64,000 nt of DNA from Natronospira proteinivora. Lineage in GTDB: Bacteria > Pseudomonadota > Gammaproteobacteria > Natronospirales > Natronospiraceae. The stretch lies in contig NZ_JALJYF010000002.1 of assembly GCF_024170465.1 (NCBI RefSeq), positions 992,001 through 1,056,000 of the forward strand, written 5' to 3'. The first letter of the stretch is position 1, and each line of letters opens with the position of its first letter. Below are positions 1 to 64,000 of the stretch, piece after piece. A program made the position numbers and the translations under genes. A model generated the notes under the pieces. That model ran no database searches, was not told the origin of the DNA, and saw nothing but the letters and a program-made list of their open reading frames with translations.

Positions 1-1437
1 CAGCTGGGCCAGGCGTTCTTGCTGTCTCAGGCCAATCCATACCAGGGCGGCCCCTTCCAGGGCCCAGATCAGGGTGACCGTCGGCCCGGTAAAGGCGATG
101 GGCACGGCGAGGGTGGCAAAGCCCACCGCCAATGCAAGGTGCGCATCGCCGAGCGGGCGAAGCCGGAAGCGCTTAAGCGTCAGCCAGGCCACCAAGGCAT
201 AGACCACGGCGATCACTGCCGAGCACAGCGCCACCGCGAGGCGTTCGCCGTCGAACAGGGCGGCAAATAGCGGGAAGGCGAACAGCGGCAGGCCGAATAC
301 CACGGCCACATCCAGCGTGCCGGTCCGGGCCTTGGTTTGCTCTGCGGGCTGGTTCAGGGCGTGGCGAATCGGGACCAGCAGATACAGCAACGAGAAAAAC
401 ACCAGGAAGGGGAAGGTGCTGGCGAAGTGTTCCGGCTGGTAACGGAGCACGCCCCAGACGGTGCCGATGATGAAAGTGAAGGCGAAGCCCAGGCGGTTGA
501 GCAGCGGCCAGGGCCGATACCAGGTGACACCTAGGACGGCGAGATTGAGTAGCGCGTAGTAGCTGAACAGGGCGATGTGGCTGCCCTCGCCGGTGGTGAC
601 GAGTATCGGTGCGGCAAAGCCGGCCACCAGGGCGAGTACACCCAGCGAAAGCGCGTTTTGTAATAGCGCCAGGGCTCCCGTCGCCGCGACCAGAATCAGC
701 AGTAGGGCGAAGGCCGCTGTTGTGGGGATCAGCTGGTAGAGGCGGAAGGCGGCAAAAACGGTCAGGATCAGCGTGCCGATGGCACCACCCTGCACGGCCA
801 GGGAGAAAAGCCGGCGAGCGTGGCGTTGCCGCCAGGCAAAGGCAAGCGCGCCCAATGCCACCAGGCTGATTCCGATCAGACGGAACTCAATGGGCGCCGA
901 GAGCCAGCCCTGTGCCGCGGCGTAACGCAACAGCGCCGCCACGCCAACGAAAGAGACCAGTACGCCCACCTTGACCGGCACATTGCCGTGAGAAAACCAG
1001 TCCTTAAGCCAGCTCAGCGCCTGGCCAAGGGGATCGGAGGCCGGTTTGTCGATGGTCGATGACTGGAAGGCGGCCCGGGCCGGGCGGCGGTCGTCCGGGT
1101 GTTCGGACAGGAGGGTGGAGGCATGGATACGGTTCGAGTCCGGCGCATCGCGCTTGGCGGCTTTTGTTTGCCGGTTTGGATCGGCTGGCGGCTCTTCCCG
1201 TGAAGAATCGGGTGGTGAGGCCGCCGTATCGGTTTCTGCGGTTACCTTGGGGGTTACCTGGGTGGCTTCTTGGGCGGCGGCCCGGGTGGCGGTATTGCGT
1301 TCGTGCTCCTCCAGTCGGACTTCCAGGTCCCGGGTCCGCGCCCGAAGTTGCTTGAGCGCTTCATTGAGTCGGCTCACCACCACCGCGAAGACAATGACGG
1401 CAAGCACCGTCAGCAGGAAGCCAAAATCCCCTTTCAT
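1..1437 (-). CDS. DUF2339 family multi-pass membrane protein (3' truncated by window edge)
   Basis: The minus strand is open from an ATG at 1437 to the window edge, 479 codons without a stop, so the C-terminus is missing. The N-terminus is a short membrane anchor (about residues 5-22), then a charged helix likely to form a coiled coil (about 23-55) and a polar Pro/Ser/Asp-rich linker to about residue 130. After that come many hydrophobic helices with small loops, including GVAALLRYAA and VVYALVAWLTLKRF. Anchor, coiled coil, linker and 10-20 membrane segments are the plan of DUF2339 predicted membrane proteins, which are often about 900 residues long. AAGGGGA sits just upstream of the start. 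The function of the family is not established; transport or envelope maintenance is a guess. The plus-strand frames over this stretch are shadows. Confidence 0.85.
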   Translation of the reverse strand, partial: MKGDFGFLLTVLAVIVFAVVVSRLNEALKQLRARTRDLEVRLEEHERNTATRAAAQEATQVTPKVTAETDTAASPPDSSREEPPADPNRQTKAAKRDAPDSNRIHASTLLSEHPDDRRPARAAFQSSTIDKPASDPLGQALSWLKDWFSHGNVPVKVGVLVSFVGVAALLRYAAAQGWLSAPIEFRLIGISLVALGALAFAWRQRHARRLFSLAVQGGAIGTLILTVFAAFRLYQLIPTTAAFALLLILVAATGALALLQNALSLGVLALVAGFAAPILVTTGEGSHIALFSYYALLNLAVLGVTWYRPWPLLNRLGFAFTFIIGTVWGVLRYQPEHFASTFPFLVFFSLLYLLVPIRHALNQPAEQTKARTGTLDVAVVFGLPLFAFPLFAALFDGERLAVALCSAVIAVVYALVAWLTLKRFRLRPLGDAHLALAVGFATLAVPIAFTGPTVTLIWALEGAALVWIGLRQQERLAQL

Positions 1438-2259
1438 GCCACAAGTCCCCTTTCTCTATCCCCGGCGCTGCCTAATGGCCCGGCTACACGCTCAGATTCA
1501 ATTTGAATGGGAGGGGCATGCGTACTGAACGCCGAATGAACGCCGATAAACGCGGACAGCCCCCTCCCGTAGGCCCTAATCTGCATGATCTGTCGGAAAA
1601 TTTATACACCTGCCGGCCAAACCGCCATGAGTGAATCAATGTCATGACCGCTTGGTCCCTACCACCGGCGTCAGTTGAAATGGGGCCATAATGCATGTGT
1701 CGGTGCTATCTGTGTTCTTGGCCCGTCGAACGAGACTTGCCTTGATGCGATCCATCTCGAAAAATTAAGGGATTATTTCCGCTCGTGAAAGCAGACTACT
1801 TGAAAAAAACGGCGCTCCCGATATTATTTATTCCTGATAACGCCCCTTTGAGTACGGCCCATGCGCATAGCAAGGGTGCGGAAATTAGGGGGGCACTAAG
1901 CAAAAAATGGTGGTCAGGGCCTGCATCCCACTAGACTGATCGAACGAACACGGGGAGAGGGTTTGAAAGAAGGGGGGCATTTCGCAGTTTTTATATGGTG
2001 CGACGTCCTCTGGCGTTGTGTTTGTCCGAGAGTGACCAGGGTTTAGCCCGAGACGCTTTCTATCTGGTCCATGAAAACACCGTCGATACTGATCCCCTAC
2101 GCTGGGCTCTGGAAAAGCCGAAGCGCATGCTGATAACTACCCTATCTAATGAGGTCTACCCCGGTTCTATGATCTGGAACTCGCAAAGAAAGGGGATCAT
2201 GCAGCAAATAGATACTGATGGTTACTTAAGAGAACTGAAAAATGACACAGGGAGCGAGC
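1438..2259. other. 822-bp stretch without a convincing gene
   Basis: No reading frame here has both a ribosome-binding site and a recognisable protein. The first part, close to the DUF2339 start, holds short tandem repeats (1526-1556). The rest, from about 1700, looks richer in A+T than its surroundings. An open frame at 1995-2357 runs into the lipoprotein gene in another frame and matches no family I know. Confidence 0.5.
1526..1556. repeat. Three tandem 10-bp units, TGAACGCCGA type
   Basis: TGAACGCCGA at 1526-1535 is repeated exactly at 1537-1546 and followed by a diverged unit, TAAACGCGGA, at 1547-1556. Units are about one helical turn apart. The block lies about 90 bp upstream of the DUF2339 start and could be a set of protein-binding sites. 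It also resembles the short 'GCGTTCATCGGCGTTTA' repeats found between genes in many unrelated bacteria. Confidence 0.6.
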
Positions 2260-2913
2260 ATGAGGTGGGGTTGGATAATATTGGCTTTGATTTTAATTGT
2301 TGGGATGCAGGCGTGCACTGTTGTGCCGGTTGCGGAGAACGTATCGGGGGGGTATGAGCCGGACTCAGACTCGGAGTCCGGTTTGTTATTGGCTTCGGTA
2401 ACCTATGAGGGTGGGTATTCGGGGTACAGCATGTTTTTTCGCTCCTTGGATAAGGAGTTTAAGAGGCAGTTGAGCATTGGCCAAGGTCAGGCGCCCATGC
2501 TGCCCTCGCAAAAAGATTGGGATATTGAGAAGCCCGGTGTCAGAGGACAAGTCTTTGCGATTGAGCTGGAAGCAGGCAAATACGAATTTTATAACTGGGC
2601 ATTGTCCAGTGGGCCTACCAGCGCAAGGCCGGAATCTGAATTTTCAATCCCGTTCGAGATTCGGCCCGGACAATCTACTTACGTGGGTGGATTTAGTTTT
2701 GTTGCAACGGGCCGGATGGGGCTGACAATTACCTCGGCAAATGTGAAGCACCGGGATAAGATAGAGAGGGACCTCGCCATTATTATGCTCAATTACCCCA
2801 ATATTAAAACGGCCCAGGTCTGGCGAGGAATTGAGGAAGGCCGCTCGGAAGAGATGCTAGGCGGTGAGTCCGTCACGCAGACGTTGATTTTTGTTCCTAT
2901 GGTGGTTCCTTAG
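2260..2913 (+). CDS. Lipoprotein of unknown function
   Basis: This is a 217-residue protein. The start at 2260 is chosen because GGGAG lies 5 bases upstream and it puts the signal peptide at the very N-terminus; an in-frame ATG at 2242 is the alternative. Residues 2-18 are a basic-hydrophobic signal ending in the lipobox GMQAC, so Cys19 should be lipidated. The mature part is mixed alpha/beta with one clear stretch (EAGKYEFYNW, then IPFEIRPGQSTYVGGFSF) typical of beta-sandwich lipoproteins in which a 'GxYxhxxh' strand precedes 'I.pGetvYlG'. That pattern occurs in several DUF2846-like lipoproteins, but I do not claim a family. It lies in an AT-richer stretch next to another small exported protein and may have been acquired with it. 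Confidence 0.75.
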   Translation: MRWGWIILALILIVGMQACTVVPVAENVSGGYEPDSDSESGLLLASVTYEGGYSGYSMFFRSLDKEFKRQLSIGQGQAPMLPSQKDWDIEKPGVRGQVFAIELEAGKYEFYNWALSSGPTSARPESEFSIPFEIRPGQSTYVGGFSFVATGRMGLTITSANVKHRDKIERDLAIIMLNYPNIKTAQVWRGIEEGRSEEMLGGESVTQTLIFVPMVVP

Positions 2914-3198
2914 AGAATAAAAAATATGGGGATGCTCATTTCCCACAAAAGCAATAAGCCGCGACAACCACCACCAGCCAAATTCCGCCGTGATGTATCT
3001 TCTTAAGGAGCCAAATGAATATTTTCTATCCAAAATCAAGAAACCCGACTATATTAAGTAGGCCTGCCATCACGGTCTGGTGAGACTGGAACAGTATGGT
3101 GTGGGCGTATAGCAGGAAGCTGCAGCGTCTCTTGGGCTTTATCCCCGGGAGTCGAAACCCCGGGTCTACCTACAAGGGTATGATGCAGGGGATAAGCT

Positions 3199-3513
3199 AT
3201 GCGCTCTATAGCCCGATTTTGGATCCTTTTATTTGTTCTTCTAGTTGTTGGCCCGGTTGCTTTTGCTGAAGAAGCAGAAGCTGGAGATGCTACGGCGCTC
3301 GAAGAATGTGCCGAGCTTGAAGTCAGCGAATCCATTTTGTCTGGTGACCTTTCTGTCGCCATGCTAGGGGGTGCGTCAGCGGATGTGGACAATCCCCAGC
3401 GGTGTTGCAGGATATGCCGGAGAGGAAAGGCATGTGGTGACTCTTGTATTAACAGAAACTACACGTGTCGTCAGCCGCCTGGATGTGCATGCAATGCGAA
3501 TGATTCAAGATGA
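3199..3513 (+). CDS. Small secreted cysteine-rich protein
   Basis: This is a 104-residue protein with a clear signal peptide (residues 1-23, cleavage after AFA). An acidic linker with one Cys follows. The C-terminal tail (66-104) has eight cysteines at 69, 70, 73, 79, 83, 90, 96 and 98, arranged as CCxxC, GKACGDSCI, TC and PPGCAC. The GKACGDSCI...C..PPGCAC signature recurs at the ends of small exported bacterial proteins and some secreted nucleases; I know of no proven function. The even number of closely spaced Cys suggests disulfides or metal binding outside the cytoplasm. It stands alone, with no operon partner. Confidence 0.75.
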   Translation: MRSIARFWILLFVLLVVGPVAFAEEAEAGDATALEECAELEVSESILSGDLSVAMLGGASADVDNPQRCCRICRRGKACGDSCINRNYTCRQPPGCACNANDSR

Positions 3514-3642
3514 TCATTTCGTCAATATGGTTTCAGTTTAGGATGACTTGCTGTTTGGGCGCTGAGTTTAACGGGCTTATTGCGCCGTGCATCTTTTGCG
3601 CCAAGCGGGCATGATGAAGGGGAAGTGAAAGGGGAAATCGAG

Positions 3643-4065
3643 ATGCTTGTTACGATCGCCAGCTACACCGAGCCCTGGGAGGCGCATATCGTTCGCGGCC
3701 GCCTGGAAGCTGAGGGCGTTCCTGCTACCCTGGCCCATGATCAACACGTGAGTCTCGACTGGCCGCTCGCCACCGCCCTGGGGGGCGTCAAGGTTCAGGT
3801 GCCGCCCGCATTTGTTGAGCAGGCCCTCGGCATCGAAGCCGACTATCGTAACGGTGCGTACATTACCGCGCTCCAGGCCATTCATCCGGACACCAAAGCC
3901 ATTGACTGCCCTGAGTGCGGTTCAGATCGTCTCCGCAGTCACGCTTCGTGGCCGCTCACCCTCCTTGCCCTAATGAGCCTGGGCATTGCTTCCATCATCT
4001 TTCCGCCTGCCACCGGTCGCCGTTCTTGTCGCGACTGCTATCATCACTGGGTACCGGATGAATGA
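3643..4065 (+). CDS. DUF2007 (putative signal transducing) protein with zinc-ribbon-like C-terminus
   Basis: This is a 140-residue protein. The start at 3643 is preferred over 3580 because a purine-rich GGGGAAA lies just upstream and the DUF2007 fold begins directly with MLVTIASYTEPWEAHIVRGRLEAEGVP. The family signature is an ACT-like domain with 'A..l.g.Lea.GIpa.l.d....' and a later 'G.v.v.V.......A' (about residues 1-70). A CPECGSDRL knuckle, one membrane segment (about 103-121) and a second CRDC pair follow, so the four Cys could bind zinc on either side of the membrane helix. The biological role of DUF2007 is unproven. The gene is monocistronic; a strong hairpin for the opposite strand lies just downstream. 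Confidence 0.8.
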   Translation: MLVTIASYTEPWEAHIVRGRLEAEGVPATLAHDQHVSLDWPLATALGGVKVQVPPAFVEQALGIEADYRNGAYITALQAIHPDTKAIDCPECGSDRLRSHASWPLTLLALMSLGIASIIFPPATGRRSCRDCYHHWVPDE

Positions 4066-4164
4066 GGTGAAGCTACCCTCTACTGATGGAGTGTGAGTGC
4101 CTAAAGAAGGTACAAACAACACGCATCCGCTGCATAGTTGCGAGATTAGGGTTCTATCGGTGCC

Positions 4165-4205
4165 GCTTACAGAAAGACCGGGCCGGCCGGGATTGGCCGG
4201 CCCGG
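4165..4205 (-). terminator. Rho-independent terminator of the delta-60 repeat lipoprotein gene
   Basis: Positions 4178-4188 and 4195-4205 form a perfect 11-bp GC-rich stem with a six-base loop. On the minus strand the stem is followed by TCTTTCTGT. It lies nine bases past the stop of the minus-strand gene ending at 4214. Confidence 0.75.
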
Positions 4206-4213
4206 TGTGGGAT

Positions 4214-7123
4214 TTACCAGATCAGCTCGCCGCTGTGGGCGTCGAAGAGCATCAGGCCGCCGCGTAGCGTGTCGCCGGTTTCATCGGCACCCAATACGAT
4301 CACCACATCATCATGGGCGGAGACATGGTAGCCACTGCCGTCCAGGCCGGGATTCCAGTCGTGATTCAGGGTGGCTTCCTCCATGTCGAAGGCGGCCAGC
4401 CAATCCCGCGGATGGGCATCGGGGTCTTCATTGGGGCTGCCTGCGAAAAGGATGCCGCCGGTGACATAGAGTTGCCCGTCACCACCGATGGCTATCCCGT
4501 TGGCTGAACCTGCCGAGCCGTGGCTATTCCGCCGGATGCCCGGCCGCCAGTCCGCATCCAACCCGCCGTCCTGGGCGTCGAGAGCGGCCAGGCCTTCGCG
4601 GGTTTCAAATTGCGGATCAACACCTGTGTCGCCGCGTACTTCTTCGAAGCGTCCACCGATATAGATCATGTTGTCATGGGCAAGCAACACTTCAACCGTA
4701 TTATCGGCGGCCGGTGCCCACTCATCCACGAGACTGCCGTCATCCTGTTCGAGGGCCGCGAGTCGGCTACGGTCAACGCCGCCCACGTTATTGAAGTGCC
4801 CGCCAATATAGAGCCTGTCACCGTGGGCGATCAGCGTGTTGACATTGCTTGATGGGGCTGCAGACCAGCCACTGTCCACGCCGCCCTGGCCGTGGAAGAA
4901 TGCGGCTACATTCTCCGTCGAGTGGCCTTCAGGGTCCGAGAAGCCGCCGCCCACAAAGACCCGTTCATCGGTGACCGCCAGCTGCCGGACGACGCCACCA
5001 TCGCCCACGCTGGCCTGCCAGTTCTCATCCACACTGGCATCGGACAGCTTCACTGCCAGCAGCCCTTCGTGATCCACTTCGGCGTCTTCATCCCACCAGC
5101 CGCCAAGATAGAGGCGCTCGCCATGAATGGCCATGGCTTCCACCGACGTCCATTCCCCGCCGCCGAGTTCTGGGCGCCAATCCCGGTCCAGCAGGCCGCT
5201 TTCCAAATCAAAGGCTGCCAAATACTCACGGGGAACACCGCCAATGGAGCGAAAATCACCGCCCACGTATAGATGCTCTCCGTTTCCGACGAGCACACGC
5301 GGTTCATTGCCTCGTGTGATACCGGAGTGCCAGTCAGAAAGGGGAACTCCGCTATCGGCATCAAAGGCGGCCAGTGTCGGCGTCAACTGCCACTCGATGT
5401 CATCGTTTGGGCCATGGCCTACCCGGTCGAATCCACCGCTAGCGACAAGCCGGTCTCCCACCACGGCGACCTGGGTGATTCGCCGATCGGTTTGCGCCAG
5501 AAAACCTTCGCGCATGCTGCGGGAGGAAAGATCAAATGCCGCCAGATAGTCGCGTTCAACGCCATTGATCTCGCGAAAGCGGCCGCCCAAATAGAGTGTA
5601 TCCTCGGAGAGGGCGAAGGACTCGACACGACGATCGGTGATGACGTCCCAATACCCCAGGTTCGCACCAACGCCTCCGGCGTCCACTACGCCAAAGCCAT
5701 TGCGCTCTGCGTCGTTGACCTCGTCGAATCGCCCACGGACAAAAACCGCCCCGTCATCGACCAGCAAGCCTTCCACAATGGGGGTGCCGGTGCCACGAAA
5801 GACATCCGGGCCCCAATCCTCGTCAACCGAGCCGTCGCTGAGGTCTACGGCGGCTAGAACATCTTTTGATACGCCGTTGACGAGTTCGAAACGACCACCG
5901 ATGAACAAGCGCTCGCCTACGGCGGCGAAGGCCTCCACACGTTCATCGGTGGAAATCTCCGGCTCATTGAGAAGCTCACCTTCATCGAGATCGATGATGG
6001 CGACATGCTCTCGTGAATGAGTCACGCCATCCACTTCGATTTCGGCGAATCGGCCGCCAACAAAGAGTTTGCCCTCATGAACCAAAAGCGTTTCCACCGC
6101 TTGGTCGGGGTGGAAGGCCCAATCCGTATCCACACCGCCGTCGGGGCGGATCCGGGCAAGGCCGGTGCGATCCAGTCCATCCACCGAGTCGAAGGTGCCG
6201 GCGATGAACCATCCGCCGACCCCGTCGGGGACAGCGGCGCGAACCTCGGCGTCCGCATCGGGCCCAAATGCGGGCAAAGGACCATGGGGTTGGCCGGTTT
6301 CGGCATGGATTGGCGCACCGCCGCTGGCCTGCAGGCCCACATGCCTGAAGCCGCCGCTCACATACAAGCGACCATCCTGGATGATGGTGTCCGTGGTCCA
6401 GTCACTGAAAGCCGGCGTGGCGCCCCTGGCGGCTACGCGCTGGGACTGCATGCCCTGGTACTCGGCAATGAAATACCACGGTGTGTCGACATCGAAGCCG
6501 TCGGCGATGCTTTCCAGCGTCACCGAGCCGCCTTCAGCCTGCATGATGGCACCGCTGTCGGAGCAATTGCTGTAGGCCTCCCAATCGCAGTCCGCATCGG
6601 ATGAGTAAAAGATGTCTACCGTGCCGGGGCCTGACCAGTGAACATGCATCTGCATGATGTCCGAGCTTGCGCTCAACTCCGGTGCGGCGTAGCAATGTAC
6701 CGCGATATCGTCGACACCCCCTTCGGGCATGGTCCCGGTGGCATTCTCAAGCTCACAATGCTGGGAGGCGGGCTGGGCGTCCAAGGCAACCGAGTATTCA
6801 TCATCGACTGCTATCGTTGATTCGAAGCTGAAGGGACCGGATTCTTCAATCTCAAAACTCTCTTCATCATTGAGGGTGAGGATGAGACCGCCGCTACTCA
6901 GTCCATGCACCTCCCCGCCAACTTGACCTTCCTCGGGCCCTTCGGTTTCGCCACCGGATCCGTCACCGCTTCCACCATCGGTCTCATTGGATCCGCTGGA
7001 CGAACTGCAGCCGACGGCGAACATCAGCGTAATCGCAAGAAGCAGAAAACTGGCGCGGCCCTTTGGCTGCGAATTCAGTGATTCTGGGCGGTTGAAAATA
7101 ACGAAAAATCTTGTGAAGTACAT
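4214..7123 (-). CDS. Large lipoprotein with delta-60 (DUF5122) beta-propeller repeats
   Basis: This is a 969-residue exported protein. The start at 7123 is chosen for its GGAGGGG Shine-Dalgarno site; the open frame upstream runs into the divergent gene. A hydrophobic segment ends in the lipobox FAVGC (Cys39), then a Ser/Gly/Asp/Glu-rich linker and an immunoglobulin-like region. From about residue 250 there are roughly twelve repeats of the form LYVGGxFxxhxGhxxxxLAAhDxxxGxhDxxWxP, spaced about 55-65 residues. This is the delta-60 repeat that forms beta-propellers in large surface proteins. The protein is very acidic. No catalytic motif is visible; binding or scaffold work at the cell surface is the likely role. 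It is divergent from the igaA-like gene (262-bp gap). Confidence 0.85.
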   Translation of the reverse strand: MYFTRFFVIFNRPESLNSQPKGRASFLLLAITLMFAVGCSSSSGSNETDGGSGDGSGGETEGPEEGQVGGEVHGLSSGGLILTLNDEESFEIEESGPFSFESTIAVDDEYSVALDAQPASQHCELENATGTMPEGGVDDIAVHCYAAPELSASSDIMQMHVHWSGPGTVDIFYSSDADCDWEAYSNCSDSGAIMQAEGGSVTLESIADGFDVDTPWYFIAEYQGMQSQRVAARGATPAFSDWTTDTIIQDGRLYVSGGFRHVGLQASGGAPIHAETGQPHGPLPAFGPDADAEVRAAVPDGVGGWFIAGTFDSVDGLDRTGLARIRPDGGVDTDWAFHPDQAVETLLVHEGKLFVGGRFAEIEVDGVTHSREHVAIIDLDEGELLNEPEISTDERVEAFAAVGERLFIGGRFELVNGVSKDVLAAVDLSDGSVDEDWGPDVFRGTGTPIVEGLLVDDGAVFVRGRFDEVNDAERNGFGVVDAGGVGANLGYWDVITDRRVESFALSEDTLYLGGRFREINGVERDYLAAFDLSSRSMREGFLAQTDRRITQVAVVGDRLVASGGFDRVGHGPNDDIEWQLTPTLAAFDADSGVPLSDWHSGITRGNEPRVLVGNGEHLYVGGDFRSIGGVPREYLAAFDLESGLLDRDWRPELGGGEWTSVEAMAIHGERLYLGGWWDEDAEVDHEGLLAVKLSDASVDENWQASVGDGGVVRQLAVTDERVFVGGGFSDPEGHSTENVAAFFHGQGGVDSGWSAAPSSNVNTLIAHGDRLYIGGHFNNVGGVDRSRLAALEQDDGSLVDEWAPAADNTVEVLLAHDNMIYIGGRFEEVRGDTGVDPQFETREGLAALDAQDGGLDADWRPGIRRNSHGSAGSANGIAIGGDGQLYVTGGILFAGSPNEDPDAHPRDWLAAFDMEEATLNHDWNPGLDGSGYHVSAHDDVVIVLGADETGDTLRGGLMLFDAHSGELIW

Positions 7124-7385
7124 GGTTGCCCCTCCGGCGGTCCCTATCCCCTGATTTCGGAAGCGAATTGCTATCCGAGTGCTGCAGTGTTCCCTGTGGC
7201 CGCAAGGGATACTACCCCCCAAATGCAGCGCCCTAACTCCCGGGAAGCTATGCGAGTACTGCAAGATTGGCTGGTGAAGTGACTTTTGCCATCGATTTAT
7301 GGGCCAAACTTGTCGTATAGTTCGGTCCGGCGAAGTTTGGGAATACATAGCCAACCTCAAGGATCCAGATAGAAAGGGGAGTTCG

Positions 7386-9539
7386 GTGGACGGTTTTGTC
7401 CTGATCAAGATTGCGCTTTTTCTTATCATTGCTTTTGTTTCCATTGTTAGCGGCATCAATTACCAGCTGCGGCGACGTCGCTCGCGGCGGACTGCCAAGC
7501 GGGCTCGGCAGGAACTGCCGCCGCTGCGTCAGCTGGATAGTCGGGAGCTTGAGGCCCTGCAGGGGCAGCTGAATGATCCTGCCCGGCCGGATCGGCAATT
7601 GTCGCTGGATAACCATCAGGTATATCGCCTGGGCGGCCTCTTTGAGCGGCACGGCCTGGATGCCGGGGGCAATACCACCTGGCATGACCTGATTGGCGGC
7701 ATTGAAGTCATCCTTCCCTATGATGCGGCCCTGTCACTACGCGAAGACAATGAGGCGGAAGTGGCTTTCGCTGGCCGCTACGCGGTGGTGGTCCGTCTGA
7801 ATGATGATTTCGAGTTGGGCGGGGCGGTGGAACGCCAAAGGCGCCGGGAAGAACAGGAAAACCAGTGGGAGGCTGGAATCCGCGGCCCCCTTAAGCAGGT
7901 CTTTCAGGACGGCGCGGATACGGACGATGACCGCCCTCGCGGGACGGTTCGCATCCTGTCACAACGACTGGAATCCTCGGCCGAGGTGGAAGACCGCGAG
8001 GGCCGAGGGATTGGTTTTCTTTCCGGCGCCGTCTGGCTGGCTGCATTCATCGCCCTGGCTATTGCCGCCGTGGTGGAGGGCGAAACCGCTCGCCAGATTT
8101 GGGCCATTGCCGGTGGTGTTTTGGGCCTGCTCGGTCTGTGGCTGTTCTGGCGGCCCTACCGGCCTGGGGAGCCGGCTCGAGTTAACCGGGTCGAGGGGCC
8201 TTTGGATATCCTGTTTTATGAGAACCCCAATGGCGGCCCGAATACCGGCCAGCCGGTTTTGGGTAATGCCCTGCCCTTCACCGTACCCAGGCACTGGTTT
8301 GGCAAGCTGGGCGCTCAGATCGGCCAGCGAGTGGAGGCCGATATTCGGGTCACAGACCGCACGGCGGTGGGGCTGGACCCGAACTTCAGCATCGATGCCG
8401 AGATGATGCAGTCACCACCCCGTTACTGGGGCCGGCATTTGACCCTGAGCCTGGTCGCGGCCGGGGCGTTCTTTGCGCTGCTCGCCAATTCCCCGGGTCC
8501 GGTGGGAGATGTCTTGCAAGCCCATCACGCCTTGAACGGCGGTGAGCTGCGCGAATATCACGACAGCCCGTCCCTGGCCGAGTCCATGCCAGCCCTGGGT
8601 GAGATGGTGTCGCTGGCCGGCCAGGGCCATTGCCAGGTGGAGACCCCCAGCAGCAATCAGGTGACTGGCCAAATCGATTGCAGCCGCATCCGCTGGGATG
8701 GGGATTTGCTGGATGAGCCGATTGAGCCCCTGCCCGAGTATCTGCAATTGCTGGGTGGGGGTGATTACCTGGACACTCGCGACCTCACCGCCATGGAAAG
8801 AATGCTGGTGGGCGGCCAAACCCGCGGACGGGATGTGCGGGTGATTGAAAACCCCGGGCGTGCGGTATCGCTTGTGCAACAGGTCTGTGGAGACGAAGAA
8901 GCCAATGGACAGGGCCGTCGCAGCCTCCTGGTCCATAGCTGCGATCAAGCCCAAGAGCTCTTGTTGTCTCGGATGATTCTGGACATGGAAGACGCCCCCG
9001 AAGACTGGGCGGGTCTGAGTGAAGCCTTCAATGACGATGCCAATGATGATGTGGTTGGTCTGATTCTGAAACGGGAGCTGGACCGCTTCTACCGTCACGG
9101 CCGCGAGCTGAGCAACCGGATTACCGTTGACCATCGCGAGGCCCTGGCCGAATCCATCCTCGTCCACCAGGGTGGTGGGGTGCTGCTGGAAGTGCAAAAT
9201 GCTGCGGATGCCGAGTTGCCATCCTATCACTTTCGCAACGATGGACTGGGCCACTGGCAAGCCCTCAAACGCCTTACTACCGACGAAGGCGCGGATGACT
9301 TTGCCGTGGAAGGCCTGGTGATGGCCGCTGGCGTGGACGACAGCGGCGCACCCCACTTACTACTGGATGCCAGCCGTTCATCAGATAGCAGCTGGCCGGC
9401 CCTGATGCGAAGTGCGGCGCTGATCCTGGCCGGGCTGTTGCTGATCATTCACTTGCCGCTGTTTGTCGCCACCCTCATGGCCGCCCGTCGACGCAGAAGG
9501 ACGCTGAGGAGTGAAGTAAACTCAGATTCAATGCTCTAA
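7386..9539 (+). CDS. igaA: IgaA/UmoB-family intracellular growth attenuator, membrane protein
   Basis: This is a 717-residue inner-membrane protein. The GTG at 7386, with GGGGAG upstream, puts the first membrane helix (VLIKIALFLIIAFVSIVSGI) at the N-terminus; the ATG at 7299 would add 29 polar residues. Layout: TM1 (about 5-22), cytoplasmic region with LGGLFERHGLDAGGNTTWHDLIGGIEVILP, TM2-TM3 pair (about 215-260), second cytoplasmic part with LPFTVPRHWFGKLG, TM4 (about 355-372), long periplasmic domain with paired Cys (GQGHCQV, IDCSRIRWDG, QQVCGDE, HSCDQAQ), and a last TM followed by an Arg-rich tail. Length, topology and these blocks match IgaA (YrfF) of enteric bacteria, which restrains the Rcs phosphorelay through RcsD. 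No rcs genes lie in this window, so its partner here is unknown. Confidence 0.85.
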   Translation: MDGFVLIKIALFLIIAFVSIVSGINYQLRRRRSRRTAKRARQELPPLRQLDSRELEALQGQLNDPARPDRQLSLDNHQVYRLGGLFERHGLDAGGNTTWHDLIGGIEVILPYDAALSLREDNEAEVAFAGRYAVVVRLNDDFELGGAVERQRRREEQENQWEAGIRGPLKQVFQDGADTDDDRPRGTVRILSQRLESSAEVEDREGRGIGFLSGAVWLAAFIALAIAAVVEGETARQIWAIAGGVLGLLGLWLFWRPYRPGEPARVNRVEGPLDILFYENPNGGPNTGQPVLGNALPFTVPRHWFGKLGAQIGQRVEADIRVTDRTAVGLDPNFSIDAEMMQSPPRYWGRHLTLSLVAAGAFFALLANSPGPVGDVLQAHHALNGGELREYHDSPSLAESMPALGEMVSLAGQGHCQVETPSSNQVTGQIDCSRIRWDGDLLDEPIEPLPEYLQLLGGGDYLDTRDLTAMERMLVGGQTRGRDVRVIENPGRAVSLVQQVCGDEEANGQGRRSLLVHSCDQAQELLLSRMILDMEDAPEDWAGLSEAFNDDANDDVVGLILKRELDRFYRHGRELSNRITVDHREALAESILVHQGGGVLLEVQNAADAELPSYHFRNDGLGHWQALKRLTTDEGADDFAVEGLVMAAGVDDSGAPHLLLDASRSSDSSWPALMRSAALILAGLLLIIHLPLFVATLMAARRRRRTLRSEVNSDSML

Positions 9540-9615
9540 AGAAACGGACTTCGTAAAGGATTGATTCAGAGAGCACGTAAAGGGCTTTCGACAAATTGTA
9601 TGCCGGCTCGCTAGC

Positions 9616-12600
9616 TTAGGCTGCCTCTGCCCGGAAGGCGAGGCGATACAGCGCCGGTACCACCACCAGTGTCAGTAGGGTCGAGGCCAGCAGGCCAGAG
9701 ATGATGGCCCAGGCCAGTGGTGGCCAGAGGGTGGATTGGGTGAGAGTCAGGGGGAATAGCCCGGCGACGGTGGTGGCAGTGGTCAGCAGAATGGGGCGAG
9801 TGCGTCGGCCGACCGCCTCGGCGACGGCATTGTCCAGACCCATGCCGTCTTCGCGATTGCGGTTAATGCGGTCCAGCAGCACGATGGCGTTGTTGACCAC
9901 GATGCCAACCAGGGCGACCACACCCAATATGGCGGTAAAGCTGAACGGCTGGTCGGCCAGCCATAGTCCGGGGATCACCCCCACCACCGCCAGCGGCACG
10001 GTAATCAGCACCATGCCCATCATGCGGAAGGAGTTAAATTGCACCAGCAGGAAGATCACCAGTAGAAGCGCACCAATGGGTAATGTCTGGAATAGCTCGG
10101 TGTTGGCCTCACCGGCCTCTTCAGCGGCGCCGCCGATGGCGTAATGGGTGCCTTCCGGCAGATCCAGGGCATCCAGCTTGGGTTGCACGCGGTTGAGTAC
10201 GTGTACATAGGTCTGGCCGTCCACCACTTCCGAGAGCACCTGGGTCATGCGTTGCAAATCCCAGTGCTGAATGATGGCGGGCTGCCAACGGGTTTCTATG
10301 CGGGCAATCTCCGACAGCGGTATGCCGGCCTCACCCACGCGCAGACCTTCCAGTCCCTCGAGGGGAAAGTCCTCTCCTTCCGGTGAGCGAATCCGCAGTG
10401 GCATGGCGTCGCGTTCTGCCCGCCACGTGCTGATCTCCAGGCCGCGACTGGCGGTGGCCAGGGCGCGGGCCACATCGCCCCGGTCCAGGTCGTATTCGGC
10501 GGCGCGGGCATCGTCCACCTGAATATGCAGGCTGGTGAGGCCTTCGCCCAGGGTGTGGCGAGCATCGCGGCTGCCGGGGTCATCCCGCACCACGGCCAGT
10601 ACGGCTTCTGCGGCCTCGCCCAGGCGCTCGCTGTCCTCGCCATAGACCCGCAGCTCCACCGGCGCATCCACGGGGGGGCCCTGGCCCAGCCGCCGCGCCG
10701 CCACCTGGGCATCGGGCAGGGTCTCCAGTGCGGTGGCTCGTACCCAGGGGAGGAGCTCATCCAGGCGGTCCACACTGTCCACTTCCACTACCAAGCGGGC
10801 CAGATGGGGCTGGCTGCTGAGCGCGATCAGGTTGTAATAGAAGCTCGGGCCGCTGAAACCCGAAAAACGGTAAACGGCGTTTACTCCAGCTTGGGTCTGG
10901 ATATGAGCACCCAGGGTGGCGGCGGCGTGGTCGGTGTGGGAGAGGTGGGTGCCCTCCGGGAAATGCAGGTCCACCACCATCTGGTTGCGGTCGGTGCTGG
11001 GGAAGAAGGTCTTGTCCAGGGCGCTGAAGAAGGCCCCCGCACTCACCACCAGCACGGCGGCCATGGCGAGTACGGTGAGTGGCCGGGTGACAGCAAAGCG
11101 ACCCAGCTTTTCACTCTGTATGACGCTGACCTCCCGGCGGTCCACGGGGCGTGGCCGGAGAATTGCGGCCGCGAAGATGGGAGTGACCAGCAGGGCGTAG
11201 AGGAAGCTAATGGCGAGGGTGAGCATTACCATCACCGGGATGGCCCGAGTGAAATCGGCGGTGCCGCCGGCGGACAGCAGCAGGGGGGTGAAGGCGGCCA
11301 GGGTCGTACCGGTGGCAGCCATTAAAGGGGTGGCGAGTTCCCGCAGGGCACGGCTGACTGCTTCGGTCGGCGAACGACCCTGGTCGAGATGCCACTGGAT
11401 ATTCTCGGACATGACAATGGCGTTATCCACCAGCATGCCCAGAGCAATCACCATGCCGGCAATGGCCATCTGGTGCAGCACGCCCCCGCCCATGGCATAG
11501 ACGGCCAAGGCGGAGAAGGTCACCAGCGGCACCAGCAGGCTGACGGTCAGCCCCAGGCGCAGGCCCATGCACAAGAACAGGATGGCGGCGACAACCAGGA
11601 TTCCCAGCAGCAGTGAAAAACCAAGTTCACTGAGGCGCTTTTCCACCCAGTAGGGCTGGAAGAACAGCTCCTCAATCTCCAACGGGGCGTAGTCGGCCCG
11701 CAGGTCGTCAATGTGTTCACGCAGGGTTTCGCCAAAGGCCACCACATTGAGGCGATTGTCCGGGACGATGATGCCCAGGCCCACAGCAGGACGGCCGTTC
11801 AGACCGATCTTCTCGCCCAGGGGTTCGTCGGGGGCGTGGCGAATGCTCGCCAGTTCGCCCAGGGGAATGTAGTCCCCCCGGGCGGTGCGAATGGGCGTGC
11901 TCGCCAGACTTGCCAGTGACGTGAACTCGCTTTCCGGGTCCAGTACCACCGAACGACCCGTCACACGAAGATTGCCGGCCGGCAGGGTCTGGTTGCGGGC
12001 GGCCAGTTGTTGTCCCAGTGCGGTAGCGTCCAGGCCGGTCTGCTCGGCCACCGCGTCATCCCAAGTGACGACGATACTCTCGCCCGGGTCCGCCAGCAGC
12101 TCGATGCGGTCGATGTCCTTGAGCTGAAAGAGGTCTCTCTTGAGGCGCTTGGCCGCCGCGCGCAGCGCCAGCAGATCGTCGCTGCCGCTGATTGCCAGCA
12201 CAATGCCGTGGGTATCCATCTGGCGGTCGTCGACACTGGCTGGTCCGGCGGCGTCGGGGAATTGTCGTGCGGCCTCGTCCACGGCGATCCGGATACGGTC
12301 CCAGACGGTGTCGGTGTCGTAGACATGCTCCTGCATGCCGATCATTACATGGGCGAAACCCAGGCGGGCGGTTCCGCGAATCTCGTCGATGTCCGCCACC
12401 TGCGCCAGTTCTTCTTCCAATGGGTTGAGGATCAGGCGCTCCACCTGTTCTGGGTCGGCACCCGGGTAGGGCACCAGAATGTCGCCGTAGCGGTGGGGAA
12501 AGAAGGGGTCTTCCTGGCGATTCATGTTCTGCCAGGCCAGCAGGCCGAGCACAGCCAGCAATAGTGCTAGAGTCATGATCAGGCGACGTTGGCGGAACAG

Positions 12601-12633
12601 GCCCAGCAGGGTGTTTTCGGCACGTGCGTTCAT
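9616..12633 (-). CDS. RND-family efflux permease (AcrB/MdtB type)
   Basis: This 1005-residue protein is slightly shorter than classical AcrB (about 1040). It has the duplicated RND plan: TM1 at the N-terminus (LIMTLALLLAVLGLLAW), a large periplasmic loop (PYPGADPEQVERLILNPLEEEL), six helices including GMVIALGMLVDNAIVMSENI with the proton-relay aspartate, then the second half ending in LVGIVVNNAIVLLDRINRNR and RTRPILLTTATTVAGLFPL. The distribution of charged helix residues resembles a hydrophobe/amphiphile exporter rather than a heavy-metal pump. It is the second gene of the operon: its ATG overlaps the end of the adaptor gene by four bases. No outer-membrane channel gene is present, so a TolC-like protein encoded elsewhere would complete the pump. 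Control is expected from the TetR operator upstream of the adaptor gene. Confidence 0.9.
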   Translation of the reverse strand: MNARAENTLLGLFRQRRLIMTLALLLAVLGLLAWQNMNRQEDPFFPHRYGDILVPYPGADPEQVERLILNPLEEELAQVADIDEIRGTARLGFAHVMIGMQEHVYDTDTVWDRIRIAVDEAARQFPDAAGPASVDDRQMDTHGIVLAISGSDDLLALRAAAKRLKRDLFQLKDIDRIELLADPGESIVVTWDDAVAEQTGLDATALGQQLAARNQTLPAGNLRVTGRSVVLDPESEFTSLASLASTPIRTARGDYIPLGELASIRHAPDEPLGEKIGLNGRPAVGLGIIVPDNRLNVVAFGETLREHIDDLRADYAPLEIEELFFQPYWVEKRLSELGFSLLLGILVVAAILFLCMGLRLGLTVSLLVPLVTFSALAVYAMGGGVLHQMAIAGMVIALGMLVDNAIVMSENIQWHLDQGRSPTEAVSRALRELATPLMAATGTTLAAFTPLLLSAGGTADFTRAIPVMVMLTLAISFLYALLVTPIFAAAILRPRPVDRREVSVIQSEKLGRFAVTRPLTVLAMAAVLVVSAGAFFSALDKTFFPSTDRNQMVVDLHFPEGTHLSHTDHAAATLGAHIQTQAGVNAVYRFSGFSGPSFYYNLIALSSQPHLARLVVEVDSVDRLDELLPWVRATALETLPDAQVAARRLGQGPPVDAPVELRVYGEDSERLGEAAEAVLAVVRDDPGSRDARHTLGEGLTSLHIQVDDARAAEYDLDRGDVARALATASRGLEISTWRAERDAMPLRIRSPEGEDFPLEGLEGLRVGEAGIPLSEIARIETRWQPAIIQHWDLQRMTQVLSEVVDGQTYVHVLNRVQPKLDALDLPEGTHYAIGGAAEEAGEANTELFQTLPIGALLLVIFLLVQFNSFRMMGMVLITVPLAVVGVIPGLWLADQPFSFTAILGVVALVGIVVNNAIVLLDRINRNREDGMGLDNAVAEAVGRRTRPILLTTATTVAGLFPLTLTQSTLWPPLAWAIISGLLASTLLTLVVVPALYRLAFRAEAA

Positions 12634-13733
12634 GGCAGCACCCGTACCGATCCGCCGTTCACCAGGCGGCCCTGTCCGGCGATGACCACCCGATCACCGA
12701 TGGTCAGGCCCTCATGCACATCCACCCAATCGCCTCTAAACCGCCCGGGGGCGATCTGTACGCGTTCCACGGTCAGTGACTGCTCATTGTTCGATTCCAC
12801 CACCCGATACACCGAAGGTTGATGTCCTCCCGGGTCCAGCACAGCTGTCAGCGGTACCTGAACCGCCCCCGAATGCTGCCGACCGAAATGCACGTGAACC
12901 ACTTGGCCCGGTGCCAGATCATTGTCCCGGGGCAGGGTAACCACGGCGACCGCCATGTCACGGCCGCCATGGCCCAGGCGTTTTAGTCGCGCCTCAAATT
13001 GCCCGCCCTGCAGGGGACGGCTCAGCCGCACGACCGTGTCGCCGTCCACTTCTTTTGCCAGGGTGGCGGGTAGGCGAATCTCGACTTCCAGTTCGCCCAG
13101 GCCGGCCAGGCGCACAATCGGCTGGCCGGCCGAGACAAAGTCACCAGCTTCGGCCAGCACTTCGATTACTTCCCCCTCGAAAGGCGCTCGCAGTTGTAGC
13201 TCCGCCAGTTGTTCGCGGGCCTCGGTGAGATTGGCTTGCGCTTGTTTTCGTGCCTCGCGGGTGGCATCCAGTCGCGCTTGCAGGCGGTCCACTTCCTCCT
13301 GGGAAATCAGATCCCGCTCACGTAGCGCCTGGGCCCGGGTCAGTTCCTGCTGGTATTGACGGATATTGGCCTTCAGTTCCTCCACCCGGCCCTGGGCGGC
13401 GGCAGCTTTCGGCGCCAGGGAGGGATTGTGGAGGCTGGCGAGGATCTCTCCCTGCTGCACGCGATCGCCTTCTGCCACCGGTCGCTCGGCTAGGGTGCCC
13501 GGATGCAGGAAGGCTGGCTGGCTGCGTTCCCGGGCCCGGAGTACGCCGGGAAAGCGCTGCCATTCCAGCGCCGGTGCGTCGCGGACGGTGGCCAACCGCA
13601 CGGCCGGCCGTGCGTCCACCTCCTTATCTCCGGCCTCGCCCGAAGAAGATCCCCAGGCCATCAGTAAGCCGCCCGCCGCGAGCAACAGGCCGGTCGCGAT
13701 GACGCCGACGAGACGCATTCGTGTGCCTTTCAT
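12630..13733 (-). CDS. RND efflux periplasmic adaptor (membrane fusion protein)
   Basis: This 367-residue HlyD/AcrA-type adaptor links the RND permease to an outer-membrane channel. The N-terminus has one hydrophobic segment (about 7-28) without a lipobox Cys, so it is anchored by that helix or secreted. The lipoyl half-domains (PVAEGDRVQQGEILASLHNP and LRAPFEGEVIEVLAEAGDFV) flank a long alpha-helical hairpin rich in Glu, Gln and Arg (about 100-170). Beta-barrel and membrane-proximal domains follow, ending VVIAGQGRLVNGGSVRVLP. The start at 13733 has GAGGGG six bases upstream. It is the first gene of the efflux operon and overlaps the permease by four bases. Its promoter region carries a 20-bp operator identical at 18 positions to the one before the adjacent tetR gene. 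Confidence 0.9.
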   Translation of the reverse strand: MKGTRMRLVGVIATGLLLAAGGLLMAWGSSSGEAGDKEVDARPAVRLATVRDAPALEWQRFPGVLRARERSQPAFLHPGTLAERPVAEGDRVQQGEILASLHNPSLAPKAAAAQGRVEELKANIRQYQQELTRAQALRERDLISQEEVDRLQARLDATREARKQAQANLTEAREQLAELQLRAPFEGEVIEVLAEAGDFVSAGQPIVRLAGLGELEVEIRLPATLAKEVDGDTVVRLSRPLQGGQFEARLKRLGHGGRDMAVAVVTLPRDNDLAPGQVVHVHFGRQHSGAVQVPLTAVLDPGGHQPSVYRVVESNNEQSLTVERVQIAPGRFRGDWVDVHEGLTIGDRVVIAGQGRLVNGGSVRVLP

Positions 13734-13762
13734 GACTGCCCCTCTTATTCAGACCGGCTGAT

Positions 13763-13782
13763 TTAACTGGTCGACCGGTCAA
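13763..13782 (-). promoter_or_regulatory. TetR operator upstream of the RND efflux operon
   Basis: On the minus strand the site reads TTGACCGGTCGACCAGTTAA. It matches 18 of 20 bases of the site before the neighbouring tetR gene (14464-14483), and its core is a partial inverted repeat around CCGGTCGACC. It lies 30 bases upstream of the adaptor start, where a bound repressor would block transcription. The only other matching copy I noticed is in front of tetR. Confidence 0.75.
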
Positions 13783-13792
13783 TACTAGGTCC

Positions 13793-13816
13793 CAAAAAAA
13801 CGACGCTTTACGTCGT
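13793..13816 (-). terminator. Rho-independent terminator of the tetR gene
   Basis: ACGACG and CGTCGT (13800-13805 and 13811-13816) form a 6-bp stem with a five-base loop. On the minus strand it is followed by a run of eight-nine Ts mixed with the stem end. It starts eight bases after the stop of the TetR gene and separates that gene from the efflux operon promoter. Confidence 0.65.
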
Positions 13817-13823
13817 GATTGCT

Positions 13824-14447
13824 TTAACGGTCGGTGTCCGAGGCATCCCGGGGTAGCAGCCCATCAAGTAGCAACTTTAAGAAGTCCTCGAGAAAATCCT
13901 CGTCACTCCCCATGCCCGGCCAGTGCTGGTGGTGGCACTTGGCCTCGAACCATTGGGTGCAAGCCATGCAGAATGTGGCCACCACATGGCTGGGGTTCAC
14001 ATCCTTTCGGAACAGGCCCTTCTCCTGAACTTGCCTGATGCGCTCGGCACCCAAAGCCACCAGCTTCTGGTCCATCTCCACGCAGGTACTGTCCCCCTCC
14101 AGGTGGGTCCAGGCAAACAGGCGTACCACTCCGGGGTTGTTCTTGAGAAAATGGAAATACTCTTCCACCGAGTCTTTGAGCAGGGCTGGCGCCGGGTCTT
14201 CGGCTTCTTCCAACATCGCCATCTGGCCCGAGAAGTACTCGGTGAAGGCGGTTTCCTTGACCGTCTCCCACAGCTCCGCCTTGCTGCCGAAGTGGTGGTG
14301 AATCAGGCTCTTGGTCACCTTTGCCGTCTTGGCAATGTCACTCATCGACACCGCCGAGACCCCATGTTCGATGAACAGGCCCGTTGCGGCCTCCAGGATG
14401 GTTTCCCGGGTGCGTTCCGGATCTCTTGTCTGGGCTTCGGCATTCAT
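13824..14447 (-). CDS. TetR-family repressor, probable regulator of the adjacent RND pump
   Basis: This is a 207-residue regulator. The N-terminal TetR DNA-binding domain has ILEAATGLFIEHGVSAVSMSDIA, then the recognition helix in TKSLIHHHFGSKAELW (about residues 15-60). The C-terminal ligand domain is helical and rich in aromatics, His and Cys (FCMACTQWFEAKCHHQHW), so a thiol-reactive or metal signal is possible but unproven. The start at 14447 is taken because the longer frame would translate through the operator. The gene runs in the same direction as the efflux genes but has its own terminator and promoter (TTGACC, 17 bp, TAGAAT). A 20-bp site shared with the efflux operon lies in that promoter, so autoregulation plus pump control is the natural reading. 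Confidence 0.85.
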   Translation of the reverse strand: MNAEAQTRDPERTRETILEAATGLFIEHGVSAVSMSDIAKTAKVTKSLIHHHFGSKAELWETVKETAFTEYFSGQMAMLEEAEDPAPALLKDSVEEYFHFLKNNPGVVRLFAWTHLEGDSTCVEMDQKLVALGAERIRQVQEKGLFRKDVNPSHVVATFCMACTQWFEAKCHHQHWPGMGSDEDFLEDFLKLLLDGLLPRDASDTDR

Positions 14448-14448
14448 G

Positions 14449-14483
14449 GCTCGGATTCTAGTATTAATTGGTCGGCCGGTCAA
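14449..14483 (-). promoter_or_regulatory. tetR promoter with embedded TetR operator
   Basis: On the minus strand TTGACC, a 17-bp spacer and TAGAAT form a good sigma-70-type promoter. The operator TTGACCGGCCGACCAATTAA (14464-14483) begins at the -35 box and fills the spacer, so a bound repressor would exclude RNA polymerase. A TATAAT lies just upstream (about 14484-14489). Confidence 0.7.
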
Positions 14484-14656
14484 TTATACCGAGTCTTGTG
14501 ATTGGAGAGAACCTTAGTATATTCGTTCGATGCGCTTAACAATGTCCCGGTCAGGGGGGCATGGGAACTTAGTATGAGGCAAGGGATTCAGTCACACAAA
14601 GCGGCGGTGATGAGACTGCGTTTCGCAAGGTCATTGGGGTAGATGCCAACAATCGG

Positions 14657-15091
14657 ATGTGGCTGGAGCATGTGCTTACGATTTGTGAGCAATGGCCACG
14701 GACGAGCGACGTGGGCGAGCAGGGTGCGGAGGCGGCCTGGTTGATCGCTTTGCATGGCGATATGAACCCGGAATTTCAGGAGCTAGCCGCCCGGTATATG
14801 CGAGAGGCTGTAACGGAAGGCGAGGTGGAGTCACGACGTTATGCGGGGTTGGTAGACCGGGCAAAACGAAACCGTGGGAAGGCACAGAAGTTCGGTACTT
14901 TTTACGAAAGAGTGGATGGCGAACTTCAGTTCTACGAAATCAAGGATGTGGACGTAGTAGATAAACGACGGCAAGCCATCGGCCTGCCTCCCCTTGTCTG
15001 TGAGCTCTGTGGCAACGAAGTGAGAAGCGCTGTCCTGGTAAATGGTGAGCGGCGTCTGAACCAGCCGGACTGCGGGAATTGTGAGGAATAG
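14657..15091 (+). pseudogene. DUF6624-like protein, N-terminus possibly frameshifted
   Basis: From ATG 14657 the frame gives 144 residues with the DUF6624 pattern: WLEHVL...WP, VGEQGAEAAWLIALHGDMNPEFQ, a run ending in RNRGKAQKFGTFYE. The C-terminus adds CELCGNEV and CGNC, a possible zinc knuckle. The family's conserved VDAxN block (here VIGVDANNRMWLEH) begins upstream of this ATG in the same frame, which has no ATG before a stop at 14570. A different frame starting at ATG 14574 (MRQGIQSHKAAVMRL) looks like the missing N-terminus and would join by a one-base shift near 14600-14615. The ATG at 14657 lacks a clear Shine-Dalgarno site. Either the gene is broken or it uses a rare start; the family's function is unknown. 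Confidence 0.5.
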
Positions 15092-15128
15092 AATGCTCAT
15101 CGTTTAGAGGAGGGTTTCAAATGGCGTC

Positions 15129-15177
15129 TTGATTTCTCGAAAACCTCGACTATTATCAGAATAGACCGGTCGGTTTA
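15129..15177 (+). promoter_or_regulatory. Promoter and palindromic operator of the second tetR gene
   Basis: TTGATT (15129-15134), a 16-bp spacer and TATTAT (15151-15156) form a promoter. The near-palindrome TAGACCGGTCGGTTTA (15162-15177) covers the expected transcription start and touches the AGGAG ribosome-binding site. This is the usual layout for an autoregulated TetR gene, and the sequence resembles sites of NemR/AcuR-type repressors. Confidence 0.7.
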
Positions 15178-15186
15178 GGAGTCGAA

Positions 15187-15765
15187 ATGCCGAGAGATAC
15201 CAGGGGCCAACTGTTGGAGACAGGGCTGGCGATGCTGCTGCGGCAGGGGTATTCCGGCCTGGGCATCCAGGCGGTGCTACGGGAGGCAGGGGTCCCGAAG
15301 GGCTCCTTCTATCACTTTTTCAGTAGCAAGGAAGACTTCGCCCTCCAGGTAGTCGACGCTTACATGGCGGAGGTGCACAAGGGCCTTGATGTGGCCCTGG
15401 GCGATACCGCCCTGTCTCCTCTGGATCGGGTTCGGCGCTTTTTCGAGCTGAGTCGGGACAAATATGAGAGCGAGGGCCGTTTGGGTTGTCTGCTGGGTGG
15501 TCTGGGCCAGGAACTGGCGGGGATCAGTGAGACCTTCCAGGGGAAAATCGAAGGCTGTTTCGCGGTGATTGTGGGGCGCATCGCAGACTGTCTGGAGGAG
15601 GCGCGCCAGCAGGGCCAATTGCCGGCGGACAATGATCCACAGCATATGGCCAATCTGCTGCTGAATTGCTGGGAGGGTGCCGCTCTTCGCAGCCGCCTCT
15701 GGCGGGATACAGCGCCGCTGGATGCCATGCTGGACTTCTATTTTTCTGCCGCGAGGTCCGCTTGA
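15187..15765 (+). CDS. TetR-family repressor, NemR/AcuR-like
   Basis: This is a 192-residue regulator with the TetR helix-turn-helix at the N-terminus (LLETGLAMLLRQGYSGLGIQ, then VPKGSFYHFFSSKEDF). The second domain contains GRLGCLLGGLGQELA, the Cys-containing block seen in the NemR/AcuR branch, whose members respond to electrophiles or acrylate. Whether that Cys is reactive here is inference. AGGAG lies six bases before the ATG. A palindrome over the transcription start suggests autoregulation. The usual partner, a flavin oxidoreductase or reductase gene, is not intact next door: only a remnant of a FAD-linked oxidase follows at 15772-16194. Confidence 0.85.
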   Translation: MPRDTRGQLLETGLAMLLRQGYSGLGIQAVLREAGVPKGSFYHFFSSKEDFALQVVDAYMAEVHKGLDVALGDTALSPLDRVRRFFELSRDKYESEGRLGCLLGGLGQELAGISETFQGKIEGCFAVIVGRIADCLEEARQQGQLPADNDPQHMANLLLNCWEGAALRSRLWRDTAPLDAMLDFYFSAARSA

Positions 15766-15771
15766 TGGTTC

Positions 15772-16194
15772 TTGCTGCAGCAAGGCGTAAGCCGCGAGCT
15801 TTTCACCGGGAGTTTAGCGATACAAGTGCTTAAGAAGGCAAAAGCCGGGAGGGTAGCGACCATGTTAAGCACAAAGCTTCGTCGGGCCACCGACAATGAA
15901 TTCATTCCAGTCCACTTGGGCGGCCTTGCACTGATGGTTCGTGGCCAGATTCGGGTCCGCCCAACATCCAGTGAGTCGGCCACATCGGATAGTGGTGCGG
16001 GTGCCAAGCAAGTTGGGCCCGGTGTCACTGTTAACTGTGCCAGTTTGCAGGACGCTCAACAATGCATGGAGTTTGCCGCGCGCAATGGCCTGCTGCTCAG
16101 CGTATTCAATGGGAAAAGCGAAAGTGGCACCCCGCCCGCCTGTGATGGGGGCATGGCTGTGGACCTGAGCGCGGTCCGTTTCAACGCGCAATGA
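15772..16194 (+). pseudogene. Remnant of a FAD-linked oxidoreductase (FAD_binding_4 domain fragment)
   Basis: The open frame gives up to 140 residues; a start at 15862 (MLSTKLRRATDNEF) is equally possible. Its second half reads VNCASLQDAQQCMEFAARNG, then GLLLSVFNGKSESGT and CDGGMAVDLSAV. This matches the start of the FAD-binding domain of BBE/vanillyl-alcohol-type oxidases ('V.C....DV...V.FA...gl...v.gGgHs..G....dgGl.iDLs.m'), but the frame stops there, while real enzymes need about 350 more residues. No continuation is seen downstream in any frame. It is probably the leftover 5' end of a gene once controlled by the TetR gene just before it. It could still be expressed as a short peptide. Confidence 0.5.
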
Positions 16195-16407
16195 ACCAGA
16201 CTCCAATTTTGCTTATGAACCATCACGGTTGAGCAATATCCATTATTCTCCGTAAGCGAAGTCCGACACCCGACGACAGCGGGGAGATGACTCCATACGG
16301 GTGGCCCCACGTGAGCCACTTGTGCCCTCCGTCAAGGGGGTGGGCACCCCTGTTTGCGACCCCTAGGCTGGCCATTCCATTTGGAGAGTCTAAGGGAGGC
16401 AAGGGAA

Positions 16408-19400
16408 ATGGCAATCAGGACGAAAAAAGCAGCGGGAACGCTGCAATACTCGACACTTGGCGCATCACTACTTCTGGGTTTGGCGTTGTTGCCGGCATCG
16501 CTGCCCTTGATGGGTGATGAGCGTAAGAAGGATATGGAGCTGGAGCTTCGCATACAGCACCCGGTTGGCCGAATTGCAGCGCCCCGAATGGCGGTGGCCC
16601 ATGAATCCGTGACATTGTCCGCCAAGGCCAACGGCGAGCCGGAGAGTCTGGATCGGTCCTACCAGTGGGAACTGCTGGACGCACCGGATGGTGCCTCCGC
16701 CTCATTGTCAGAGAATGAGCGCCACGCGATGTTTACCGCCGAGAGGCCAGGCCGTTACCGGGTTGGCTTAAGCGTCTCCGACGGTGTGCTCACCAGCCAT
16801 CTCGTCAGTCATGAAATCAATGTGGTTTCCTATCTGGATACCTATCTTCCCCACGCCAGCATTGGTGAGCACCGCTTGGTGGCGCCCGGGGAAAGTACGG
16901 ACATTGAAATCCAGTGGCCTTTTGATCTCAAAGAACTACCCGGTGATCTGCGCCGGAAACTGGATTCGGTGGAGCGAAACTGGTCCTTGCTCAAGCAACC
17001 GGATGACAGTCGGGCTCGCCTGTCAGGTCGCGGCGATCAAGTCCGACTGGAGCCCGACCAGGAAGGCGAGTACATCCTGCAGCTGGCATTGAAGTATGAA
17101 GGCGACGTCTACCGTTTCCGTCGCAGTGTGCTGGCGACCAGCAATCCCCTGGGTGCCGGCTATATGGATGGTAATCGGGACCTGCTGATCAGTGACCGCA
17201 CATCAACCTTCGTTATTCCCACGCCCGCCAAGGAAGGCCATATCGGCCATGATCCGAAAAGCGGGCGTCAGGTGGCTCGTGATCAACTGAATCTTTTTCT
17301 GGATCCGGAAGCGCGCCTGGGCCATCTCAATGAGCTGCTGCGACAGTACGATATGGGAGTCATCGGAATGATGGCAGGTACCAGCTCGGTACTGGTTCGG
17401 TTCCCGGATCCGGGGTCCATGGAGGCCTTGGGCGAACTGGCAGCGGCGCTGGAATCGTCACCGCTTGTTCAAAAAGCCAGCAAGAATGATCTGCTGAATG
17501 CTCCTGGCGACAGCAGTCGGGAACGCCCGGCCGTTGATTCCGGTGACGCGGTGCCCGGTGCCATCAACCCCAGTCTATCCACCCAGCGGCAGCGATTGCG
17601 GAGTCACCTCGCTGCGCGGGGGCATGGGGCCTGGGCCCATTCGGCGGCCTATGGCGATAGCCTTTCGGATCGGCCCTGGCTACTTATTGCGGATACATTC
17701 GGCGGAGGCGCCCCGGAGCAGCCCCACTTCAACGGTAGTTTCACGTCTTCGGATTACGTGACGGATGACTACGATGATCATGGCTATTTGGCGTTGGGGA
17801 TCATTATCGGGGCACACGACAATATCGTCGGTGCCGGCGATGAGAACCACGCTGTAGGGATGTTCCCGGAAAGGCTGCGTATCCGTGCCGTGGATGATCA
17901 GAACTACAGCACGGCCTACGGGACGGTGAACGCCATCGTCGACCGGCTGGAAGATATCGACACACTCGACCCCAGTGCGAAAGTTGTTGTCAACACCAGC
18001 TTTTCCATGGAACCCAACTACGAAGCGTTAGTCAGCCCTTTGGCCTATGATTACGTCAGAGGAGTTCGAGGTGCAGGGATGGAAGATCGCATGTTCCACG
18101 CCACCTCGGCTGGCAATTTGCGTGACGATGAGAGTCAGAGCAACCTGGACTTCCCATCCCGTCTAACCAGCCCCTACGCTTACGCCACGCTAGGCTCACC
18201 GAGTATCGCGGTCGACTCGGAACCACCTCTGGACACCATTGCTGTAGTGGAAGATCGCAGATTTCTCAATGAGTCGGGCGGCGAGCGTTTCCTGCCGGGG
18301 TGCCTGACTTCCACTGCTCGATATGCGGGTAACGTGTCTGCTGTCAGTGGTAGTTGGACCATTGACGATGCCGCCGGGACCAGTGCCAGCTTCATGGGTG
18401 GCGCGTCCGCGGCTACGCCGCAGCTTGCGGGTGTGGCGGCAATGGTATGGGCGGCGGACAAGGATCTAGCTCCCGATGCCGTGGCCAACCGGGTTATGGC
18501 GTCGGCACGCCATGACCTGGATGATAATTGCAGCTTCAATCCACAGCCGGTGGTCGACGCCATCAACGCTGTCCGCTGGGTGGCAGATCCATTCGGACTT
18601 GCTTCGGCCTATCGACCGACGGGCATCTCCTCTGATCCTGGCGAACTGATGGATGAGGATGACCTTGTGGTCTTGCTGGAAGGACTCGATCGGGACTCGA
18701 GCCATGATTACGGAAACCATGCCAACGATTTCAATGTGGATGGCTATTCCGGAGGTGGCGATACATCCACGGGAACCGAAAAACTTGACTTAAGTGGGGA
18801 TGGAAATATATCCACGGTTACCCAGTCCCTGGTAGGTTACATGCGCGAATTCGATGAGAGCGCGTTAACCAATCGGGATGTGCTTTGCCACGACGCTTAT
18901 GATGATTCGCTTTATACAGGCTCGGAAACAGAGCGGAACCGATTGCTGGGGGAGCTCTGTGAAATTGTACGAATCCAGGTCGCCTCCCCAGAGGCGAACG
19001 AGTGCATTATGCACGGTGATCCTGTGGAAATGGTCTATTTCGCGGAAGTGGAAGCCCCTGTGCCTTTTGAAGTCACCACACTGGCCGACGATGATGTACT
19101 CGAGGGGCCTACGGGCTTCAATGGGCCATATTTCAGCTCCGTAAGCCATTCCATTACAGCGAATCACGAGCGCAGCCGGATAAAGGTCGAGCTGGAAGAT
19201 TCTGATTCAGGTCTTTTTGCCCAGGACGAGCATACGCTTGATATTCAGTCCGGCATGCTTGATGTATGGATTGCTGGCGGCTCACCGCGTTATGTCAGGG
19301 TGGAAATGGATGGCGGCCAGAAGGTTGCCTCATCCACGTCATTGGCATCCAATGCGACTCTGCCGGAATGTTCTGATCCGGACAGTGATCGGGTCCCGGT

Positions 19401-20331
19401 AGAGGAGATCCAGTGGCAGAATGATAGTGGTGGTCCCCTTCTGGATGGAGGTGGTGCACCTCAGACTGGACAGAACGCTACGGTGCCCGGTGAGTACCTG
19501 CAGAATAGCGGTGGTGACTATTCTGCCCGCTCCGTATACGTCGCGCTTTCCTTTGAAGGTCAACAGGATGGCGATACGGTGGATTTGATTCCCTGTGCAG
19601 GGGGTATGGGGCATGACGACGATCTGCCAGAGGAGCTGGAAGGCTACATTGAGTGTCCCCGCGACGTATTCCTCGGTGAGGTTATGGAGGAACTGAAAGG
19701 AGCCTTTGGTACACCGTCATTGAGCGAGGTCCAGGACATTATTCGTGCTGCCTTGACCTTTGATTACGATTGGGACGTGACTGGAAGTGATGGGCCTCGC
19801 TGCTTCCCGACCTGGTGTGAACTGCCACCGGGTGGTAAGTGGGCATTGGATGACGCCTTCCGCGAACTGATCCATCAGGGCTATAGCCGCGATGCAGTTT
19901 CTCATCTGGATGAGATGGTCGATGTCCTTGATACGGTCGGCAATCCGGCACGAGCACGGGGTCAGTTGGCGACTATTATGGATCAGGCCCGCCAGGACCC
20001 GCTGGATTGGGCGGAATCGGAGATGCTGCTGACCGCATACAGCGTGGCAGTGGGCGCCTTGTCCTTTGGCGAGCCCGGGAGTGGCATGGATCCGCTTTGG
20101 GAGACATTAATGGACGGCCATGAACGCCAGGCTTTCTTCCGGAGCGAGTATGCAACCCGGCCGGCCCATGATGCCCTTGACGGCTTTATCTCAGCCGTAG
20201 CTGATGGAGCGTATGAGCCCCGCACCGAGAGTGAAGGATGGCTGGATTTTGTCCAGTTCGGTACCAGTGTAGGGAGCCTGCGGGCTTACCAGTCATTCAG
20301 CGAGGATGAGCCGCCGCACAAGGGTCGGTGA
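16408..20331 (+). CDS. Large secreted subtilisin-like serine protease (S8)
   Basis: This is a 1307-residue exported protein. The start at 16408 follows a GGGAGG site and gives a signal sequence (about residues 15-35). The region before the protease carries immunoglobulin/PKD-like modules (SYQWELLDAPDGASASLS...GRYRVGLSVSDG, and a second copy near RNWSLLKQPDDSRARLSG). The catalytic core has Asp429 in LIADTF, His458 in DDHGYLALG, an oxyanion Asn near 528 (VVNTSF) and Ser667 in GGASAATPQLAGVAAM. A dockerin-like calcium-binding stretch (DFNVDGYSG and DLSGDGNIS, about 774-800) and a large unknown C-terminal half follow. The protein is very acidic. It should degrade proteins outside the cell; the N-terminal part may also act as propeptide. 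A strong terminator follows, so it is monocistronic. Confidence 0.85.
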   Translation: MAIRTKKAAGTLQYSTLGASLLLGLALLPASLPLMGDERKKDMELELRIQHPVGRIAAPRMAVAHESVTLSAKANGEPESLDRSYQWELLDAPDGASASLSENERHAMFTAERPGRYRVGLSVSDGVLTSHLVSHEINVVSYLDTYLPHASIGEHRLVAPGESTDIEIQWPFDLKELPGDLRRKLDSVERNWSLLKQPDDSRARLSGRGDQVRLEPDQEGEYILQLALKYEGDVYRFRRSVLATSNPLGAGYMDGNRDLLISDRTSTFVIPTPAKEGHIGHDPKSGRQVARDQLNLFLDPEARLGHLNELLRQYDMGVIGMMAGTSSVLVRFPDPGSMEALGELAAALESSPLVQKASKNDLLNAPGDSSRERPAVDSGDAVPGAINPSLSTQRQRLRSHLAARGHGAWAHSAAYGDSLSDRPWLLIADTFGGGAPEQPHFNGSFTSSDYVTDDYDDHGYLALGIIIGAHDNIVGAGDENHAVGMFPERLRIRAVDDQNYSTAYGTVNAIVDRLEDIDTLDPSAKVVVNTSFSMEPNYEALVSPLAYDYVRGVRGAGMEDRMFHATSAGNLRDDESQSNLDFPSRLTSPYAYATLGSPSIAVDSEPPLDTIAVVEDRRFLNESGGERFLPGCLTSTARYAGNVSAVSGSWTIDDAAGTSASFMGGASAATPQLAGVAAMVWAADKDLAPDAVANRVMASARHDLDDNCSFNPQPVVDAINAVRWVADPFGLASAYRPTGISSDPGELMDEDDLVVLLEGLDRDSSHDYGNHANDFNVDGYSGGGDTSTGTEKLDLSGDGNISTVTQSLVGYMREFDESALTNRDVLCHDAYDDSLYTGSETERNRLLGELCEIVRIQVASPEANECIMHGDPVEMVYFAEVEAPVPFEVTTLADDDVLEGPTGFNGPYFSSVSHSITANHERSRIKVELEDSDSGLFAQDEHTLDIQSGMLDVWIAGGSPRYVRVEMDGGQKVASSTSLASNATLPECSDPDSDRVPVEEIQWQNDSGGPLLDGGGAPQTGQNATVPGEYLQNSGGDYSARSVYVALSFEGQQDGDTVDLIPCAGGMGHDDDLPEELEGYIECPRDVFLGEVMEELKGAFGTPSLSEVQDIIRAALTFDYDWDVTGSDGPRCFPTWCELPPGGKWALDDAFRELIHQGYSRDAVSHLDEMVDVLDTVGNPARARGQLATIMDQARQDPLDWAESEMLLTAYSVAVGALSFGEPGSGMDPLWETLMDGHERQAFFRSEYATRPAHDALDGFISAVADGAYEPRTESEGWLDFVQFGTSVGSLRAYQSFSEDEPPHKGR

Positions 20332-20361
20332 TCCTGAAATACTGGACCAGTGAAAAGGTAG

Positions 20362-20390
20362 AGCCCCCGCCTGGTGCGGGGGCTTTTCTT
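20362..20390 (+). terminator. Rho-independent terminator after the subtilisin gene
   Basis: AGCCCCCGC and GCGGGGGCT (20362-20370, 20376-20384) form a 9-bp stem with a five-base loop, followed by TTTCTT. Confidence 0.85.
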
Positions 20391-20568
20391 CTCTGACCAT
20401 GTTCCATTCATCGGTGGTAAATCGAGCGATATCACGGGCGCTCACAATCGAAATGTTTGTGAAAATATCTCAATTACGGTCTACACTCTCTAAAAATCGA
20501 TAAGCGTGAGGCAACAATGTACCGGCCAGTACTTGTTGAGGCGCAGTTCAGCATGGAGGGGAAGGCGC

Positions 20569-21558
20569 ATGTTTGATCACAACTATGTTGTCACCGTCAT
20601 TAACACCTCAAAACGGAGCGGTAAAACCGAATTCGGGCGCAAGCCCGGGCCCACCAGGTTTTTGAAGGTGCCGGCGGATGAGGTGCAGTCTCCCAGCCAC
20701 CAGATGCCAAAGGCGCAATGGGTGGATGAGGTGATTGCCAAGGCCACCACGGGCGAAGACCCCATGTCCGGCAACCCCACAGGTCACATCCTGCTTTTTA
20801 TCCACGGCTACAACAATTCCCAAGAGGTGGTCATCCAGCGGCACCGCCGTTTGCAGGCGGATCTTCATGCTGAGGGCTTTCGGGGGCTGGTGGTAAGTTT
20901 TGACTGGCCCAGCGCGGAGAAGACCCTGCTCTACATGCGGGACCGGCGCTACGCCAAGCGGACCGCGGAACGTCTGACTGATGATTGCATCCGTTTGTTC
21001 TCCGCGTGCCAGGACCGGGGCTGCGATATCAGTGTCCATGTCCTGGGCCATTCCACCGGCGCACATGTGATTCGCCATGCCTTCGATGATGCCGACGAGT
21101 GCGAACCCATCAAGAACCGAGCCTGGAAAGTGGGCCAGATCGCTTTCATCGGGGGTGATGTCTCCAGTCGCTCCATGTCGGGAGATGATCCACGAGCCAC
21201 CTCCATCTACCGCCATTGCTCACGGTTGACCAATTACCAGAGCGGCCACGATCGGGTCTTGAAGGTCTCCAACGCCAAGCGGGTGGGCCTGCGACCACGG
21301 GTTGGCCGGGTGGGTTTGCCGGACGATGCCCATGACAAAGCCGTCAATGTGGATTGCAGCGACTACTTCACCGGCCTCAATCCGGATGACCTGTCGGCCG
21401 GCGAGGATTTCTTCGGCAGCTTCCCCCATTCCTGGCATATTGGGAACCGCATGTTCGCCCGGGACCTGGCCTACACCTTGCAGGGCGATATCGACCGCTA
21501 TTCCATCCCGACCCGCAAAAAACGGGATGGCCGACTCCGGCTCAAGCCTGAGGCGTAG
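20569..21558 (+). CDS. Alpha/beta hydrolase of the DUF900 type
   Basis: This is a 329-residue, apparently cytoplasmic protein without a signal peptide. The start at 20569 is chosen because GGAGGGG precedes it. It has the DUF900 hydrolase pattern: ILLFIHGYNNSQEVVIQRHRRLQADL, VVSFDWPSAEKTLLYMRDRRYAKRTAERL, and the nucleophile elbow VLGHSTGAHVIRHAF with Ser162. An acidic residue and His of the triad would lie in the C-terminal part, perhaps in the DRVLKVSNAKRVGLRPRVGRVG region that usually follows and in SFPHSWH. DUF900 proteins resemble lipases and esterases, but substrates are not known. The gene is flanked by a terminator upstream and a convergent gene downstream, so it is probably transcribed alone. 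Confidence 0.8.
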   Translation: MFDHNYVVTVINTSKRSGKTEFGRKPGPTRFLKVPADEVQSPSHQMPKAQWVDEVIAKATTGEDPMSGNPTGHILLFIHGYNNSQEVVIQRHRRLQADLHAEGFRGLVVSFDWPSAEKTLLYMRDRRYAKRTAERLTDDCIRLFSACQDRGCDISVHVLGHSTGAHVIRHAFDDADECEPIKNRAWKVGQIAFIGGDVSSRSMSGDDPRATSIYRHCSRLTNYQSGHDRVLKVSNAKRVGLRPRVGRVGLPDDAHDKAVNVDCSDYFTGLNPDDLSAGEDFFGSFPHSWHIGNRMFARDLAYTLQGDIDRYSIPTRKKRDGRLRLKPEA

Positions 21559-21594
21559 TGCCATCCGTCCCTGTAGGGGGAGTATGGCGGGTAT

Positions 21595-22554
21595 TTACGG
21601 AGTGTTACATTCGGAAACCATGGATTCAGCCAGTTCCAAGGCCTTCATTTCTTCAGAGGCGGTCAATACGTGGTCCGGGCTTCTGGCATATCTTGCCGGA
21701 TTAGATTCACCCTGTTTGGAGGCTGCAGCATACCGATGCGTGAATGCTTCCATATGGCGTGCGGTGTCTGAGTCTACGCCGGGGTGATCAGAATATTCCA
21801 TGCCCCGAACAAAGGGGTCATCCTCGGCAAAGCCTTCCCCCATGGTCTGCAGGGCCTCCACATGGCAACGGGCACGTAATTCCTCGGCGTAGCGTCGCTG
21901 CCGCTGGGCCATATCGCTGATGGTAGGCTCGTCTGAAACGGCCTCATAACCAGGGCCAATCGCCTGCGGAGAAAATGCCAGGGACACCATGGCTTCTTCC
22001 ACACCGGCGTCTGCGGCTTCCCACTGCCAGCGATTGTACGATTTTGTCAGTGTGTCTTGATCCGCCAATTCGCTATTCCGGCATTGACCCTGGATCGCCT
22101 CAAAGCGATCGATCTCTTCCCTCAGTTCAATGCGTCGTTCCGGGTCTATAGCTTCCCCCAAGGCGTTTTGCCATATACGAATCCAGTGAATGCTGCCATT
22201 GCAGTACCGGGCAATCTGATGAAGTTCCCAGGCTGCCGTCCCGTCGCCAGCGTCAAAACGTTCCTTGAGCTGGTTCCTGTGTTGATCCAGGTCAATATCG
22301 GGATCGATCGCCAAGATGCTGTCCAGGTCTCTCGGGATATTGCTGGCTTGACCGGTCTCAAGCGGGGCGGACGAGTCGTCCCCGGCGTGATGAGCAGGCT
22401 TGTCCGCTTGAGTGGCTTGCTCTGGCTGAGCAAGTCTTGAATCCATTGAATCGTGCTCGTCGGGTGGCACCTTGGGTCCGCTGCCCATGAACCACCATAT
22501 CAAGCCGGTGATCAGCGCAATCACAAGCACGGTTTTGATTGATGTTTTAATCAT
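21595..22554 (-). CDS. Membrane-anchored protein of unknown function, downstream of regA
   Basis: This is a 319-residue protein. The start at 22554 puts a single membrane helix (TVLVIALITGLIWWFMG) at the N-terminus; a long acidic, Gln/Ala/Asp-rich helical domain follows and should lie in the periplasm. WQWEAADAGVEEAMVSLAFS looks like a tetratricopeptide/SEL1-type repeat, and AAWELHQIARYCNGSIHW is a second helical repeat with Cys. The start lies five bases past the regA stop, so it is very likely co-transcribed with regB-regA. The role is unknown; a periplasmic partner of the redox sensor is a possibility without direct support. Confidence 0.65.
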   Translation of the reverse strand: MIKTSIKTVLVIALITGLIWWFMGSGPKVPPDEHDSMDSRLAQPEQATQADKPAHHAGDDSSAPLETGQASNIPRDLDSILAIDPDIDLDQHRNQLKERFDAGDGTAAWELHQIARYCNGSIHWIRIWQNALGEAIDPERRIELREEIDRFEAIQGQCRNSELADQDTLTKSYNRWQWEAADAGVEEAMVSLAFSPQAIGPGYEAVSDEPTISDMAQRQRRYAEELRARCHVEALQTMGEGFAEDDPFVRGMEYSDHPGVDSDTARHMEAFTHRYAAASKQGESNPARYARSPDHVLTASEEMKALELAESMVSECNTP

Positions 22555-22559
22555 ATCTA

Positions 22560-23099
22560 TTACAAGCCGGTATTGTGTTTTTGAAGCTTTCTTTGCAGTG
22601 TACGCCGGTGCATGCCCAAGGCGCGGGCAGCCGCGGAGATGTTGCCGTTCTTGTCCCGCAGGACCCTTTGTATATGCTCCCATTCCAGTTGCCGGACGGA
22701 CATGGCCTTGTCCACCTCGTCAGGCTCCGGGGTGATGGAAGTGCCCTCCAGGTGGAGCAGGATGGTTTCGGTATCGGCCGGTTTGGCCAGGTACTGGTCA
22801 GCGCCCAGCTTGACTGCTTCCACGGCCGTGGCAATAGAGGCATAGCCCGTCAGCATCAGTATACGGGTATGGGGGCAACGCTTACGCAGTCGGGGGATGA
22901 GCTGCAGGCCATCTTCATATTCGGCCAGTCTGAGGTCGACGATCATGCCCCAGGGGGATAGCGATGCCAGGGCATGCAGCGCCGCTTGGCCATCGGTTGC
23001 CGTATGAGCGGTAAAGCCCCGTTGCGTCAAGGCGCGGGCCAGAATACGACGAAATCGATCGTCATCATCAATGATGAGCAGCGTCCTGCTTTCAGTCAT
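22560..23099 (-). CDS. regA: Response regulator RegA/PrrA/ActR family
   Basis: This is a 179-residue two-domain regulator. The receiver domain has the acidic pocket IIDDDDRF, phosphoacceptor Asp55 in MIVDLRL, the switch Thr in LMLTGYASIATAVEAVKLGA and the Lys in QYLAKPAD. A proline-containing linker leads to a Fis-type helix-turn-helix, NISAAARALGMHRRTLQRKL, almost the signature of RegA. The start at 23099 overlaps the end of regB by eight bases. In the family, RegB phosphorylates RegA in response to the redox state of the quinone pool, and RegA controls respiration, photosynthesis, carbon or nitrogen fixation genes. A RegA-like palindrome sits upstream of regB, so autoregulation is likely. 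Confidence 0.9.
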   Translation of the reverse strand: MTESRTLLIIDDDDRFRRILARALTQRGFTAHTATDGQAALHALASLSPWGMIVDLRLAEYEDGLQLIPRLRKRCPHTRILMLTGYASIATAVEAVKLGADQYLAKPADTETILLHLEGTSITPEPDEVDKAMSVRQLEWEHIQRVLRDKNGNISAAARALGMHRRTLQRKLQKHNTGL

Positions 23100-24354
23100 G
23101 GCGTGTTGCCTCCTGCGTGGGCAATTCCACCCGAGCAATGGTGCCGCCATTGGCGCGATCGCGGAGTGTCAGCCGTCCCCCGTGGCGCCGGATCACCGAT
23201 TCGGCCAGAAACAAGCCCAGTCCCCTTGGCCGTTCCCGGTTGATAGGCTCCTCCCTCTTACCGGCCTGGGATCGGGTGCTGTTCTGGATCCCCTGGCCCC
23301 GGTCACAGACCCGCAGAACGGCCTGGTCCCGGGACCAGGCAAACTGGACTTCCACCGGCGCCTCCCCCCACTCAAAGGCGTTATGAACCAGGCTGGCCAT
23401 GGCTTGCAGCAGTCCGGCATCCATCAGGATCCGTGGTGCTGGGGTCGGGCCCCGCTGGCGGATGTTGGGTGGTGTACCTCCCAGGTCCCGCCAATACTGT
23501 ATCAAGCGAGGAAGCAATTGATCCGCCGTCAGGCTTTCTCCCCGGTCAGCCCGCGGGTTGCCGGTGGCTTCCAGGCTGCGTTCAATGACCCGCTGACAGC
23601 GATTGATCTCGTGGGAGAGATCTTCAATGCGTTCCTGCTCCAGGGATGTTTTTGCATCCCGTGCCAGTTCATCCGACAAAATCTTGAGGCTGGCCAGGGG
23701 TGTGGACAACTCATGCGCGGTGCCGGCAGCCATGGCGCCCAGGGCCAGCAGGCGTTTGTCTTCCAGGGCCTGTTTCTGCTGCTGGGCAAGGGCAAGTTCT
23801 CGCGCACGCAGGGTCTGGGAAAGCCGACCCCCGATACCGGCGATCAGCACGGCCGCTGCCACAAAACCCACCCACATGCCGGTCAGATGGATATTGAATC
23901 GATGATCCATTCCGTGCTCGAGACTGCCTGGCAGCGGCAAGTAAATGGCATACAGCAGGGAATATATGCCAATGGCCAGAATCGCCATTAGGATCGTGCC
24001 GGGCAGCGGGAGTCGAATGGTGGCCAATGCTACGGGGATGAGCAGCAGAAAACCCAATGGATTCTCATGGCCACCGCTCAAGGCCAGAACCAGGCCGACG
24101 CCCAGCAGGTCCAGGCCCAGCTGCACCGTCAGGCCAACGCTTCCCCGATGTCTGCGTCCCATCAGCAAGGTGATGCTGATCAGCGCGGGCCAAAGCAGAC
24201 AGATGGCGAGCGCCAGGCTCGTGATGGGGATATCCAGCCACAAGCGCGCCGCCAATAGGGACAGAAAGAGGAGCCCAAAACTGCCTGCTCGAGCCAGCAG
24301 CAGGCCCCGTATTTCCTGTGCCACTGCTTGTGGCCTTTCGCTGCGATCGCTCAT
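23092..24354 (-). CDS. regB: Redox sensor histidine kinase RegB/PrrB/ActS family
   Basis: This is a 420-residue membrane kinase. The first 190 residues form about six helices. Between helices lies SGGHENPLGFLLL, close to the GGxxNPF heptapeptide that binds quinone in RegB (Leu replaces Phe). The H-box is GTAHELSTPLASLKIL with His214. The redox-active Cys of RegB is retained as Cys253 in EINRCQRVIERSL. The ATPase part shows VHNAFEWG (N-box), VCDRGQGI and GLGLFLAES (G-boxes). The kinase should sense aerobic/anaerobic redox state and phosphorylate RegA, encoded next in the operon with an 8-base overlap. The start has GAGATCC upstream. Confidence 0.9.
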   Translation of the reverse strand: MSDRSERPQAVAQEIRGLLLARAGSFGLLFLSLLAARLWLDIPITSLALAICLLWPALISITLLMGRRHRGSVGLTVQLGLDLLGVGLVLALSGGHENPLGFLLLIPVALATIRLPLPGTILMAILAIGIYSLLYAIYLPLPGSLEHGMDHRFNIHLTGMWVGFVAAAVLIAGIGGRLSQTLRARELALAQQQKQALEDKRLLALGAMAAGTAHELSTPLASLKILSDELARDAKTSLEQERIEDLSHEINRCQRVIERSLEATGNPRADRGESLTADQLLPRLIQYWRDLGGTPPNIRQRGPTPAPRILMDAGLLQAMASLVHNAFEWGEAPVEVQFAWSRDQAVLRVCDRGQGIQNSTRSQAGKREEPINRERPRGLGLFLAESVIRRHGGRLTLRDRANGGTIARVELPTQEATRHD

Positions 24355-24390
24355 AGGATCTCATTATACGATGCCCCGCAAACAGTGGGG

Positions 24391-24407
24391 TGCGACATCA
24401 TGTCGCA
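24391..24407. promoter_or_regulatory. RegA/PrrA-like binding palindrome between regB and the outer-membrane protein gene
   Basis: TGCGACATCATGTCGCA is a perfect 17-base palindrome around a central C. Its core GCGAC-N5-GTCGC fits the inverted GCGNC/GNCGC pattern described for RegA, PrrA and RegR sites. It lies 37 bases upstream of regB and 69 bases upstream of the divergent gene, directly over the place expected for that gene's -35 box (-10-like TATAGAAT at 24429-24436). Confidence 0.65.
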
Positions 24408-24475
24408 TCCCCAATCCGCGATGATCTTTATAGAATCCCCTCCCGCGCCAATCAAGGACTTACAGAGGTGGATTA

Positions 24476-25474
24476 ATGCGTCAAAGCCATGTAGCAAACG
24501 TGATTCTGGGTATTGCTCTTCTCATTTTGTCCGGCACGGTCAGTGCCCATTGGACCAGTGATCGACCCGATGGGCATGCGCCCATGGGTGTGATGGCCGA
24601 CCATGTCCACAGCCGGGGAGAGTGGATGGTCGCCTTGCAACATAGCCGTATGAGTATGTCCGGCTTGCGGGATGGCAGTGATTGGGTCTCGCCCATGGCC
24701 GTCCAGGAGGATTACCACGCCGCGCCCCTGGGCATGGATATGGACATGTCCATGTTGATGCTCATGTATGCCCCCAGTGATCGGTTGACGCTCATGGGCA
24801 TGTTGCACCACATGGACAGCAGCATGGAAAGCGCCATGCATGGCATGGGCAGTTCCATGGAAACCAGTGGTCTGGGCGACTCATTCCTGGGTGGTATCTA
24901 CAAGGCCCTGGACGCCGACGGCCAACAGCTGCTGATTAATTTCGGCGTCAGTCTGCCCACCGGCAGTATCGACGAAGATGTACCCATGATGGGCATGGAC
25001 ATGCGCGCCGGCTATCCTATGCAACTCGGCTCGGGTACCTATGATCTCATGCCGGGTATGACCTGGCTGGGTCAGGGTGATCATTGGTCCTGGGGGGCAC
25101 AGGCCATGGCCACCTTGCGTTTGGGCAGCAATGATGAGAGCTATACGTTGGGGGATGAGTTCAACTTGACCGCTTGGGCGGCGCGCCGCCTGACATCATG
25201 GCTAAGTCTTTCCGCTCGCCTGGAACAGACCCAATTCGGCAATGTGGATGGTGCCGATCCCGCCATGAATCCGGACATGAACCCGGCCGCCGATCCCCGC
25301 AATCAAGGCGGTGATCGAACCCAGCTGGGTGTCGGTGCCAATATCCAGTTCTCCGGTGCTCTCAGTGGCCATCGCCTGGGCCTGGAGTACATCGAGCCCA
25401 TTCGGGAGCGATTGGATGGTCCCCAGATGTCCGTGGATAGCACCGTGGTCCTCGCCTGGGAGCTGGCCTGGTGA
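24476..25474 (+). CDS. Met/His-rich outer-membrane beta-barrel (phenol_MetA_deg-like, metal-linked)
   Basis: This is a 332-residue protein with a signal peptide (cleavage after VSA, about residue 24). The mature N-terminus is rich in Met and His: HAPMGVMADHVH, GMDMDMSMLMLMYAPSDRLT, MLHHMDSSMESAMHGMGSSM. The rest has amphipathic strands, LINFGVSLPTGSIDE, PMQLGSGTYDLMPGMTWLG and a C-terminal aromatic strand ending in AW. These blocks are typical of the 'transporter' branch of the MetA-pathway outer-membrane family often found next to copper-resistance genes. Metal, probably copper, handling is therefore likely, but no copper gene neighbours it. It faces regB divergently across a RegA-like site, so RegA may control it. 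GAGGTGG precedes the ATG. Confidence 0.8.
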   Translation: MRQSHVANVILGIALLILSGTVSAHWTSDRPDGHAPMGVMADHVHSRGEWMVALQHSRMSMSGLRDGSDWVSPMAVQEDYHAAPLGMDMDMSMLMLMYAPSDRLTLMGMLHHMDSSMESAMHGMGSSMETSGLGDSFLGGIYKALDADGQQLLINFGVSLPTGSIDEDVPMMGMDMRAGYPMQLGSGTYDLMPGMTWLGQGDHWSWGAQAMATLRLGSNDESYTLGDEFNLTAWAARRLTSWLSLSARLEQTQFGNVDGADPAMNPDMNPAADPRNQGGDRTQLGVGANIQFSGALSGHRLGLEYIEPIRERLDGPQMSVDSTVVLAWELAW

Positions 25475-25585
25475 CGGGCTGATTGCGGGGAAAGGAGTAA
25501 GCTTGACCCGTTCCCCGCACAAGCGGACGATGGATCGCCTACCGTTCGGGTATTGCCGATCACTCGCTTCCGAGGCCTTGCTCAC

Positions 25586-26551
25586 ATGCGCGTCTTTAAT
25601 AATCCGGTAGGGTCCGGCTCGCTCTGGTTCGATAATCTCACCACGGCCGAGGGCACGCCCGTGGCCTATGATCCCCAGGCCCGGGCGTTCCTCCCCATGC
25701 CGCCCTTTTGTGCGAACCGGGAGCGGATTGGCTGCAACTGGATTGCGCCCAAGGAAGGGGCCTTTTGCCGGTCCTGTGCCATGACGGCGCTGGCGCCGGA
25801 TCCTTCCATCCCGGGTGCCATACCCAACTGGGCCCAGACCGAGGCGGCCAAACGCTGGGTGCTGGACAACCTGGGCCGCTGGCACTGGTTCCGGCCGGAA
25901 GATCCGGGGGCACCGCCGGTGTTCCACCTGCTCGCCGAAGGCCCTACGCAGGTGCTCATGGGCCATGTGGAAGGGGTGGTGACCATCAGTGTGGCCGAGG
26001 CCGACCCGGTGGTACGGGTGACCCGCCGCCAAGCCCTGGATGAGCCTTACCGCACCATGATTGGTCATATGCGCCACGAGATTGCCCATATGCTCTGGTG
26101 GCGTCTGAGCCTACGGGAGGATTTCCTGGAGGCCTTCCGGGCCATGTTCGGAGATGAGCGGGCGGATTATCAGGCCGCCCTTCAGCGTCATTACCATGAT
26201 GGCCCGCCCGCCGATTGGCGGGATCGCTTTCTGACGTCCTACGCCTCCTGCCATCCCCATGAAGACTGGGCGGAGACAGCCGCCCATCTATTGCATCTGA
26301 CCGACATCACCGACAGCTGCGTGGCGTCCGGCTTGTCCTCTCCCGACCAGCCCACCCCGGGCTGGGACCCCTACGCGGAACCGGATACCGAGCGATTGCT
26401 TCATATCGCGGCTTCCCTGACGGTGCGGGTCAATCACGTCAACCGCTCCATGGGATTATCGGATCTTTATCCCTTCGTGCTGTCCGGCCCGGCCCGACGA
26501 AAACTTGCCTTCGTCCATGACTGGTTGCGGCGGGGGGCCCAGGGGCTCTGA
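25586..26551 (+). CDS. Putative zinc-binding metallopeptidase (COG4307 type)
   Basis: This is a 321-residue soluble protein. The catalytic motif is HEIAH at 164-168 in MRHEIAHMLWWRL. The downstream DERADYQ, HPHEDWAETAAHLLHL region supplies the third metal ligand and the family's 'HP.EDWAE.waHYLHi.D' signature. TASLTVRVNHVNRSMGLSDLYPFVLS closes the domain. Relatives begin with a zinc ribbon of CxxC pairs; here the first pair is replaced by NNPVGSGSLWFDNL, while later Cys (CANRERIGCNW, CRSC) remain, so the ribbon is probably incomplete. The start at 25586 fits the family N-terminus (relatives begin MK.F.C). Substrates are unknown. It is preceded by a short gap after the metal-linked porin; co-transcription is possible. 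Confidence 0.8.
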   Translation: MRVFNNPVGSGSLWFDNLTTAEGTPVAYDPQARAFLPMPPFCANRERIGCNWIAPKEGAFCRSCAMTALAPDPSIPGAIPNWAQTEAAKRWVLDNLGRWHWFRPEDPGAPPVFHLLAEGPTQVLMGHVEGVVTISVAEADPVVRVTRRQALDEPYRTMIGHMRHEIAHMLWWRLSLREDFLEAFRAMFGDERADYQAALQRHYHDGPPADWRDRFLTSYASCHPHEDWAETAAHLLHLTDITDSCVASGLSSPDQPTPGWDPYAEPDTERLLHIAASLTVRVNHVNRSMGLSDLYPFVLSGPARRKLAFVHDWLRRGAQGL

Positions 26552-26631
26552 TACAAAATCTCTTGCGGCGTTATTCTGGACATGATTGTTCGAATTACTG
26601 TCTAGATCATTGAAAAAGAAAAGGAATAGCA

Positions 26632-26661
26632 TTTCCCCTGGAGGCTGACCTTCCAGGGAAA
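26632..26661 (+). terminator. Imperfect hairpin downstream of the metallopeptidase gene
   Basis: TTTCCCCTGGAGG and CCTTCCAGGGAAA pair with one bulge and one mismatch around a four-base loop. There is no clean T run after it, so termination is only a suggestion. Confidence 0.35.
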
Positions 26662-26798
26662 GACCCTTATTTCGGGAACAAGATCCAATTATTGAGTGTC
26701 GCGACTTGTGGAAGGGGGTAGTTCTTCTACACTGAATTTGTGTGCTTACTGTTGAGTCATGTACAAAATTCGTAACGATCCTATGTATTGGGGGTGGT

Positions 26799-28598
26799 AT
26801 GCCTGCTTCTCAGCTGCATTCCTACAAAGAACAAGACCGACTTGCGGCCCTGCATTCCCTTAACTTGCTTGAACCCGAGCAGGATGACCGCTTTGACGTT
26901 TACCCACGAATTCTATCCAAGGCCATGCGGGCACCCATTGCCTTTGTCGGCTTTATGGATGCAGACCGGCAGGTACTGACCTCTTGTCTAGGCCTTGGTT
27001 CTCGCGAAACGCCTCGTGAAGAGACCTTTTGCACCCATGTGTTGGACGAAGGGTTCATGGTTATTCCCGACGCCACCCAGGATTCCGTGTTTGCCAATAA
27101 ACCGGCGGTTGTTGGAGACGAGCACATCCGTTTCTATGCCGGCTCGGTGATCAAGGATCCCAATGGCTACCCGGTCGGTACGCTTTGCGCGCTTGATCGC
27201 GAGCCTCGTGGAATCAGCAAGGATGAGGAAGCGCTCCTGCGTGATCTGACCGAGCTTTTGGAGGCAGATCTATTCTGGCAGAAAAAGCTGAAATCGGCGA
27301 AGCAAGATCTGCTTGAAAATACCTTTCATGACCCGGTTACCGGGATGGCAAGAGACGCTCTCTGTCACAAGAGCATTTCATCGCTGGTCGAGGACGCCAA
27401 GGATTCTGGCTCACGCGTGGCTGTTGCAACCGTTCACTTTCCACGCTATGACGAATTGGTGGGAACCTATGGACAGGAAATCGCTGACAGTGCCGCCCGT
27501 GAGCTCGCACAAAGGGCACGTGAGGTGACCAGCCCCGACGGTGTTTTGGCCCGACCGGAGTCTGATCGTTTCGTGCTTGCTCAACCTGGTCTGGCAACGC
27601 CGGAAACAGGGGTTGACTGGGCCTACAGATTGCACAATTCCATCAGTGCCCCGGTTCATGTAGAAGATGGACGTAGGGACGTTAAGGCGTCCATGGGAAT
27701 TGCCATTGCGCCAGACGATGGCCAGGACAGTGAGCAGCTGCTCCGCTGTGCGCGCCTGGCCATGCGGATACGGTCGGGGCCCGGTCTTCAGTTCTATGCG
27801 GCCCAATCGGACAAACATATTCGGCGCCGGGACCGGGTAAGCAGGCACCGCGCCACGGCACTGGAAGACGATCTGTTGGAGTTACATTACCAGCCCATTT
27901 ACGATGGCAAGACTGGGCGCGTGGTGACTTTTGAGGCATTGGCCCGTTGGAATGATGCCGAGTTGGGTTTTATTAGCCCGGGTGAATTTATTCCGCTGGC
28001 TGAAAAAGACAGCACGTTGAGCAGGGTGCTCACGCGCTGGGTTTTGGAAAGGGCTATTAAAGATGCAGAGTACTGGAACCGGAATGCGGATGAGCCGGTG
28101 AAGGTTAATGTGAATATCGCGGGGCCAGAGTTCTGCCAAGATGATTTTCTTCAATTGGTGGAAAACGCTTTGCGATTTTCCCATTTGAATCGTGAATTCT
28201 TGGTTTTGGAAATAACCGAGGAAACAATTATTGAGGATATTGACGGCGCCATTGAGTCAATAGGGAAATTGCGCGCGGCCGGAATCAACGTGGTGCTTGA
28301 TGACTTTGGTACTGGCTATTCCTCACTAAACTACCTCCGAAAACTCCCCCTTGACGGGCTGAAGATTGACCGTTCCTTTGTGGAGGACTTGCCAGAAGAT
28401 CGTGCCTCTAGTGATGTTGCAGCTGCAATCGCCGGTATTGGTAAGGCACTGGATATGCGTGTGGTTGCCGAGGGCGTCGAGACCGAAGCTCAGAAGGCAC
28501 TTCTCTGTGATCTGGGCTGTGATAGTCTGCAGGGGTTTCTGTTTAGCAAGGCAGTACCGGTAAGCCAAGTCAGCAGCCTTTTTAAGTCGACATGGTGA
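26799..28598 (+). CDS. GAF - degenerate GGDEF - EAL protein (probable cyclic-di-GMP phosphodiesterase)
   Basis: This is a 599-residue cytoplasmic protein. The start at 26799 follows GGGGGTGG. The N-terminal GAF domain (about 8-165) has the block FCTHVLDEGFMVIPDATQD and IRFYAGSVIKDPNGYPVGTLC. The next domain has the GGDEF fold, but the motif is replaced by ARPESDRF, so it should not make c-di-GMP. The EAL domain (about 355-595) keeps Glu379 in TFEALARW, then VNVNIAG, ILEITEE-type LVLEITEETII, LDDFGTGYSSLNYLRKLP, KIDRSFV and AEGVET, so c-di-GMP hydrolysis is expected. The GAF domain would be the input. It stands alone between two intergenic stretches. Confidence 0.9.
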   Translation: MPASQLHSYKEQDRLAALHSLNLLEPEQDDRFDVYPRILSKAMRAPIAFVGFMDADRQVLTSCLGLGSRETPREETFCTHVLDEGFMVIPDATQDSVFANKPAVVGDEHIRFYAGSVIKDPNGYPVGTLCALDREPRGISKDEEALLRDLTELLEADLFWQKKLKSAKQDLLENTFHDPVTGMARDALCHKSISSLVEDAKDSGSRVAVATVHFPRYDELVGTYGQEIADSAARELAQRAREVTSPDGVLARPESDRFVLAQPGLATPETGVDWAYRLHNSISAPVHVEDGRRDVKASMGIAIAPDDGQDSEQLLRCARLAMRIRSGPGLQFYAAQSDKHIRRRDRVSRHRATALEDDLLELHYQPIYDGKTGRVVTFEALARWNDAELGFISPGEFIPLAEKDSTLSRVLTRWVLERAIKDAEYWNRNADEPVKVNVNIAGPEFCQDDFLQLVENALRFSHLNREFLVLEITEETIIEDIDGAIESIGKLRAAGINVVLDDFGTGYSSLNYLRKLPLDGLKIDRSFVEDLPEDRASSDVAAAIAGIGKALDMRVVAEGVETEAQKALLCDLGCDSLQGFLFSKAVPVSQVSSLFKSTW

Positions 28599-28877
28599 TT
28601 GCATCTCGTATGAATTAAACAATAGCAACCTTGGCGCGACAAAGGAACGCTGCAGGGCGAAGCCCAGTAATAACATCAGCTTGGTAAGCCCCCCACCCAT
28701 GGTGGTAGTATCCGCTTGAGGATCTCAGAGCTGTATCAATGCATGTCCCTCCCGCCCGCGGCACCCACCCCATGATAAAAGCCGAACTGATTCCACGATT
28801 TGGCCAGGCGGTGGTGGTGCGCGACCCCGGAAACGGCTCCGTTCTTACTTGAACTAACCAATCATTGGAAGGATCCC

Positions 28878-30050
28878 ATGTTTCTTGTTGATGAACCGTA
28901 TGTCTCCGATTTTTTAAAGCAGACCCTGCATGATTATTCCCTGCCTGTGGTGGATACACCTGTCGCTCGGGAGCTGGCACTGACACCCGGTACGCCCATG
29001 ATTAGCGAAGCGCAAGCTGCGGCCATGATGGCCGAGTCCGACACGCCCAGTGTCTGTACCACCTCGGAGAATGCTTTCGCCTGGATAGCCCGCCAGTCAG
29101 GCTTTTCCGATCTGTCCCGGAAGGTCGACTGTTTCAAAAACAAGGCCGCTTTTCGTCGCTTGACCCAGCCCCTGCTGCCGGACTTCGCCTTTGCCGAGAT
29201 TCGAACCGATGATCTTGCTGCCTTTCCGATTGAAACCATGCCACTGCCCTGCATCATCAAGCCGACGGTGGGCTTTTTCAGCCTGGGAGTGCATAAGGTC
29301 GCATCCGTAGCCCAGTGGCCGGATACTGTGGGCAAGATCTTGTCAGAGATCGAGCATATTCATCATCTCTACCCCACCGAAGTGGTGAATCTTGAGTCCT
29401 TTCTGTTGGAGGAGTGTATCGAGGGGGAGGAGTTTGCCGTTGATGCCTATTTCAACGAGCAGGGCGAGCCAGTGATTCTGGGGATTTGGCAACATCGATT
29501 TTCCTCTGATGAGGATGTGGGTGATCGGGTCTATTCCACCTCGAAAGCATTGATGGAGACCCATCTACAAGACTTCGAAGCCTTTGTAGGTGAGATTGGT
29601 CGCTTGGCCGGGATTAGGGACTTCCCTCTTCACATTGAACTGAGGCGAACTCCGGACGGGGCCTTGAGATCCATTGAGGTCAACCCTCTGCGCTTTGGAG
29701 GCTGGTGTACCACCGCCGATGGTACCTACAAGGCCTATGGCCTGAATCCTTATGTGGCCTACCACAATCAGCAACGTCCCAATTGGGATGCCTTGCTGAA
29801 AGACCAGGATGGTAAGGTCTACAGCCTTGTGGTGCTGGACAATTTAAGCGGCATTCGCGGCAAGGATATCGCGGCCTTCGACTACGAGAAATTGCTCGAC
29901 CTGTTCGACAAGCCGCTGGAACTGAGAAAAGTGGATTTCCGTCAATTTCCGGTATTCGGTTTCCTGTTCGTCGAGACGACGGACTGGTATGCCCATGAGC
30001 TGGAAACTATCCTGCATTCCAGCCTGAGGGAGTTCATTCAGCGCCGATAA
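28878..30050 (+). CDS. ATP-grasp domain protein
   Basis: This is a 390-residue protein. The start at 28878 follows GGAAGG and begins MFLVDEPYVSDFLKQTL, as in relatives. After an alpha/beta N-terminal part with ENAFAWI and CFKNKAAFRRL, the ATP-grasp core has PCIIKPTVGFFSLGVHKV (phosphate-loop lysine), LLEECIEGEEFAVDAYF (adenine and metal region) and IELRRTPDGALRSIEVNPLRFGG with the magnesium-binding Glu/Asn. Such enzymes join a carboxylate to an amine or thiol through an acyl phosphate; the substrate is unknown and no pathway partner is adjacent. A small upstream frame (28739-28852) could be a leader peptide but has no ribosome-binding site. Confidence 0.85.
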   Translation: MFLVDEPYVSDFLKQTLHDYSLPVVDTPVARELALTPGTPMISEAQAAAMMAESDTPSVCTTSENAFAWIARQSGFSDLSRKVDCFKNKAAFRRLTQPLLPDFAFAEIRTDDLAAFPIETMPLPCIIKPTVGFFSLGVHKVASVAQWPDTVGKILSEIEHIHHLYPTEVVNLESFLLEECIEGEEFAVDAYFNEQGEPVILGIWQHRFSSDEDVGDRVYSTSKALMETHLQDFEAFVGEIGRLAGIRDFPLHIELRRTPDGALRSIEVNPLRFGGWCTTADGTYKAYGLNPYVAYHNQQRPNWDALLKDQDGKVYSLVVLDNLSGIRGKDIAAFDYEKLLDLFDKPLELRKVDFRQFPVFGFLFVETTDWYAHELETILHSSLREFIQRR

Positions 30051-30254
30051 TGTCACGGCCTTATTGTTAAAGCACTCCCTTGTCACGGGCAAGATTCACT
30101 GCCCAGTAAACGGACACGCTTGAATCGATCAATATGTGTCCCATGATTTTGATTATTCTTTGGATTGGCTGGGAACTCTCAGTAATATGTTCGGTCTTGG
30201 CTTGAAGTAGCTTAATCCCCCGATCCGCTCTCTTTAGTCCCTGGAGACAGTGAA

Positions 30255-31766
30255 ATGCGAATGGCTCAACCGATGATCTCTGCACTTTTTCTCGCCATGA
30301 TGGTCTCGACCGCAACGGCCAGCGAACGCAGTATTGCGGTCGATGATGCCGTGGTGACCGAGCATGCCGTGCGAATCGGCGGTGAGCGGGTGCGCTATTC
30401 GGCCACCACCGGGACCCAGCCGACCTGGGATGAGGACGGCAATCCGGATGCCACGCTTTTCTATACTTATTATCAACGCACCGACGTGCGGGACCAGGAT
30501 GAGCGGCCGCTGCTGATTTCCTTCAATGGTGGGCCGGGTTCGGCGTCGGTGTGGATGCATGTGGCCTATACCGGGCCGCGCGTACTGGAGATCGATGACG
30601 AGGGTTATCCGGTGCAGCCCTATGGGGTGAAAGACAATCCCTATTCCGTGCTGGATGTGGCCGATATCGTCTTCGTCAATCCGGTCAATACCGGCTACTC
30701 CCGGGTGGTGCCTGATGAAGACGGCGAGAAGCTGAGTCGAGAGGAGCAGAAAGAGCGATTCTTTGGGGTTAATGCCGATATCGAGTATCTGGCCGAGTGG
30801 ATCAATACCTTCGTGACCCGCAAGGAGCGCTGGAGTTCACCCAAGTACCTGATTGGTGAAAGCTACGGCACCACCCGCGTGGCGGGCTTGGCCCTGGAGC
30901 TTCAAAACAGTCAGTGGATGTATCTCAATGGGGTGATTCTGGTTTCACCCACCGACATGGGCATCGATCGGGACGGTCCGGTCAAGGCCGCCAACCGGCT
31001 TCCCTATTTTGCCGCCACCGCCTGGTATCACGAGATGCTGGATGATGATCTCCAGGAACAGGATCTCTATGAGCTCCTGCCCGAGGTGGAAGACTTTACC
31101 CTCAATGAGTACCTGCCGGCCCTGGCTCAGGGAGCCTATCTGGATGAGGATAAGCGCCAGGAGATTGCCGAGCAAGTGGCGCGTTATTCCGGCCTGTCCA
31201 TCGACAGCGTACTGGGCAGCAACCTGGACATCGATACGGCCTTTTTCTGGAAGGATCTGCTGCGCGAGGAAGGACGGACTTTGGGGCGGCTGGATTCCCG
31301 CTATCTGGGCATTGACCGTAAGCGAGTGGGTGATCGGCCGGATTATTGGGCCGAGCTGACCGCCTGGCTGCATGCCTTTACCCCGGCGATTAACCACTAC
31401 ATTCGCAGCGAACTCGAATACGAAACGGACATCAAGTACAACGTGTTCGGGCCCGTCCATCCTTGGGACCGGCAGAACAACGAGACCGGTGAGAATCTGC
31501 GCCAGGCCATGGCCCAGAACCCCTATCTCAATGTCTTGTTCCAGGCCGGCTACTATGATGGCGCCACCAACTACTTCGATGCCAAGTACAGCATGTGGCA
31601 GCTGGACCCCAGTGGCGAGATGAAAGACCGCCTGGACTTCAAGGGTTACCGCAGTGGCCACATGATGTATCTGCGCTACGAAGACCTGCGCAAGTCAAAT
31701 GAGGATCTACGCGAGTTCATCCTGGAAGCCATTCCGGAAGAAGGCGAGCCGGCCCGTTACGATTAA
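30255..31766 (+). CDS. Serine carboxypeptidase, peptidase S10 family, exported
   Basis: This is a 503-residue protein with a signal peptide (cleavage after TAS near residue 23). The S10 landmarks are LLISFNGGPGSASVWMH (oxyanion hole), NPVNTGYSRVV, YLIGESYGTTRVAGLA with nucleophile Ser203, VLFQAGYYDGATNYF with the catalytic Asp and GYRSGHMMYLR with the catalytic His. Length and motifs equal those of bacterial members, which remove C-terminal residues in the periplasm or outside. GGAGACAG precedes the ATG. It fits the protein-degrading profile of the window, with the secreted subtilisin upstream. Confidence 0.9.
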   Translation: MRMAQPMISALFLAMMVSTATASERSIAVDDAVVTEHAVRIGGERVRYSATTGTQPTWDEDGNPDATLFYTYYQRTDVRDQDERPLLISFNGGPGSASVWMHVAYTGPRVLEIDDEGYPVQPYGVKDNPYSVLDVADIVFVNPVNTGYSRVVPDEDGEKLSREEQKERFFGVNADIEYLAEWINTFVTRKERWSSPKYLIGESYGTTRVAGLALELQNSQWMYLNGVILVSPTDMGIDRDGPVKAANRLPYFAATAWYHEMLDDDLQEQDLYELLPEVEDFTLNEYLPALAQGAYLDEDKRQEIAEQVARYSGLSIDSVLGSNLDIDTAFFWKDLLREEGRTLGRLDSRYLGIDRKRVGDRPDYWAELTAWLHAFTPAINHYIRSELEYETDIKYNVFGPVHPWDRQNNETGENLRQAMAQNPYLNVLFQAGYYDGATNYFDAKYSMWQLDPSGEMKDRLDFKGYRSGHMMYLRYEDLRKSNEDLREFILEAIPEEGEPARYD

Positions 31767-31867
31767 TCAGCCCTGTCGCGTTGACGCATCTGTTCAATAC
31801 GTGATGGCTCGCTGCAGCGTATGTTCCAGGCCTGATGTCATGTATCCAATTGTAACAGGAGTTGCTC

Positions 31868-32296
31868 ATGATCCGACGCGTTAATCCAGGCGACATGGAC
31901 TCAATCATCGATATTTGGCTGCAGGCGTCAATTGCCGCGCATGATTTTATTGATGCCGAATTCTGGCGGTCGAAGACCGAAGCCATGCGTGAAGTATATA
32001 TTCCCGGTTCCGAGACGTATGTCTACGATGACGGTCAATCGGTCAAGGGGTTTTTCTCCTTATATGGAAACCAGCTTGCCGCCTTGTTCGTGGCCCCCGC
32101 CTGTCAAGGCCAAGGCATGGGCCGCGTTCTGCTAGAGCGAGCCAAGCAACTACGCCGAGAGCTCACCATCGATGTCTACAAGGAAAACCGGAAGACAATC
32201 GAATTTTATAAGCGCTCTGGATTCGAGGCGGTGACGGAGAAAGTCTGCGAACACACTGGGCATTGGGAGCTAGTGATGAAGCGTCGGCAACGTTAA
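31868..32296 (+). CDS. GNAT acetyltransferase, YiaC-like
   Basis: This is a 142-residue single GNAT domain. AGGAG is six bases upstream of ATG 31868; a TTG at 31862 is less likely. It begins IRRVNPGDMDSIIDIWLQAS, with IDAEFWRSK and the acetyl-CoA loop LFVAPACQGQGMGRVLLERA, followed by LTIDVYKENRKTIEFYKRSGF. This order matches E. coli YiaC and YjaB, which acetylate protein lysines; YiaC looks closest. The acceptor here is unknown. The gene is separate from the S10 peptidase by about 100 bp. Confidence 0.85.
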   Translation: MIRRVNPGDMDSIIDIWLQASIAAHDFIDAEFWRSKTEAMREVYIPGSETYVYDDGQSVKGFFSLYGNQLAALFVAPACQGQGMGRVLLERAKQLRRELTIDVYKENRKTIEFYKRSGFEAVTEKVCEHTGHWELVMKRRQR

Positions 32297-32663
32297 TGTT
32301 AACCCTGCTATACGCCAAGCGGTTACTGTCCCTTAAGGTCCGACCAAGCGGGTGTTCAGGGTGAGAAACCGCACCTACTGCGCCGGGCCTTCCGGCCGGG
32401 CGCAGTAGGTCATGGCACTTGCCGGAAACCGCCGTGCCAGCAATGGCGAATGTTACCCGAATGGACGGTTAATCGGGAAACATGTCATAAAATTTGACAG
32501 TGGTTAAGCCCGTTTCGCGCACCAGGGTATGCGCTACAAGCCCGGCAAGTCCCGGAAAGTGCGCCTTCACGAGGCTTGGCAGCAAGTGGTGATCACTGGC
32601 ATGGAGGTTGCATTTTCTCCGTTGCGGCTCAAGATCTGACGTGCAAGCAGCGAGGAGGTCATT
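32297..32663. other. 367-bp intergenic stretch with one long inverted repeat
   Basis: No gene with a ribosome-binding site is seen on either strand; the long minus-strand frame reaching in from 33050 is a shadow. The stretch contains the hairpin at 32373-32410 and a TTGACA at 32495-32500 without a matching -10 box. Confidence 0.5.
32373..32410. repeat. Long inverted repeat (12-bp stem plus inner 4-bp stem)
   Basis: ACCTACTGCGCC (32373-32384) pairs exactly with GGCGCAGTAGGT (32399-32410). Inside, GGCC-TTCC-GGCC can extend the stem. No T run follows on either strand, so it is not a classic terminator; it could be a REP-like element or an RNA structure. Confidence 0.6.
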
Positions 32664-33095
32664 ATGACGATCCGCAAAACCCTTTCCATCGCAATCGGTG
32701 CCAGCTTTCTGGCAAGCCCACTGGTGATTGCTCAACCTCAGCAGGAGCAACCACAACAACAGCCTCAGGAGCAGGAAGCTCAGCCCATGGAGCAGCAGCA
32801 AGAGGCCCAGGATATTTCTGATGAGCAAATCGAGCAGTTTGTGGAGGCCTATGCTGAAGCCAAGGAAGCCCGCGAGGAATATACCGAGAGGGCCCGTGAG
32901 GCAGACGAACCACAGGAAGCACAACAGCTTCGCCAGCGTGCTAATGAGGCCGAGACGGAGGCGATTCGGGATGCAGGCATGGATGTGGATGAGTATCGCG
33001 ACGTCGAGATTGCCATGCAGACCGACCCGGACATTCGTGAAGAGGTCCATGAACGACTGGAGGACAAGGGCGTAGAGGTGGCAACCCGCCGGTGA
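32664..33095 (+). CDS. Exported DUF4168 protein
   Basis: This is a 143-residue protein with a signal peptide (cleavage after VIA, about residue 23), then a Gln/Glu/Pro-rich linker. The domain (about 48-135) has the DUF4168 pattern: ISDEQIEQFVEAYAEAKEAREEY, a charged helix, EAIRDAGMDVDEYRDVEIAMQTDPDIRE. This resembles chaperone-like or sporadic periplasmic helical proteins; the role is unknown. AGGAGG sits before the ATG and a strong terminator follows, so it is a single-gene unit. A diverged relative is encoded at 63216-63635. Confidence 0.85.
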   Translation: MTIRKTLSIAIGASFLASPLVIAQPQQEQPQQQPQEQEAQPMEQQQEAQDISDEQIEQFVEAYAEAKEAREEYTERAREADEPQEAQQLRQRANEAETEAIRDAGMDVDEYRDVEIAMQTDPDIREEVHERLEDKGVEVATRR

Positions 33096-33132
33096 CGGCC
33101 GGATTGTTCAATCTGACAGTAACCCTTGATAC

Positions 33133-33162
33133 AAGGCCCCGCTTCGGCGGGGCCTTTTTATT
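33133..33162 (+). terminator. Rho-independent terminator of the DUF4168 gene
   Basis: AAGGCCCCGC and GCGGGGCCTT form a perfect 10-bp stem with a TTCG tetraloop, followed by TTTATTT. Confidence 0.9.
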
Positions 33163-33275
33163 TCGCCAAATTCGGCATCCTGAAACGGATGCCGTACCTA
33201 CCTTGCCTTCTTCTCCCAGCATCGATAGAGTGCCCACAAAATGGGGATTTATAACCCTGCCGGGAGGGGGAGCAG

Positions 33276-34577
33276 GTGCGAAAACTTGTCTATGGTCTCA
33301 TCGCTGTGCTGGTCGCGGCCGGCGCCTCTTACTATTACCAGGTCCACCAGATCAATCGTGCGGTGGATGATATTGGCCGCCAGCTTGCGCCGTTTGGCCG
33401 CCTGGAGCATGGCGGCGCCAGTTTTTCCCTTTCGGGTGAAGCCCGTATCAACCGTCTGCGCTTCTTTCCCCATGAAAGCCATGAGGATATTGCTGTCCGC
33501 CGGGCTGCCATCCGGACCGGCGGGCTGTTCAATCTGATGCAGATCAACCAGACCCTGCAGGAAGGCCGACTTCCCTCGGAGCTCGGTGTTTCTCTTCGTG
33601 GTGCGCGGCTTCCTTTCGATAGCTTCATGTTTGAGTCAATGGAGGAAGGGGGCCTTGGCATGGGACTGCCATTCGAAGCGGCTGGCTGCGGTGATCGCCT
33701 GGTTTTCAGTAGCCGAGATATGACCCGAATGGGTTTCTTTACCTTCACGGGCTTCATTGATATGGGGTATGAGACAACGGGTAATATTGATGCGATCAAT
33801 TGGTCACTGGATGCCGTCGCGGAAGGGATCAGTCGAACGTATTTCAGTGCCAGTATGGAAATGGACGCCCATTCCGATCATCTTCAGGACTTGTATATGG
33901 CAGCAACTTCCATGTATATCGGCTCGGTCAACATGGAGTATGAAGATCTCGGCTATTATGAGCGAGTCATGGAGTTTTGCGCCGATGAAATGGATATGCC
34001 GCTGGACGAATACATTGATCATCATGTGGAGCAGTGGCAGTTACGTTGGCTGGAGGAAGGCTTGGTGGCCGGTCCGGATATGGTGGCCGCCTACAGAGAA
34101 TTCCTTGACGATCCCGGCATGTTGAGTGCTCAGATTATCCCCACGGGTGATGTGTTCAGCCTCTTCGCGCAAGGCGTTTCTCTCTCTCGTCTGCTGAGAA
34201 ATCTCAATATTAGCGTTTCCATTGAAGGGCAAGATCTGGGCCGCCTCGACCTGCGGACAGCAAGCCGTGAAGAGCAGGAAGCGTTGACCGGTGCCAGGCG
34301 GTCCTGGACCAGAAGCGATGACGGTGATTCTGCCTCCACGGAGGATGATGAAACTGGCCAGCTTGTCCAACCTGGCTGGAAGACGGTATCTATCGATGAT
34401 ATTGCCCAACATCGAGATGCTTCGGTGAGGATCACGCTTCAGGATGGGCGGGAGAGAGAGGGCCGCTTGAAAGAAGTCGAGGGGGGACAACTTATTATCG
34501 AGCGCCGTATGCGGGGTGGGTATATGGAAGTGCCTGTCCGACATTCCGATATCGAGGATATACAGGTTTGGTACTAG
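33276..34577 (+). CDS. Membrane-anchored protein of unknown function with small C-terminal beta-barrel
   Basis: This is a 433-residue protein from a GTG with GGGAGGGGGAG upstream. One N-terminal helix (LVYGLIAVLVAAGASYYY) anchors it; the bulk should be periplasmic, with beta-rich sections (GGASFSLSGEARINRLRFFP) and helical sections rich in Met, Asp and Glu. After a Ser/Asp/Glu linker, the last 65 residues (KTVSIDDIAQHRDASVRITL...GREREGRLKEVEGGQLIIERR) look like an SH3- or LSm-like barrel of the kind found in 'GyxxxVxL.dG....G.l......l.l' proteins. The N-terminal part recalls AsmA/YdgA-type strands only weakly. I do not recognise a family. A small membrane protein gene follows 53 bp downstream. 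Confidence 0.6.
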   Translation: MRKLVYGLIAVLVAAGASYYYQVHQINRAVDDIGRQLAPFGRLEHGGASFSLSGEARINRLRFFPHESHEDIAVRRAAIRTGGLFNLMQINQTLQEGRLPSELGVSLRGARLPFDSFMFESMEEGGLGMGLPFEAAGCGDRLVFSSRDMTRMGFFTFTGFIDMGYETTGNIDAINWSLDAVAEGISRTYFSASMEMDAHSDHLQDLYMAATSMYIGSVNMEYEDLGYYERVMEFCADEMDMPLDEYIDHHVEQWQLRWLEEGLVAGPDMVAAYREFLDDPGMLSAQIIPTGDVFSLFAQGVSLSRLLRNLNISVSIEGQDLGRLDLRTASREEQEALTGARRSWTRSDDGDSASTEDDETGQLVQPGWKTVSIDDIAQHRDASVRITLQDGREREGRLKEVEGGQLIIERRMRGGYMEVPVRHSDIEDIQVWY

Positions 34578-34630
34578 ATGCCTTCGGCGAAATGATGCGC
34601 CTGCTAATGATTTAATGGAGGTGGCCAGGG

Positions 34631-35044
34631 ATGTTTGCCGAAGTGCTGTTTCTCGGAATAGCCTGTTTGCTTGGTTATCCGGTGGGTTATTGGCTTTATC
34701 TCCATATTCCAAGCTTGCCCAAGTCGGACAGCTATCTCACTGCGCTGCTGTGTTTCGCGCTGACTGTCTTTCTCCTGGGATTGAGCTTTCTGGGGAGTGA
34801 CTTCGGAATGCCCATTGTTACCCCCTTGCAGAACGGGGAAGCGGCAAGCCCTCTGTCCGTATTTGTTTTTTGTCTAGCGTTCTGTTCCGTCACCGCTCAG
34901 CTGACCATGATTCGGCTGAAGCGGCTTGGCATTGAAAAAAAGCCCGAGCAAACCCCCGAACCTGAGCCGCAATGGCTGGTAGTCGAGCGTGAACGCATGG
35001 CAAGGCATTCCAGGCGAGAAGGTCATTCTGATTCGAATCACTGA
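34631..35044 (+). CDS. Small multi-pass membrane protein of unknown function
   Basis: This is a 137-residue protein with GGAGG upstream of its ATG. It has three hydrophobic helices (about 3-25, 36-58, 75-98) and a basic, Pro/Glu-containing cytoplasmic tail (KKPEQTPEPEPQW). No conserved motif is recognised. Its position 53 bp after the anchored 433-residue protein suggests a two-gene operon that ends at the shared terminator near 35090. Confidence 0.7.
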   Translation: MFAEVLFLGIACLLGYPVGYWLYLHIPSLPKSDSYLTALLCFALTVFLLGLSFLGSDFGMPIVTPLQNGEAASPLSVFVFCLAFCSVTAQLTMIRLKRLGIEKKPEQTPEPEPQWLVVERERMARHSRREGHSDSNH

Positions 35045-35080
35045 AACTGGTCTCGGCAGAGTACCTGTTCGATGAATCAG

Positions 35081-35126
35081 CCAAAAAGAACCAGCCCCGG
35101 CACAGGCGGGGGCTGGCTTGGCTGTT
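35081..35126. terminator. Bidirectional terminator between convergent genes
   Basis: CCAGCCCC (35091-35098) and GGGGCTGG (35109-35116) pair around a ten-base loop. It is followed by CTTGGCTGTTTT on the plus strand and TTCTTTTTGG on the minus strand, so it can serve both the small membrane protein gene and bfr. Confidence 0.7.
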
Positions 35127-35154
35127 TTAGCTATGGAAAGCCTTTATCAAGGCC

Positions 35155-35634
35155 TTATTCGGCTTTTGCCCGGGCCTGGTTTTGATTGTAGTTTTCCAGG
35201 CCCATTTTCTCGATCAGCTCCAGCTCCGTCTCAAGGAAATCATAGTGTCCCTCTTCATCGGCGATCAAGCCGGTAAAGAGATCCCGGGAAGCGTAATCCT
35301 GAACCTTTTCACAGTGGGCCGCCGCTTCACGGTAAAGCTTGATGGCACTGTCTTCGGCCTTGAGGTCATTTTCCAGAATTTGCTTTACATCCCGCCCGAT
35401 AAGCATTTCATCCAACCGTTGCATCTCCGGATGACCTTCCAGGAATAGAATGCGCTTGATCAGGGTCTCGGCGTGGTGCATCTCGTCCTTTGCGTGGGCA
35501 AAGCCGATGCTGTAGAGCCGCTCCAGGCCCCAATCCTCCAGTAGATGGGCATGCAACACGTATTGGTTGATGGCGGTCAGTTCGCTGCGTAGAGCACGAT
35601 TCAGGTAGTCCAGTACACCGCTGTCACCTTTCAT
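35155..35634 (-). CDS. bfr: Bacterioferritin (heme-binding type)
   Basis: This is a 159-residue protein, the usual length. It stores iron as a 24-mer shell and oxidises Fe(II) at a di-iron site. All ferroxidase ligands are at the E. coli positions: Glu18, Glu51, His54, Glu94, Glu127, His130, with Tyr25 nearby. Met52, the axial ligand of the inter-subunit heme, is present. GGAGG precedes the ATG. The gene is single, ending at the bidirectional terminator. No associated ferredoxin (bfd) gene is next to it. Confidence 0.97.
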   Translation of the reverse strand: MKGDSGVLDYLNRALRSELTAINQYVLHAHLLEDWGLERLYSIGFAHAKDEMHHAETLIKRILFLEGHPEMQRLDEMLIGRDVKQILENDLKAEDSAIKLYREAAAHCEKVQDYASRDLFTGLIADEEGHYDFLETELELIEKMGLENYNQNQARAKAE

Positions 35635-35748
35635 GGGGCCTCCTTGGGTGTGGGCATCAGACTTGTCATGACTTCATGTTACGCCCGGCTGTCTCCCCAG
35701 CCAAGGGGTGTCAGCTGAGCCCCTATCGCACAGGCCGGTACCTGTCCG

Positions 35749-35780
35749 AAAAAAGGGAGGCATTCTATCGAATGCCTCCC
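35749..35780 (-). terminator. Rho-independent terminator of the cytochrome b561-yceI operon
   Basis: GGGAGGCATTC and GAATGCCTCCC (35755-35765, 35770-35780) form a perfect 11-bp stem with a TATC loop; on the minus strand a run of six Ts follows. Confidence 0.9.
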
Positions 35781-35818
35781 CTGATATTATCATCCTATTA
35801 TTGTTTACAAGGATGGTG

Positions 35819-36400
35819 TTAGCGCTGGATGCCTTCCACGGAGATGCTGAGTTTTACATCTTGGCCAGCATCCCCAAGGTTGCCTTCTTCATCAATGCCA
35901 AAGTCACGCATGTCGAACTTGGTGGTGGCATAGAAACCACGACGGATGCCACCCCAGGGGTCTTCCCCGGCCCCGATATGTTCGACATCGAGGGTCACTT
36001 CCCGGGTGGTGCCGTGGAGGGTCAATTCACCAGTGACCGTGCCGTTGCCGTCACTGTCCAGCTTGCTCTCGGTGCTGACGAAACGGGCCTCCGGATACTC
36101 ATCCACATGCAGGAAATCGTCACTACGCAGGTGGCGATCCCGCTCGGCATGGTTACTGTCAACACTCTCGGTCTGGATAGTGATTTCCGTACTGGCGGCT
36201 TCCGGGTCTTCCGGATCAAAGCTGAAATGGCCGTCGAAATCGTTGAAGCGGCCATGCAGCCAGGCGAAACCAAGGTGATTCACCTTGAAGTCGATAAAGG
36301 CGTGCTGACCTTCGGTATCGATGTCATAGGTCGCCGCCGTGGCGGCGGCCGGTGCCAGCAGCAGGGCTGCCAGTAGGGATGTGAGCTTGTTGATCTTCAT
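35819..36400 (-). CDS. yceI: YceI family periplasmic protein
   Basis: This is a 193-residue protein with a signal peptide (cleavage after ATAA, about residue 23). The lipocalin-like YceI fold is shown by YDIDTEGQHAFIDFKVNHLGFAWLHGRF, VDSNHAERDRHLRSDDFLHV, YPEARFVST and VTGELTLHGTTREVTLDVE. YceI proteins bind isoprenoid-type ligands; some act in base-induced or oxidative stress. GGAGGAGAG precedes the ATG. It overlaps the upstream cytochrome b561 gene by four bases, the common yceJ-yceI arrangement. Confidence 0.93.
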   Translation of the reverse strand: MKINKLTSLLAALLLAPAAATAATYDIDTEGQHAFIDFKVNHLGFAWLHGRFNDFDGHFSFDPEDPEAASTEITIQTESVDSNHAERDRHLRSDDFLHVDEYPEARFVSTESKLDSDGNGTVTGELTLHGTTREVTLDVEHIGAGEDPWGGIRRGFYATTKFDMRDFGIDEEGNLGDAGQDVKLSISVEGIQR

Positions 36401-36984
36401 TCTTTCTCTCCTCCGTTTGTAACTGACTGACGGGGTGACAGACCCAGCATGCGCCGGAGCGTGTCATCCCGATTGAAAAAGTGATGCTTGAGCGCGGCGG
36501 CGGCATGGATCACCACCAACGCCATGAGAATCCAGGCCGTCCATTCATGCCAGGCGCCCGCCACGGATTCCTGCTGTTCCACCACCGCCGGCAGGGCGGG
36601 AATGTCGAACCAGCCAAATACACTGATGGGCGCTCCACGGGCGGTGGGAATCATGTAGCCGCTGATGAGAATGCCGAACAACAGCAGATAGATGCCGATA
36701 TGGGCCAGGTGGGCGACACGGGCCTCCCAGGGGCGGGTCCCCGGCGCCGGTTTGGGCAGCGGATTGATCAGTCGCCAGATCACCCGAAAGATCACCAGTC
36801 CGAAGAGTATCATGCCAGCGGATTTGTGAATCCACGGGGCCCGGTTATACCAGCCATCGTAATAGCCCAGCCCTACCATCCAGACCCCAAGGGCGAACAG
36901 GCCGATCACAGACAGAGCTGTGATCCAGTGCAGGGCCACATGAATGAGGCCGTAGCGATCCTCGCGGTTACGCCAGATAGCCAT
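36397..36984 (-). CDS. Cytochrome b561 family protein (YceJ-like)
   Basis: This is a 195-residue inner-membrane protein with four helices. Likely heme ligands are in IHVALHWITAL, WIHKSAGMILFGLVIFR, and HEWTAWILMALVVIHAAAALKHHFF. It should move electrons between the quinone pool and a periplasmic acceptor; the overlapping yceI partner suggests quinone or isoprenoid chemistry. First gene of the operon, starting 47 bases downstream of a promoter with an embedded perfect palindrome, so it is repressible by an unknown regulator. Confidence 0.92.
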   Translation of the reverse strand: MAIWRNREDRYGLIHVALHWITALSVIGLFALGVWMVGLGYYDGWYNRAPWIHKSAGMILFGLVIFRVIWRLINPLPKPAPGTRPWEARVAHLAHIGIYLLLFGILISGYMIPTARGAPISVFGWFDIPALPAVVEQQESVAGAWHEWTAWILMALVVIHAAAALKHHFFNRDDTLRRMLGLSPRQSVTNGGEKE

Positions 36985-37290
36985 AATGCCGTGATTCCCC
37001 TATTACCCGCACCATCAAGCACTTAGCCCAATAGTACGATATCGTACCAAATAGTCAAGTCTGGTCTAGACCCTAAACATAGACCATGTTCGGTCATTGC
37101 CCCAGGATGGTGTGTCAAAAGGCTGGCGAATACCGACCTCGCGGGTACCTGCAGTGCGTCGAAGCCACTGTTGACATGAGGTGCCCATTGACACGGGAAT
37201 GGGGCCCGTTGATTCCCTTCTCGCTTGATTGCTTTCCTCGCTCTCAGTACCTTATGCCGCCTTTCCTTTCCTGACCCCGGGAGGCGTTTC
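36985..37290. other. 306-bp intergenic stretch between divergent genes
   Basis: It contains the cytochrome b561 promoter with its palindrome (37031-37058) and a second perfect 10-bp palindrome GGTCTAGACC at 37063-37072. No gene is seen. Two TTGACA hexamers on the plus strand (37171, 37188) lack good -10 partners. Confidence 0.5.
37031..37058 (-). promoter_or_regulatory. Promoter of the cytochrome b561-yceI operon with embedded operator
   Basis: On the minus strand TTGACT (37058-37053), a 16-bp spacer and TACTAT (37036-37031) form a promoter. The perfect 14-bp palindrome GTACGATATCGTAC (37034-37047) fills the spacer and overlaps the -10 box. A dimeric repressor bound there would shut the operon off. 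The regulator is not identifiable from the window. Confidence 0.7.
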
Positions 37291-39522
37291 GTGCCGGTTT
37301 TTCCTTTGCGACTGTGCGCTTTTCTACCGGCCTTGATGTTTGCCGGATTCATGGTGGTTGCCCCGTGTATGGTGGAAGCTGGAATGCCGCCGGATGTGCC
37401 GCGTACCGAGGCAGCCATCACGGTGGATGGGCAGCTGGACGAGGCCGCCTGGTCCGAGGCCTTGGTGATGGAACTGCCCTATGAGACTTCCCCGGGGGAG
37501 AACATCGAGGCGCCGGTGCGCACCGAGGCCCTGCTGATGTACAGCGATACCCATCTCTATGTGGGGTTTCGGGCCTATGACCCGGATCCGAGCCGGGTAC
37601 GGGCCTATTATCGTGAGCGGGATGACATCTTCGGTGATGACATGGTCTCGGTCACCCTGGACCCCTACAACGGCCAGCGCCGGGGGTATCAGCTGTTCGT
37701 CAATCCCCTGGGGGTGCAGTCGGATCTGTTCATCAATGAACTGGCCGGTACCGAGGACAGCAGTTACGAGTTTATCTGGGAATCAGCCGGGCGACTGACC
37801 GAGGACGGCTATGAGGTGGAGATTGCCATTCCCTTCAGTTCTCTGCGCTTTCCCGCCAGTCAGGATCCCATGACCTGGGGCCTGGACCTGGTTCGTTTTT
37901 ATCCCCGTGACTACAGTCGCCGCTTTGCGCTGAGCCCCCTGGCGCGGGGCCAGGATTGTTATCTCTGTCAGGTGCAGCAGGTTCGCGGGTTTGCCGATAC
38001 CCGCAGTGGCCGCAGTCTGGAGCTGACCCCCGAGCTGTCCCTGGGACAACGTACCTTTCCAGCGGAGTCCGGCACCGGCATGTCCCGTGAGCAGGACAGC
38101 AATCTGGGCCTGACCGCCCAATGGGCCATTACGCCGGGCTTGACCCTTACCGGCACCGTGAACCCCGATTTCTCTCAGGTGGCGGCGGATCCTTTGGAGC
38201 TGGATGTCAATGAACCTTTCGGTGTCCAGCGTGAGGAGCGCCGCCCCTTTTTCCAGGAGTCGGCGGATGTCTTTCAGACACCCATGGAGTCTGTGCAGAC
38301 CCGCAACCTCATCGAGCCCTCCGCCGGTCTCAAATTGGCCGGCCAGTTGGGTGCCCAGGCCACGGGGCTTTTCCATGTGCGGGATCGTCAACTCAATCTG
38401 ATTCGCCCGGGGCCGGAATCCGCCGATTTCCTGCGCCTGGATCAGGCCAGTGAGTCCACCGCCTTTCGTTTACGTCGGGATGTCCTGGCTGATTCCGGCG
38501 TGGGCATGCTGGCGACCCACCGCTCCGCCGAGGACTACGAGAACACGGTGTTGAGTGTGGACGGCCAGCTGCGCCCCAGCCGCCGGGACACCCTGCGCTA
38601 TCAGTGGGCTCGTAGTGAAACCCGGGATGTATTGTCCACCGATGATGGTGAGGAGCCGCCTGGTACTGACCAGGGCCAGGCCCGTTACCTGAATTACCAA
38701 CATGAGCGGCGCAATGTGTATGCCGGTCTTAGTCATGACCACCGGGATGCCGAGTTTCGGGCCGATCTGGGCTTCATGCCCCAGACCGGTTTCCAGGAGA
38801 ATGCCGGCTGGGCGGGGGCCCGCTGGTTTGGTGGCGGTGTGGGCATGCTGGATGAAGTGGACTTTCAGTTGAGTCATCGTCGCAGTGATACCAGCGAAGA
38901 CAATCAACCCTTGCTGCGAGAGGACCAGGCGGAGTTGGGTCTCAGTGGTATCTGGCAATCCAGCCTGGATCTGTCCGGCGAACGCTATGAGCAGTGGCAT
39001 GGCGGGCAGCGTTTTGATGGCGACCGCTGGTCCGCTCGATTCCAGTTCGAGCCTCTGAGGGGACTTAGCCTGGAAACCGAGGCAAGCGGTGGGGATCAGA
39101 TTGATTTTGTGGGGCTGCGTGATGGTCAGTTCGGGCGAAAGGCTCATCGCTTGCGTGCTGACATCGGCCGCCATGTGGAAGTGGATCTGCGTTACCAGCG
39201 GGAATATCTGGATTTGGCCGCCGGACGTCTGTACACGGCCACTACCCAGGAGTTACGGGCCGGTTGGTATCTGGGTCTGCGCACTTCCTTTCGTTTGATC
39301 TCCCAATGGTCGGAAGTGGAACGAAACAGCGCCCTCTATGGGGAAGGAGAAGGAGAGGACGAAACCGTTTGGGCCAATCAGGCCACCTTCACTTGGCGCC
39401 TGGATCCCCGCTCTGAATTCATTGCCGGTTTTTCCGATCGACGCAGTGGGCAAAGCAGCGAGGAATTATCCCTGGATGGTCGTCGGGTTTTTATAAAGAT
39501 GAGTTACGCTTGGCAGATCTAG
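37291..39522 (+). CDS. Outer-membrane protein with CBM9-like domain and DUF5916 barrel
   Basis: This is a 743-residue exported protein. A GTG at 37291 with GGGAGG upstream is preferred over the earlier TTG; a signal peptide follows (cleavage near EAG, residue 30). Residues about 30-230 form a CBM9-like beta-sandwich: ITVDGQLDEAAWSEA, TEALLMYSDTHLYVGFRAYDPDPS, DDMVSVTLDPYNGQRRGYQLFVNPLG, YEVEIAIPFSSLRFP. The remaining 500 residues are amphipathic strands with NPDFSQVAADPLELDVNEPF and RRPFFQESADVF, the DUF5916 signature, ending in FIKMSYAWQI with a C-terminal strand suited to outer-membrane insertion. Ligand unknown, perhaps a polysaccharide or peptide. Single gene with a hairpin downstream. 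Confidence 0.85.
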   Translation: MPVFPLRLCAFLPALMFAGFMVVAPCMVEAGMPPDVPRTEAAITVDGQLDEAAWSEALVMELPYETSPGENIEAPVRTEALLMYSDTHLYVGFRAYDPDPSRVRAYYRERDDIFGDDMVSVTLDPYNGQRRGYQLFVNPLGVQSDLFINELAGTEDSSYEFIWESAGRLTEDGYEVEIAIPFSSLRFPASQDPMTWGLDLVRFYPRDYSRRFALSPLARGQDCYLCQVQQVRGFADTRSGRSLELTPELSLGQRTFPAESGTGMSREQDSNLGLTAQWAITPGLTLTGTVNPDFSQVAADPLELDVNEPFGVQREERRPFFQESADVFQTPMESVQTRNLIEPSAGLKLAGQLGAQATGLFHVRDRQLNLIRPGPESADFLRLDQASESTAFRLRRDVLADSGVGMLATHRSAEDYENTVLSVDGQLRPSRRDTLRYQWARSETRDVLSTDDGEEPPGTDQGQARYLNYQHERRNVYAGLSHDHRDAEFRADLGFMPQTGFQENAGWAGARWFGGGVGMLDEVDFQLSHRRSDTSEDNQPLLREDQAELGLSGIWQSSLDLSGERYEQWHGGQRFDGDRWSARFQFEPLRGLSLETEASGGDQIDFVGLRDGQFGRKAHRLRADIGRHVEVDLRYQREYLDLAAGRLYTATTQELRAGWYLGLRTSFRLISQWSEVERNSALYGEGEGEDETVWANQATFTWRLDPRSEFIAGFSDRRSGQSSEELSLDGRRVFIKMSYAWQI

Positions 39523-39594
39523 CAGTCAATCCCTTGAATCATCGGCAAGACCCCGGCCAAAGTGCAGCAAAGAGACGGGCCCGGGCAAGCCGTA

Positions 39595-39637
39595 CGATCC
39601 CCGGCGCTCGCCGCACCGGGGATCGTCGGTTTCTTAA
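39595..39637 (+). terminator. Hairpin terminator after the DUF5916 gene
   Basis: CGATCCCCGG (39595-39604) pairs exactly with CCGGGGATCG (39616-39625) around an eleven-base loop, followed by TCGGTTTCTT. Confidence 0.65.
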
Positions 39638-42039
39638 AGCTGATCCGCGATGCCGCTAAGGGTCTCACTCAGGCGCCGCAGGCGCTTGTCGGTGATTGTA
39701 TTGCTGTCACCTGCTTTCTGATGGAGGGAGCGGGCCATGTCACGCAAGGTGGCTACTGCTTCGCCATTGTCCTCTGCCTGAGCCCCATCATCACTGAGTT
39801 CATCAAGCAGGGACCTCAGGGTCGTGATGCGGTCTTCGGGCAGATCCTGGCCGCGTGCCAGTTGGTCCAGATAGGCCTGGGCCACCATCGGCTCATCCGG
39901 CCAGTGGATGCGGGTTTGCTTCTGGGGGTTGAATACCGAACCTTCAGCGGCCCGCTTGGCTGCCTGGATTTCGTTCTCGGACAGGTAATCACTGGGAGTC
40001 AGCCGAAACACATCCAGCCCCCGGGCGATCTCGGTGCCGTAGATGCGGTCCTGATGCCAATAGGTGGACCAATAGCCGCCCATCACCAGTTCCTCTTCAT
40101 CGATGGGGCCGCGAGCAAAGAAGGCAATCTCCTTGGGATTGGAGGCATCGGTGAAATCCACCAGTGATATGCCGCCCTGGTACCAGGCCTGAACGAAGAG
40201 ATCCCGGCCCGGTACCGGCACGATGGATCCATTGTGGGCGACACAGTTTTCCTGCTCACTCTGGGGTACCGGCAGTTTGTAGTAGCTGCGGAATTCCAGT
40301 TTACCGTCCACGATTTCAAAGATGGCATCCGCCCCCCATTCCTCCGGGTCGGAGGCCCGGCAACGGGGCCGGGTACCGCCACCCCACTCATCGGTGAAGA
40401 TCACCTTGTCGCCATCGTTGTTGAAGGTGGCCGAATGCCAGTAGGCAAAGTTCTCGTCCACCACTTCATCAATACGCTGCGGATTCATCGGGTCTGAGAT
40501 ATCGAACAGGATGCCGTTGCCGGAGCAGGCCCCCGCGGCGATCTCCAGATCCGGGAAGACGGTGATGTCATGGCAATGATTGGTCACATTGCTGCGCTGG
40601 GTATCCTCGCCATGATCGCCACCGGCCCAGAGTCCGGCCGGGTCACCGCTTTCCTTATCGGCAAACACGAAAGGGCTGTCCACGACACGGGCTGATTCGG
40701 GTTCGGCTACAGGGATCTCGACGATATCGATTCGATACAGCGCGGTTTCCTCATCCCGGTGGGGCGGTTCATCGGAGCAGCCAGCCAGCTCTTCGTCATC
40801 CCGAACGAAGCTGGTGGCCGAGTTGTAGACTACGATGCTGCCGTTCTCATCTTCCGGGCGGGAGACGATGGTGTGGGTGTGGGAGCCACGGCAGGTTTGC
40901 ACGGCCGCCACCTGTTTCGGCTTTTTCAGATCGCTGATGTCGAAGATACGCAGGCCGCGGAAGCGCTCCTCACTCACGGACTCGGCCACGCCCTGCAGGC
41001 CGCAATCCAGACGGCCGCGAGCCTGCTCCACCGACATGATCAGCAAGTCCCCCACCACGGAGACATCCCCTTGCCCGCCGGGGCAAACCACCGCGCTGAT
41101 CAATTCAGGCTCGCCGCCCCCGTTGCGGTCATACAGCTTGAAGCCGTGGTAGTTGCCGACCACGATCAAGTCGTCGGCAAAAGCCATGTCCGAGTTCGCA
41201 AAGCTGAGCAGGGCCGGCCGGGGTTCCGGTCTTTCCTCGTCTTCATCGGCTTCCTCCCCGGCCAGTTCTCGCAGCCGTTCCATGGGCAGGCCGGCCGGAT
41301 TCTCCGGATCGTGGAAGCCGGCCGGTTTGGGCAACGAGGTAATCCGTTCCAGGTTCCAGATGGCATCTTCCGCATCGTCAAAACCGGCGGCCAGGTTGAC
41401 GCGGGGATCCGGCGACAGGCTCGCCAGCAGCCGGTCCATGCGCTCGATCTCGGCACCCTGATCATTATTCACGTCGTTGGCGAACTCATACAGCACCGGG
41501 TCCTGGGCTGAACCAGACTGGGCCAGCAGATTGTCCACCATGGTGAGCGCCCCTTTGTGGTGCTCGATCATGAGGGTCAGGAACAGGGCATCAAAGTCAT
41601 TGCCCGTCGCTTCTTCCAGCTCATTCATTTCCTCGGCACTGGCCATGCCGGGCATGTCCCCATGTTCGTCATCATGATGATGGTGGTGACGACCCGGCAC
41701 TGATTCGTCCCGCTCCCGCAGCCAGTCCGCCATGAATTCGATTTCGTCTTCCTGGGAAGCCAGGATCCGCTTTGCCAGATCCTGGATAGCGCTGTTATTG
41801 CTGCGCTCTGGAACCAGTTCCGACATCTCGACCGCCTGCCAGTGGTGGCTGATCATGCCTTGCATGAAGTGCAGATCCGCTTCGCTGTATTCCACACTGG
41901 CCAAGTCCGATGCGCTTTCCGCATCGATGATGCGACTGTCCTGGCCGGGCGCGCCTGGTTGGATGATAGGAGCCGCAGATAGTGAAGTGTTGGCAATTAA
42001 GACAAGACCGGCAAGCAGAGCAAGCACTTTTCCATTCAT
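39634..42039 (-). CDS. DUF305 - LVIVD repeat fusion, exported
   Basis: This is an 801-residue exported protein (signal cleavage near LSA, residue 22). Residues about 50-205 are a DUF305 helical domain with its paired metal-type motifs, MQGMISHHWQAVEMSEL and LMIEHHKGALTMVDNLL, separated by a His/Asp-rich loop (RHHHHHDDEHGDMPGM). The rest, about 280-690, is a beta-propeller of the LVIVD type: GLRIFDISDLKKPKQVAAVQ, GILFDISDPMNPQRIDEV, GISLVDFTDASNPKEIAFF, plus NCHDITVFPD-type histidines. A helical tail closes it. DUF305 proteins are linked with copper or other metals and bind through Met/His; the propeller function is unknown. No partner gene is adjacent. Initiation site strength is weak. Confidence 0.85.
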   Translation of the reverse strand: MNGKVLALLAGLVLIANTSLSAAPIIQPGAPGQDSRIIDAESASDLASVEYSEADLHFMQGMISHHWQAVEMSELVPERSNNSAIQDLAKRILASQEDEIEFMADWLRERDESVPGRHHHHHDDEHGDMPGMASAEEMNELEEATGNDFDALFLTLMIEHHKGALTMVDNLLAQSGSAQDPVLYEFANDVNNDQGAEIERMDRLLASLSPDPRVNLAAGFDDAEDAIWNLERITSLPKPAGFHDPENPAGLPMERLRELAGEEADEDEERPEPRPALLSFANSDMAFADDLIVVGNYHGFKLYDRNGGGEPELISAVVCPGGQGDVSVVGDLLIMSVEQARGRLDCGLQGVAESVSEERFRGLRIFDISDLKKPKQVAAVQTCRGSHTHTIVSRPEDENGSIVVYNSATSFVRDDEELAGCSDEPPHRDEETALYRIDIVEIPVAEPESARVVDSPFVFADKESGDPAGLWAGGDHGEDTQRSNVTNHCHDITVFPDLEIAAGACSGNGILFDISDPMNPQRIDEVVDENFAYWHSATFNNDGDKVIFTDEWGGGTRPRCRASDPEEWGADAIFEIVDGKLEFRSYYKLPVPQSEQENCVAHNGSIVPVPGRDLFVQAWYQGGISLVDFTDASNPKEIAFFARGPIDEEELVMGGYWSTYWHQDRIYGTEIARGLDVFRLTPSDYLSENEIQAAKRAAEGSVFNPQKQTRIHWPDEPMVAQAYLDQLARGQDLPEDRITTLRSLLDELSDDGAQAEDNGEAVATLRDMARSLHQKAGDSNTITDKRLRRLSETLSGIADQL

Positions 42040-42149
42040 GACGATATCCGTGAGTGTCCAAAAGATTAACGAACGTTATAGCCTACCGATTCTTTTGCCC
42101 GCATGCCATTGTCCGAGCACGCCGTGCCCCGACAATGAGGGCATCGCAC

Positions 42150-42172
42150 CCGACCGATCGGTCGGCTATAAT
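42150..42172 (+). promoter_or_regulatory. Perfect 16-bp palindrome abutting a TATAAT box, upstream of the M48 lipoprotein gene
   Basis: CCGACCGATCGGTCGG (42150-42165) is a perfect palindrome directly followed by CTATAAT (-10 TATAAT at 42167-42172). No good -35 is visible 16-18 bp upstream, where the palindrome lies, so it may be an activator or repressor site. It resembles the TetR-type site before the gene at 15187 (core GACCGATCGGTC versus GACCGGTCGGTT). Confidence 0.6.
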
Positions 42173-42200
42173 CCGGTAAGGTCCTTCAGGAGGTCATGTG

Positions 42201-43055
42201 ATGGTGGCTGATCAGGCACGTGGCGTTTGCAGCTCTGTTCGGATGGCGGTGGCCGTGATTGTCTTGTCGCTATGCTTGATGGCTTGCCAGACCGTGCCAG
42301 AGACGGAGCGGGAACAGTTGCTATTGACCTCTCCGGATTTGGAGAAAGCGCTCGGCGATCAGGCTTTCAGTCAGGTGATGCGTTCTCATCAGGAGATTGT
42401 TGAAGGACAGGATTATGAAACCTTGCAGCGTGTCGGTCGGCGCATTGTTTCGGTGGCCCAGCCGGAATTGGCGGCACGTGGTTTCGGGGATCTGGAATGG
42501 TCTTTCCATCTAATCGATGATGACACTGCGAATGCCTTTGTGGTCCCTAGTGGCCAAGTGGTCTTTTTCCAGGGAATCATGCCGATTCTCGAAAATGAGG
42601 CAGGGGTTGCCGCTGTGATGGGCCATGAAGTGGCCCATGTGATTGCCCGCCATGGTGGTGAGCGCATCAGCCAGCGCCTGCTGGTTTCCTCTGGGACATT
42701 ATTGGCCGCATCGGCACTGAGTGATGATCCTGATGAAGGCGAGCGTTGGCTCGGGGCATTGGGGCTTGCCGCCCTGTTTGCCATGGAAATGCCCTATTCC
42801 AGGACCCATGAAAGCGAAGCCGACTACCTGGGGACACGGCTGATGGCCAAGGCCGGCTATGATCCTGAAGAAGCGGTCCGAGTCTGGGAGCGAATGGAGG
42901 CTGCCACCCTCTCTCTACCGGCTTTTCTCTCGAGCCACCCAACGTCCCGCTCCCGCCGCGATGCCCTGGAGGCCGATCTGCCGGTTTTTCGTGAACTGAT
43001 GCCCGATGCCGACAAACAGTCGCCGGTGCCTGTTAAGGGAGTAGGCGGCCATTGA
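42201..43055 (+). CDS. M48-family zinc metalloprotease, lipoprotein
   Basis: This is a 284-residue protein. ATG 42201 is chosen for AGGAGG seven bases upstream; a GTG at 42198 is possible. The lipobox LMAC makes Cys29 the lipidation site. The zinc motif HEVAH (142-146) lies in MGHEVAHVIARHGGERIS; the third ligand is in SRTHESEADYLGTRLMAKAG. The HPTSRSR block at the end is also family-typical. Relatives (BepA/LoiP/YcaL) degrade misfolded outer-membrane proteins. A 16-bp palindrome next to its -10 box suggests specific regulation. The downstream ATPase gene follows after 43 bp. Confidence 0.9.
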   Translation: MVADQARGVCSSVRMAVAVIVLSLCLMACQTVPETEREQLLLTSPDLEKALGDQAFSQVMRSHQEIVEGQDYETLQRVGRRIVSVAQPELAARGFGDLEWSFHLIDDDTANAFVVPSGQVVFFQGIMPILENEAGVAAVMGHEVAHVIARHGGERISQRLLVSSGTLLAASALSDDPDEGERWLGALGLAALFAMEMPYSRTHESEADYLGTRLMAKAGYDPEEAVRVWERMEAATLSLPAFLSSHPTSRSRRDALEADLPVFRELMPDADKQSPVPVKGVGGH

Positions 43056-43098
43056 TGGCGCTTGACCCTGCCCGGCGGCCTGTGCAGGCTTGGCCGCC

Positions 43099-44751
43099 AT
43101 GAACGCACTCAATGAACAATGCCGAAATATCGATGGCCGGAGCTATAAGGCCTACAAGCGCCTCATGGGTCGCCATGACCTGGGGGTTGGCCGGGAGCTG
43201 CTGGTGGATCATGTTCAGGCGGATCCTTTTGCACCACCAAGCCGAATGCGGTTTCGGATCTCCTGGGCCCAATGTCGCTTGCCCGATGCGGCGCTTGACG
43301 GGCCCGACCGACGGCGGGCTGCCCGGGATTGGTTGGCTCGTTGTTTCCGTGCCGAGACGCGTACGGAAAATGTCCTGTCCATCGACGCCGGTGGCCAAAC
43401 GGTGCTGGAGCGAAGCTGCGTGCTGTTTGACGAGTCGGGCGTGGAGTTGCGCCTGAAAGTGGCCTTGCCCGCCCGGGGACGCAAGATCATGGGGCGTCAG
43501 GCGGCCGAGGCCCTCACGGAGCGCTTGCCCGCCGTGGCGCAGGCGATTCTTTGCCCCGAAGGGGCGGATATCGATGCCATGATCCGCCACTGCCAAGTGG
43601 TGGAAGACCAGGCCGCCATGCGTCGATCCCTGGTCGAGCGGGGCCTGGTGGCCTTTGTGGCGGACGGCAGTGTTCTGCCCCGTGCTTCCGGTGTCTCGGA
43701 GGGGCCATTGCCCGAGGCCGTGCCCTTCGAATCTCCGGATTCCCTGCGCGTCACCCTGGATCGGCCCAATGCCGGTCCCATTGCCGGGATGGGGCTGCCC
43801 TCGGGCGTCACCCTCATTGTGGGTGGTGGCTATCACGGCAAGTCCACTTTGCTTTCTGCCTTGCAGGAAAGCATCCATGATCATGTGGCCGGGGATGGCC
43901 GAGAGGCGGTAGTCACCCGTGCCGATACCATGAAGATCCGTGCCGAGGATGGCCGCAGTGTGGCCGGTGTCGATCTGAGCCCCTTCATCGGCGAGTTGCC
44001 GGGGGGCAGCGATACCCGCTGTTTCCACAGTCAGGATGCTTCCGGGAGTACCAGCCAGGCCGCTGCCCTGCTGGAGGCCCTGGAGGCCGGCAGCCGTTGT
44101 CTGTTGATGGATGAGGACACCTCGGCCACCAACTTCCTGATCCGCGATGAGCGCATGCGCCAACTGGTGTCGGCGGACGAGGAGCCTATCACCCCCTTTG
44201 TGGACCGCATTCGCAGCCTGGCCGAGGAAGGGGTATCCACGCTGCTGGTGCTGGGCGGCTCGGGGGATTATCTGCCTGTGGCTGATACCGTGGTTCAGAT
44301 GAAAGCCTTCCAGCCCCTGGATGTGACCCGGAGGGCCCGGGAAATCGGCGGTGAGCCACCGGAACCGGTGGCCGGGCCGGATTTGCTGCCTGTCGCTCGG
44401 ACTCTGAAGATGCCGGCCCTGCGGGAGGCTATTCTGGGTCGCAAGGGACGGATGCGAATCCGGGTGCGGGAGACCGGCCTAACGGTGGGGGCCGCCGAGA
44501 TCAATCTGGCGGCGGTGGAACAATTGCAGGACCCTTCCCTGCAGCGAGGTGTGGCCTGGCTTCTCATGGCCCTGATTGGAGAAGAAGGTCCGGCCCGACT
44601 GGAAGGCCTGCCCGGCAAGCTGGCCGAATGGTTGGACCGGGAGGACTGGCATGGTCTGGCCGGTAGCACCCCGGTGGATGCGGCCCGGCCCCGGGTTGTA
44701 GACGTGCTGGCCACCTTGTCCCGTTTGCGGGCCGTTCAACCCTGCTTCTAG
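43099..44751 (+). CDS. ABC-class predicted ATPase (COG3044, PF09818)
   Basis: This is a 550-residue cytoplasmic protein. It starts MNALNEQCRNIDGRSYKAYKRL with the family's 'D...Y..Yk.l.G.y.f....l..DhvQ.DPfa.PSr' opening (here DHVQADPFAPPSRMRF). Walker A is GGGYHGKSTLL from residue 245. Next come the family blocks RAEDGRSVAGVDLSPFI, TRCFHSQDASGSTSQAAALLEAL, LLMDEDTSATNFLIRD (Walker B and D/E) and LVLGGSGDYLPVADTVVQM. The enzyme hydrolyses ATP; its biological role is not known. The ATG has no good Shine-Dalgarno site, so translation may be coupled to the M48 gene 43 bp upstream. Confidence 0.9.
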   Translation: MNALNEQCRNIDGRSYKAYKRLMGRHDLGVGRELLVDHVQADPFAPPSRMRFRISWAQCRLPDAALDGPDRRRAARDWLARCFRAETRTENVLSIDAGGQTVLERSCVLFDESGVELRLKVALPARGRKIMGRQAAEALTERLPAVAQAILCPEGADIDAMIRHCQVVEDQAAMRRSLVERGLVAFVADGSVLPRASGVSEGPLPEAVPFESPDSLRVTLDRPNAGPIAGMGLPSGVTLIVGGGYHGKSTLLSALQESIHDHVAGDGREAVVTRADTMKIRAEDGRSVAGVDLSPFIGELPGGSDTRCFHSQDASGSTSQAAALLEALEAGSRCLLMDEDTSATNFLIRDERMRQLVSADEEPITPFVDRIRSLAEEGVSTLLVLGGSGDYLPVADTVVQMKAFQPLDVTRRAREIGGEPPEPVAGPDLLPVARTLKMPALREAILGRKGRMRIRVRETGLTVGAAEINLAAVEQLQDPSLQRGVAWLLMALIGEEGPARLEGLPGKLAEWLDREDWHGLAGSTPVDAARPRVVDVLATLSRLRAVQPCF

Positions 44752-44820
44752 CCACGCTTGTGAAGCAAGCGGTGAAACCCTATCTTTTAAGGGTATGACC
44801 CTAGCGACAGGAGGCGGGCC

Positions 44821-45288
44821 ATGATTCATGCACCCCGATTTCATCATACCCTGATGGTGGTGGTCGTCCTGTTGCCCTTTGTGGTGATGGCCTGTGCCGG
44901 TTCACCGGCCAGCGAACGCCGGGCCGAACGGGAATCCATTGCCGAAATCTACGAGCGGCATGCCACCGGCTCCCGGGATCAAACGGTCTACCCGGCGGTG
45001 GATCGCTGGTTCTCCCTGGATGAGAAGCTGGTGGTCCGAACCCGGGACGATAAGTACTTCCTGGTGGAAGTCAGCCCGGTGTGCGCCAATGAGCTGCATT
45101 TTGCCTCGGTCCCACGCATCAGCCTGGACCAGCAATCCCGCAATCGTCTGACCCGGCAGGACCGCATCATCATGGGTGAACAATCCTGCCGCATTACGGG
45201 TATCTGGCGGGTGGATCACGAAGCGGCCCGGGCAGAACTGGACGAAGAAGGCATTGAACATGCCTTTCTGCGGATTCGCGAGCGCTGA
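44821..45288 (+). CDS. DUF6491 lipoprotein
   Basis: This is a 155-residue protein with a signal ending in VMAC, lipidated at Cys25. The mature part has WFSLDEKLVVRTRDDKYFLVEVSPVC, LHFASVPRISLDQQSRN, LTRQDRIIM and CRITGIWRVD. This is the DUF6491 pattern ('W...d...l.V.....YL..l...C..L....i.....' then 'C.i..i'). Its two conserved Cys pair may be a disulfide. Function unknown. ACAGGAGG precedes the ATG. The stop touches the stop of the convergent SDR gene without a gap. Confidence 0.8.
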   Translation: MIHAPRFHHTLMVVVVLLPFVVMACAGSPASERRAERESIAEIYERHATGSRDQTVYPAVDRWFSLDEKLVVRTRDDKYFLVEVSPVCANELHFASVPRISLDQQSRNRLTRQDRIIMGEQSCRITGIWRVDHEAARAELDEEGIEHAFLRIRER

Positions 45289-45978
45289 TCAAGCCTTGAG
45301 GGGTGTTGGCCGGATCAGGATCTCGTTCACATCCACCCGCTTAGGCTGTGACAGGGCATAGAGAACCGCCGCGGCGATGTCCTCGGGCAGCATGTATTGT
45401 TCCGGGGTTTGGTCGAAGAAGGGGGTGTCCACCACGCCGGGTTCCAGCAGCGTGACCCTGATCCCCGTGCCCCGCAACTCTTCCCGCAAGTTGTAGCCGA
45501 TGCCGGTAACCGCCCACTTGCTGGCGCTGTACATGGAGCCGGGAATAGTGGCTCGTCCGGCGGCGGATCCGGTAAGAATGATATGCCCTTCGCTTTCCTT
45601 CAGGGCCGGCAGCGTGGCCTGTATGGTCAGGGCCACGCCGTAAATGTTGGTCAGTACCAGATCCTTCCAGCTGGCCGGGTCGGCTTCGGCAAAGCCGCCC
45701 GGGCTGCCGCCACGGCCGGCGTTGGCGAAGACGGCATCCAAGCGACCGAAGTGTTCCAGACTTCGTTTCACCAGCGTCTTCTGGGAAGCCTCGTCGGTGA
45801 CATCGCAGCCCAGCGCCAGGGTCTTGTCCGGTCCGCCCAGTTCCCGCGCCAGCGCGTCGAGCCGTTCCTGTCGGCGGGCGGCAATCACCACACGATAGCC
45901 GGCCCGCACGGCATGGCGGGCGGTTTCCTCACCGATGCCGCTGGAGGCCCCGGTAATCAACAAGACTGGATCGGTCAT
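45289..45978 (-). CDS. Short-chain dehydrogenase/reductase
   Basis: This is a 229-residue SDR. The N-terminal nucleotide motif is LITGASSGIGEETARHAV with Arg residues after strand 2 (AARRQER), suggesting NADP(H). The catalytic tetrad has NAG, Ser in LTGSAAGRATIPG and Tyr/Lys in MYSASKWAVTG. The segment EPGVVDTPFFDQTPE and ending resemble YdfG-type oxidoreductases that reduce 3-hydroxy acids such as serine, but the substrate is unproven. GGGAG precedes the ATG. Separate from neighbours on the same strand. Confidence 0.9.
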   Translation of the reverse strand: MTDPVLLITGASSGIGEETARHAVRAGYRVVIAARRQERLDALARELGGPDKTLALGCDVTDEASQKTLVKRSLEHFGRLDAVFANAGRGGSPGGFAEADPASWKDLVLTNIYGVALTIQATLPALKESEGHIILTGSAAGRATIPGSMYSASKWAVTGIGYNLREELRGTGIRVTLLEPGVVDTPFFDQTPEQYMLPEDIAAAVLYALSQPKRVDVNEILIRPTPLKA

Positions 45979-46082
45979 AATCCGCTCCCTTGCGCGATGG
46001 GATCAAACTACCCAGAATAAACGGTATTGGGGAAATAGTATGACGTTTTTGACCTGCCGTGCACATGGGAAAAGGGGGCTTT

Positions 46083-47381
46083 ATGGCATTGTTGGACGAT
46101 GAGGAGCGTATTCCGCCGGTCTGGGAACGCTTGCCGAGGATATTCCTTTACCCCCTGCATTCCGCCTGCCTGGTGGCCCTGGGTCTTTACTCCCTGTTGT
46201 ACCTGGCGGGCATGTATTTCCCTCTGGCCGGCTGGTTACTGGTGTTGCTTGCCTATGTGGGGCTCTACAAGTTCGCCGCCGACTGCCTGGAGGCCACCGC
46301 CTATGGGCAATTGACACCGCCGGAGACCCAAAGCGCCAGTACCAGCTGGATGCTGTTGAAGCTGTTCGGCCTGTTGTTTGTTCTGTATTTCACGCTGGGG
46401 CTGGTGGTGGCCACCACCGGGTCGGTTTTCCTGACGGTGATCACTGGTCTGGTCTTCGCCCTTTGCCTGCCGGCCGCCATCATGATCGTGGTGATGACCA
46501 ACAGCCTGCTCAATGCCCTGAACCCTCTGGGCTGGATGACCGTCATCACCCGCATCGGCTGGGGTTACTTCATTGCGGTATTGCTGCTGGCCCTGTTGCT
46601 GCTTAGCCAGGGTGTGGCGGAAACCCTCTTGGTTAATCTGGCCGGGCTTGGCGCCATGACGGCGGTGGGTCTGTTCTTTATTGGGGGTTATTTCCTGATC
46701 GCCAGTTACCATCTGATGGGCTATCTCATCTTCGAAAACCATGAGGCTCTGGGAGTGGATGCCCGGGTGCCCAGCGAGTCGCCCCAGTCGCCGGAGGCGG
46801 GGGGCGATTCACCCCTGCTTCAGGAAGTCCGAGCGCTGGTCAGGGACGGCCAAGTGGATGAGGCGGTTCAATCCCTGAAACAGTCTCTCAATCAGGGCGG
46901 TCTGCCCGAAGAGCATGATCAGTACCGGCGGCTGCTCAAGCTGAAAGAGGATGAGGCGGGTCTGCTGGAACATGCCCGTGCCTATATCCCCGTTCTGCTT
47001 TATGGTCTGGAACAGGAAAAAAAGGCCATGAACATTGCCGCCGAGTCACTCAAGCAGGACCCCGACTTCAGGCCCAAGGAGCCCAAGCAGGTACTGGATC
47101 TGGCTCGGGTGATGGATCGTTTTGGGGATTATGAATCCATCATCCGGATCACCAATGGTTTCGCCAAACAGCATCCCCATCACCCGGATGTGGCCGAGAA
47201 TTACTACCTGGCGGCCAAGGCCCTGTGGTTCGGCCGAGGCAAGGGCCAACAGGCGGCCGGTATTCTCAAGCAGTTGCGCCAGCGTTATCCCGAGCATCCC
47301 CTGGCCGATGACATGAAGCGCCTGGTTGAGATCATCCAGGGTGGCGGGCAGTTGGGTCGTATGAAGCCCTCCGGGGCCTAG
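46083..47381 (+). CDS. DUF4013-like membrane protein with C-terminal repeat module
   Basis: This is a 432-residue protein. The start at 46083 follows AAGGGGG. The first 230 residues have six hydrophobic helices with a soluble insert; FAADCLEATAYGQLTPPE and the gap of helices resemble DUF4013-like permease-type proteins without motor domain. The C-terminal cytoplasmic part is TPR-like: VRDGQVDEAVQSLKQSLNQG, then a central ARVMDRFGDYESIIRITNGF and QHPHHPDVAENYYLAAKALWFG...QAAGILKQLRQRYPEHPLA. The last block resembles one in the convergent rhomboid gene (see findings). Function unknown. Confidence 0.7.
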   Translation: MALLDDEERIPPVWERLPRIFLYPLHSACLVALGLYSLLYLAGMYFPLAGWLLVLLAYVGLYKFAADCLEATAYGQLTPPETQSASTSWMLLKLFGLLFVLYFTLGLVVATTGSVFLTVITGLVFALCLPAAIMIVVMTNSLLNALNPLGWMTVITRIGWGYFIAVLLLALLLLSQGVAETLLVNLAGLGAMTAVGLFFIGGYFLIASYHLMGYLIFENHEALGVDARVPSESPQSPEAGGDSPLLQEVRALVRDGQVDEAVQSLKQSLNQGGLPEEHDQYRRLLKLKEDEAGLLEHARAYIPVLLYGLEQEKKAMNIAAESLKQDPDFRPKEPKQVLDLARVMDRFGDYESIIRITNGFAKQHPHHPDVAENYYLAAKALWFGRGKGQQAAGILKQLRQRYPEHPLADDMKRLVEIIQGGGQLGRMKPSGA

Positions 47382-47389
47382 CAGTGTCC

Positions 47390-48874
47390 TTACTGATTCA
47401 ACAGGGTTCGGGCGGCCTGGCGTTGGCCGGGTCGTTCTGCCCGGGCCTCGGCCTGCTCCAGATAGGGCTTGGCGGCTCCCATGCCGCTTTGCTGGAGCAG
47501 TCGCCGGCCCAGCATCAGGCAGGCATCGGCCAAGCCTGGAACCGCTTTGCGGGTTCGGAGCAATGCCCGCAGCAGACGACTGGCCTCTTCCAGTTCACCC
47601 CAGCGGGTCAGGCGAGCTGCTAACTCAAGCAAGGTGGCCGGGCGCAGGCGAATTCGGCCCTGCTGTCGGTAATCCTTGAGGGTTTCCACGATCAGGGCCC
47701 GGATGGGCGGGGTTTCTCCGGGGATGAGAAAGATCTGTTCGGCTGCCTGGTGGCGTTCCGGGTCATCGGTCTTTAACTTGCAGGCGGCGTACCAGCAGCG
47801 ATTGACATCCGGATCATGGGGATGGCGTTCCAGCAGGGGGCGAAGCTTGAGTTTGGCCCGGTCGGGCTTGAGGTCGGCCACGGCCTCGCGGGCTTCACGC
47901 AAAGCCGCCTGATCTTCCTCCCGGCGGCTGTCTTCCTCCAGAAAGGCCTCCCTGGCCAATCCCAGCCGTCGAATCGCCAAGCCCATCAGGGCCCCGGCCA
48001 CCAGGCCGCCAATATGGGCCTCGTAGGCCACATTACTGCCGCTGTCCAGCAGGAACTGAAAGACCTCCCAGCCCAGCCAGGCCGGCAACAGCACAATCGC
48101 CGGTGCCCGGACATAATCAAAATAGACAAAGAACCAGTAAAAGAACCGCACCCGGCGGCGCCCGTACAGCACGGCATATAGCCCCATAAGCCCGGCAATG
48201 GCCCCGGATGCCCCCAGCATGCCCCCGGCACTACCCCAGTTCACCGCCAGTGAAAGACCGGCGGCTGCCAAGCCGGAGACCAGATAGCTGCCCAGGAACA
48301 GACCCCGCCCAAGCGCCCCTTCCACCAGCAGGCCCAGCAAGACCAGAAACAGCATATTGCCGAACAGGTGCATGAAGCTGCCGTGCATGAACATGTGGGT
48401 GAGGAATGTAAGTGGCCGGGTATCCTGCTGACTGAGCAGATACTGACGGGAGAAGCTTTCGTCCAGGATGGCTTCGTATTCCCGGCGTTTATCGGCCCAG
48501 GCTTGCCAGTCCTCGCTGCTCCGCTCGGCAAAGGCGCCGGCCTCGGCCTGGTCCAGGAAACGGGGGTGGCCTTCAATTACATGGGCCTGGTAGCTGGCCA
48601 GGAACAGATCGGGCGCGCCCTGGGCGCGCAAGTCCTCCACCTCCTGGTATTGCTGCCAATGGGCGCGGTCTGCTGGCTCAACGGCCTGTTCAAACCATTC
48701 CCATTCGGTCTCGGCCAGGCTGCTTTCCAGGTAGTAGCGGGCACCATCCTCTTCGATCTTTCCGTCACTGCCTTGCAGGCCGAAGAACACCAACAGGTTG
48801 AGCAGCAACAGGACGGCGGTGACGTAGGGGAAGTTCTCGCGGTTGGGCTTTTTATGCAGTGGCAGGATGATCAC
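47390..48874 (-). CDS. Rhomboid intramembrane serine protease with long insert and repeat tail
   Basis: This is a 494-residue protein starting at a GTG (VIILPLHKKPNRENFPYVT). The catalytic dyad is Ser223 in GASGAIAG and His287 in YEAHIGGLVAG; the conserved HMFMHGSFMHLFGNM helix is present. Unlike usual rhomboids of 200-280 residues, it has a ~110-residue acidic, Trp-rich insert between helix 1 and helix 2 (periplasmic side), and a ~200-residue cytoplasmic tail with TPR-like helices (LLERHPHDPDVNRCWYAACKL). Rhomboids cut transmembrane segments; the substrate is unknown. It converges with the DUF4013-like gene, nine bases apart. Confidence 0.9.
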   Translation of the reverse strand: MIILPLHKKPNRENFPYVTAVLLLLNLLVFFGLQGSDGKIEEDGARYYLESSLAETEWEWFEQAVEPADRAHWQQYQEVEDLRAQGAPDLFLASYQAHVIEGHPRFLDQAEAGAFAERSSEDWQAWADKRREYEAILDESFSRQYLLSQQDTRPLTFLTHMFMHGSFMHLFGNMLFLVLLGLLVEGALGRGLFLGSYLVSGLAAAGLSLAVNWGSAGGMLGASGAIAGLMGLYAVLYGRRRVRFFYWFFVYFDYVRAPAIVLLPAWLGWEVFQFLLDSGSNVAYEAHIGGLVAGALMGLAIRRLGLAREAFLEEDSRREEDQAALREAREAVADLKPDRAKLKLRPLLERHPHDPDVNRCWYAACKLKTDDPERHQAAEQIFLIPGETPPIRALIVETLKDYRQQGRIRLRPATLLELAARLTRWGELEEASRLLRALLRTRKAVPGLADACLMLGRRLLQQSGMGAAKPYLEQAEARAERPGQRQAARTLLNQ

Positions 48875-49042
48875 GTTGTACTGGACGGCGGTGTTGGCCG
48901 CCGTGCTCCCCCTTCCTTGTTCCCCATTCGTGATGATTATGCCAAGGCCCGACCGGGATTTCGATGGAGGTCGGATCTCCCCGGCCCTGGTGTCCTTGGA
49001 TTGTCGTCCGGAATGGCAATGCCGGAAGGGGCTCGCGCAAAC

Positions 49043-49080
49043 AAAAAAGCCCCGCCGGTTCTGGCGGGGCTTTTGGCTTG
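49043..49080. terminator. Bidirectional terminator downstream of mdh
   Basis: AAGCCCCGCC and GGCGGGGCTT pair around a six-base loop (49047-49072), with TTTTGG after it on the plus strand and six Ts on the minus strand. It lies about 20 bases past the mdh stop. Confidence 0.85.
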
Positions 49081-49093
49081 GCTCAGGGTAGAG

Positions 49094-50068
49094 TCAGAGC
49101 AGTTCCTTGACGCCTTCCCGTTCCTCGCGCAGTTCCTCGTCCGTGGCGGTCATGCGCTCGCGGCTGAAGTCGTTGATCTCCAATCCCTGAACGATTTCGT
49201 AATCGGCACCTTTGCAGATGACCGGGAAGCTGTAGATGACGCCTTCCTTGATGCCGTAGCTGCCGTCGGCGGGCACGGCCATGCTTACCCACTCGCCGTT
49301 GCTGCCCAGATGCCAGTCATGCATGTGATCAATGGCGGCGGAAGCAGCGGAGGCGGCGGAGGAGGCGCCGCGGGCCTTGATGATGGCGGCACCGCGCTGC
49401 TGCACGGTGGGAATGAAGCTGTCCTTGTACCAGTCATCATCCACCAGCTCGGCAGCGGCCTTGCCGTCCACGGTGCACTGGCTGATATCCGGATACTGGG
49501 TGGCGCTGTGGTTGCCCCAGATGATCATGCCCTTGATGTGGCTGTTGTGGCTGCCGGTCTTGTTGGCCAGTTGGCCCAGGGCCCGGTTATGGTCCAGCCG
49601 CGTCATGGCCGTGAAGTTGCGCGGGTTTAGATCCGGGGCATTGGCCTGGGCAATCAGGGCATTGGTGTTGGCCGGGTTCCCTACTACCAGCACTTTCACA
49701 TCACGGCTGGCGTGGTCGTTCAGGGCCTTGCCCTGAGGACCGAAGATCTTGCCGTTCTCCTTGAGCAGATCCTTGCGCTCCATGCCGGGGCCTCGGGGTT
49801 TGGCACCCACCAGCAGCGCGAAATCCGTGTCCTTGAAGCCCACCGAGGGGTCGTCGGTGGTGACGATGTCGGCCAGCAGGGGGAAGGCGCAGTCATCCAG
49901 CTCCATGGCCACGCCCTCAAGGGCGTCCATGGCCGGGGGGATCTCCAACAGCTGCAGAATCACCGGCTGATCTTTGCCCAGCATGTCGCCGGCGGCGATG
50001 CGGAAGGCCATGGCATAGCCGATCTGGCCGGCGGCCCCGGTAATGGTCACGCGAAGCGGTTCTTTCAT
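49094..50068 (-). CDS. mdh: Malate dehydrogenase
   Basis: This is a 324-residue enzyme of the TCA cycle, oxidising malate to oxaloacetate with NAD. The NAD motif is [19 protein letters not shown]. The substrate loop has [15 protein letters not shown] with the two Arg, [12 protein letters not shown], and the catalytic pair Asp-Arg (MTRLDHNRA) with His in [10 protein letters not shown]. This is the type-2 (cytosolic/chloroplast-like) form of about 325 residues. GGGAG precedes the ATG. It is monocistronic, divergent from the GntR/ABC operon. Confidence 0.97.
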
Positions 50069-50221
50069 CGTCTGCTCCCTTGAATTGAGTGGTGGATTCG
50101 TCGCCCCGGGGCTGCCAACGCAGCGGCCCCGCTGGGGGAGGGCCCCCGAGTGGCGCGTATTCTAGCATCCCGGCGCCACCCCTGCTGTTGCCCCGATGGG
50201 TAAAAAATAATCACCCACCCC

Positions 50222-50260
50222 TTGCATTCGTCAGATTTGGTGTTATAGTTAGCTACAACA
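50222..50260 (+). promoter_or_regulatory. Promoter and candidate GntR operator of the small protein/GntR/ABC operon
   Basis: TTGCAT (50222-50227), 16 bp, and TATAGT (50244-50249) form a promoter. The 20-bp imperfect palindrome TGTTATAGTTAGCTACAACA (50241-50260; 8 of 10 half-site matches) covers the -10 box. The regulator encoded in the operon (50670-51029) is the natural candidate to bind it. Confidence 0.65.
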
Positions 50261-50292
50261 GCAAACGGGGCAAGGCCCCACGGAGGTGGAAA

Positions 50293-50610
50293 ATGAAAGC
50301 ACGCACGATTCAACAAAGCATTTTGATGATCGCATTGACGGCGGGGATGGCGGTATCCGCCCAGGCCGCTACCCACGATCTGGACGCCCAGAGCTTTGAT
50401 CGCCTGGCTATCAACCAGTCGGTGGTCCTGGGGCTGAGCGAGGCCCGTCAGGCCCTGCGCGAGCAACGCCAGGACTGGCTCCAAACTTCGCTCAATGGCG
50501 AGATGGCCCAACAGGACTGGTACATTTCCGACCCGGCCATGCGTATCGCCGGGAACCCGATGGCCGCCCGTTTGGCTAGTGGGCTGGTGATATATATCGG
50601 TAACCGTTAA
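50293..50610 (+). CDS. Small exported protein leading the GntR/ABC operon
   Basis: This is a 105-residue protein with a signal peptide (cleavage after SAQAA, about residue 25) and GGAGGTGG before the ATG. The mature part is 80 residues: a helical section with RLAINQSVVLGLSEARQALREQRQ, then NGEMAQQDWYISDPAMRIAGNP. No Cys. Helix content and lack of motifs leave the function open; its position as the first gene, under the palindrome that should bind the GntR regulator, suggests it works with the ABC exporter, for example as an envelope sensor or protector. Unknown family. Confidence 0.75.
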   Translation: MKARTIQQSILMIALTAGMAVSAQAATHDLDAQSFDRLAINQSVVLGLSEARQALREQRQDWLQTSLNGEMAQQDWYISDPAMRIAGNPMAARLASGLVIYIGNR

Positions 50611-50669
50611 TGTAGTGACCGCGACCGGCTTGCCGGGAACCGACAGGCCCAAGAGTGCCGAGGCAGACC

Positions 50670-51029
50670 ATGGATCAAGACTGGAATGACAATCAGCCCA
50701 TTTATCGCCAGTTGCGGGACCGGGTGGTGGATATGATCCTGGAGGGAACCCTTGCGGAGGGGGATGCCCTGCCCTCGGTGCGTAATGTGGCTACGGAATA
50801 CCAGATCAATCCCCTGACTGTGCTCAAGGCCTATCAGGCCTTGCAAGACGAGGAATTGGTGGACAAGCGTCGAGGCCGGGGCATGTTCGTGCGCGACGGT
50901 GCCGTGGATAAGCTGCGAGCCTCTGAGCGCCAACAATTTCTGGAGCAGGAATGGCCCCTGATTGTCGAGCGCGTGGAACGCCTGGGACTGGATCTGGACG
51001 AGCTGCTCAAGGCAGCAGGTCGCAACTAG
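50670..51029 (+). CDS. GntR-family regulator, YtrA type
   Basis: This is a 119-residue regulator: winged helix at the N-terminus (PIYRQLRDRVVDMILEGTLAEGDALPSVRNVATEYQINPLTVLKAYQAL) and a short helical dimerisation tail of about 40 residues. That short tail defines the YtrA subfamily, whose genes usually precede ABC exporter genes and are relieved by cell-wall antibiotics. ATG 50670 has GAGG upstream; a GTG at 50655 is an alternative. It shares the operon with the ABC genes below. Confidence 0.9.
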   Translation: MDQDWNDNQPIYRQLRDRVVDMILEGTLAEGDALPSVRNVATEYQINPLTVLKAYQALQDEELVDKRRGRGMFVRDGAVDKLRASERQQFLEQEWPLIVERVERLGLDLDELLKAAGRN

Positions 51030-51041
51030 GGAGACAGCAAC

Positions 51042-51920
51042 ATGAATGCCGTAATCAAGGCCAATGGTCTGAAAAAGCGCTATGGACGCACCGAGGCCCT
51101 GTCGGGTGTGGATCTGGAAGTCCAGCCCGGTTCCATCGTGGGTCTGATCGGGCCCAATGGGGCGGGCAAGACTTCTGCCCTCAAGGCGATTCTCGGCCTG
51201 ACCCGTTTCGAGGGGGAATTGGAGGTCATGGGCCAGGATCCACGCCGGGCACGTCAGGAGCTGATGAAGGATGTCTGCTTCATCGCCGACGTGGCGGTGT
51301 TGCCACGCTGGTTGAAGGTGCGCCAGGCCCTGGATTTCGTGGAGGGTATCCATCCCCGCTTCGATCGCCAAAGGGCCGAAGACTTTCTTGACCGGACCGA
51401 GATTCGCCGGGACCGGAAGGTGGGGCAGCTCTCCAAGGGCATGATCACCCAGCTGCATCTGGCCCTGATCATGGCCATCGATGCCAAGCTGCTGGTGCTG
51501 GATGAGCCCACTCTGGGACTGGATATTCTCTATCGCAAAAGTTTCTACGAGAACCTGCTGAACGATTATTTCGATGGCGACCGTACCATTCTGGTCACCA
51601 CCCATCAGGTGGAAGAGATCGAGAAGATCCTCACCCATGTGATGTTCATCAAGGCCGGCAAAATCGTCCTCAATGAGGAGATGGAGTCCCTGCCCCAGCG
51701 CTTTTCGGAAGTGCTGGTCAAACCGGAGCGAGCGGACGAGGCCCGGGCCATGCATCCCCTGCATGAACGAGAGCTGCTGGGCCGCCATCTTTTCCTGTTC
51801 GAGAACGAGGATCATGAAAAACTCTCGGCCCTGGGTGAGATTCACAGTCCCGGAATTGCCGATATCTTCGTTGCCAAAATGGGACAAGGGCGGGCCACCG
51901 CCGGGGAGGTCCAGTCATGA
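51042..51920 (+). CDS. ABC transporter ATP-binding protein (YtrB-like)
   Basis: This is a 292-residue ATPase. Walker A is GPNGAGKTSALKAI, the signature is LSKGMITQLHLAL (a variant of LSGGQ typical of the YtrB/CcmA-like exporters), Walker B is LLVLDEPTLGLD and the switch His is VTTHQVEE. It drives the partner permease. The start is twelve bases after the GntR gene and its stop overlaps the permease ATG by four bases, so the three are translationally linked. Substrate not known; a peptide or envelope compound is likely. Confidence 0.95.
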   Translation: MNAVIKANGLKKRYGRTEALSGVDLEVQPGSIVGLIGPNGAGKTSALKAILGLTRFEGELEVMGQDPRRARQELMKDVCFIADVAVLPRWLKVRQALDFVEGIHPRFDRQRAEDFLDRTEIRRDRKVGQLSKGMITQLHLALIMAIDAKLLVLDEPTLGLDILYRKSFYENLLNDYFDGDRTILVTTHQVEEIEKILTHVMFIKAGKIVLNEEMESLPQRFSEVLVKPERADEARAMHPLHERELLGRHLFLFENEDHEKLSALGEIHSPGIADIFVAKMGQGRATAGEVQS

Positions 51921-52834
51921 TCCGGCAATTGCAGACCCTCATCCGACGCGAACTCTGGGAACACAAGGCTCTCTGGATTGCCCCGGTGGTGACCGCCGCA
52001 CTGCTTTGGGTCGCCACCTTCTGGGCCCTGGCGAGCATGGTTGCCAGCCCGGAGGGCGTGAGTGCCTTTAATGAACATGCGGTGCCGGAACTGGCTGGCG
52101 AAGGCGCCAGCCAGATGGCCCACGGCATGGTCCGGGCCGGCATCGCCTTGCTCTATCTGGTGACCCTGGTGGTGCTGTTCTTCTATGTCCTGGACAGCCT
52201 CTATGGAGAGCGCAAGGACCGCAGCATTCTTTTCTGGCGCTCCCTGCCGGTCTCGGACACCCTCACCGTGATTTCAAAGGTGGTGGTGGCACTGCTGGTG
52301 GCGCCACTGATCGTGATTGCCATTGCCCTGATACTGGAATTGCTGGACCTGGTAACCACCGCCCCCCTGATGGCCCTGGGGACGGATCTCGGTTATTGGG
52401 ACTTCCTGCAACCCGGTGCAGTGATCATGGCGCTGCTGGAATCCCTGCGGGACATGTGGTTGCTGGGGCTATGGTATCTGCCCTTCTTCGGCTGGCTGTT
52501 CCTGGTGTCGGCTTGGGCCCGCAAGGCGGCCTTCCTATGGGCGCTGCTGCCGCCGATGGGAGTGGCGCTGGCCGAATACCTGTTGTTCCGAAGCATCCAC
52601 TTCCTGTCCCTGATCGGGGAGCAGTTTGCCCTGCCGTTCAAGAACATGGCGGAAAACCAGTTTGGCTTCCGCTTTGACACTGACCGGGGTGTCAGCGAAA
52701 TCCAGACTAGTACCGCCGAATTGACTGGGCTCAGTGGTCTGGCCGAGCCCGCCTTCTGGGTGGGGCTGGCCCTGGGCATTGGCATGTTGGCGGTGGCCGT
52801 CGCCATCCGTCGTTATCGGGGTGAAACCACCTGA
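51917..52834 (+). CDS. ABC transporter permease
   Basis: This is a 305-residue protein with six predicted helices, including VAPVVTAALLWVATFWAL, GIALLYLVTLVVLFFYVLDSLYGERKDRSILFWRSLPVSDT (a cytoplasmic coupling loop) and ALLVAPLIVIAIALILELLDLV. The layout LYGERKDRSILFWRSLPVS is shared by permeases encoded with YtrB-like ATPases. It is the last gene of the operon; a strong terminator follows. Confidence 0.9.
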   Translation: MIRQLQTLIRRELWEHKALWIAPVVTAALLWVATFWALASMVASPEGVSAFNEHAVPELAGEGASQMAHGMVRAGIALLYLVTLVVLFFYVLDSLYGERKDRSILFWRSLPVSDTLTVISKVVVALLVAPLIVIAIALILELLDLVTTAPLMALGTDLGYWDFLQPGAVIMALLESLRDMWLLGLWYLPFFGWLFLVSAWARKAAFLWALLPPMGVALAEYLLFRSIHFLSLIGEQFALPFKNMAENQFGFRFDTDRGVSEIQTSTAELTGLSGLAEPAFWVGLALGIGMLAVAVAIRRYRGETT

Positions 52835-52865
52835 GCCATCAAGCCAAGCCCTAAGCGGCTGTCTC

Positions 52866-52902
52866 AAAAAGCCCGGCCTTAAAAGGCCGGGCTTCTTTTA
52901 TT
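52866..52902. terminator. Bidirectional terminator of the ABC operon and the small membrane protein gene
   Basis: AAGCCCGGCCTT (52869-52880) and AAGGCCGGGCTT (52883-52894) form a 12-bp stem with a two-base loop (probably fewer pairs at the tip), followed by CTTTTATT; a run of As on the far side serves the minus strand. Confidence 0.85.
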
Positions 52903-53290
52903 GTGACAAGCGGCCCCGCATCCAGGCCAGCACCAACCAGATGGCGATCACCAGGGCGAAATACTGAAGGGTTAACTGACCCTGTTCCCAGTGGGTGAGT
53001 CCATCGCGCTCAAGCAATTGCAATATGGGCCAGCCGGAAAAACCAAATGCCAGCATTAAAAGCCACTGACTTTCATCACCGCCCTGGTAGTAGCGGTAGG
53101 CGGCTTGAAAACTCAGGCCGCCGGCAATGGGCCCGGCGACAATCGCTGACAGGAGCAGAGCATCCTGCCAGGCCATCCAGAGCAAAAAGGTCCCCGGTAT
53201 CAGGGCTGCGTACAGGCCATAGCGCTGACCAAAGCCCATCATGGCCTTGATCCATCGTCGGTGTGTCTGCTGACTGGGTGCTCGTCGCAT
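52898..53290 (-). CDS. Small multi-pass membrane protein of unknown function
   Basis: This is a 130-residue protein with four hydrophobic helices (about 24-42, 45-65, 75-92, 103-122) and a basic N-terminus (MRRAPSQQTHRRWIK). No motif is recognised. It is divergent from the Na/Pi gene 44 bp away and its start has only a weak Shine-Dalgarno site, so the annotated start is uncertain; relatedness to the ABC genes is not indicated. Confidence 0.55.
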   Translation of the reverse strand: MRRAPSQQTHRRWIKAMMGFGQRYGLYAALIPGTFLLWMAWQDALLLSAIVAGPIAGGLSFQAAYRYYQGGDESQWLLMLAFGFSGWPILQLLERDGLTHWEQGQLTLQYFALVIAIWLVLAWMRGRLSQ

Positions 53291-53334
53291 GATTTCGGGC
53301 TCGGTGATGAACTACTTCAGGCTATCATTGGATC

Positions 53335-54936
53335 ATGACGGTGTGGAACGTACTGAACTTTGTCGGCGGAGTGGGCCTGTTCCTGCTCGGCATGAAGTTG
53401 ATGACCGAGGGCCTGAAGGTGGCCGCCGGGGATGCCCTGCGCCGTATTCTCAACTTTGCCACCCGCAGCCGCTGGCGGGGGTTGGCCTCGGGCGCCCTGA
53501 TCACCGGCGTGGTTCAGTCTTCCAGTGCAGTGATCTTCGCCACCATTGGTTTTGTAAACGCCGGCATTCTTGGCCTCAGCCAAGCAGTGGGGGTGATTTA
53601 CGGCGCCAATCTGGGCACCACGGTCACCACTTGGCTGGTGAGCGTGGTGGGCTTGGGTTTCAGTCTCAAGACCTTTGCCCTGCCCTTTATCGGCGTCGGC
53701 ATGATGATGCGCCTGGCAGCCCGTTCCGGGCAATGGCGTGCCTTGGGCGATGCCATTGCCGGCTTCGGGGTGTTCTTCCTGGGCCTGGATGTGCTCACCG
53801 ACCTTTTCCGGGATACGGGGCCGATGTTTACGCCGGGCTCGGAGGCCCTTGGGCTGGGCATGCTTTTTTTACACTTGCTGGCCGGCTTTTTCATGACCGT
53901 GGTGATGCAGTCTTCCAGCGCTGCCCTGGCGGTGATCCTGACGGCGGCTGCCGGGGGCCTGCTGGGATTGCCCGGGGCCGCAGCCATGGTGGTGGGGGCC
54001 AACCTGGGCACCACTTCCACCGCCGTCTTCGCTGCCCTGGGCGCGACCGCCAATGCCCGCCGGGTGGCAGCCAGCCATGTCCTGTTTAATGTGGTGGAAG
54101 CGGCGGCCATCTTCCTCCTGTTCGGGATTCTGTTGGGATTTGTACAATGGATGGCCGGCCTGATCGGCATGGCCCAGTCCATTGCGGTGTCTCTGGCCAT
54201 CTTTCATACCACCGGAAAACTGATCGGCCTGGCCCTGATGTGGCCGCTGACGGGATTGTTGGTGGCCTGGCTGGAGCGGCGTTTTCGAAAAGGGGGCGTC
54301 GATCTGGCCCGGCCCCAGTATCTGGACGAGGCGGTTTTGTCGACGCCCAGTCTGGGGCTTCGAGCAGTTGATCAGGAGTTACAGCGGGCTCTGGTGGCGG
54401 TTTCCCATTTGCTCAGCGATGCAGTGGGGGCACGGCGCCCGGATCCGCGCCTGCTCAACCAGAACCGGGATGATCTCCAGCAACTGCTGGATGCCATCAA
54501 TGAGGCCACCCAGAGCTTGTCTCGTCATGAGCTCTCGGAATCGGCGGCCGAACGTTTGCCCGACATCCTGAGGACCACACGGTATCTGGAGGAATTGGCT
54601 GAACGGGCCGTGGAACTGGATGAGATGGCGCGCCGTTTGCCCCTGCGCTGTCCGGTGGAATCGGCGCAGTCTCAGGGTTTATCTGCCCTGGCGGGCGAGA
54701 TTAGCCGGGAACGGGATCCGGAGAACAATCGCCTGGATGAGTTTGAGCAGTGTTACCAGCGGCTCAAGTCTGATCTGCTGACCGCAGGGGCCACCGGCCG
54801 TCTCCCCAGCCGGGCTATGAGCGATTGGCTGGATTATTTCTCCACCCTGCGCCGGGCGGTAAAGGTCAATAGCCGGGCGGTCCGCCATGCAGCCCGGGTG
54901 AGTAGCATGGCGGAACCCGGCGACCAGGCTTCGTGA
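53335..54936 (+). CDS. Na/Pi cotransporter family protein (NptA/YjbB type)
   Basis: This is a 533-residue protein. Two inverted repeats each carry the QSSS motif: ITGVVQSSSAVIFATIGFVNAG and MTVVMQSSSAALAVILTAAAGG, with NLGTTVTTWLV and NLGTTSTAVFA after them; these define the PF02690 cotransporter. About 300 residues make eight helices; the C-terminal 200 residues form a PhoU-like helical domain. Transports phosphate with sodium, in E. coli YjbB mostly outwards. The ATG lacks a clear Shine-Dalgarno site. It converges with the antiporter gene ten bases away. Confidence 0.93.
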   Translation: MTVWNVLNFVGGVGLFLLGMKLMTEGLKVAAGDALRRILNFATRSRWRGLASGALITGVVQSSSAVIFATIGFVNAGILGLSQAVGVIYGANLGTTVTTWLVSVVGLGFSLKTFALPFIGVGMMMRLAARSGQWRALGDAIAGFGVFFLGLDVLTDLFRDTGPMFTPGSEALGLGMLFLHLLAGFFMTVVMQSSSAALAVILTAAAGGLLGLPGAAAMVVGANLGTTSTAVFAALGATANARRVAASHVLFNVVEAAAIFLLFGILLGFVQWMAGLIGMAQSIAVSLAIFHTTGKLIGLALMWPLTGLLVAWLERRFRKGGVDLARPQYLDEAVLSTPSLGLRAVDQELQRALVAVSHLLSDAVGARRPDPRLLNQNRDDLQQLLDAINEATQSLSRHELSESAAERLPDILRTTRYLEELAERAVELDEMARRLPLRCPVESAQSQGLSALAGEISRERDPENNRLDEFEQCYQRLKSDLLTAGATGRLPSRAMSDWLDYFSTLRRAVKVNSRAVRHAARVSSMAEPGDQAS

Positions 54937-54945
54937 GACAAGATT

Positions 54946-56580
54946 TCATGCGCGATGCAGTCGTTCTGCCACCCGCTCTGCCGTACGCTCGGCAGCATCC
55001 TGGAAGGGGAGCAGCAGATCGTGATCCGGCAGGCCGGCCAGGGCACGGATATCATCCGGATGATGCGCGGTAAGCATCACCCCGCCTTTGAATCCGGCGT
55101 GAGTTAGGCTGTCGATCAATCCCCGGTTCGCAACCGGATCGGGCATGGTGCTGATAACCTTGCGGGCTTGATTCAGGGGCAGGCGCTCGGCTAGCTCCGG
55201 ATCTTCCCCATCCCCATAGCAGGCATTGATCCCTGTGGCTTGTAGGGCATCCACTGCCGATGGATCGAAATCCACGCCCAGTACGGTGACATTGCGTTTG
55301 TCCAATTGCAGACAGAGGTCATAGCCGAAACGGCCCAGCCCCACCACAATCACGTCGGCGGGCTTGGCGTCCTCTGCCGTTTCCTGTTCCTGATTCGGTT
55401 GCGCGCGTTCAAAGACGCGCAGCCAGGGGGCCAGGCGATCGTAGATGGGGTGGGAATAGAGAATCAGGTAGGTGGACAGGCCAATGGTGATCAGGCCCAC
55501 CAGGGTGACCAGGCCCACTGTCTCCGAGGAGATATGGCCCAGGCTATAGCCCAGGGCAGCCAGGATCAGTGAGAACTCACTAATCTGGGCCACGGTGAGC
55601 CCGGCCAAAAAGCCGGTGCGGCTGCGATAGCCCATCAGGCCCATGATGACCATCACGATAATGGGATTGCCGATCAGCACGAAGGCCGACAGTATCAGGG
55701 CCGGACCCACTTGGGCGCCGAGCAAGTCCAGTTCCAACTGCCCGCCCAAATGCAGGAAGAAGAACAGCAGCAGGAAGTCACGGATGGTGGTCAGGCGGGC
55801 GCCCAGGGCATCCCGGAAGCGGGTCGAGGCGAGGGAGATACCGGCCAGGAAGGCGCCCACCTCCATGCTAAAGCCCATGGCATCCCCCAGGGCCGCCAGG
55901 GCCACCGCCCAGGCGATGCCGAACAACACCAGCAATTCCCGGTTATGGGCAATGAATTCCAGCAGCCGGGGCAGTACGTAGCGCATGGCGATGCCAATGC
56001 CCACCAGCATCAAGGCGCCGGCCCCGAATACCCGGGCGGCTTCCAGCCAGGGACCCTCAGCCCCGCTTCCGGCGCCAAAGGCCGACAGGCCAATCATCAC
56101 CAGTACCACCACAATGTCCTGTACGATCAGAAAACCGATGGCGATACGGCCATGCAGGGCGTCGATTTCCCGCTTGTCCGAGAGGAGCTTGACGATAATG
56201 ATGGTGCTAGAGAAGGTGAGCGCCACGGCCACATAGAGTGCGGTCACCGGGGACATGCCCAGGGCAATGGCAATGGCATAGCCCACCAGGGAGGTGAACA
56301 GCACCTGGCCCATGCCGGTGGCCAGCGCTACCGGCCCCATGGTGCGGATCAGGCTTAGATCCAGCTTCAGGCCCACCACGAACAGCAGTAGGGCGATCCC
56401 GAGTTCGGCCAGCAGCTCAATATCGTCTGGCTCGGGCACCAGTTCGGCCACCGCAGGGCCAGCGATGATGCCAGCGGCGATAAAGGCGACAATTAACGGT
56501 TGTCGAAGGATCATGGCCAGGGCACCCAGGCCCACGGCCAGCGCAAGCAAAATCGCAATATCGATGAAACCAGTTTCCAC
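54946..56580 (-). CDS. CPA2 family K+/H+ antiporter with TrkA-N domain (KefB/YbaL type)
   Basis: This is a 544-residue protein. The GTG at 56580 has AGGAG upstream and starts the first helix (FIDIAILLALAVGLGALAM); the ATG at 56607 adds nine residues. Twelve or so helices include GIALLLFVVGLKLDLSLI and LTFSSTIIIVKLLSDKREID, the CPA2 signature, and VGAFLAGISLA. The cytoplasmic C-terminus has the nucleotide-binding VIVVGLGRFGYDLCLQLD (RCK/TrkA-N). It exchanges K+ or Na+ for H+, relevant for pH or salt homeostasis. It converges with the Na/Pi gene. Confidence 0.92.
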   Translation of the reverse strand: METGFIDIAILLALAVGLGALAMILRQPLIVAFIAAGIIAGPAVAELVPEPDDIELLAELGIALLLFVVGLKLDLSLIRTMGPVALATGMGQVLFTSLVGYAIAIALGMSPVTALYVAVALTFSSTIIIVKLLSDKREIDALHGRIAIGFLIVQDIVVVLVMIGLSAFGAGSGAEGPWLEAARVFGAGALMLVGIGIAMRYVLPRLLEFIAHNRELLVLFGIAWAVALAALGDAMGFSMEVGAFLAGISLASTRFRDALGARLTTIRDFLLLFFFLHLGGQLELDLLGAQVGPALILSAFVLIGNPIIVMVIMGLMGYRSRTGFLAGLTVAQISEFSLILAALGYSLGHISSETVGLVTLVGLITIGLSTYLILYSHPIYDRLAPWLRVFERAQPNQEQETAEDAKPADVIVVGLGRFGYDLCLQLDKRNVTVLGVDFDPSAVDALQATGINACYGDGEDPELAERLPLNQARKVISTMPDPVANRGLIDSLTHAGFKGGVMLTAHHPDDIRALAGLPDHDLLLPFQDAAERTAERVAERLHRA

Positions 56581-56705
56581 GGGTGCTCCTAAAGCCTGAA
56601 AACGCAACGAGATTGAACCATAGCCCTGATTGTGCTCTCTTTATATGACAAGAAACAATTCAGGGATTGAAATCCATCCATCCAACCATTGCATGAGGAG
56701 GATCC

Positions 56706-58133
56706 ATGGCGATACCCCCATTGAAGAACGCCCTTGTGGCCGGGGCCGTGGGCTTGGCCCTCGGTCTGAGCGCCTGTGGCGAGTCCGACCCCCCGGCACC
56801 GGATGCCGAGGATCTTGATATTTCCGTCCTCCAGGACAATTTTGAATCCACTTATCAGCCCTTGCCGCCCGAACATGTGGTCATTACCAACGCCACTATC
56901 CTGGTGGGTAATGGCGAGCGCCTGGATAAAGGCAGCATTCACATTCGTGATGGCAAGATCAAGGCCATTGCCGAGGAGATGGATGTGCCGGGTGACGCGC
57001 AGGTGGTGGATGCGGAAGGCGGTTGGGTGACGCCCGGCATCATCGATTCCCACTCCCACCTGGGGGTTTATCCTTCCCCCGGTGTTTGGGCCCATGCCGA
57101 CGGCAATGAAATGGTCAGCCCCAATACCGCCCATGTGAGCGCCGAGCACGGCTTGTGGCCCCAGGATCCCGGTTTCCTGCGCGCCATTGAAGGCGGGGTG
57201 ACCTCGGCGCTGATTCTGCCCGGCTCCGCCAATATCTTCGGCGGACGGGGGGTGACGGTGAAAATGGTGCCCGGGCGCACCGCCCAGGACATGAAATTCC
57301 CCGATGCGCCCCAGACCCTGAAAATGGCCTGCGGCGAAAACCCCAAGCGAGTTTATGGTCAGGGCCGGGGTTCTTCTCCTTACACCCGCATGGGTAACAA
57401 GGCCGAGGTGCGCAGTGCCTTCATCAATGCCCAGGACTACCTGGATCGCTGGATTGACTACGAGCGCAAGAAGGCCGCAGGCGAGGATGCGGAGGCACCT
57501 AGCCGGGATCTGAGCCTGGAGACCCTGGCCGGTGTGCTCAACGATGAAGTGCTGGTTCATAATCATTGCTATCGTGCCGATGAAATGAAGCATCGCCTGG
57601 ATATCGCCGAGGAATTCGGTTATCAGATCACGGCCTTTCACCATGCGGTGGAGTCCTACAAGATTGCCGATACCCTGGCTGAGGCGGATGTTTGCTCCGC
57701 CATGTGGTCCGACTGGTGGGGCTTCAAGATGGAGGCCTGGGACGGGATTCGCGAAAACGTGCCCATGGTGGAGGCCGCTGGCGCCTGCGCCGTGTTGCAC
57801 TCCGATTCGGCCCAGGATATTCAGCGCCTGAACCAGGAGGCCGCCAAGGCCATGGCTGCCGCCAACCGGGTCGGCCTGGACGTGACCCGGGAACAGGCCA
57901 TTGGCTGGATCACCCTCAATGCCGCCAAAATCCTGGGCATCGATGAAGTCACCGGTTCCCTGGAGGCGGGCAAGAACGCCGACGTGGTGATCTGGGACGG
58001 TGACCCCTTCAGCGTCTATAGCCGCACCCAGCAGGTCTACGTGGATGGTGCCCGGGTCTTCGATCGGGACGATCCCGCCCGTCAGGGCGAGCTGGATTTC
58101 ACCCTCGGCATGCTTGGTGAAGGAGCGCAGTAA
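56706..58133 (+). CDS. Amidohydrolase lipoprotein
   Basis: This is a 475-residue protein with GAGGAGG before the ATG. The signal ends in the lipobox LSAC (Cys near residue 24). The amidohydrolase core has VTPGIIDSHSHLG (HxH metal ligands), LVHNHCYRADEM and ITAFHHAVE with further His ligands, VLHSDSAQDIQRLN with the catalytic Asp, and ITLNAAKILGIDEVTGSLEAGKNADVVIWDGDP, so the metal-binding His appear complete. Hydrolysis of a cyclic amide or peptide-like substrate in the periplasm is likely; substrate unknown. Its stop overlaps the ATG of the next amidohydrolase. Confidence 0.92.
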   Translation: MAIPPLKNALVAGAVGLALGLSACGESDPPAPDAEDLDISVLQDNFESTYQPLPPEHVVITNATILVGNGERLDKGSIHIRDGKIKAIAEEMDVPGDAQVVDAEGGWVTPGIIDSHSHLGVYPSPGVWAHADGNEMVSPNTAHVSAEHGLWPQDPGFLRAIEGGVTSALILPGSANIFGGRGVTVKMVPGRTAQDMKFPDAPQTLKMACGENPKRVYGQGRGSSPYTRMGNKAEVRSAFINAQDYLDRWIDYERKKAAGEDAEAPSRDLSLETLAGVLNDEVLVHNHCYRADEMKHRLDIAEEFGYQITAFHHAVESYKIADTLAEADVCSAMWSDWWGFKMEAWDGIRENVPMVEAAGACAVLHSDSAQDIQRLNQEAAKAMAAANRVGLDVTREQAIGWITLNAAKILGIDEVTGSLEAGKNADVVIWDGDPFSVYSRTQQVYVDGARVFDRDDPARQGELDFTLGMLGEGAQ

Positions 58134-59419
58134 TGCTTAGAACCATCGCAACGATTATCACGGTGGCTGCGGCCACTCTGGCTTTTCCCCTCAAGGCCGA
58201 GGTCATTGCCATTACCGGTGGCCAGGTTCACACCCTGGGTGAAGCGGGTGTGCTTGAGGACGCCACTGTGCTCATCCGTGACGGCCGCATTGAGGCCGTC
58301 GGTCAGGACGTGAGCATTCCCAACGATGCCCGGCGTATCGATGCCGAGGGCCGGCCCGTGACACCGGGCATCATCGATGCCCATGGCCAGATTGGCCTGG
58401 TGGAGGTGAGTGCGGTTTCCGGCAGCAATGACGGCGCTGTCAGTGGCCGAGCCTTTACCGCCGCCTTTGATGTGGCCGACGCCATCAATCCGGCCTCGGC
58501 CCTGATCCCCATCAACCGGGTGGAAGGCATTACCCGCGCGGTGGTGGCGCCTGGTCATGGCGGCGGCGGCAGTTTGATCGCCGGTCAGGGGGCCATCATC
58601 GACCTCGGCAACGGGTATGACACCCTGACCCGCCAGGGGGCGGCCATGTACGCCAGCCTGGGTGAAACCGGGGCGCAGTTGTCCGGCGGCTCCCGGGCGG
58701 CGGCCATGCTGCACCTGCGTGAAGCTCTGCAGGATGCCCAGGACTACCAGGACAATCGGGCGGATTACGAACGTCGCGAGCGTCGGGAATATGCCCTGGG
58801 ACGCCTGGATCTCGACGCCCTGGGGCCGGTGCTGGAAGGGGAAATGCCCCTGATTATCAATGCCCACCGGGCCAGCGATATTCGGGCCGCGCTCCGCTTG
58901 GCCACCGACTTCGATCTGCAATTGGTGATTCGGGGTGGAGCCGAGGCCTGGAAAGTGGCCGAGGAATTGGCGGCGGTGGACGTGCCGGTATTGATCGATC
59001 CACTGCAGAACCTGCCGGGCAATTTCGAGAGCCTGGGTTCGACGCTGGAAAACGCGGCTCGCCTGCATGAGGATGGCGTTCGCTTCGCTTTTGCCACCGG
59101 TGACAGCCACAATGCCCGCAACATCACACAGGCGGCCGGCAATGCCGTGGCCCACGGTTTGCCCCATGAGGCTGCCATGGCGGCCATCATGTCTGTTCCG
59201 GCCGACATCTGGTCCATTGAAGACCGAGTTGGTCGTCTGGAGAGCGGATTGGAAGCAGATTTGGTGATTTGGGACGGGGATCCCCTGGATGTAACCAGCT
59301 ACCCGGATCATGTCTTTATCCGGGGTGCTGAAATGCCCATGGAAACCCGACACACCCGGCTCCGGGACCGTTACCTGGAGGTCCACGACCTTACCCTGCC
59401 TCTGGCGTACCCGCGTTAG
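58133..59419 (+). CDS. Second amidohydrolase-family protein, altered metal site
   Basis: This is a 428-residue protein with a signal peptide (cleavage near LKA, residue 22). The fold follows the partner: VTPGIIDAHGQIGLVEV, ALRLATDFDLQLVIRG, FATGDSHNARNITQAAG, VGRLESGLEADLVIWDGDP. The HxH motif is changed to HGQ, and other metal-ligand His are not obvious, so it may lack a normal di-metal site or pair with the upstream enzyme to form a complex. It starts on the last base of the preceding gene, implying coupled translation; a strong terminator follows. Relatives in pairs occur in many proteobacteria. Confidence 0.9.
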   Translation: MLRTIATIITVAAATLAFPLKAEVIAITGGQVHTLGEAGVLEDATVLIRDGRIEAVGQDVSIPNDARRIDAEGRPVTPGIIDAHGQIGLVEVSAVSGSNDGAVSGRAFTAAFDVADAINPASALIPINRVEGITRAVVAPGHGGGGSLIAGQGAIIDLGNGYDTLTRQGAAMYASLGETGAQLSGGSRAAAMLHLREALQDAQDYQDNRADYERRERREYALGRLDLDALGPVLEGEMPLIINAHRASDIRAALRLATDFDLQLVIRGGAEAWKVAEELAAVDVPVLIDPLQNLPGNFESLGSTLENAARLHEDGVRFAFATGDSHNARNITQAAGNAVAHGLPHEAAMAAIMSVPADIWSIEDRVGRLESGLEADLVIWDGDPLDVTSYPDHVFIRGAEMPMETRHTRLRDRYLEVHDLTLPLAYPR

Positions 59420-59466
59420 GCGTTATTGTTCGGGTCGGAATGGCCCGAGACAGGGAAAAAGGCAGG

Positions 59467-59502
59467 AAGGCGCCCTGGGGACCCCGGGGCGCCTTTTTTT
59501 TG
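59467..59502 (+). terminator. Rho-independent terminator of the amidohydrolase operon
   Basis: AAGGCGCCC and GGGCGCCTT (59467-59475, 59487-59495) form a 9-bp stem with an eleven-base loop, followed by a run of seven Ts. Confidence 0.9.
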
Positions 59503-59642
59503 GCCTTTCTATCCGACGAGCGGCGCTAAAAAAAGCCCTCTGGGCTGGTCTATAATTCCAGGTGGGCCACAAAGGCGACAGGCCTTACCTGCCCGGATTC
59601 AGGATATTTCCGTAAATGGCCGTCAATCGGCGGAGGTGCACC

Positions 59643-59870
59643 ATGAAGCGGACCCAGCTATCGGTATTTCTCCTGTTTTTTTCGTTCTTTCTGTTTACTG
59701 GCTGTGCCCTTGCTCCGCCTGAGGCACCTGAAGATGGAAAGATGCTGCAAATGGAGCCCTACCTGGACTATGAAAAGATCGAGGCGGTAAACCGGGCCGC
59801 TAATCGATCCGGGGCTCGGGTGATTTGGGTTAACCCACCCACGAAGAAGCATACCGAATCCGAACGGTAG
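59643..59870 (+). CDS. Small lipoprotein
   Basis: This is a 75-residue protein with GGAGGTG before ATG 59643. The hydrophobic signal (LSVFLLFFSFFLF) ends in TGCA, lipidated at Cys21. The mature part is 54 residues and polar, EKIEAVNRAANRSGARVIWVNPPTKK, with a strand 'RVIWVNPP' seen in several tiny proteobacterial lipoproteins. A TATAAT lies at 59551-59556. Function unknown. Confidence 0.75.
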   Translation: MKRTQLSVFLLFFSFFLFTGCALAPPEAPEDGKMLQMEPYLDYEKIEAVNRAANRSGARVIWVNPPTKKHTESER

Positions 59871-60003
59871 CTAAGCGTTATTCGTGGATTGATTCCTGTG
59901 GATATCATCCTGGGATAAACTGGGTTTTCATGGAGCAGCCTTGGAGGGGGCGTCTGGCCGTTCTCTCCAATACAGTGCCAGATCAAGCTGGTATGATTCC
60001 CCT

Positions 60004-61212
60004 ATGCCTACTGTCATCAAACTGTTGTTGATTTCATTGGCCTGGCTGTTGCTGGCCGGCTCGGATGGCTGCCCCTTCGATCTCGATGGTTTGATCGATG
60101 ATACCGGCGGCGGCACCGACGGCTTGACCCATGCCGAGGCTGAATGGGTGGTCGGCCAGCCGGATTTCACCAGTGGCACGACTGGCCGCTCGGCGGATGC
60201 CGATACGCTCAATGATCCGGTGGGCTTGACCCTTGCCAGCAACCGTCTTTTTGTCGCGGATTTTGCCAATAATCGCGTGATGGTGTATCAGCCTGTCCCC
60301 GATACCAATAATGAGACTGCCGCCTTCGTTCTGGGTCAGCCGGATTTCACCGAATCGGAGCGTAATCGGGCCGATGAGGGCATGGCCAGGCCCCAGGGGC
60401 TGCTGGCACGTAGCTGGGGCCTGGTTCTGGCAGACAGTGATAATCACCGGGTGCTTTTGTGGGATTCTCTGCCCGGCTCCGGCAATGTCTCGCCGGATCG
60501 CGCCTTCGGCCAGCCTGATGTGGCCTCAGATCTGGGTTCGGCTTGTACCGATGACGGGCTGAACCAGCCCTGGGGGCTGTCTCTTTCCGATGATCGTCTG
60601 GTAGTGGCCGACCACGGCAACCATCGGCTCATGATCTGGGACCGCAACGATCCCTCCGGACAGCCTGCTGCGGGGGTGCTTGGTCAATTTGACGCCTTTA
60701 GCTGCAACGCCAATGGCGGAGAAGGCGTTCCCGCTGGTGATACCTTCAATCGACCCGCCGGCATCTGGTCCGATGGTAATCGCCTGGCAGTAGCTGACCA
60801 GAACAATAATCGGGTCCTGTTGTGGGACAGTTTTCCTGACGCCGGCGAACCTGCCGACCGGGTCTTGGGACAGGCGGACTTTTCCTCTCGCAACCGCAAT
60901 GCCGGTGACCTGGAGCGGGGGATGAATGCCCCCAGTGATGTGTTCTGGGCCAACGGCCGCTTGTTTGTGGCCGACCAGGATAACCATCGCATTCTGGTGT
61001 ACTCCGGTTGGCCGACCGGCGACCATGTTCGGCCCGATGCGGTGATCGGCCAACCCGATCGAAACAGTAGTCAGGCCAATAACACCGGTGATGAAAACAC
61101 CATCAATGCCCGCAGCCTTCGTCGGCCCGAGACGGTGTGGGCGGACGACTCTCGCCTGATTGTCTCGGATACGGGCAATGATCGGGTGCTGATGTTTTCC
61201 CTCGACAACTGA
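60004..61212 (+). CDS. NHL-repeat beta-propeller protein, exported
   Basis: This is a 402-residue protein. ATG 60004 opens directly into a signal-like stretch (KLLLISLAWLLLAGSDGC); the Cys after GSDG may be lipidated although SDGC is not an ideal lipobox. About six repeats read VLGQPDFxS...N...L..P.GLxxx.xRLFVADFxNNRVLVW, each 55-65 residues, forming a beta-propeller of NHL type. Repeats such as VVGQPDFTSG and VIGQPDRNSS mark the blade starts. NHL propellers bind peptides or sugars; a catalytic role is not visible. Acidic overall. Translation start signal is weak. Confidence 0.85.
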   Translation: MPTVIKLLLISLAWLLLAGSDGCPFDLDGLIDDTGGGTDGLTHAEAEWVVGQPDFTSGTTGRSADADTLNDPVGLTLASNRLFVADFANNRVMVYQPVPDTNNETAAFVLGQPDFTESERNRADEGMARPQGLLARSWGLVLADSDNHRVLLWDSLPGSGNVSPDRAFGQPDVASDLGSACTDDGLNQPWGLSLSDDRLVVADHGNHRLMIWDRNDPSGQPAAGVLGQFDAFSCNANGGEGVPAGDTFNRPAGIWSDGNRLAVADQNNNRVLLWDSFPDAGEPADRVLGQADFSSRNRNAGDLERGMNAPSDVFWANGRLFVADQDNHRILVYSGWPTGDHVRPDAVIGQPDRNSSQANNTGDENTINARSLRRPETVWADDSRLIVSDTGNDRVLMFSLDN

Positions 61213-61225
61213 TCCAGGGATGCCC

Positions 61226-62233
61226 ATGTCGGAGCACGGCAAGCCATCCATGGCCGCTCGGGGCGGTGTCCTACCCCGCCTCAGTGGCAGTGACCGGATT
61301 CCCGTGGGAATCAGTAGTTGCCTGCTGGGGGAGGAAGTCCGTTACAACGGCGGCCACAAGCGGCATCGCTATGTGGAGCAGGTACTGGGGCGCTATTTTG
61401 ATTACCTGCCGCTGTGTCCGGAAGTGGCCATCGGCCTGGGCGTGCCCCGACCACCCATTCGCCTGGTCGGTGATCCGGATGCCCCTCGAGCTGTGCACGT
61501 GGATCAGCCGGATCACGAGGTGAGCCAGGACCTGTCCGGCTACGGCCGTCGGCAGGGCCAGCGCTTGGCCGGTCACATCAGTGGTTATATTCTGAAGGCC
61601 AAATCACCCAGTTGCGGCATGGAGCGGGTCAAGGTCTATGACCGCAAGGGCATGCCCACCGGCAGCGGGCGGGGGCTTTTTGCGGCCGAGCTGATGGCGG
61701 CCCAGCCGGTACTGCCGGTGGAAGAAGAGGGTCGGCTGAATGATCCCCATATCCGGGACAATTTCATTGAGCGAGTGTTTGTCTACGACCGTTGGCGGCG
61801 CATGATTTCCGAAGGGCTGACCAACAAGGCCCTGGTCAACTTCCATACCCAACACAAATTCCTGATTCTGGCCCATGACCAGGCTGCTTACCGGGCATTG
61901 GGGCGGAAGGTGGCTCTTGCCGGCCAAAAAGATGTGCAGACGCTGGCCGGCGAGTATATTGAGACCCTGATGAAGGCCCTGTCACGCCATGCCTCCCGGC
62001 GGAATCACGCCAATGTGCTGATGCACATGGCGGGATTTTTCAAGAAAAAGCTCGATGCCCAGGATCGGGAGGAACTCCACGAGAGCATTCATGCCTATCG
62101 GCGAGGGGATCATCCCTTGCTGGTGCCCTTAACCCTATTGCGCCACCATCTCCACCGACACCCTGATACCTATATTGCCGAGCAGCACTATCTGGACCCC
62201 TTCCCACGGGAGTTGGGCAGTGGTGAACGCTAG
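61226..62233 (+). CDS. DUF523 and DUF1722 domain protein (YbgA family)
   Basis: This is a 335-residue cytoplasmic protein. The AGGGA before ATG 61226 makes it preferable to ATG 61220. DUF523 (about 25-165) has VGISSCLLGEEVRYNGGHKRH, CPEVAIGLGVPRPPIRLV and KAKSPSCGMERVKVY, with Cys suited to a metal or Fe-S site. DUF1722 (about 190-315) has FIERVFVYDRWRRM, LVNFHTQHKFLILAHDQAAYRALG, and NVLMHMAGFFKKKL. Homologues (YbgA) sit near the photolyase gene in E. coli and are linked with light or DNA damage response; function unproven. No photolyase is seen here. Confidence 0.93.
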   Translation: MSEHGKPSMAARGGVLPRLSGSDRIPVGISSCLLGEEVRYNGGHKRHRYVEQVLGRYFDYLPLCPEVAIGLGVPRPPIRLVGDPDAPRAVHVDQPDHEVSQDLSGYGRRQGQRLAGHISGYILKAKSPSCGMERVKVYDRKGMPTGSGRGLFAAELMAAQPVLPVEEEGRLNDPHIRDNFIERVFVYDRWRRMISEGLTNKALVNFHTQHKFLILAHDQAAYRALGRKVALAGQKDVQTLAGEYIETLMKALSRHASRRNHANVLMHMAGFFKKKLDAQDREELHESIHAYRRGDHPLLVPLTLLRHHLHRHPDTYIAEQHYLDPFPRELGSGER

Positions 62234-62250
62234 TACTGCCCGCTTGACCC

Positions 62251-63006
62251 TCAGAATCCTCCGAATTCGAAGCGCAGTCCCAGCATGCTGCTGGGCTGGA
62301 TCCCGTCCAGGTCCATGGCCGCGGCACGAATGGCAATGGCGTCGGTGACATAGATGGACAGGCCCACGTCCATGCTCCACTGGCTCTCAATATCCGTGGA
62401 CCCGCTTCCCCGGGTATAGACCACGGCCCCGTCCACTTCGATTCGGTCGGTGGGTCGGGCACGAATCCCATAGCGGCCCCGCAGCATATTGAGGTCTTCA
62501 CGATCGAGCTCGGCGGTGTCCCAGCGGTCCTGCAAATAACTGACGGTCAAATAGAAGGCGGCCCGGTCGGAATAGTGTTCCTGCAGGCCCATGCCAAACT
62601 CCCGGGCGGTGCGCTCGCCCCGGTGCTCATAATCCCCTTCCTGCCAATTGAGAAAGAGATAACTGCTATCTCCGGCCTGAATGGCGCCCTCCAGGCGCCA
62701 GCTGTCGGCCTCTACGCCCGTTTCTTCCAGTTCCTCGGTGCCCACCCAGGCGGTGACATGGTTGAAATCGAAGTTCAGGCCACCTCGTTGGGACTGGGGG
62801 CTGCGCTGGGCCGGGGGTTGCCGGCGCTCCTGGCCTGGCTGACGGGATTGCATGGCCAGTTCCACGCTTTGCCACTCATTGGCGGCATTCATGGGGTCAG
62901 CGAGGCTGCCGTCAGGCTCGGTTGGGAACTGACTGGCGCCCGTCCCGCCGGAAACCAGGAGGAATGCGGCAAAAACGGCGCTAAGTATCGAGAGCTTGAT
63001 GGTCAT
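62251..63006 (-). CDS. Outer-membrane beta-barrel protein of unknown function
   Basis: This is a 251-residue protein from ATG 63006, with a signal peptide (FAAFLLVSGGTGAS, cleavage near residue 27). A linker rich in Gln and Arg (RQPGQERRQPPAQRSPQSQR) leads to amphipathic strands: NFDFNHVTAWVGTEEL, DSSYLFLNWQEGDYEH, REFGMGLQEHYSDRAAFYLTVSYLQD, LRGRYGIRARPTDRIEVDGAVVYTRG, and a C-terminal strand ending LGLRFEFGGF with a terminal aromatic, typical of outer-membrane insertion. About 10 strands, in the size class of small OmpA-like or OmpW-like barrels, but no family signature. Convergent with the DUF523 gene. Confidence 0.75.
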   Translation of the reverse strand: MTIKLSILSAVFAAFLLVSGGTGASQFPTEPDGSLADPMNAANEWQSVELAMQSRQPGQERRQPPAQRSPQSQRGGLNFDFNHVTAWVGTEELEETGVEADSWRLEGAIQAGDSSYLFLNWQEGDYEHRGERTAREFGMGLQEHYSDRAAFYLTVSYLQDRWDTAELDREDLNMLRGRYGIRARPTDRIEVDGAVVYTRGSGSTDIESQWSMDVGLSIYVTDAIAIRAAAMDLDGIQPSSMLGLRFEFGGF

Positions 63007-63215
63007 AAATGCGGGCTTCCGGGTTGGTGGAATGCCTGCCATTATAGAGACTTGGTCCACTTTTCTCATTGCTTTGTTGATTTGTTTTTTCTATCCCCCA
63101 GGCGGTGCCGGGGTCCCTGAAAGGGGCGCCAATCAAGCCTGGCTGTGGTAGCCTTAGCGTCTGATCTAACTGAAAACAAGTGCCATATCGGCCTGGATTT
63201 TGAGGAGAGAGGTTC

Positions 63216-63635
63216 ATGACACGTGCTTCCTTGATGCTGCTTGCGCTGATTCTGTTGTTCGGCGCCCATGCGGCCCTGGCCCAGGAGCCCCCGGAGACGG
63301 ACCCTGAGACCAGCCCTTCGGCGCAGCAGCGAGATGATGACGATGAAGAAGAGGCCTTCTTTGGCGACCTGGAGCAGAGCAAGGTTGATTCATTTGCTGA
63401 GGTTCACCCTCGGATTCGAGAGCTGGAACAGGATTTTGTTCGTCGCTTGCGTGATCGCGAGGAGGGGCAGGATACCCGCGAGATGCAGCGGGAGCTGAGC
63501 GAGGAACGGCTGGAGATGATCGAGGATGCAGGACTGACCTCGGAGGAATATCGCCAGATTCTGGAGGGTATGGCCCAGAGCGAAGACCTGCGTGAATATA
63601 TTGAAGACCAATACCCCGAGGATTTCGAAAACTGA
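63216..63635 (+). CDS. Second exported DUF4168 protein
   Basis: This is a 139-residue protein with GGAGAGAGG before ATG. A signal peptide (cleavage after ALA, about residue 22), an acidic Pro/Asp/Glu stretch (DDDDEEEAFF), then DUF4168: SKVDSFAEVHPRIRELEQDF, a charged helix, ERLEMIEDAGLTSEEYRQILEGMAQSEDLREYIE. It is a clear relative of the protein at 32664-33095, more acidic and without the Gln-rich linker. The two could be redundant or specialised periplasmic proteins. Function unknown. Confidence 0.85.
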   Translation: MTRASLMLLALILLFGAHAALAQEPPETDPETSPSAQQRDDDDEEEAFFGDLEQSKVDSFAEVHPRIRELEQDFVRRLRDREEGQDTREMQRELSEERLEMIEDAGLTSEEYRQILEGMAQSEDLREYIEDQYPEDFEN

Positions 63636-63703
63636 GCCGGCATTGACGTGGCGGGCGCTCGGGGCAACGTCCGGTTCTTCCCGCCTTGCCATAGGGAGGC
63701 GTA

Positions 63704-64000
63704 ATGATGGCTGGAACAGGGAATGGTGAACGGCGACGGCATACGCGGGTCCGGTTCCGGGCCAGCGCACGCCTGTTCACGGACGGCACTCAATGGCCTT
63801 GCGAGTTGCTCAATGTTTCAGTCAAGGGGGCCTTGCTCACGCAGCCATCTGGCTGGCCGGGAAGCGCGGGGGATCGTTGCCTGTTGGAGATTGCTCTGAA
63901 TGGGGGCAAGCCGGTGGAGATGGAAGTCAACGTGGTCCGGGTGGAAGCTGAAAAGATCGCCTGTGATTGGGATATGTTTAATGTTGCCGGCTTTGTGCAG
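63704..64000 (+). CDS. PilZ domain protein (3' truncated by window edge)
   Basis: The frame is open from ATG 63704 (AGGGAGG upstream; ATG 63707 is an alternative) to the window edge, 99 codons. The sequence GERRRHTRVRF near the start and LLNVSVKGALL at about residue 40 are the two PilZ signatures (RxxxR and [D/N]xSxxG) that bind cyclic-di-GMP. The rest of the visible part is beta-barrel. It would link surface behaviour or another output to c-di-GMP, whose breakdown the GAF-EAL protein (26799-28598) can perform. The C-terminus lies outside the window. Confidence 0.85.
   Translation, partial: MMAGTGNGERRRHTRVRFRASARLFTDGTQWPCELLNVSVKGALLTQPSGWPGSAGDRCLLEIALNGGKPVEMEVNVVRVEAEKIACDWDMFNVAGFVQ

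Follow-up and report, generated by a model that had tools for sequence, protein, structure and literature searches.

A conserved RegA-type box between regB and the divergent gene of a putative copper-uptake outer-membrane barrel

A perfect 17-bp palindrome between the regB gene and a divergently transcribed gene for an outer-membrane protein (OMP) is conserved at orthologous loci, keeps a fixed distance to the predicted OMP promoter and occurs together with the response regulator RegA, for which it is very probably a docking site. The best explanation, held to be probable as a whole, is that RegA acting from this box activates the OMP gene and can control regBA, and that the OMP takes up copper. 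The window, which is the whole stretch of 64,000 nucleotides that was analysed, contains the following features:

22560 to 23099, minus strand: gene of the regA-type response regulator; its first 8 bases overlap with the 3' end of regB
23092 to 24354, minus strand: gene of the regB-type sensor kinase, with the quinone motif GGHENPL and a conserved Cys253
24363 to 24368, minus strand: predicted -10 TATAAT facing regB, perfect, at offset 39 counted from the opposite box end
24387 to 24411, no strand: extended inverted repeat GGGGTGCGACAT-C-ATGTCGCATCCC, 12-base arms with 11 of 12 pairs
24391 to 24407, no strand: RegA-type box TGCGACAT-C-ATGTCGCA, 17 bp, conserved at 20 of 24 divergent loci
24431 to 24436, plus strand: predicted -10 TAGAAT of the OMP promoter, at offset 40 from the box start
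24476 to 25474, plus strand: Met/His-rich outer-membrane beta-barrel of the PF13557 type, 332 amino acids, likely involved in copper uptake

The palindrome and its conservation

The sequence at 24391–24407, TGCGACATCATGTCGCA, is composed of two perfect 8-base arms around a single central C and is located within the 121 bp that separate the regB start (24354, minus strand) from the OMP start (24476, plus strand). An earlier note on this DNA had described it as a perfect 17-base palindrome matching the RegA/PrrA/RegR repeat, and this description is confirmed. In sequence and conservation the box agrees with the GCGNC-N5-GNCGC inverted repeat of RegA sites, and it differs at one position from the RegR consensus of B. 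japonicum, GNGRCRTTNNGNCGC (quoted in PMC5506826). The match to this loose pattern alone carries little weight, since neither the window (5 occurrences vs 3.7 expected) nor the genome (118 vs 146 for the reversed control pattern) shows an enrichment of it. Perfect 8+1+8 repeats are expected about 0.0016 times per gap of 121-bp size and about once per 64 kb. A second, imperfect inverted repeat of 13 bases (85%), at 24321–24333 / 24376–24388, spans the regB start.

The decisive evidence for a real box is its conservation at orthologous loci. The exact core GYGRCANNNTGYCRC is present upstream of the OMP gene in 20 of the 24 loci in which OMP and regBA are divergent, a set that counts one genome twice (L117, L151), against 0.005 expected from dinucleotide shuffles. 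The core is usually the sole copy within up to 17 kb, and the consensus across the divergent loci is GGTGCGACA-N3-TGTCRCATTC. The earlier note had staked its proposal on the presence of the pattern at orthologous loci, where the box is indeed found. An environmental species in culture, Zhongshania antarctica DSM 25701 (L184), shares this layout. It is therefore extremely improbable that the palindrome is a chance match, which would agree with the lack of enrichment of the loose pattern but is contradicted by conservation and by the fixed promoter spacing described below. A transcription terminator or an RNA hairpin is equally improbable, as the box lies upstream of the predicted -10; scans for a terminator and for the sigma-70 consensus found no site.

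Two boxes arranged head to tail with a 15-bp period occur in the regB–OMP gaps of L116, L119, L122, L123, L125–L128 and L130, apparently one box per divergent promoter. Another variant is found in a MAG of the Opitutia (Verrucomicrobiota; L143), in which regBA is divergent from the OMP gene and accompanied by the near-box TGCGTCAATTTGCCACA, hinting at transfer between phyla.

Linkage of the box to RegA

Of 369 genomes sampled from the class, 120 have RegA (E up to 1e-35) and 56 have the OMP. They co-occur in 42 genomes, often divergently adjacent as in the window (Fisher 1.3e-12; this and the following P-values are only indicative, as the loci are related by descent and the genomes are related and in many cases incomplete). 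None of the other 18 genomes of the order contains RegA. In a comparison of 50 OMP-holding genomes, RegA was found in 19 of the 20 with a box and in 3 of the 30 without (Fisher 9e-10), a box being called at 13 or more of 14 positions, a threshold picked after inspection of seven RegA genomes without the exact core. When only the exact core is counted, RegA is present in 15 of 16 genomes with it and in 7 of 34 without it (Fisher 1e-6), and the best score in genomes with neither box nor RegA is 11 of 14. The nearest OMP relative, with 70% identity, belongs to a Thiotrichales MAG that has neither RegA nor the box. For regBA loci gathered irrespective of the OMP, the box is located upstream of regB in 44 of 80. 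Both regBA (22560 on) and the OMP gene (to 25474) are absent from the close relatives checked, of the same genus and order, and may have arrived or been kept together; only a Peptidase_Mx gene is common to the closest relative of the genus within 14 kb.

The best model matches of the two proteins are RegB and RegA, yet both score below the NCBI curated cut-offs. RegA reaches 164 bits against the equivalog NF033791 (cut-off 250), under which four other gammaproteobacterial RegA proteins also fall (175–189 bits), and RegB reaches 178 bits against NF033792 (ActS/PrrB/RegB; cut-off 350), for which two RegB homologues score 245 and 180 bits. The quinone motif GGxxNPF, the H-box His and the redox-active Cys that characterize RegB are present as GGHENPL (L for F) and the conserved His214 and Cys253. 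The latter residue is 98% conserved in 58 homologues and is taken here to correspond to Cys265 of R. capsulatus. RegA contains the phospho-Asp and the conserved Fis-type recognition helix, MHRRTLQRKL, of which HRRTLQRKL is nearly invariant in 53 RegA homologues; in the alignment, this helix is common to the solved response regulator 3rqi.

The pair thus resembles the known RegB/RegA systems (PrrBA, ActSR, RegSR) in the kinase with its quinone motif and redox Cys, in the Fis-type regulator with the same recognition helix and in the GCGNC-N5-GNCGC-type site. It differs from them in the scores below the equivalog cut-offs and in having no senC beside it. Unlike the global RegB/RegA system, it has the OMP as its conserved target and a compact 17-bp palindrome in a constant position as its site. 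Copper coupling of R. capsulatus RegA depends on Cys156 (PMC9147068), which appears to be absent from the RegA of the window, where the only Cys sits in the receiver domain.

The low NCBI score of RegA would be compatible with a different owner of the box, namely another regulator that shares the RegA consensus and co-occurs with regBA. Such a regulator is very unlikely, as the presence of the box tracks RegA over the 50 genomes, boxes stand upstream of regB whatever the divergent gene, and the recognition helix of RegA is conserved. RegA itself is thus the probable ligand of the box.

Promoter geometry

The distance between the box and the OMP promoter is nearly constant. Across 40 aligned loci, a TANNNT hexamer is found at offset 39–41 from the box in 37, compared with 2.6 in shuffles (maximum 8), and the -35 matches of these OMP promoters are mostly poor. 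In the window, the -10 begins 40 bp after the box start and there is no consensus -35, so the position over the -35 region of the OMP gene that had been proposed earlier holds. Given the predicted -10, the centre of the box is near -44, the usual site for an activator that contacts RNA polymerase (class II promoters). The fixed -10 spacing combined with a poor -35 suggests an activator-type layout.

A RegA protein bound here could instead repress one or both promoters, because the box reaches up to or into the -35 region of each and a protein sitting there can block the polymerase. This is considered unlikely, since the constant -10 spacing and the poor -35 in most loci form the pattern expected of activation. 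Activation of the OMP gene is therefore the preferred reading.

On the opposite strand, the TATAAT of regB stands at nearly the same distance from the box, so the same box and the same dimer could also control regBA, and a single box can serve both divergent promoters in the window. A hexamer facing regB at offset 38–40 is present in about 9 of 26 loci. These hexamers and the boxes upstream of regB at 44 of 80 loci make autoregulation of regBA by RegA likely. The autoregulation anticipated in the earlier note thus gains support from the mirror-image TATAAT and from the occurrence of boxes ahead of regB also where the OMP is missing. Between the predicted regB -10 and the annotated ATG lie 8 bases (24354–24368); regB would therefore be almost leaderless, unless it starts at an in-frame GTG about 30 bases further in.

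The outer-membrane protein and copper

The OMP is rich in methionine (31 of 332 residues) and contains no Cys. M40, H43 and H45, together with nine further Met, are invariant in 18 relatives, and the N-terminal motif is GVMxxHxH. Its AlphaFold model is a confident barrel (pLDDT 87, pTM 0.82), whose closest folds in Foldseek are FapF (5o65–5o68) and the COG4313 channel 4rl8 (E 1e-15 to 1e-11). The predicted barrel shares its fold with these channels but differs from them in GVMxxHxH (M40, H43, H45) and the many invariant Met, and the identity is 14–16%. A search of viral contigs for the OMP gave none.

At box-less loci, the OMP gene is often preceded by a small ORF on the same strand with a hydrophobic start, a CxxC and a proline-rich end. 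Such a leader, recognized by CxxC and a RAPP-like C-terminus, occurs in 32 of 64 box-less loci, compared with 1 of 38 box loci and 12 of 467 control genes (2.6%), the motif rule also firing on spurious GC-rich reading frames; the sole box locus with a leader call (L140) looks spurious. When the leader sequences were compared with Pfam DUF2946, 2 of 9 scored above the cut-off and 1 just under it, and the rest fit by motif only. Some members of the DUF2946 family are leaders that sense copper. CruR of B. pertussis detects the metal by CxxC and stalls on RAPP, and the presence of copper thereby switches off an operon with a TonB receptor (PMC9426467). A relative of CruR is CutF of Rhodobacter (PMC9973294). 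Similar leaders precede homologues of the window OMP in other bacteria. CruR acts on the nascent transcript through the nascent peptide, whereas the window has no CruR-type leader before the OMP gene and carries a transcription-factor box at the promoter. Box and copper-sensing leader are near-exclusive in their distribution among OMP loci. Small CruR-like ORFs that precede the OMP gene in Bacteroidota, Verrucomicrobiota and Planctomycetota are mostly not recognized by Pfam DUF2946 (L142, L144, L147, L150, L157, L162, L165, L176, L185, L190–L192, L203, L212, L216; those of L162 and L190 are a loose fit only), and this type of leader may be more diverse than its present description.

Copper genes also tend to be found beside boxes at other gammaproteobacterial regBA loci. 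Divergent from regB are OprC-type copper receptors (L268, L322; best NCBIfam TIGR01778, below cut-off), MbnP copper-binding proteins (L261, L276), the copper(I)-binding CorA (L323), TonB proteins (L272, L290, L295), a TonB receptor (L266) and remote OMP kin (L251, L265, L271, L328), and a CopD gene is near one regB (L263). Cytochrome genes are among the box-facing neighbours as well (L269, L274, L317). Roughly half of the box-facing genes have no copper assignment.

Given the leaders before box-less homologues and the copper genes facing boxes elsewhere, the most likely role of this outer-membrane barrel is copper uptake. The metal-handling role proposed in the earlier note is thereby sharpened to copper; the box-less homologues with CruR/DUF2946-type leaders and the boxes facing copper genes at other loci are new beyond it. 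Alternatively, RegA could bind the box for classical redox control only, the OMP being a general, iron-related or other channel to which copper is incidental. The direct activation of the iron operon feo by RegA of the related methanotroph Methylomonas DH-1 (PMC13274454) is in favor of such a role, as are the likeness of the barrel to general COG4313/FapF channels, the cytochromes among the box-facing neighbours and two loci with the OMP in a TonB-receptor operon of unspecified substrate. Incidental copper is nevertheless rather unlikely in view of the copper-sensing leaders before OMP homologues, the invariant Met and His of the protein and the genes for a copper receptor, MbnP and CorA that adjoin boxes at other loci.

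Wider regulon

The earlier note had also suggested a genome-wide search with GCGNC-N5-GNCGC, which was run and, at the counts given above, does not support a wider regulon. The exact core has 2 matches in the own genome, compared with 3 for the control, the second match being inside cydD, and near-matches number 8 against 12. A genome-wide RegA regulon acting through this box is not supported, both counts being at control level; the search of the own genome revealed no other convincing box. A wider regulon, if there is one, would use weaker sites. In the literature covered, from which subscription journals were mostly absent, no paper connected RegA with this OMP family or with genes for copper uptake.

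Proposed circuit

In the copper-uptake reading, RegB would read the quinone pool and the thiol state and phosphorylate RegA. A RegA dimer would then occupy the box at about -44 of the OMP promoter, replacing the weak -35 and most likely activating transcription, and the same dimer would control regBA via the regB -10 on the other strand. The OMP would carry copper across the outer membrane, probably supplying respiratory copper enzymes. Such a circuit would make copper acquisition respond to the quinone/thiol redox signal that RegB reads.

A broader proposal, put forward tentatively and with somewhat less than even confidence, is that RegBA of Gammaproteobacteria functions as a local copper-acquisition switch. 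It would read copper supply, either directly or by way of copper-dependent respiration, and through a standard 17-bp box at about -44 would activate adjacent copper-uptake genes of the outer membrane and the periplasm, as a transcriptional counterpart of the CruR leader. RegA sites have hitherto been hard to define, and a study of such sites in Acidithiobacillus reported no shared motif (PMC5506826). Being sharply defined, conserved and fixed in its promoter geometry, the present box can be used to predict RegA targets in Gammaproteobacteria. The results point to copper uptake as a recurrent RegA target, which would link redox sensing with copper supply. Two unrelated control devices, the RegA box and the copper-sensing leader peptide, are associated with the same poorly studied OMP family. 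The box, which recurs in dozens of related loci, suggests that copper uptake through the outer membrane is tied to the respiratory state in these bacteria.

Further observations on OMP loci

In L126 (959–6827) and L130 (969–6725), a box faces a five-gene run on one strand that encodes a TonB receptor, a BNR-repeat protein, a small protein (of thiol-disulfide type in L126), a TonB protein and the Met-rich OMP. On Ruegeria plasmids (L053, L054), the gene of a 42%-identical OMP and a cytochrome c maturation cluster (ccmF, dsbE, ccmI) diverge from each other. Methylocystis relatives of the OMP (L055:5025–5966, hits H15–H17) are annotated as 'alpha-amylase', which is probably a misannotation. In the window, the OMP gene is followed at 25568–26551 by a putative zinc metallopeptidase (PF15887), of which a second, 40%-identical copy is located elsewhere in the genome.
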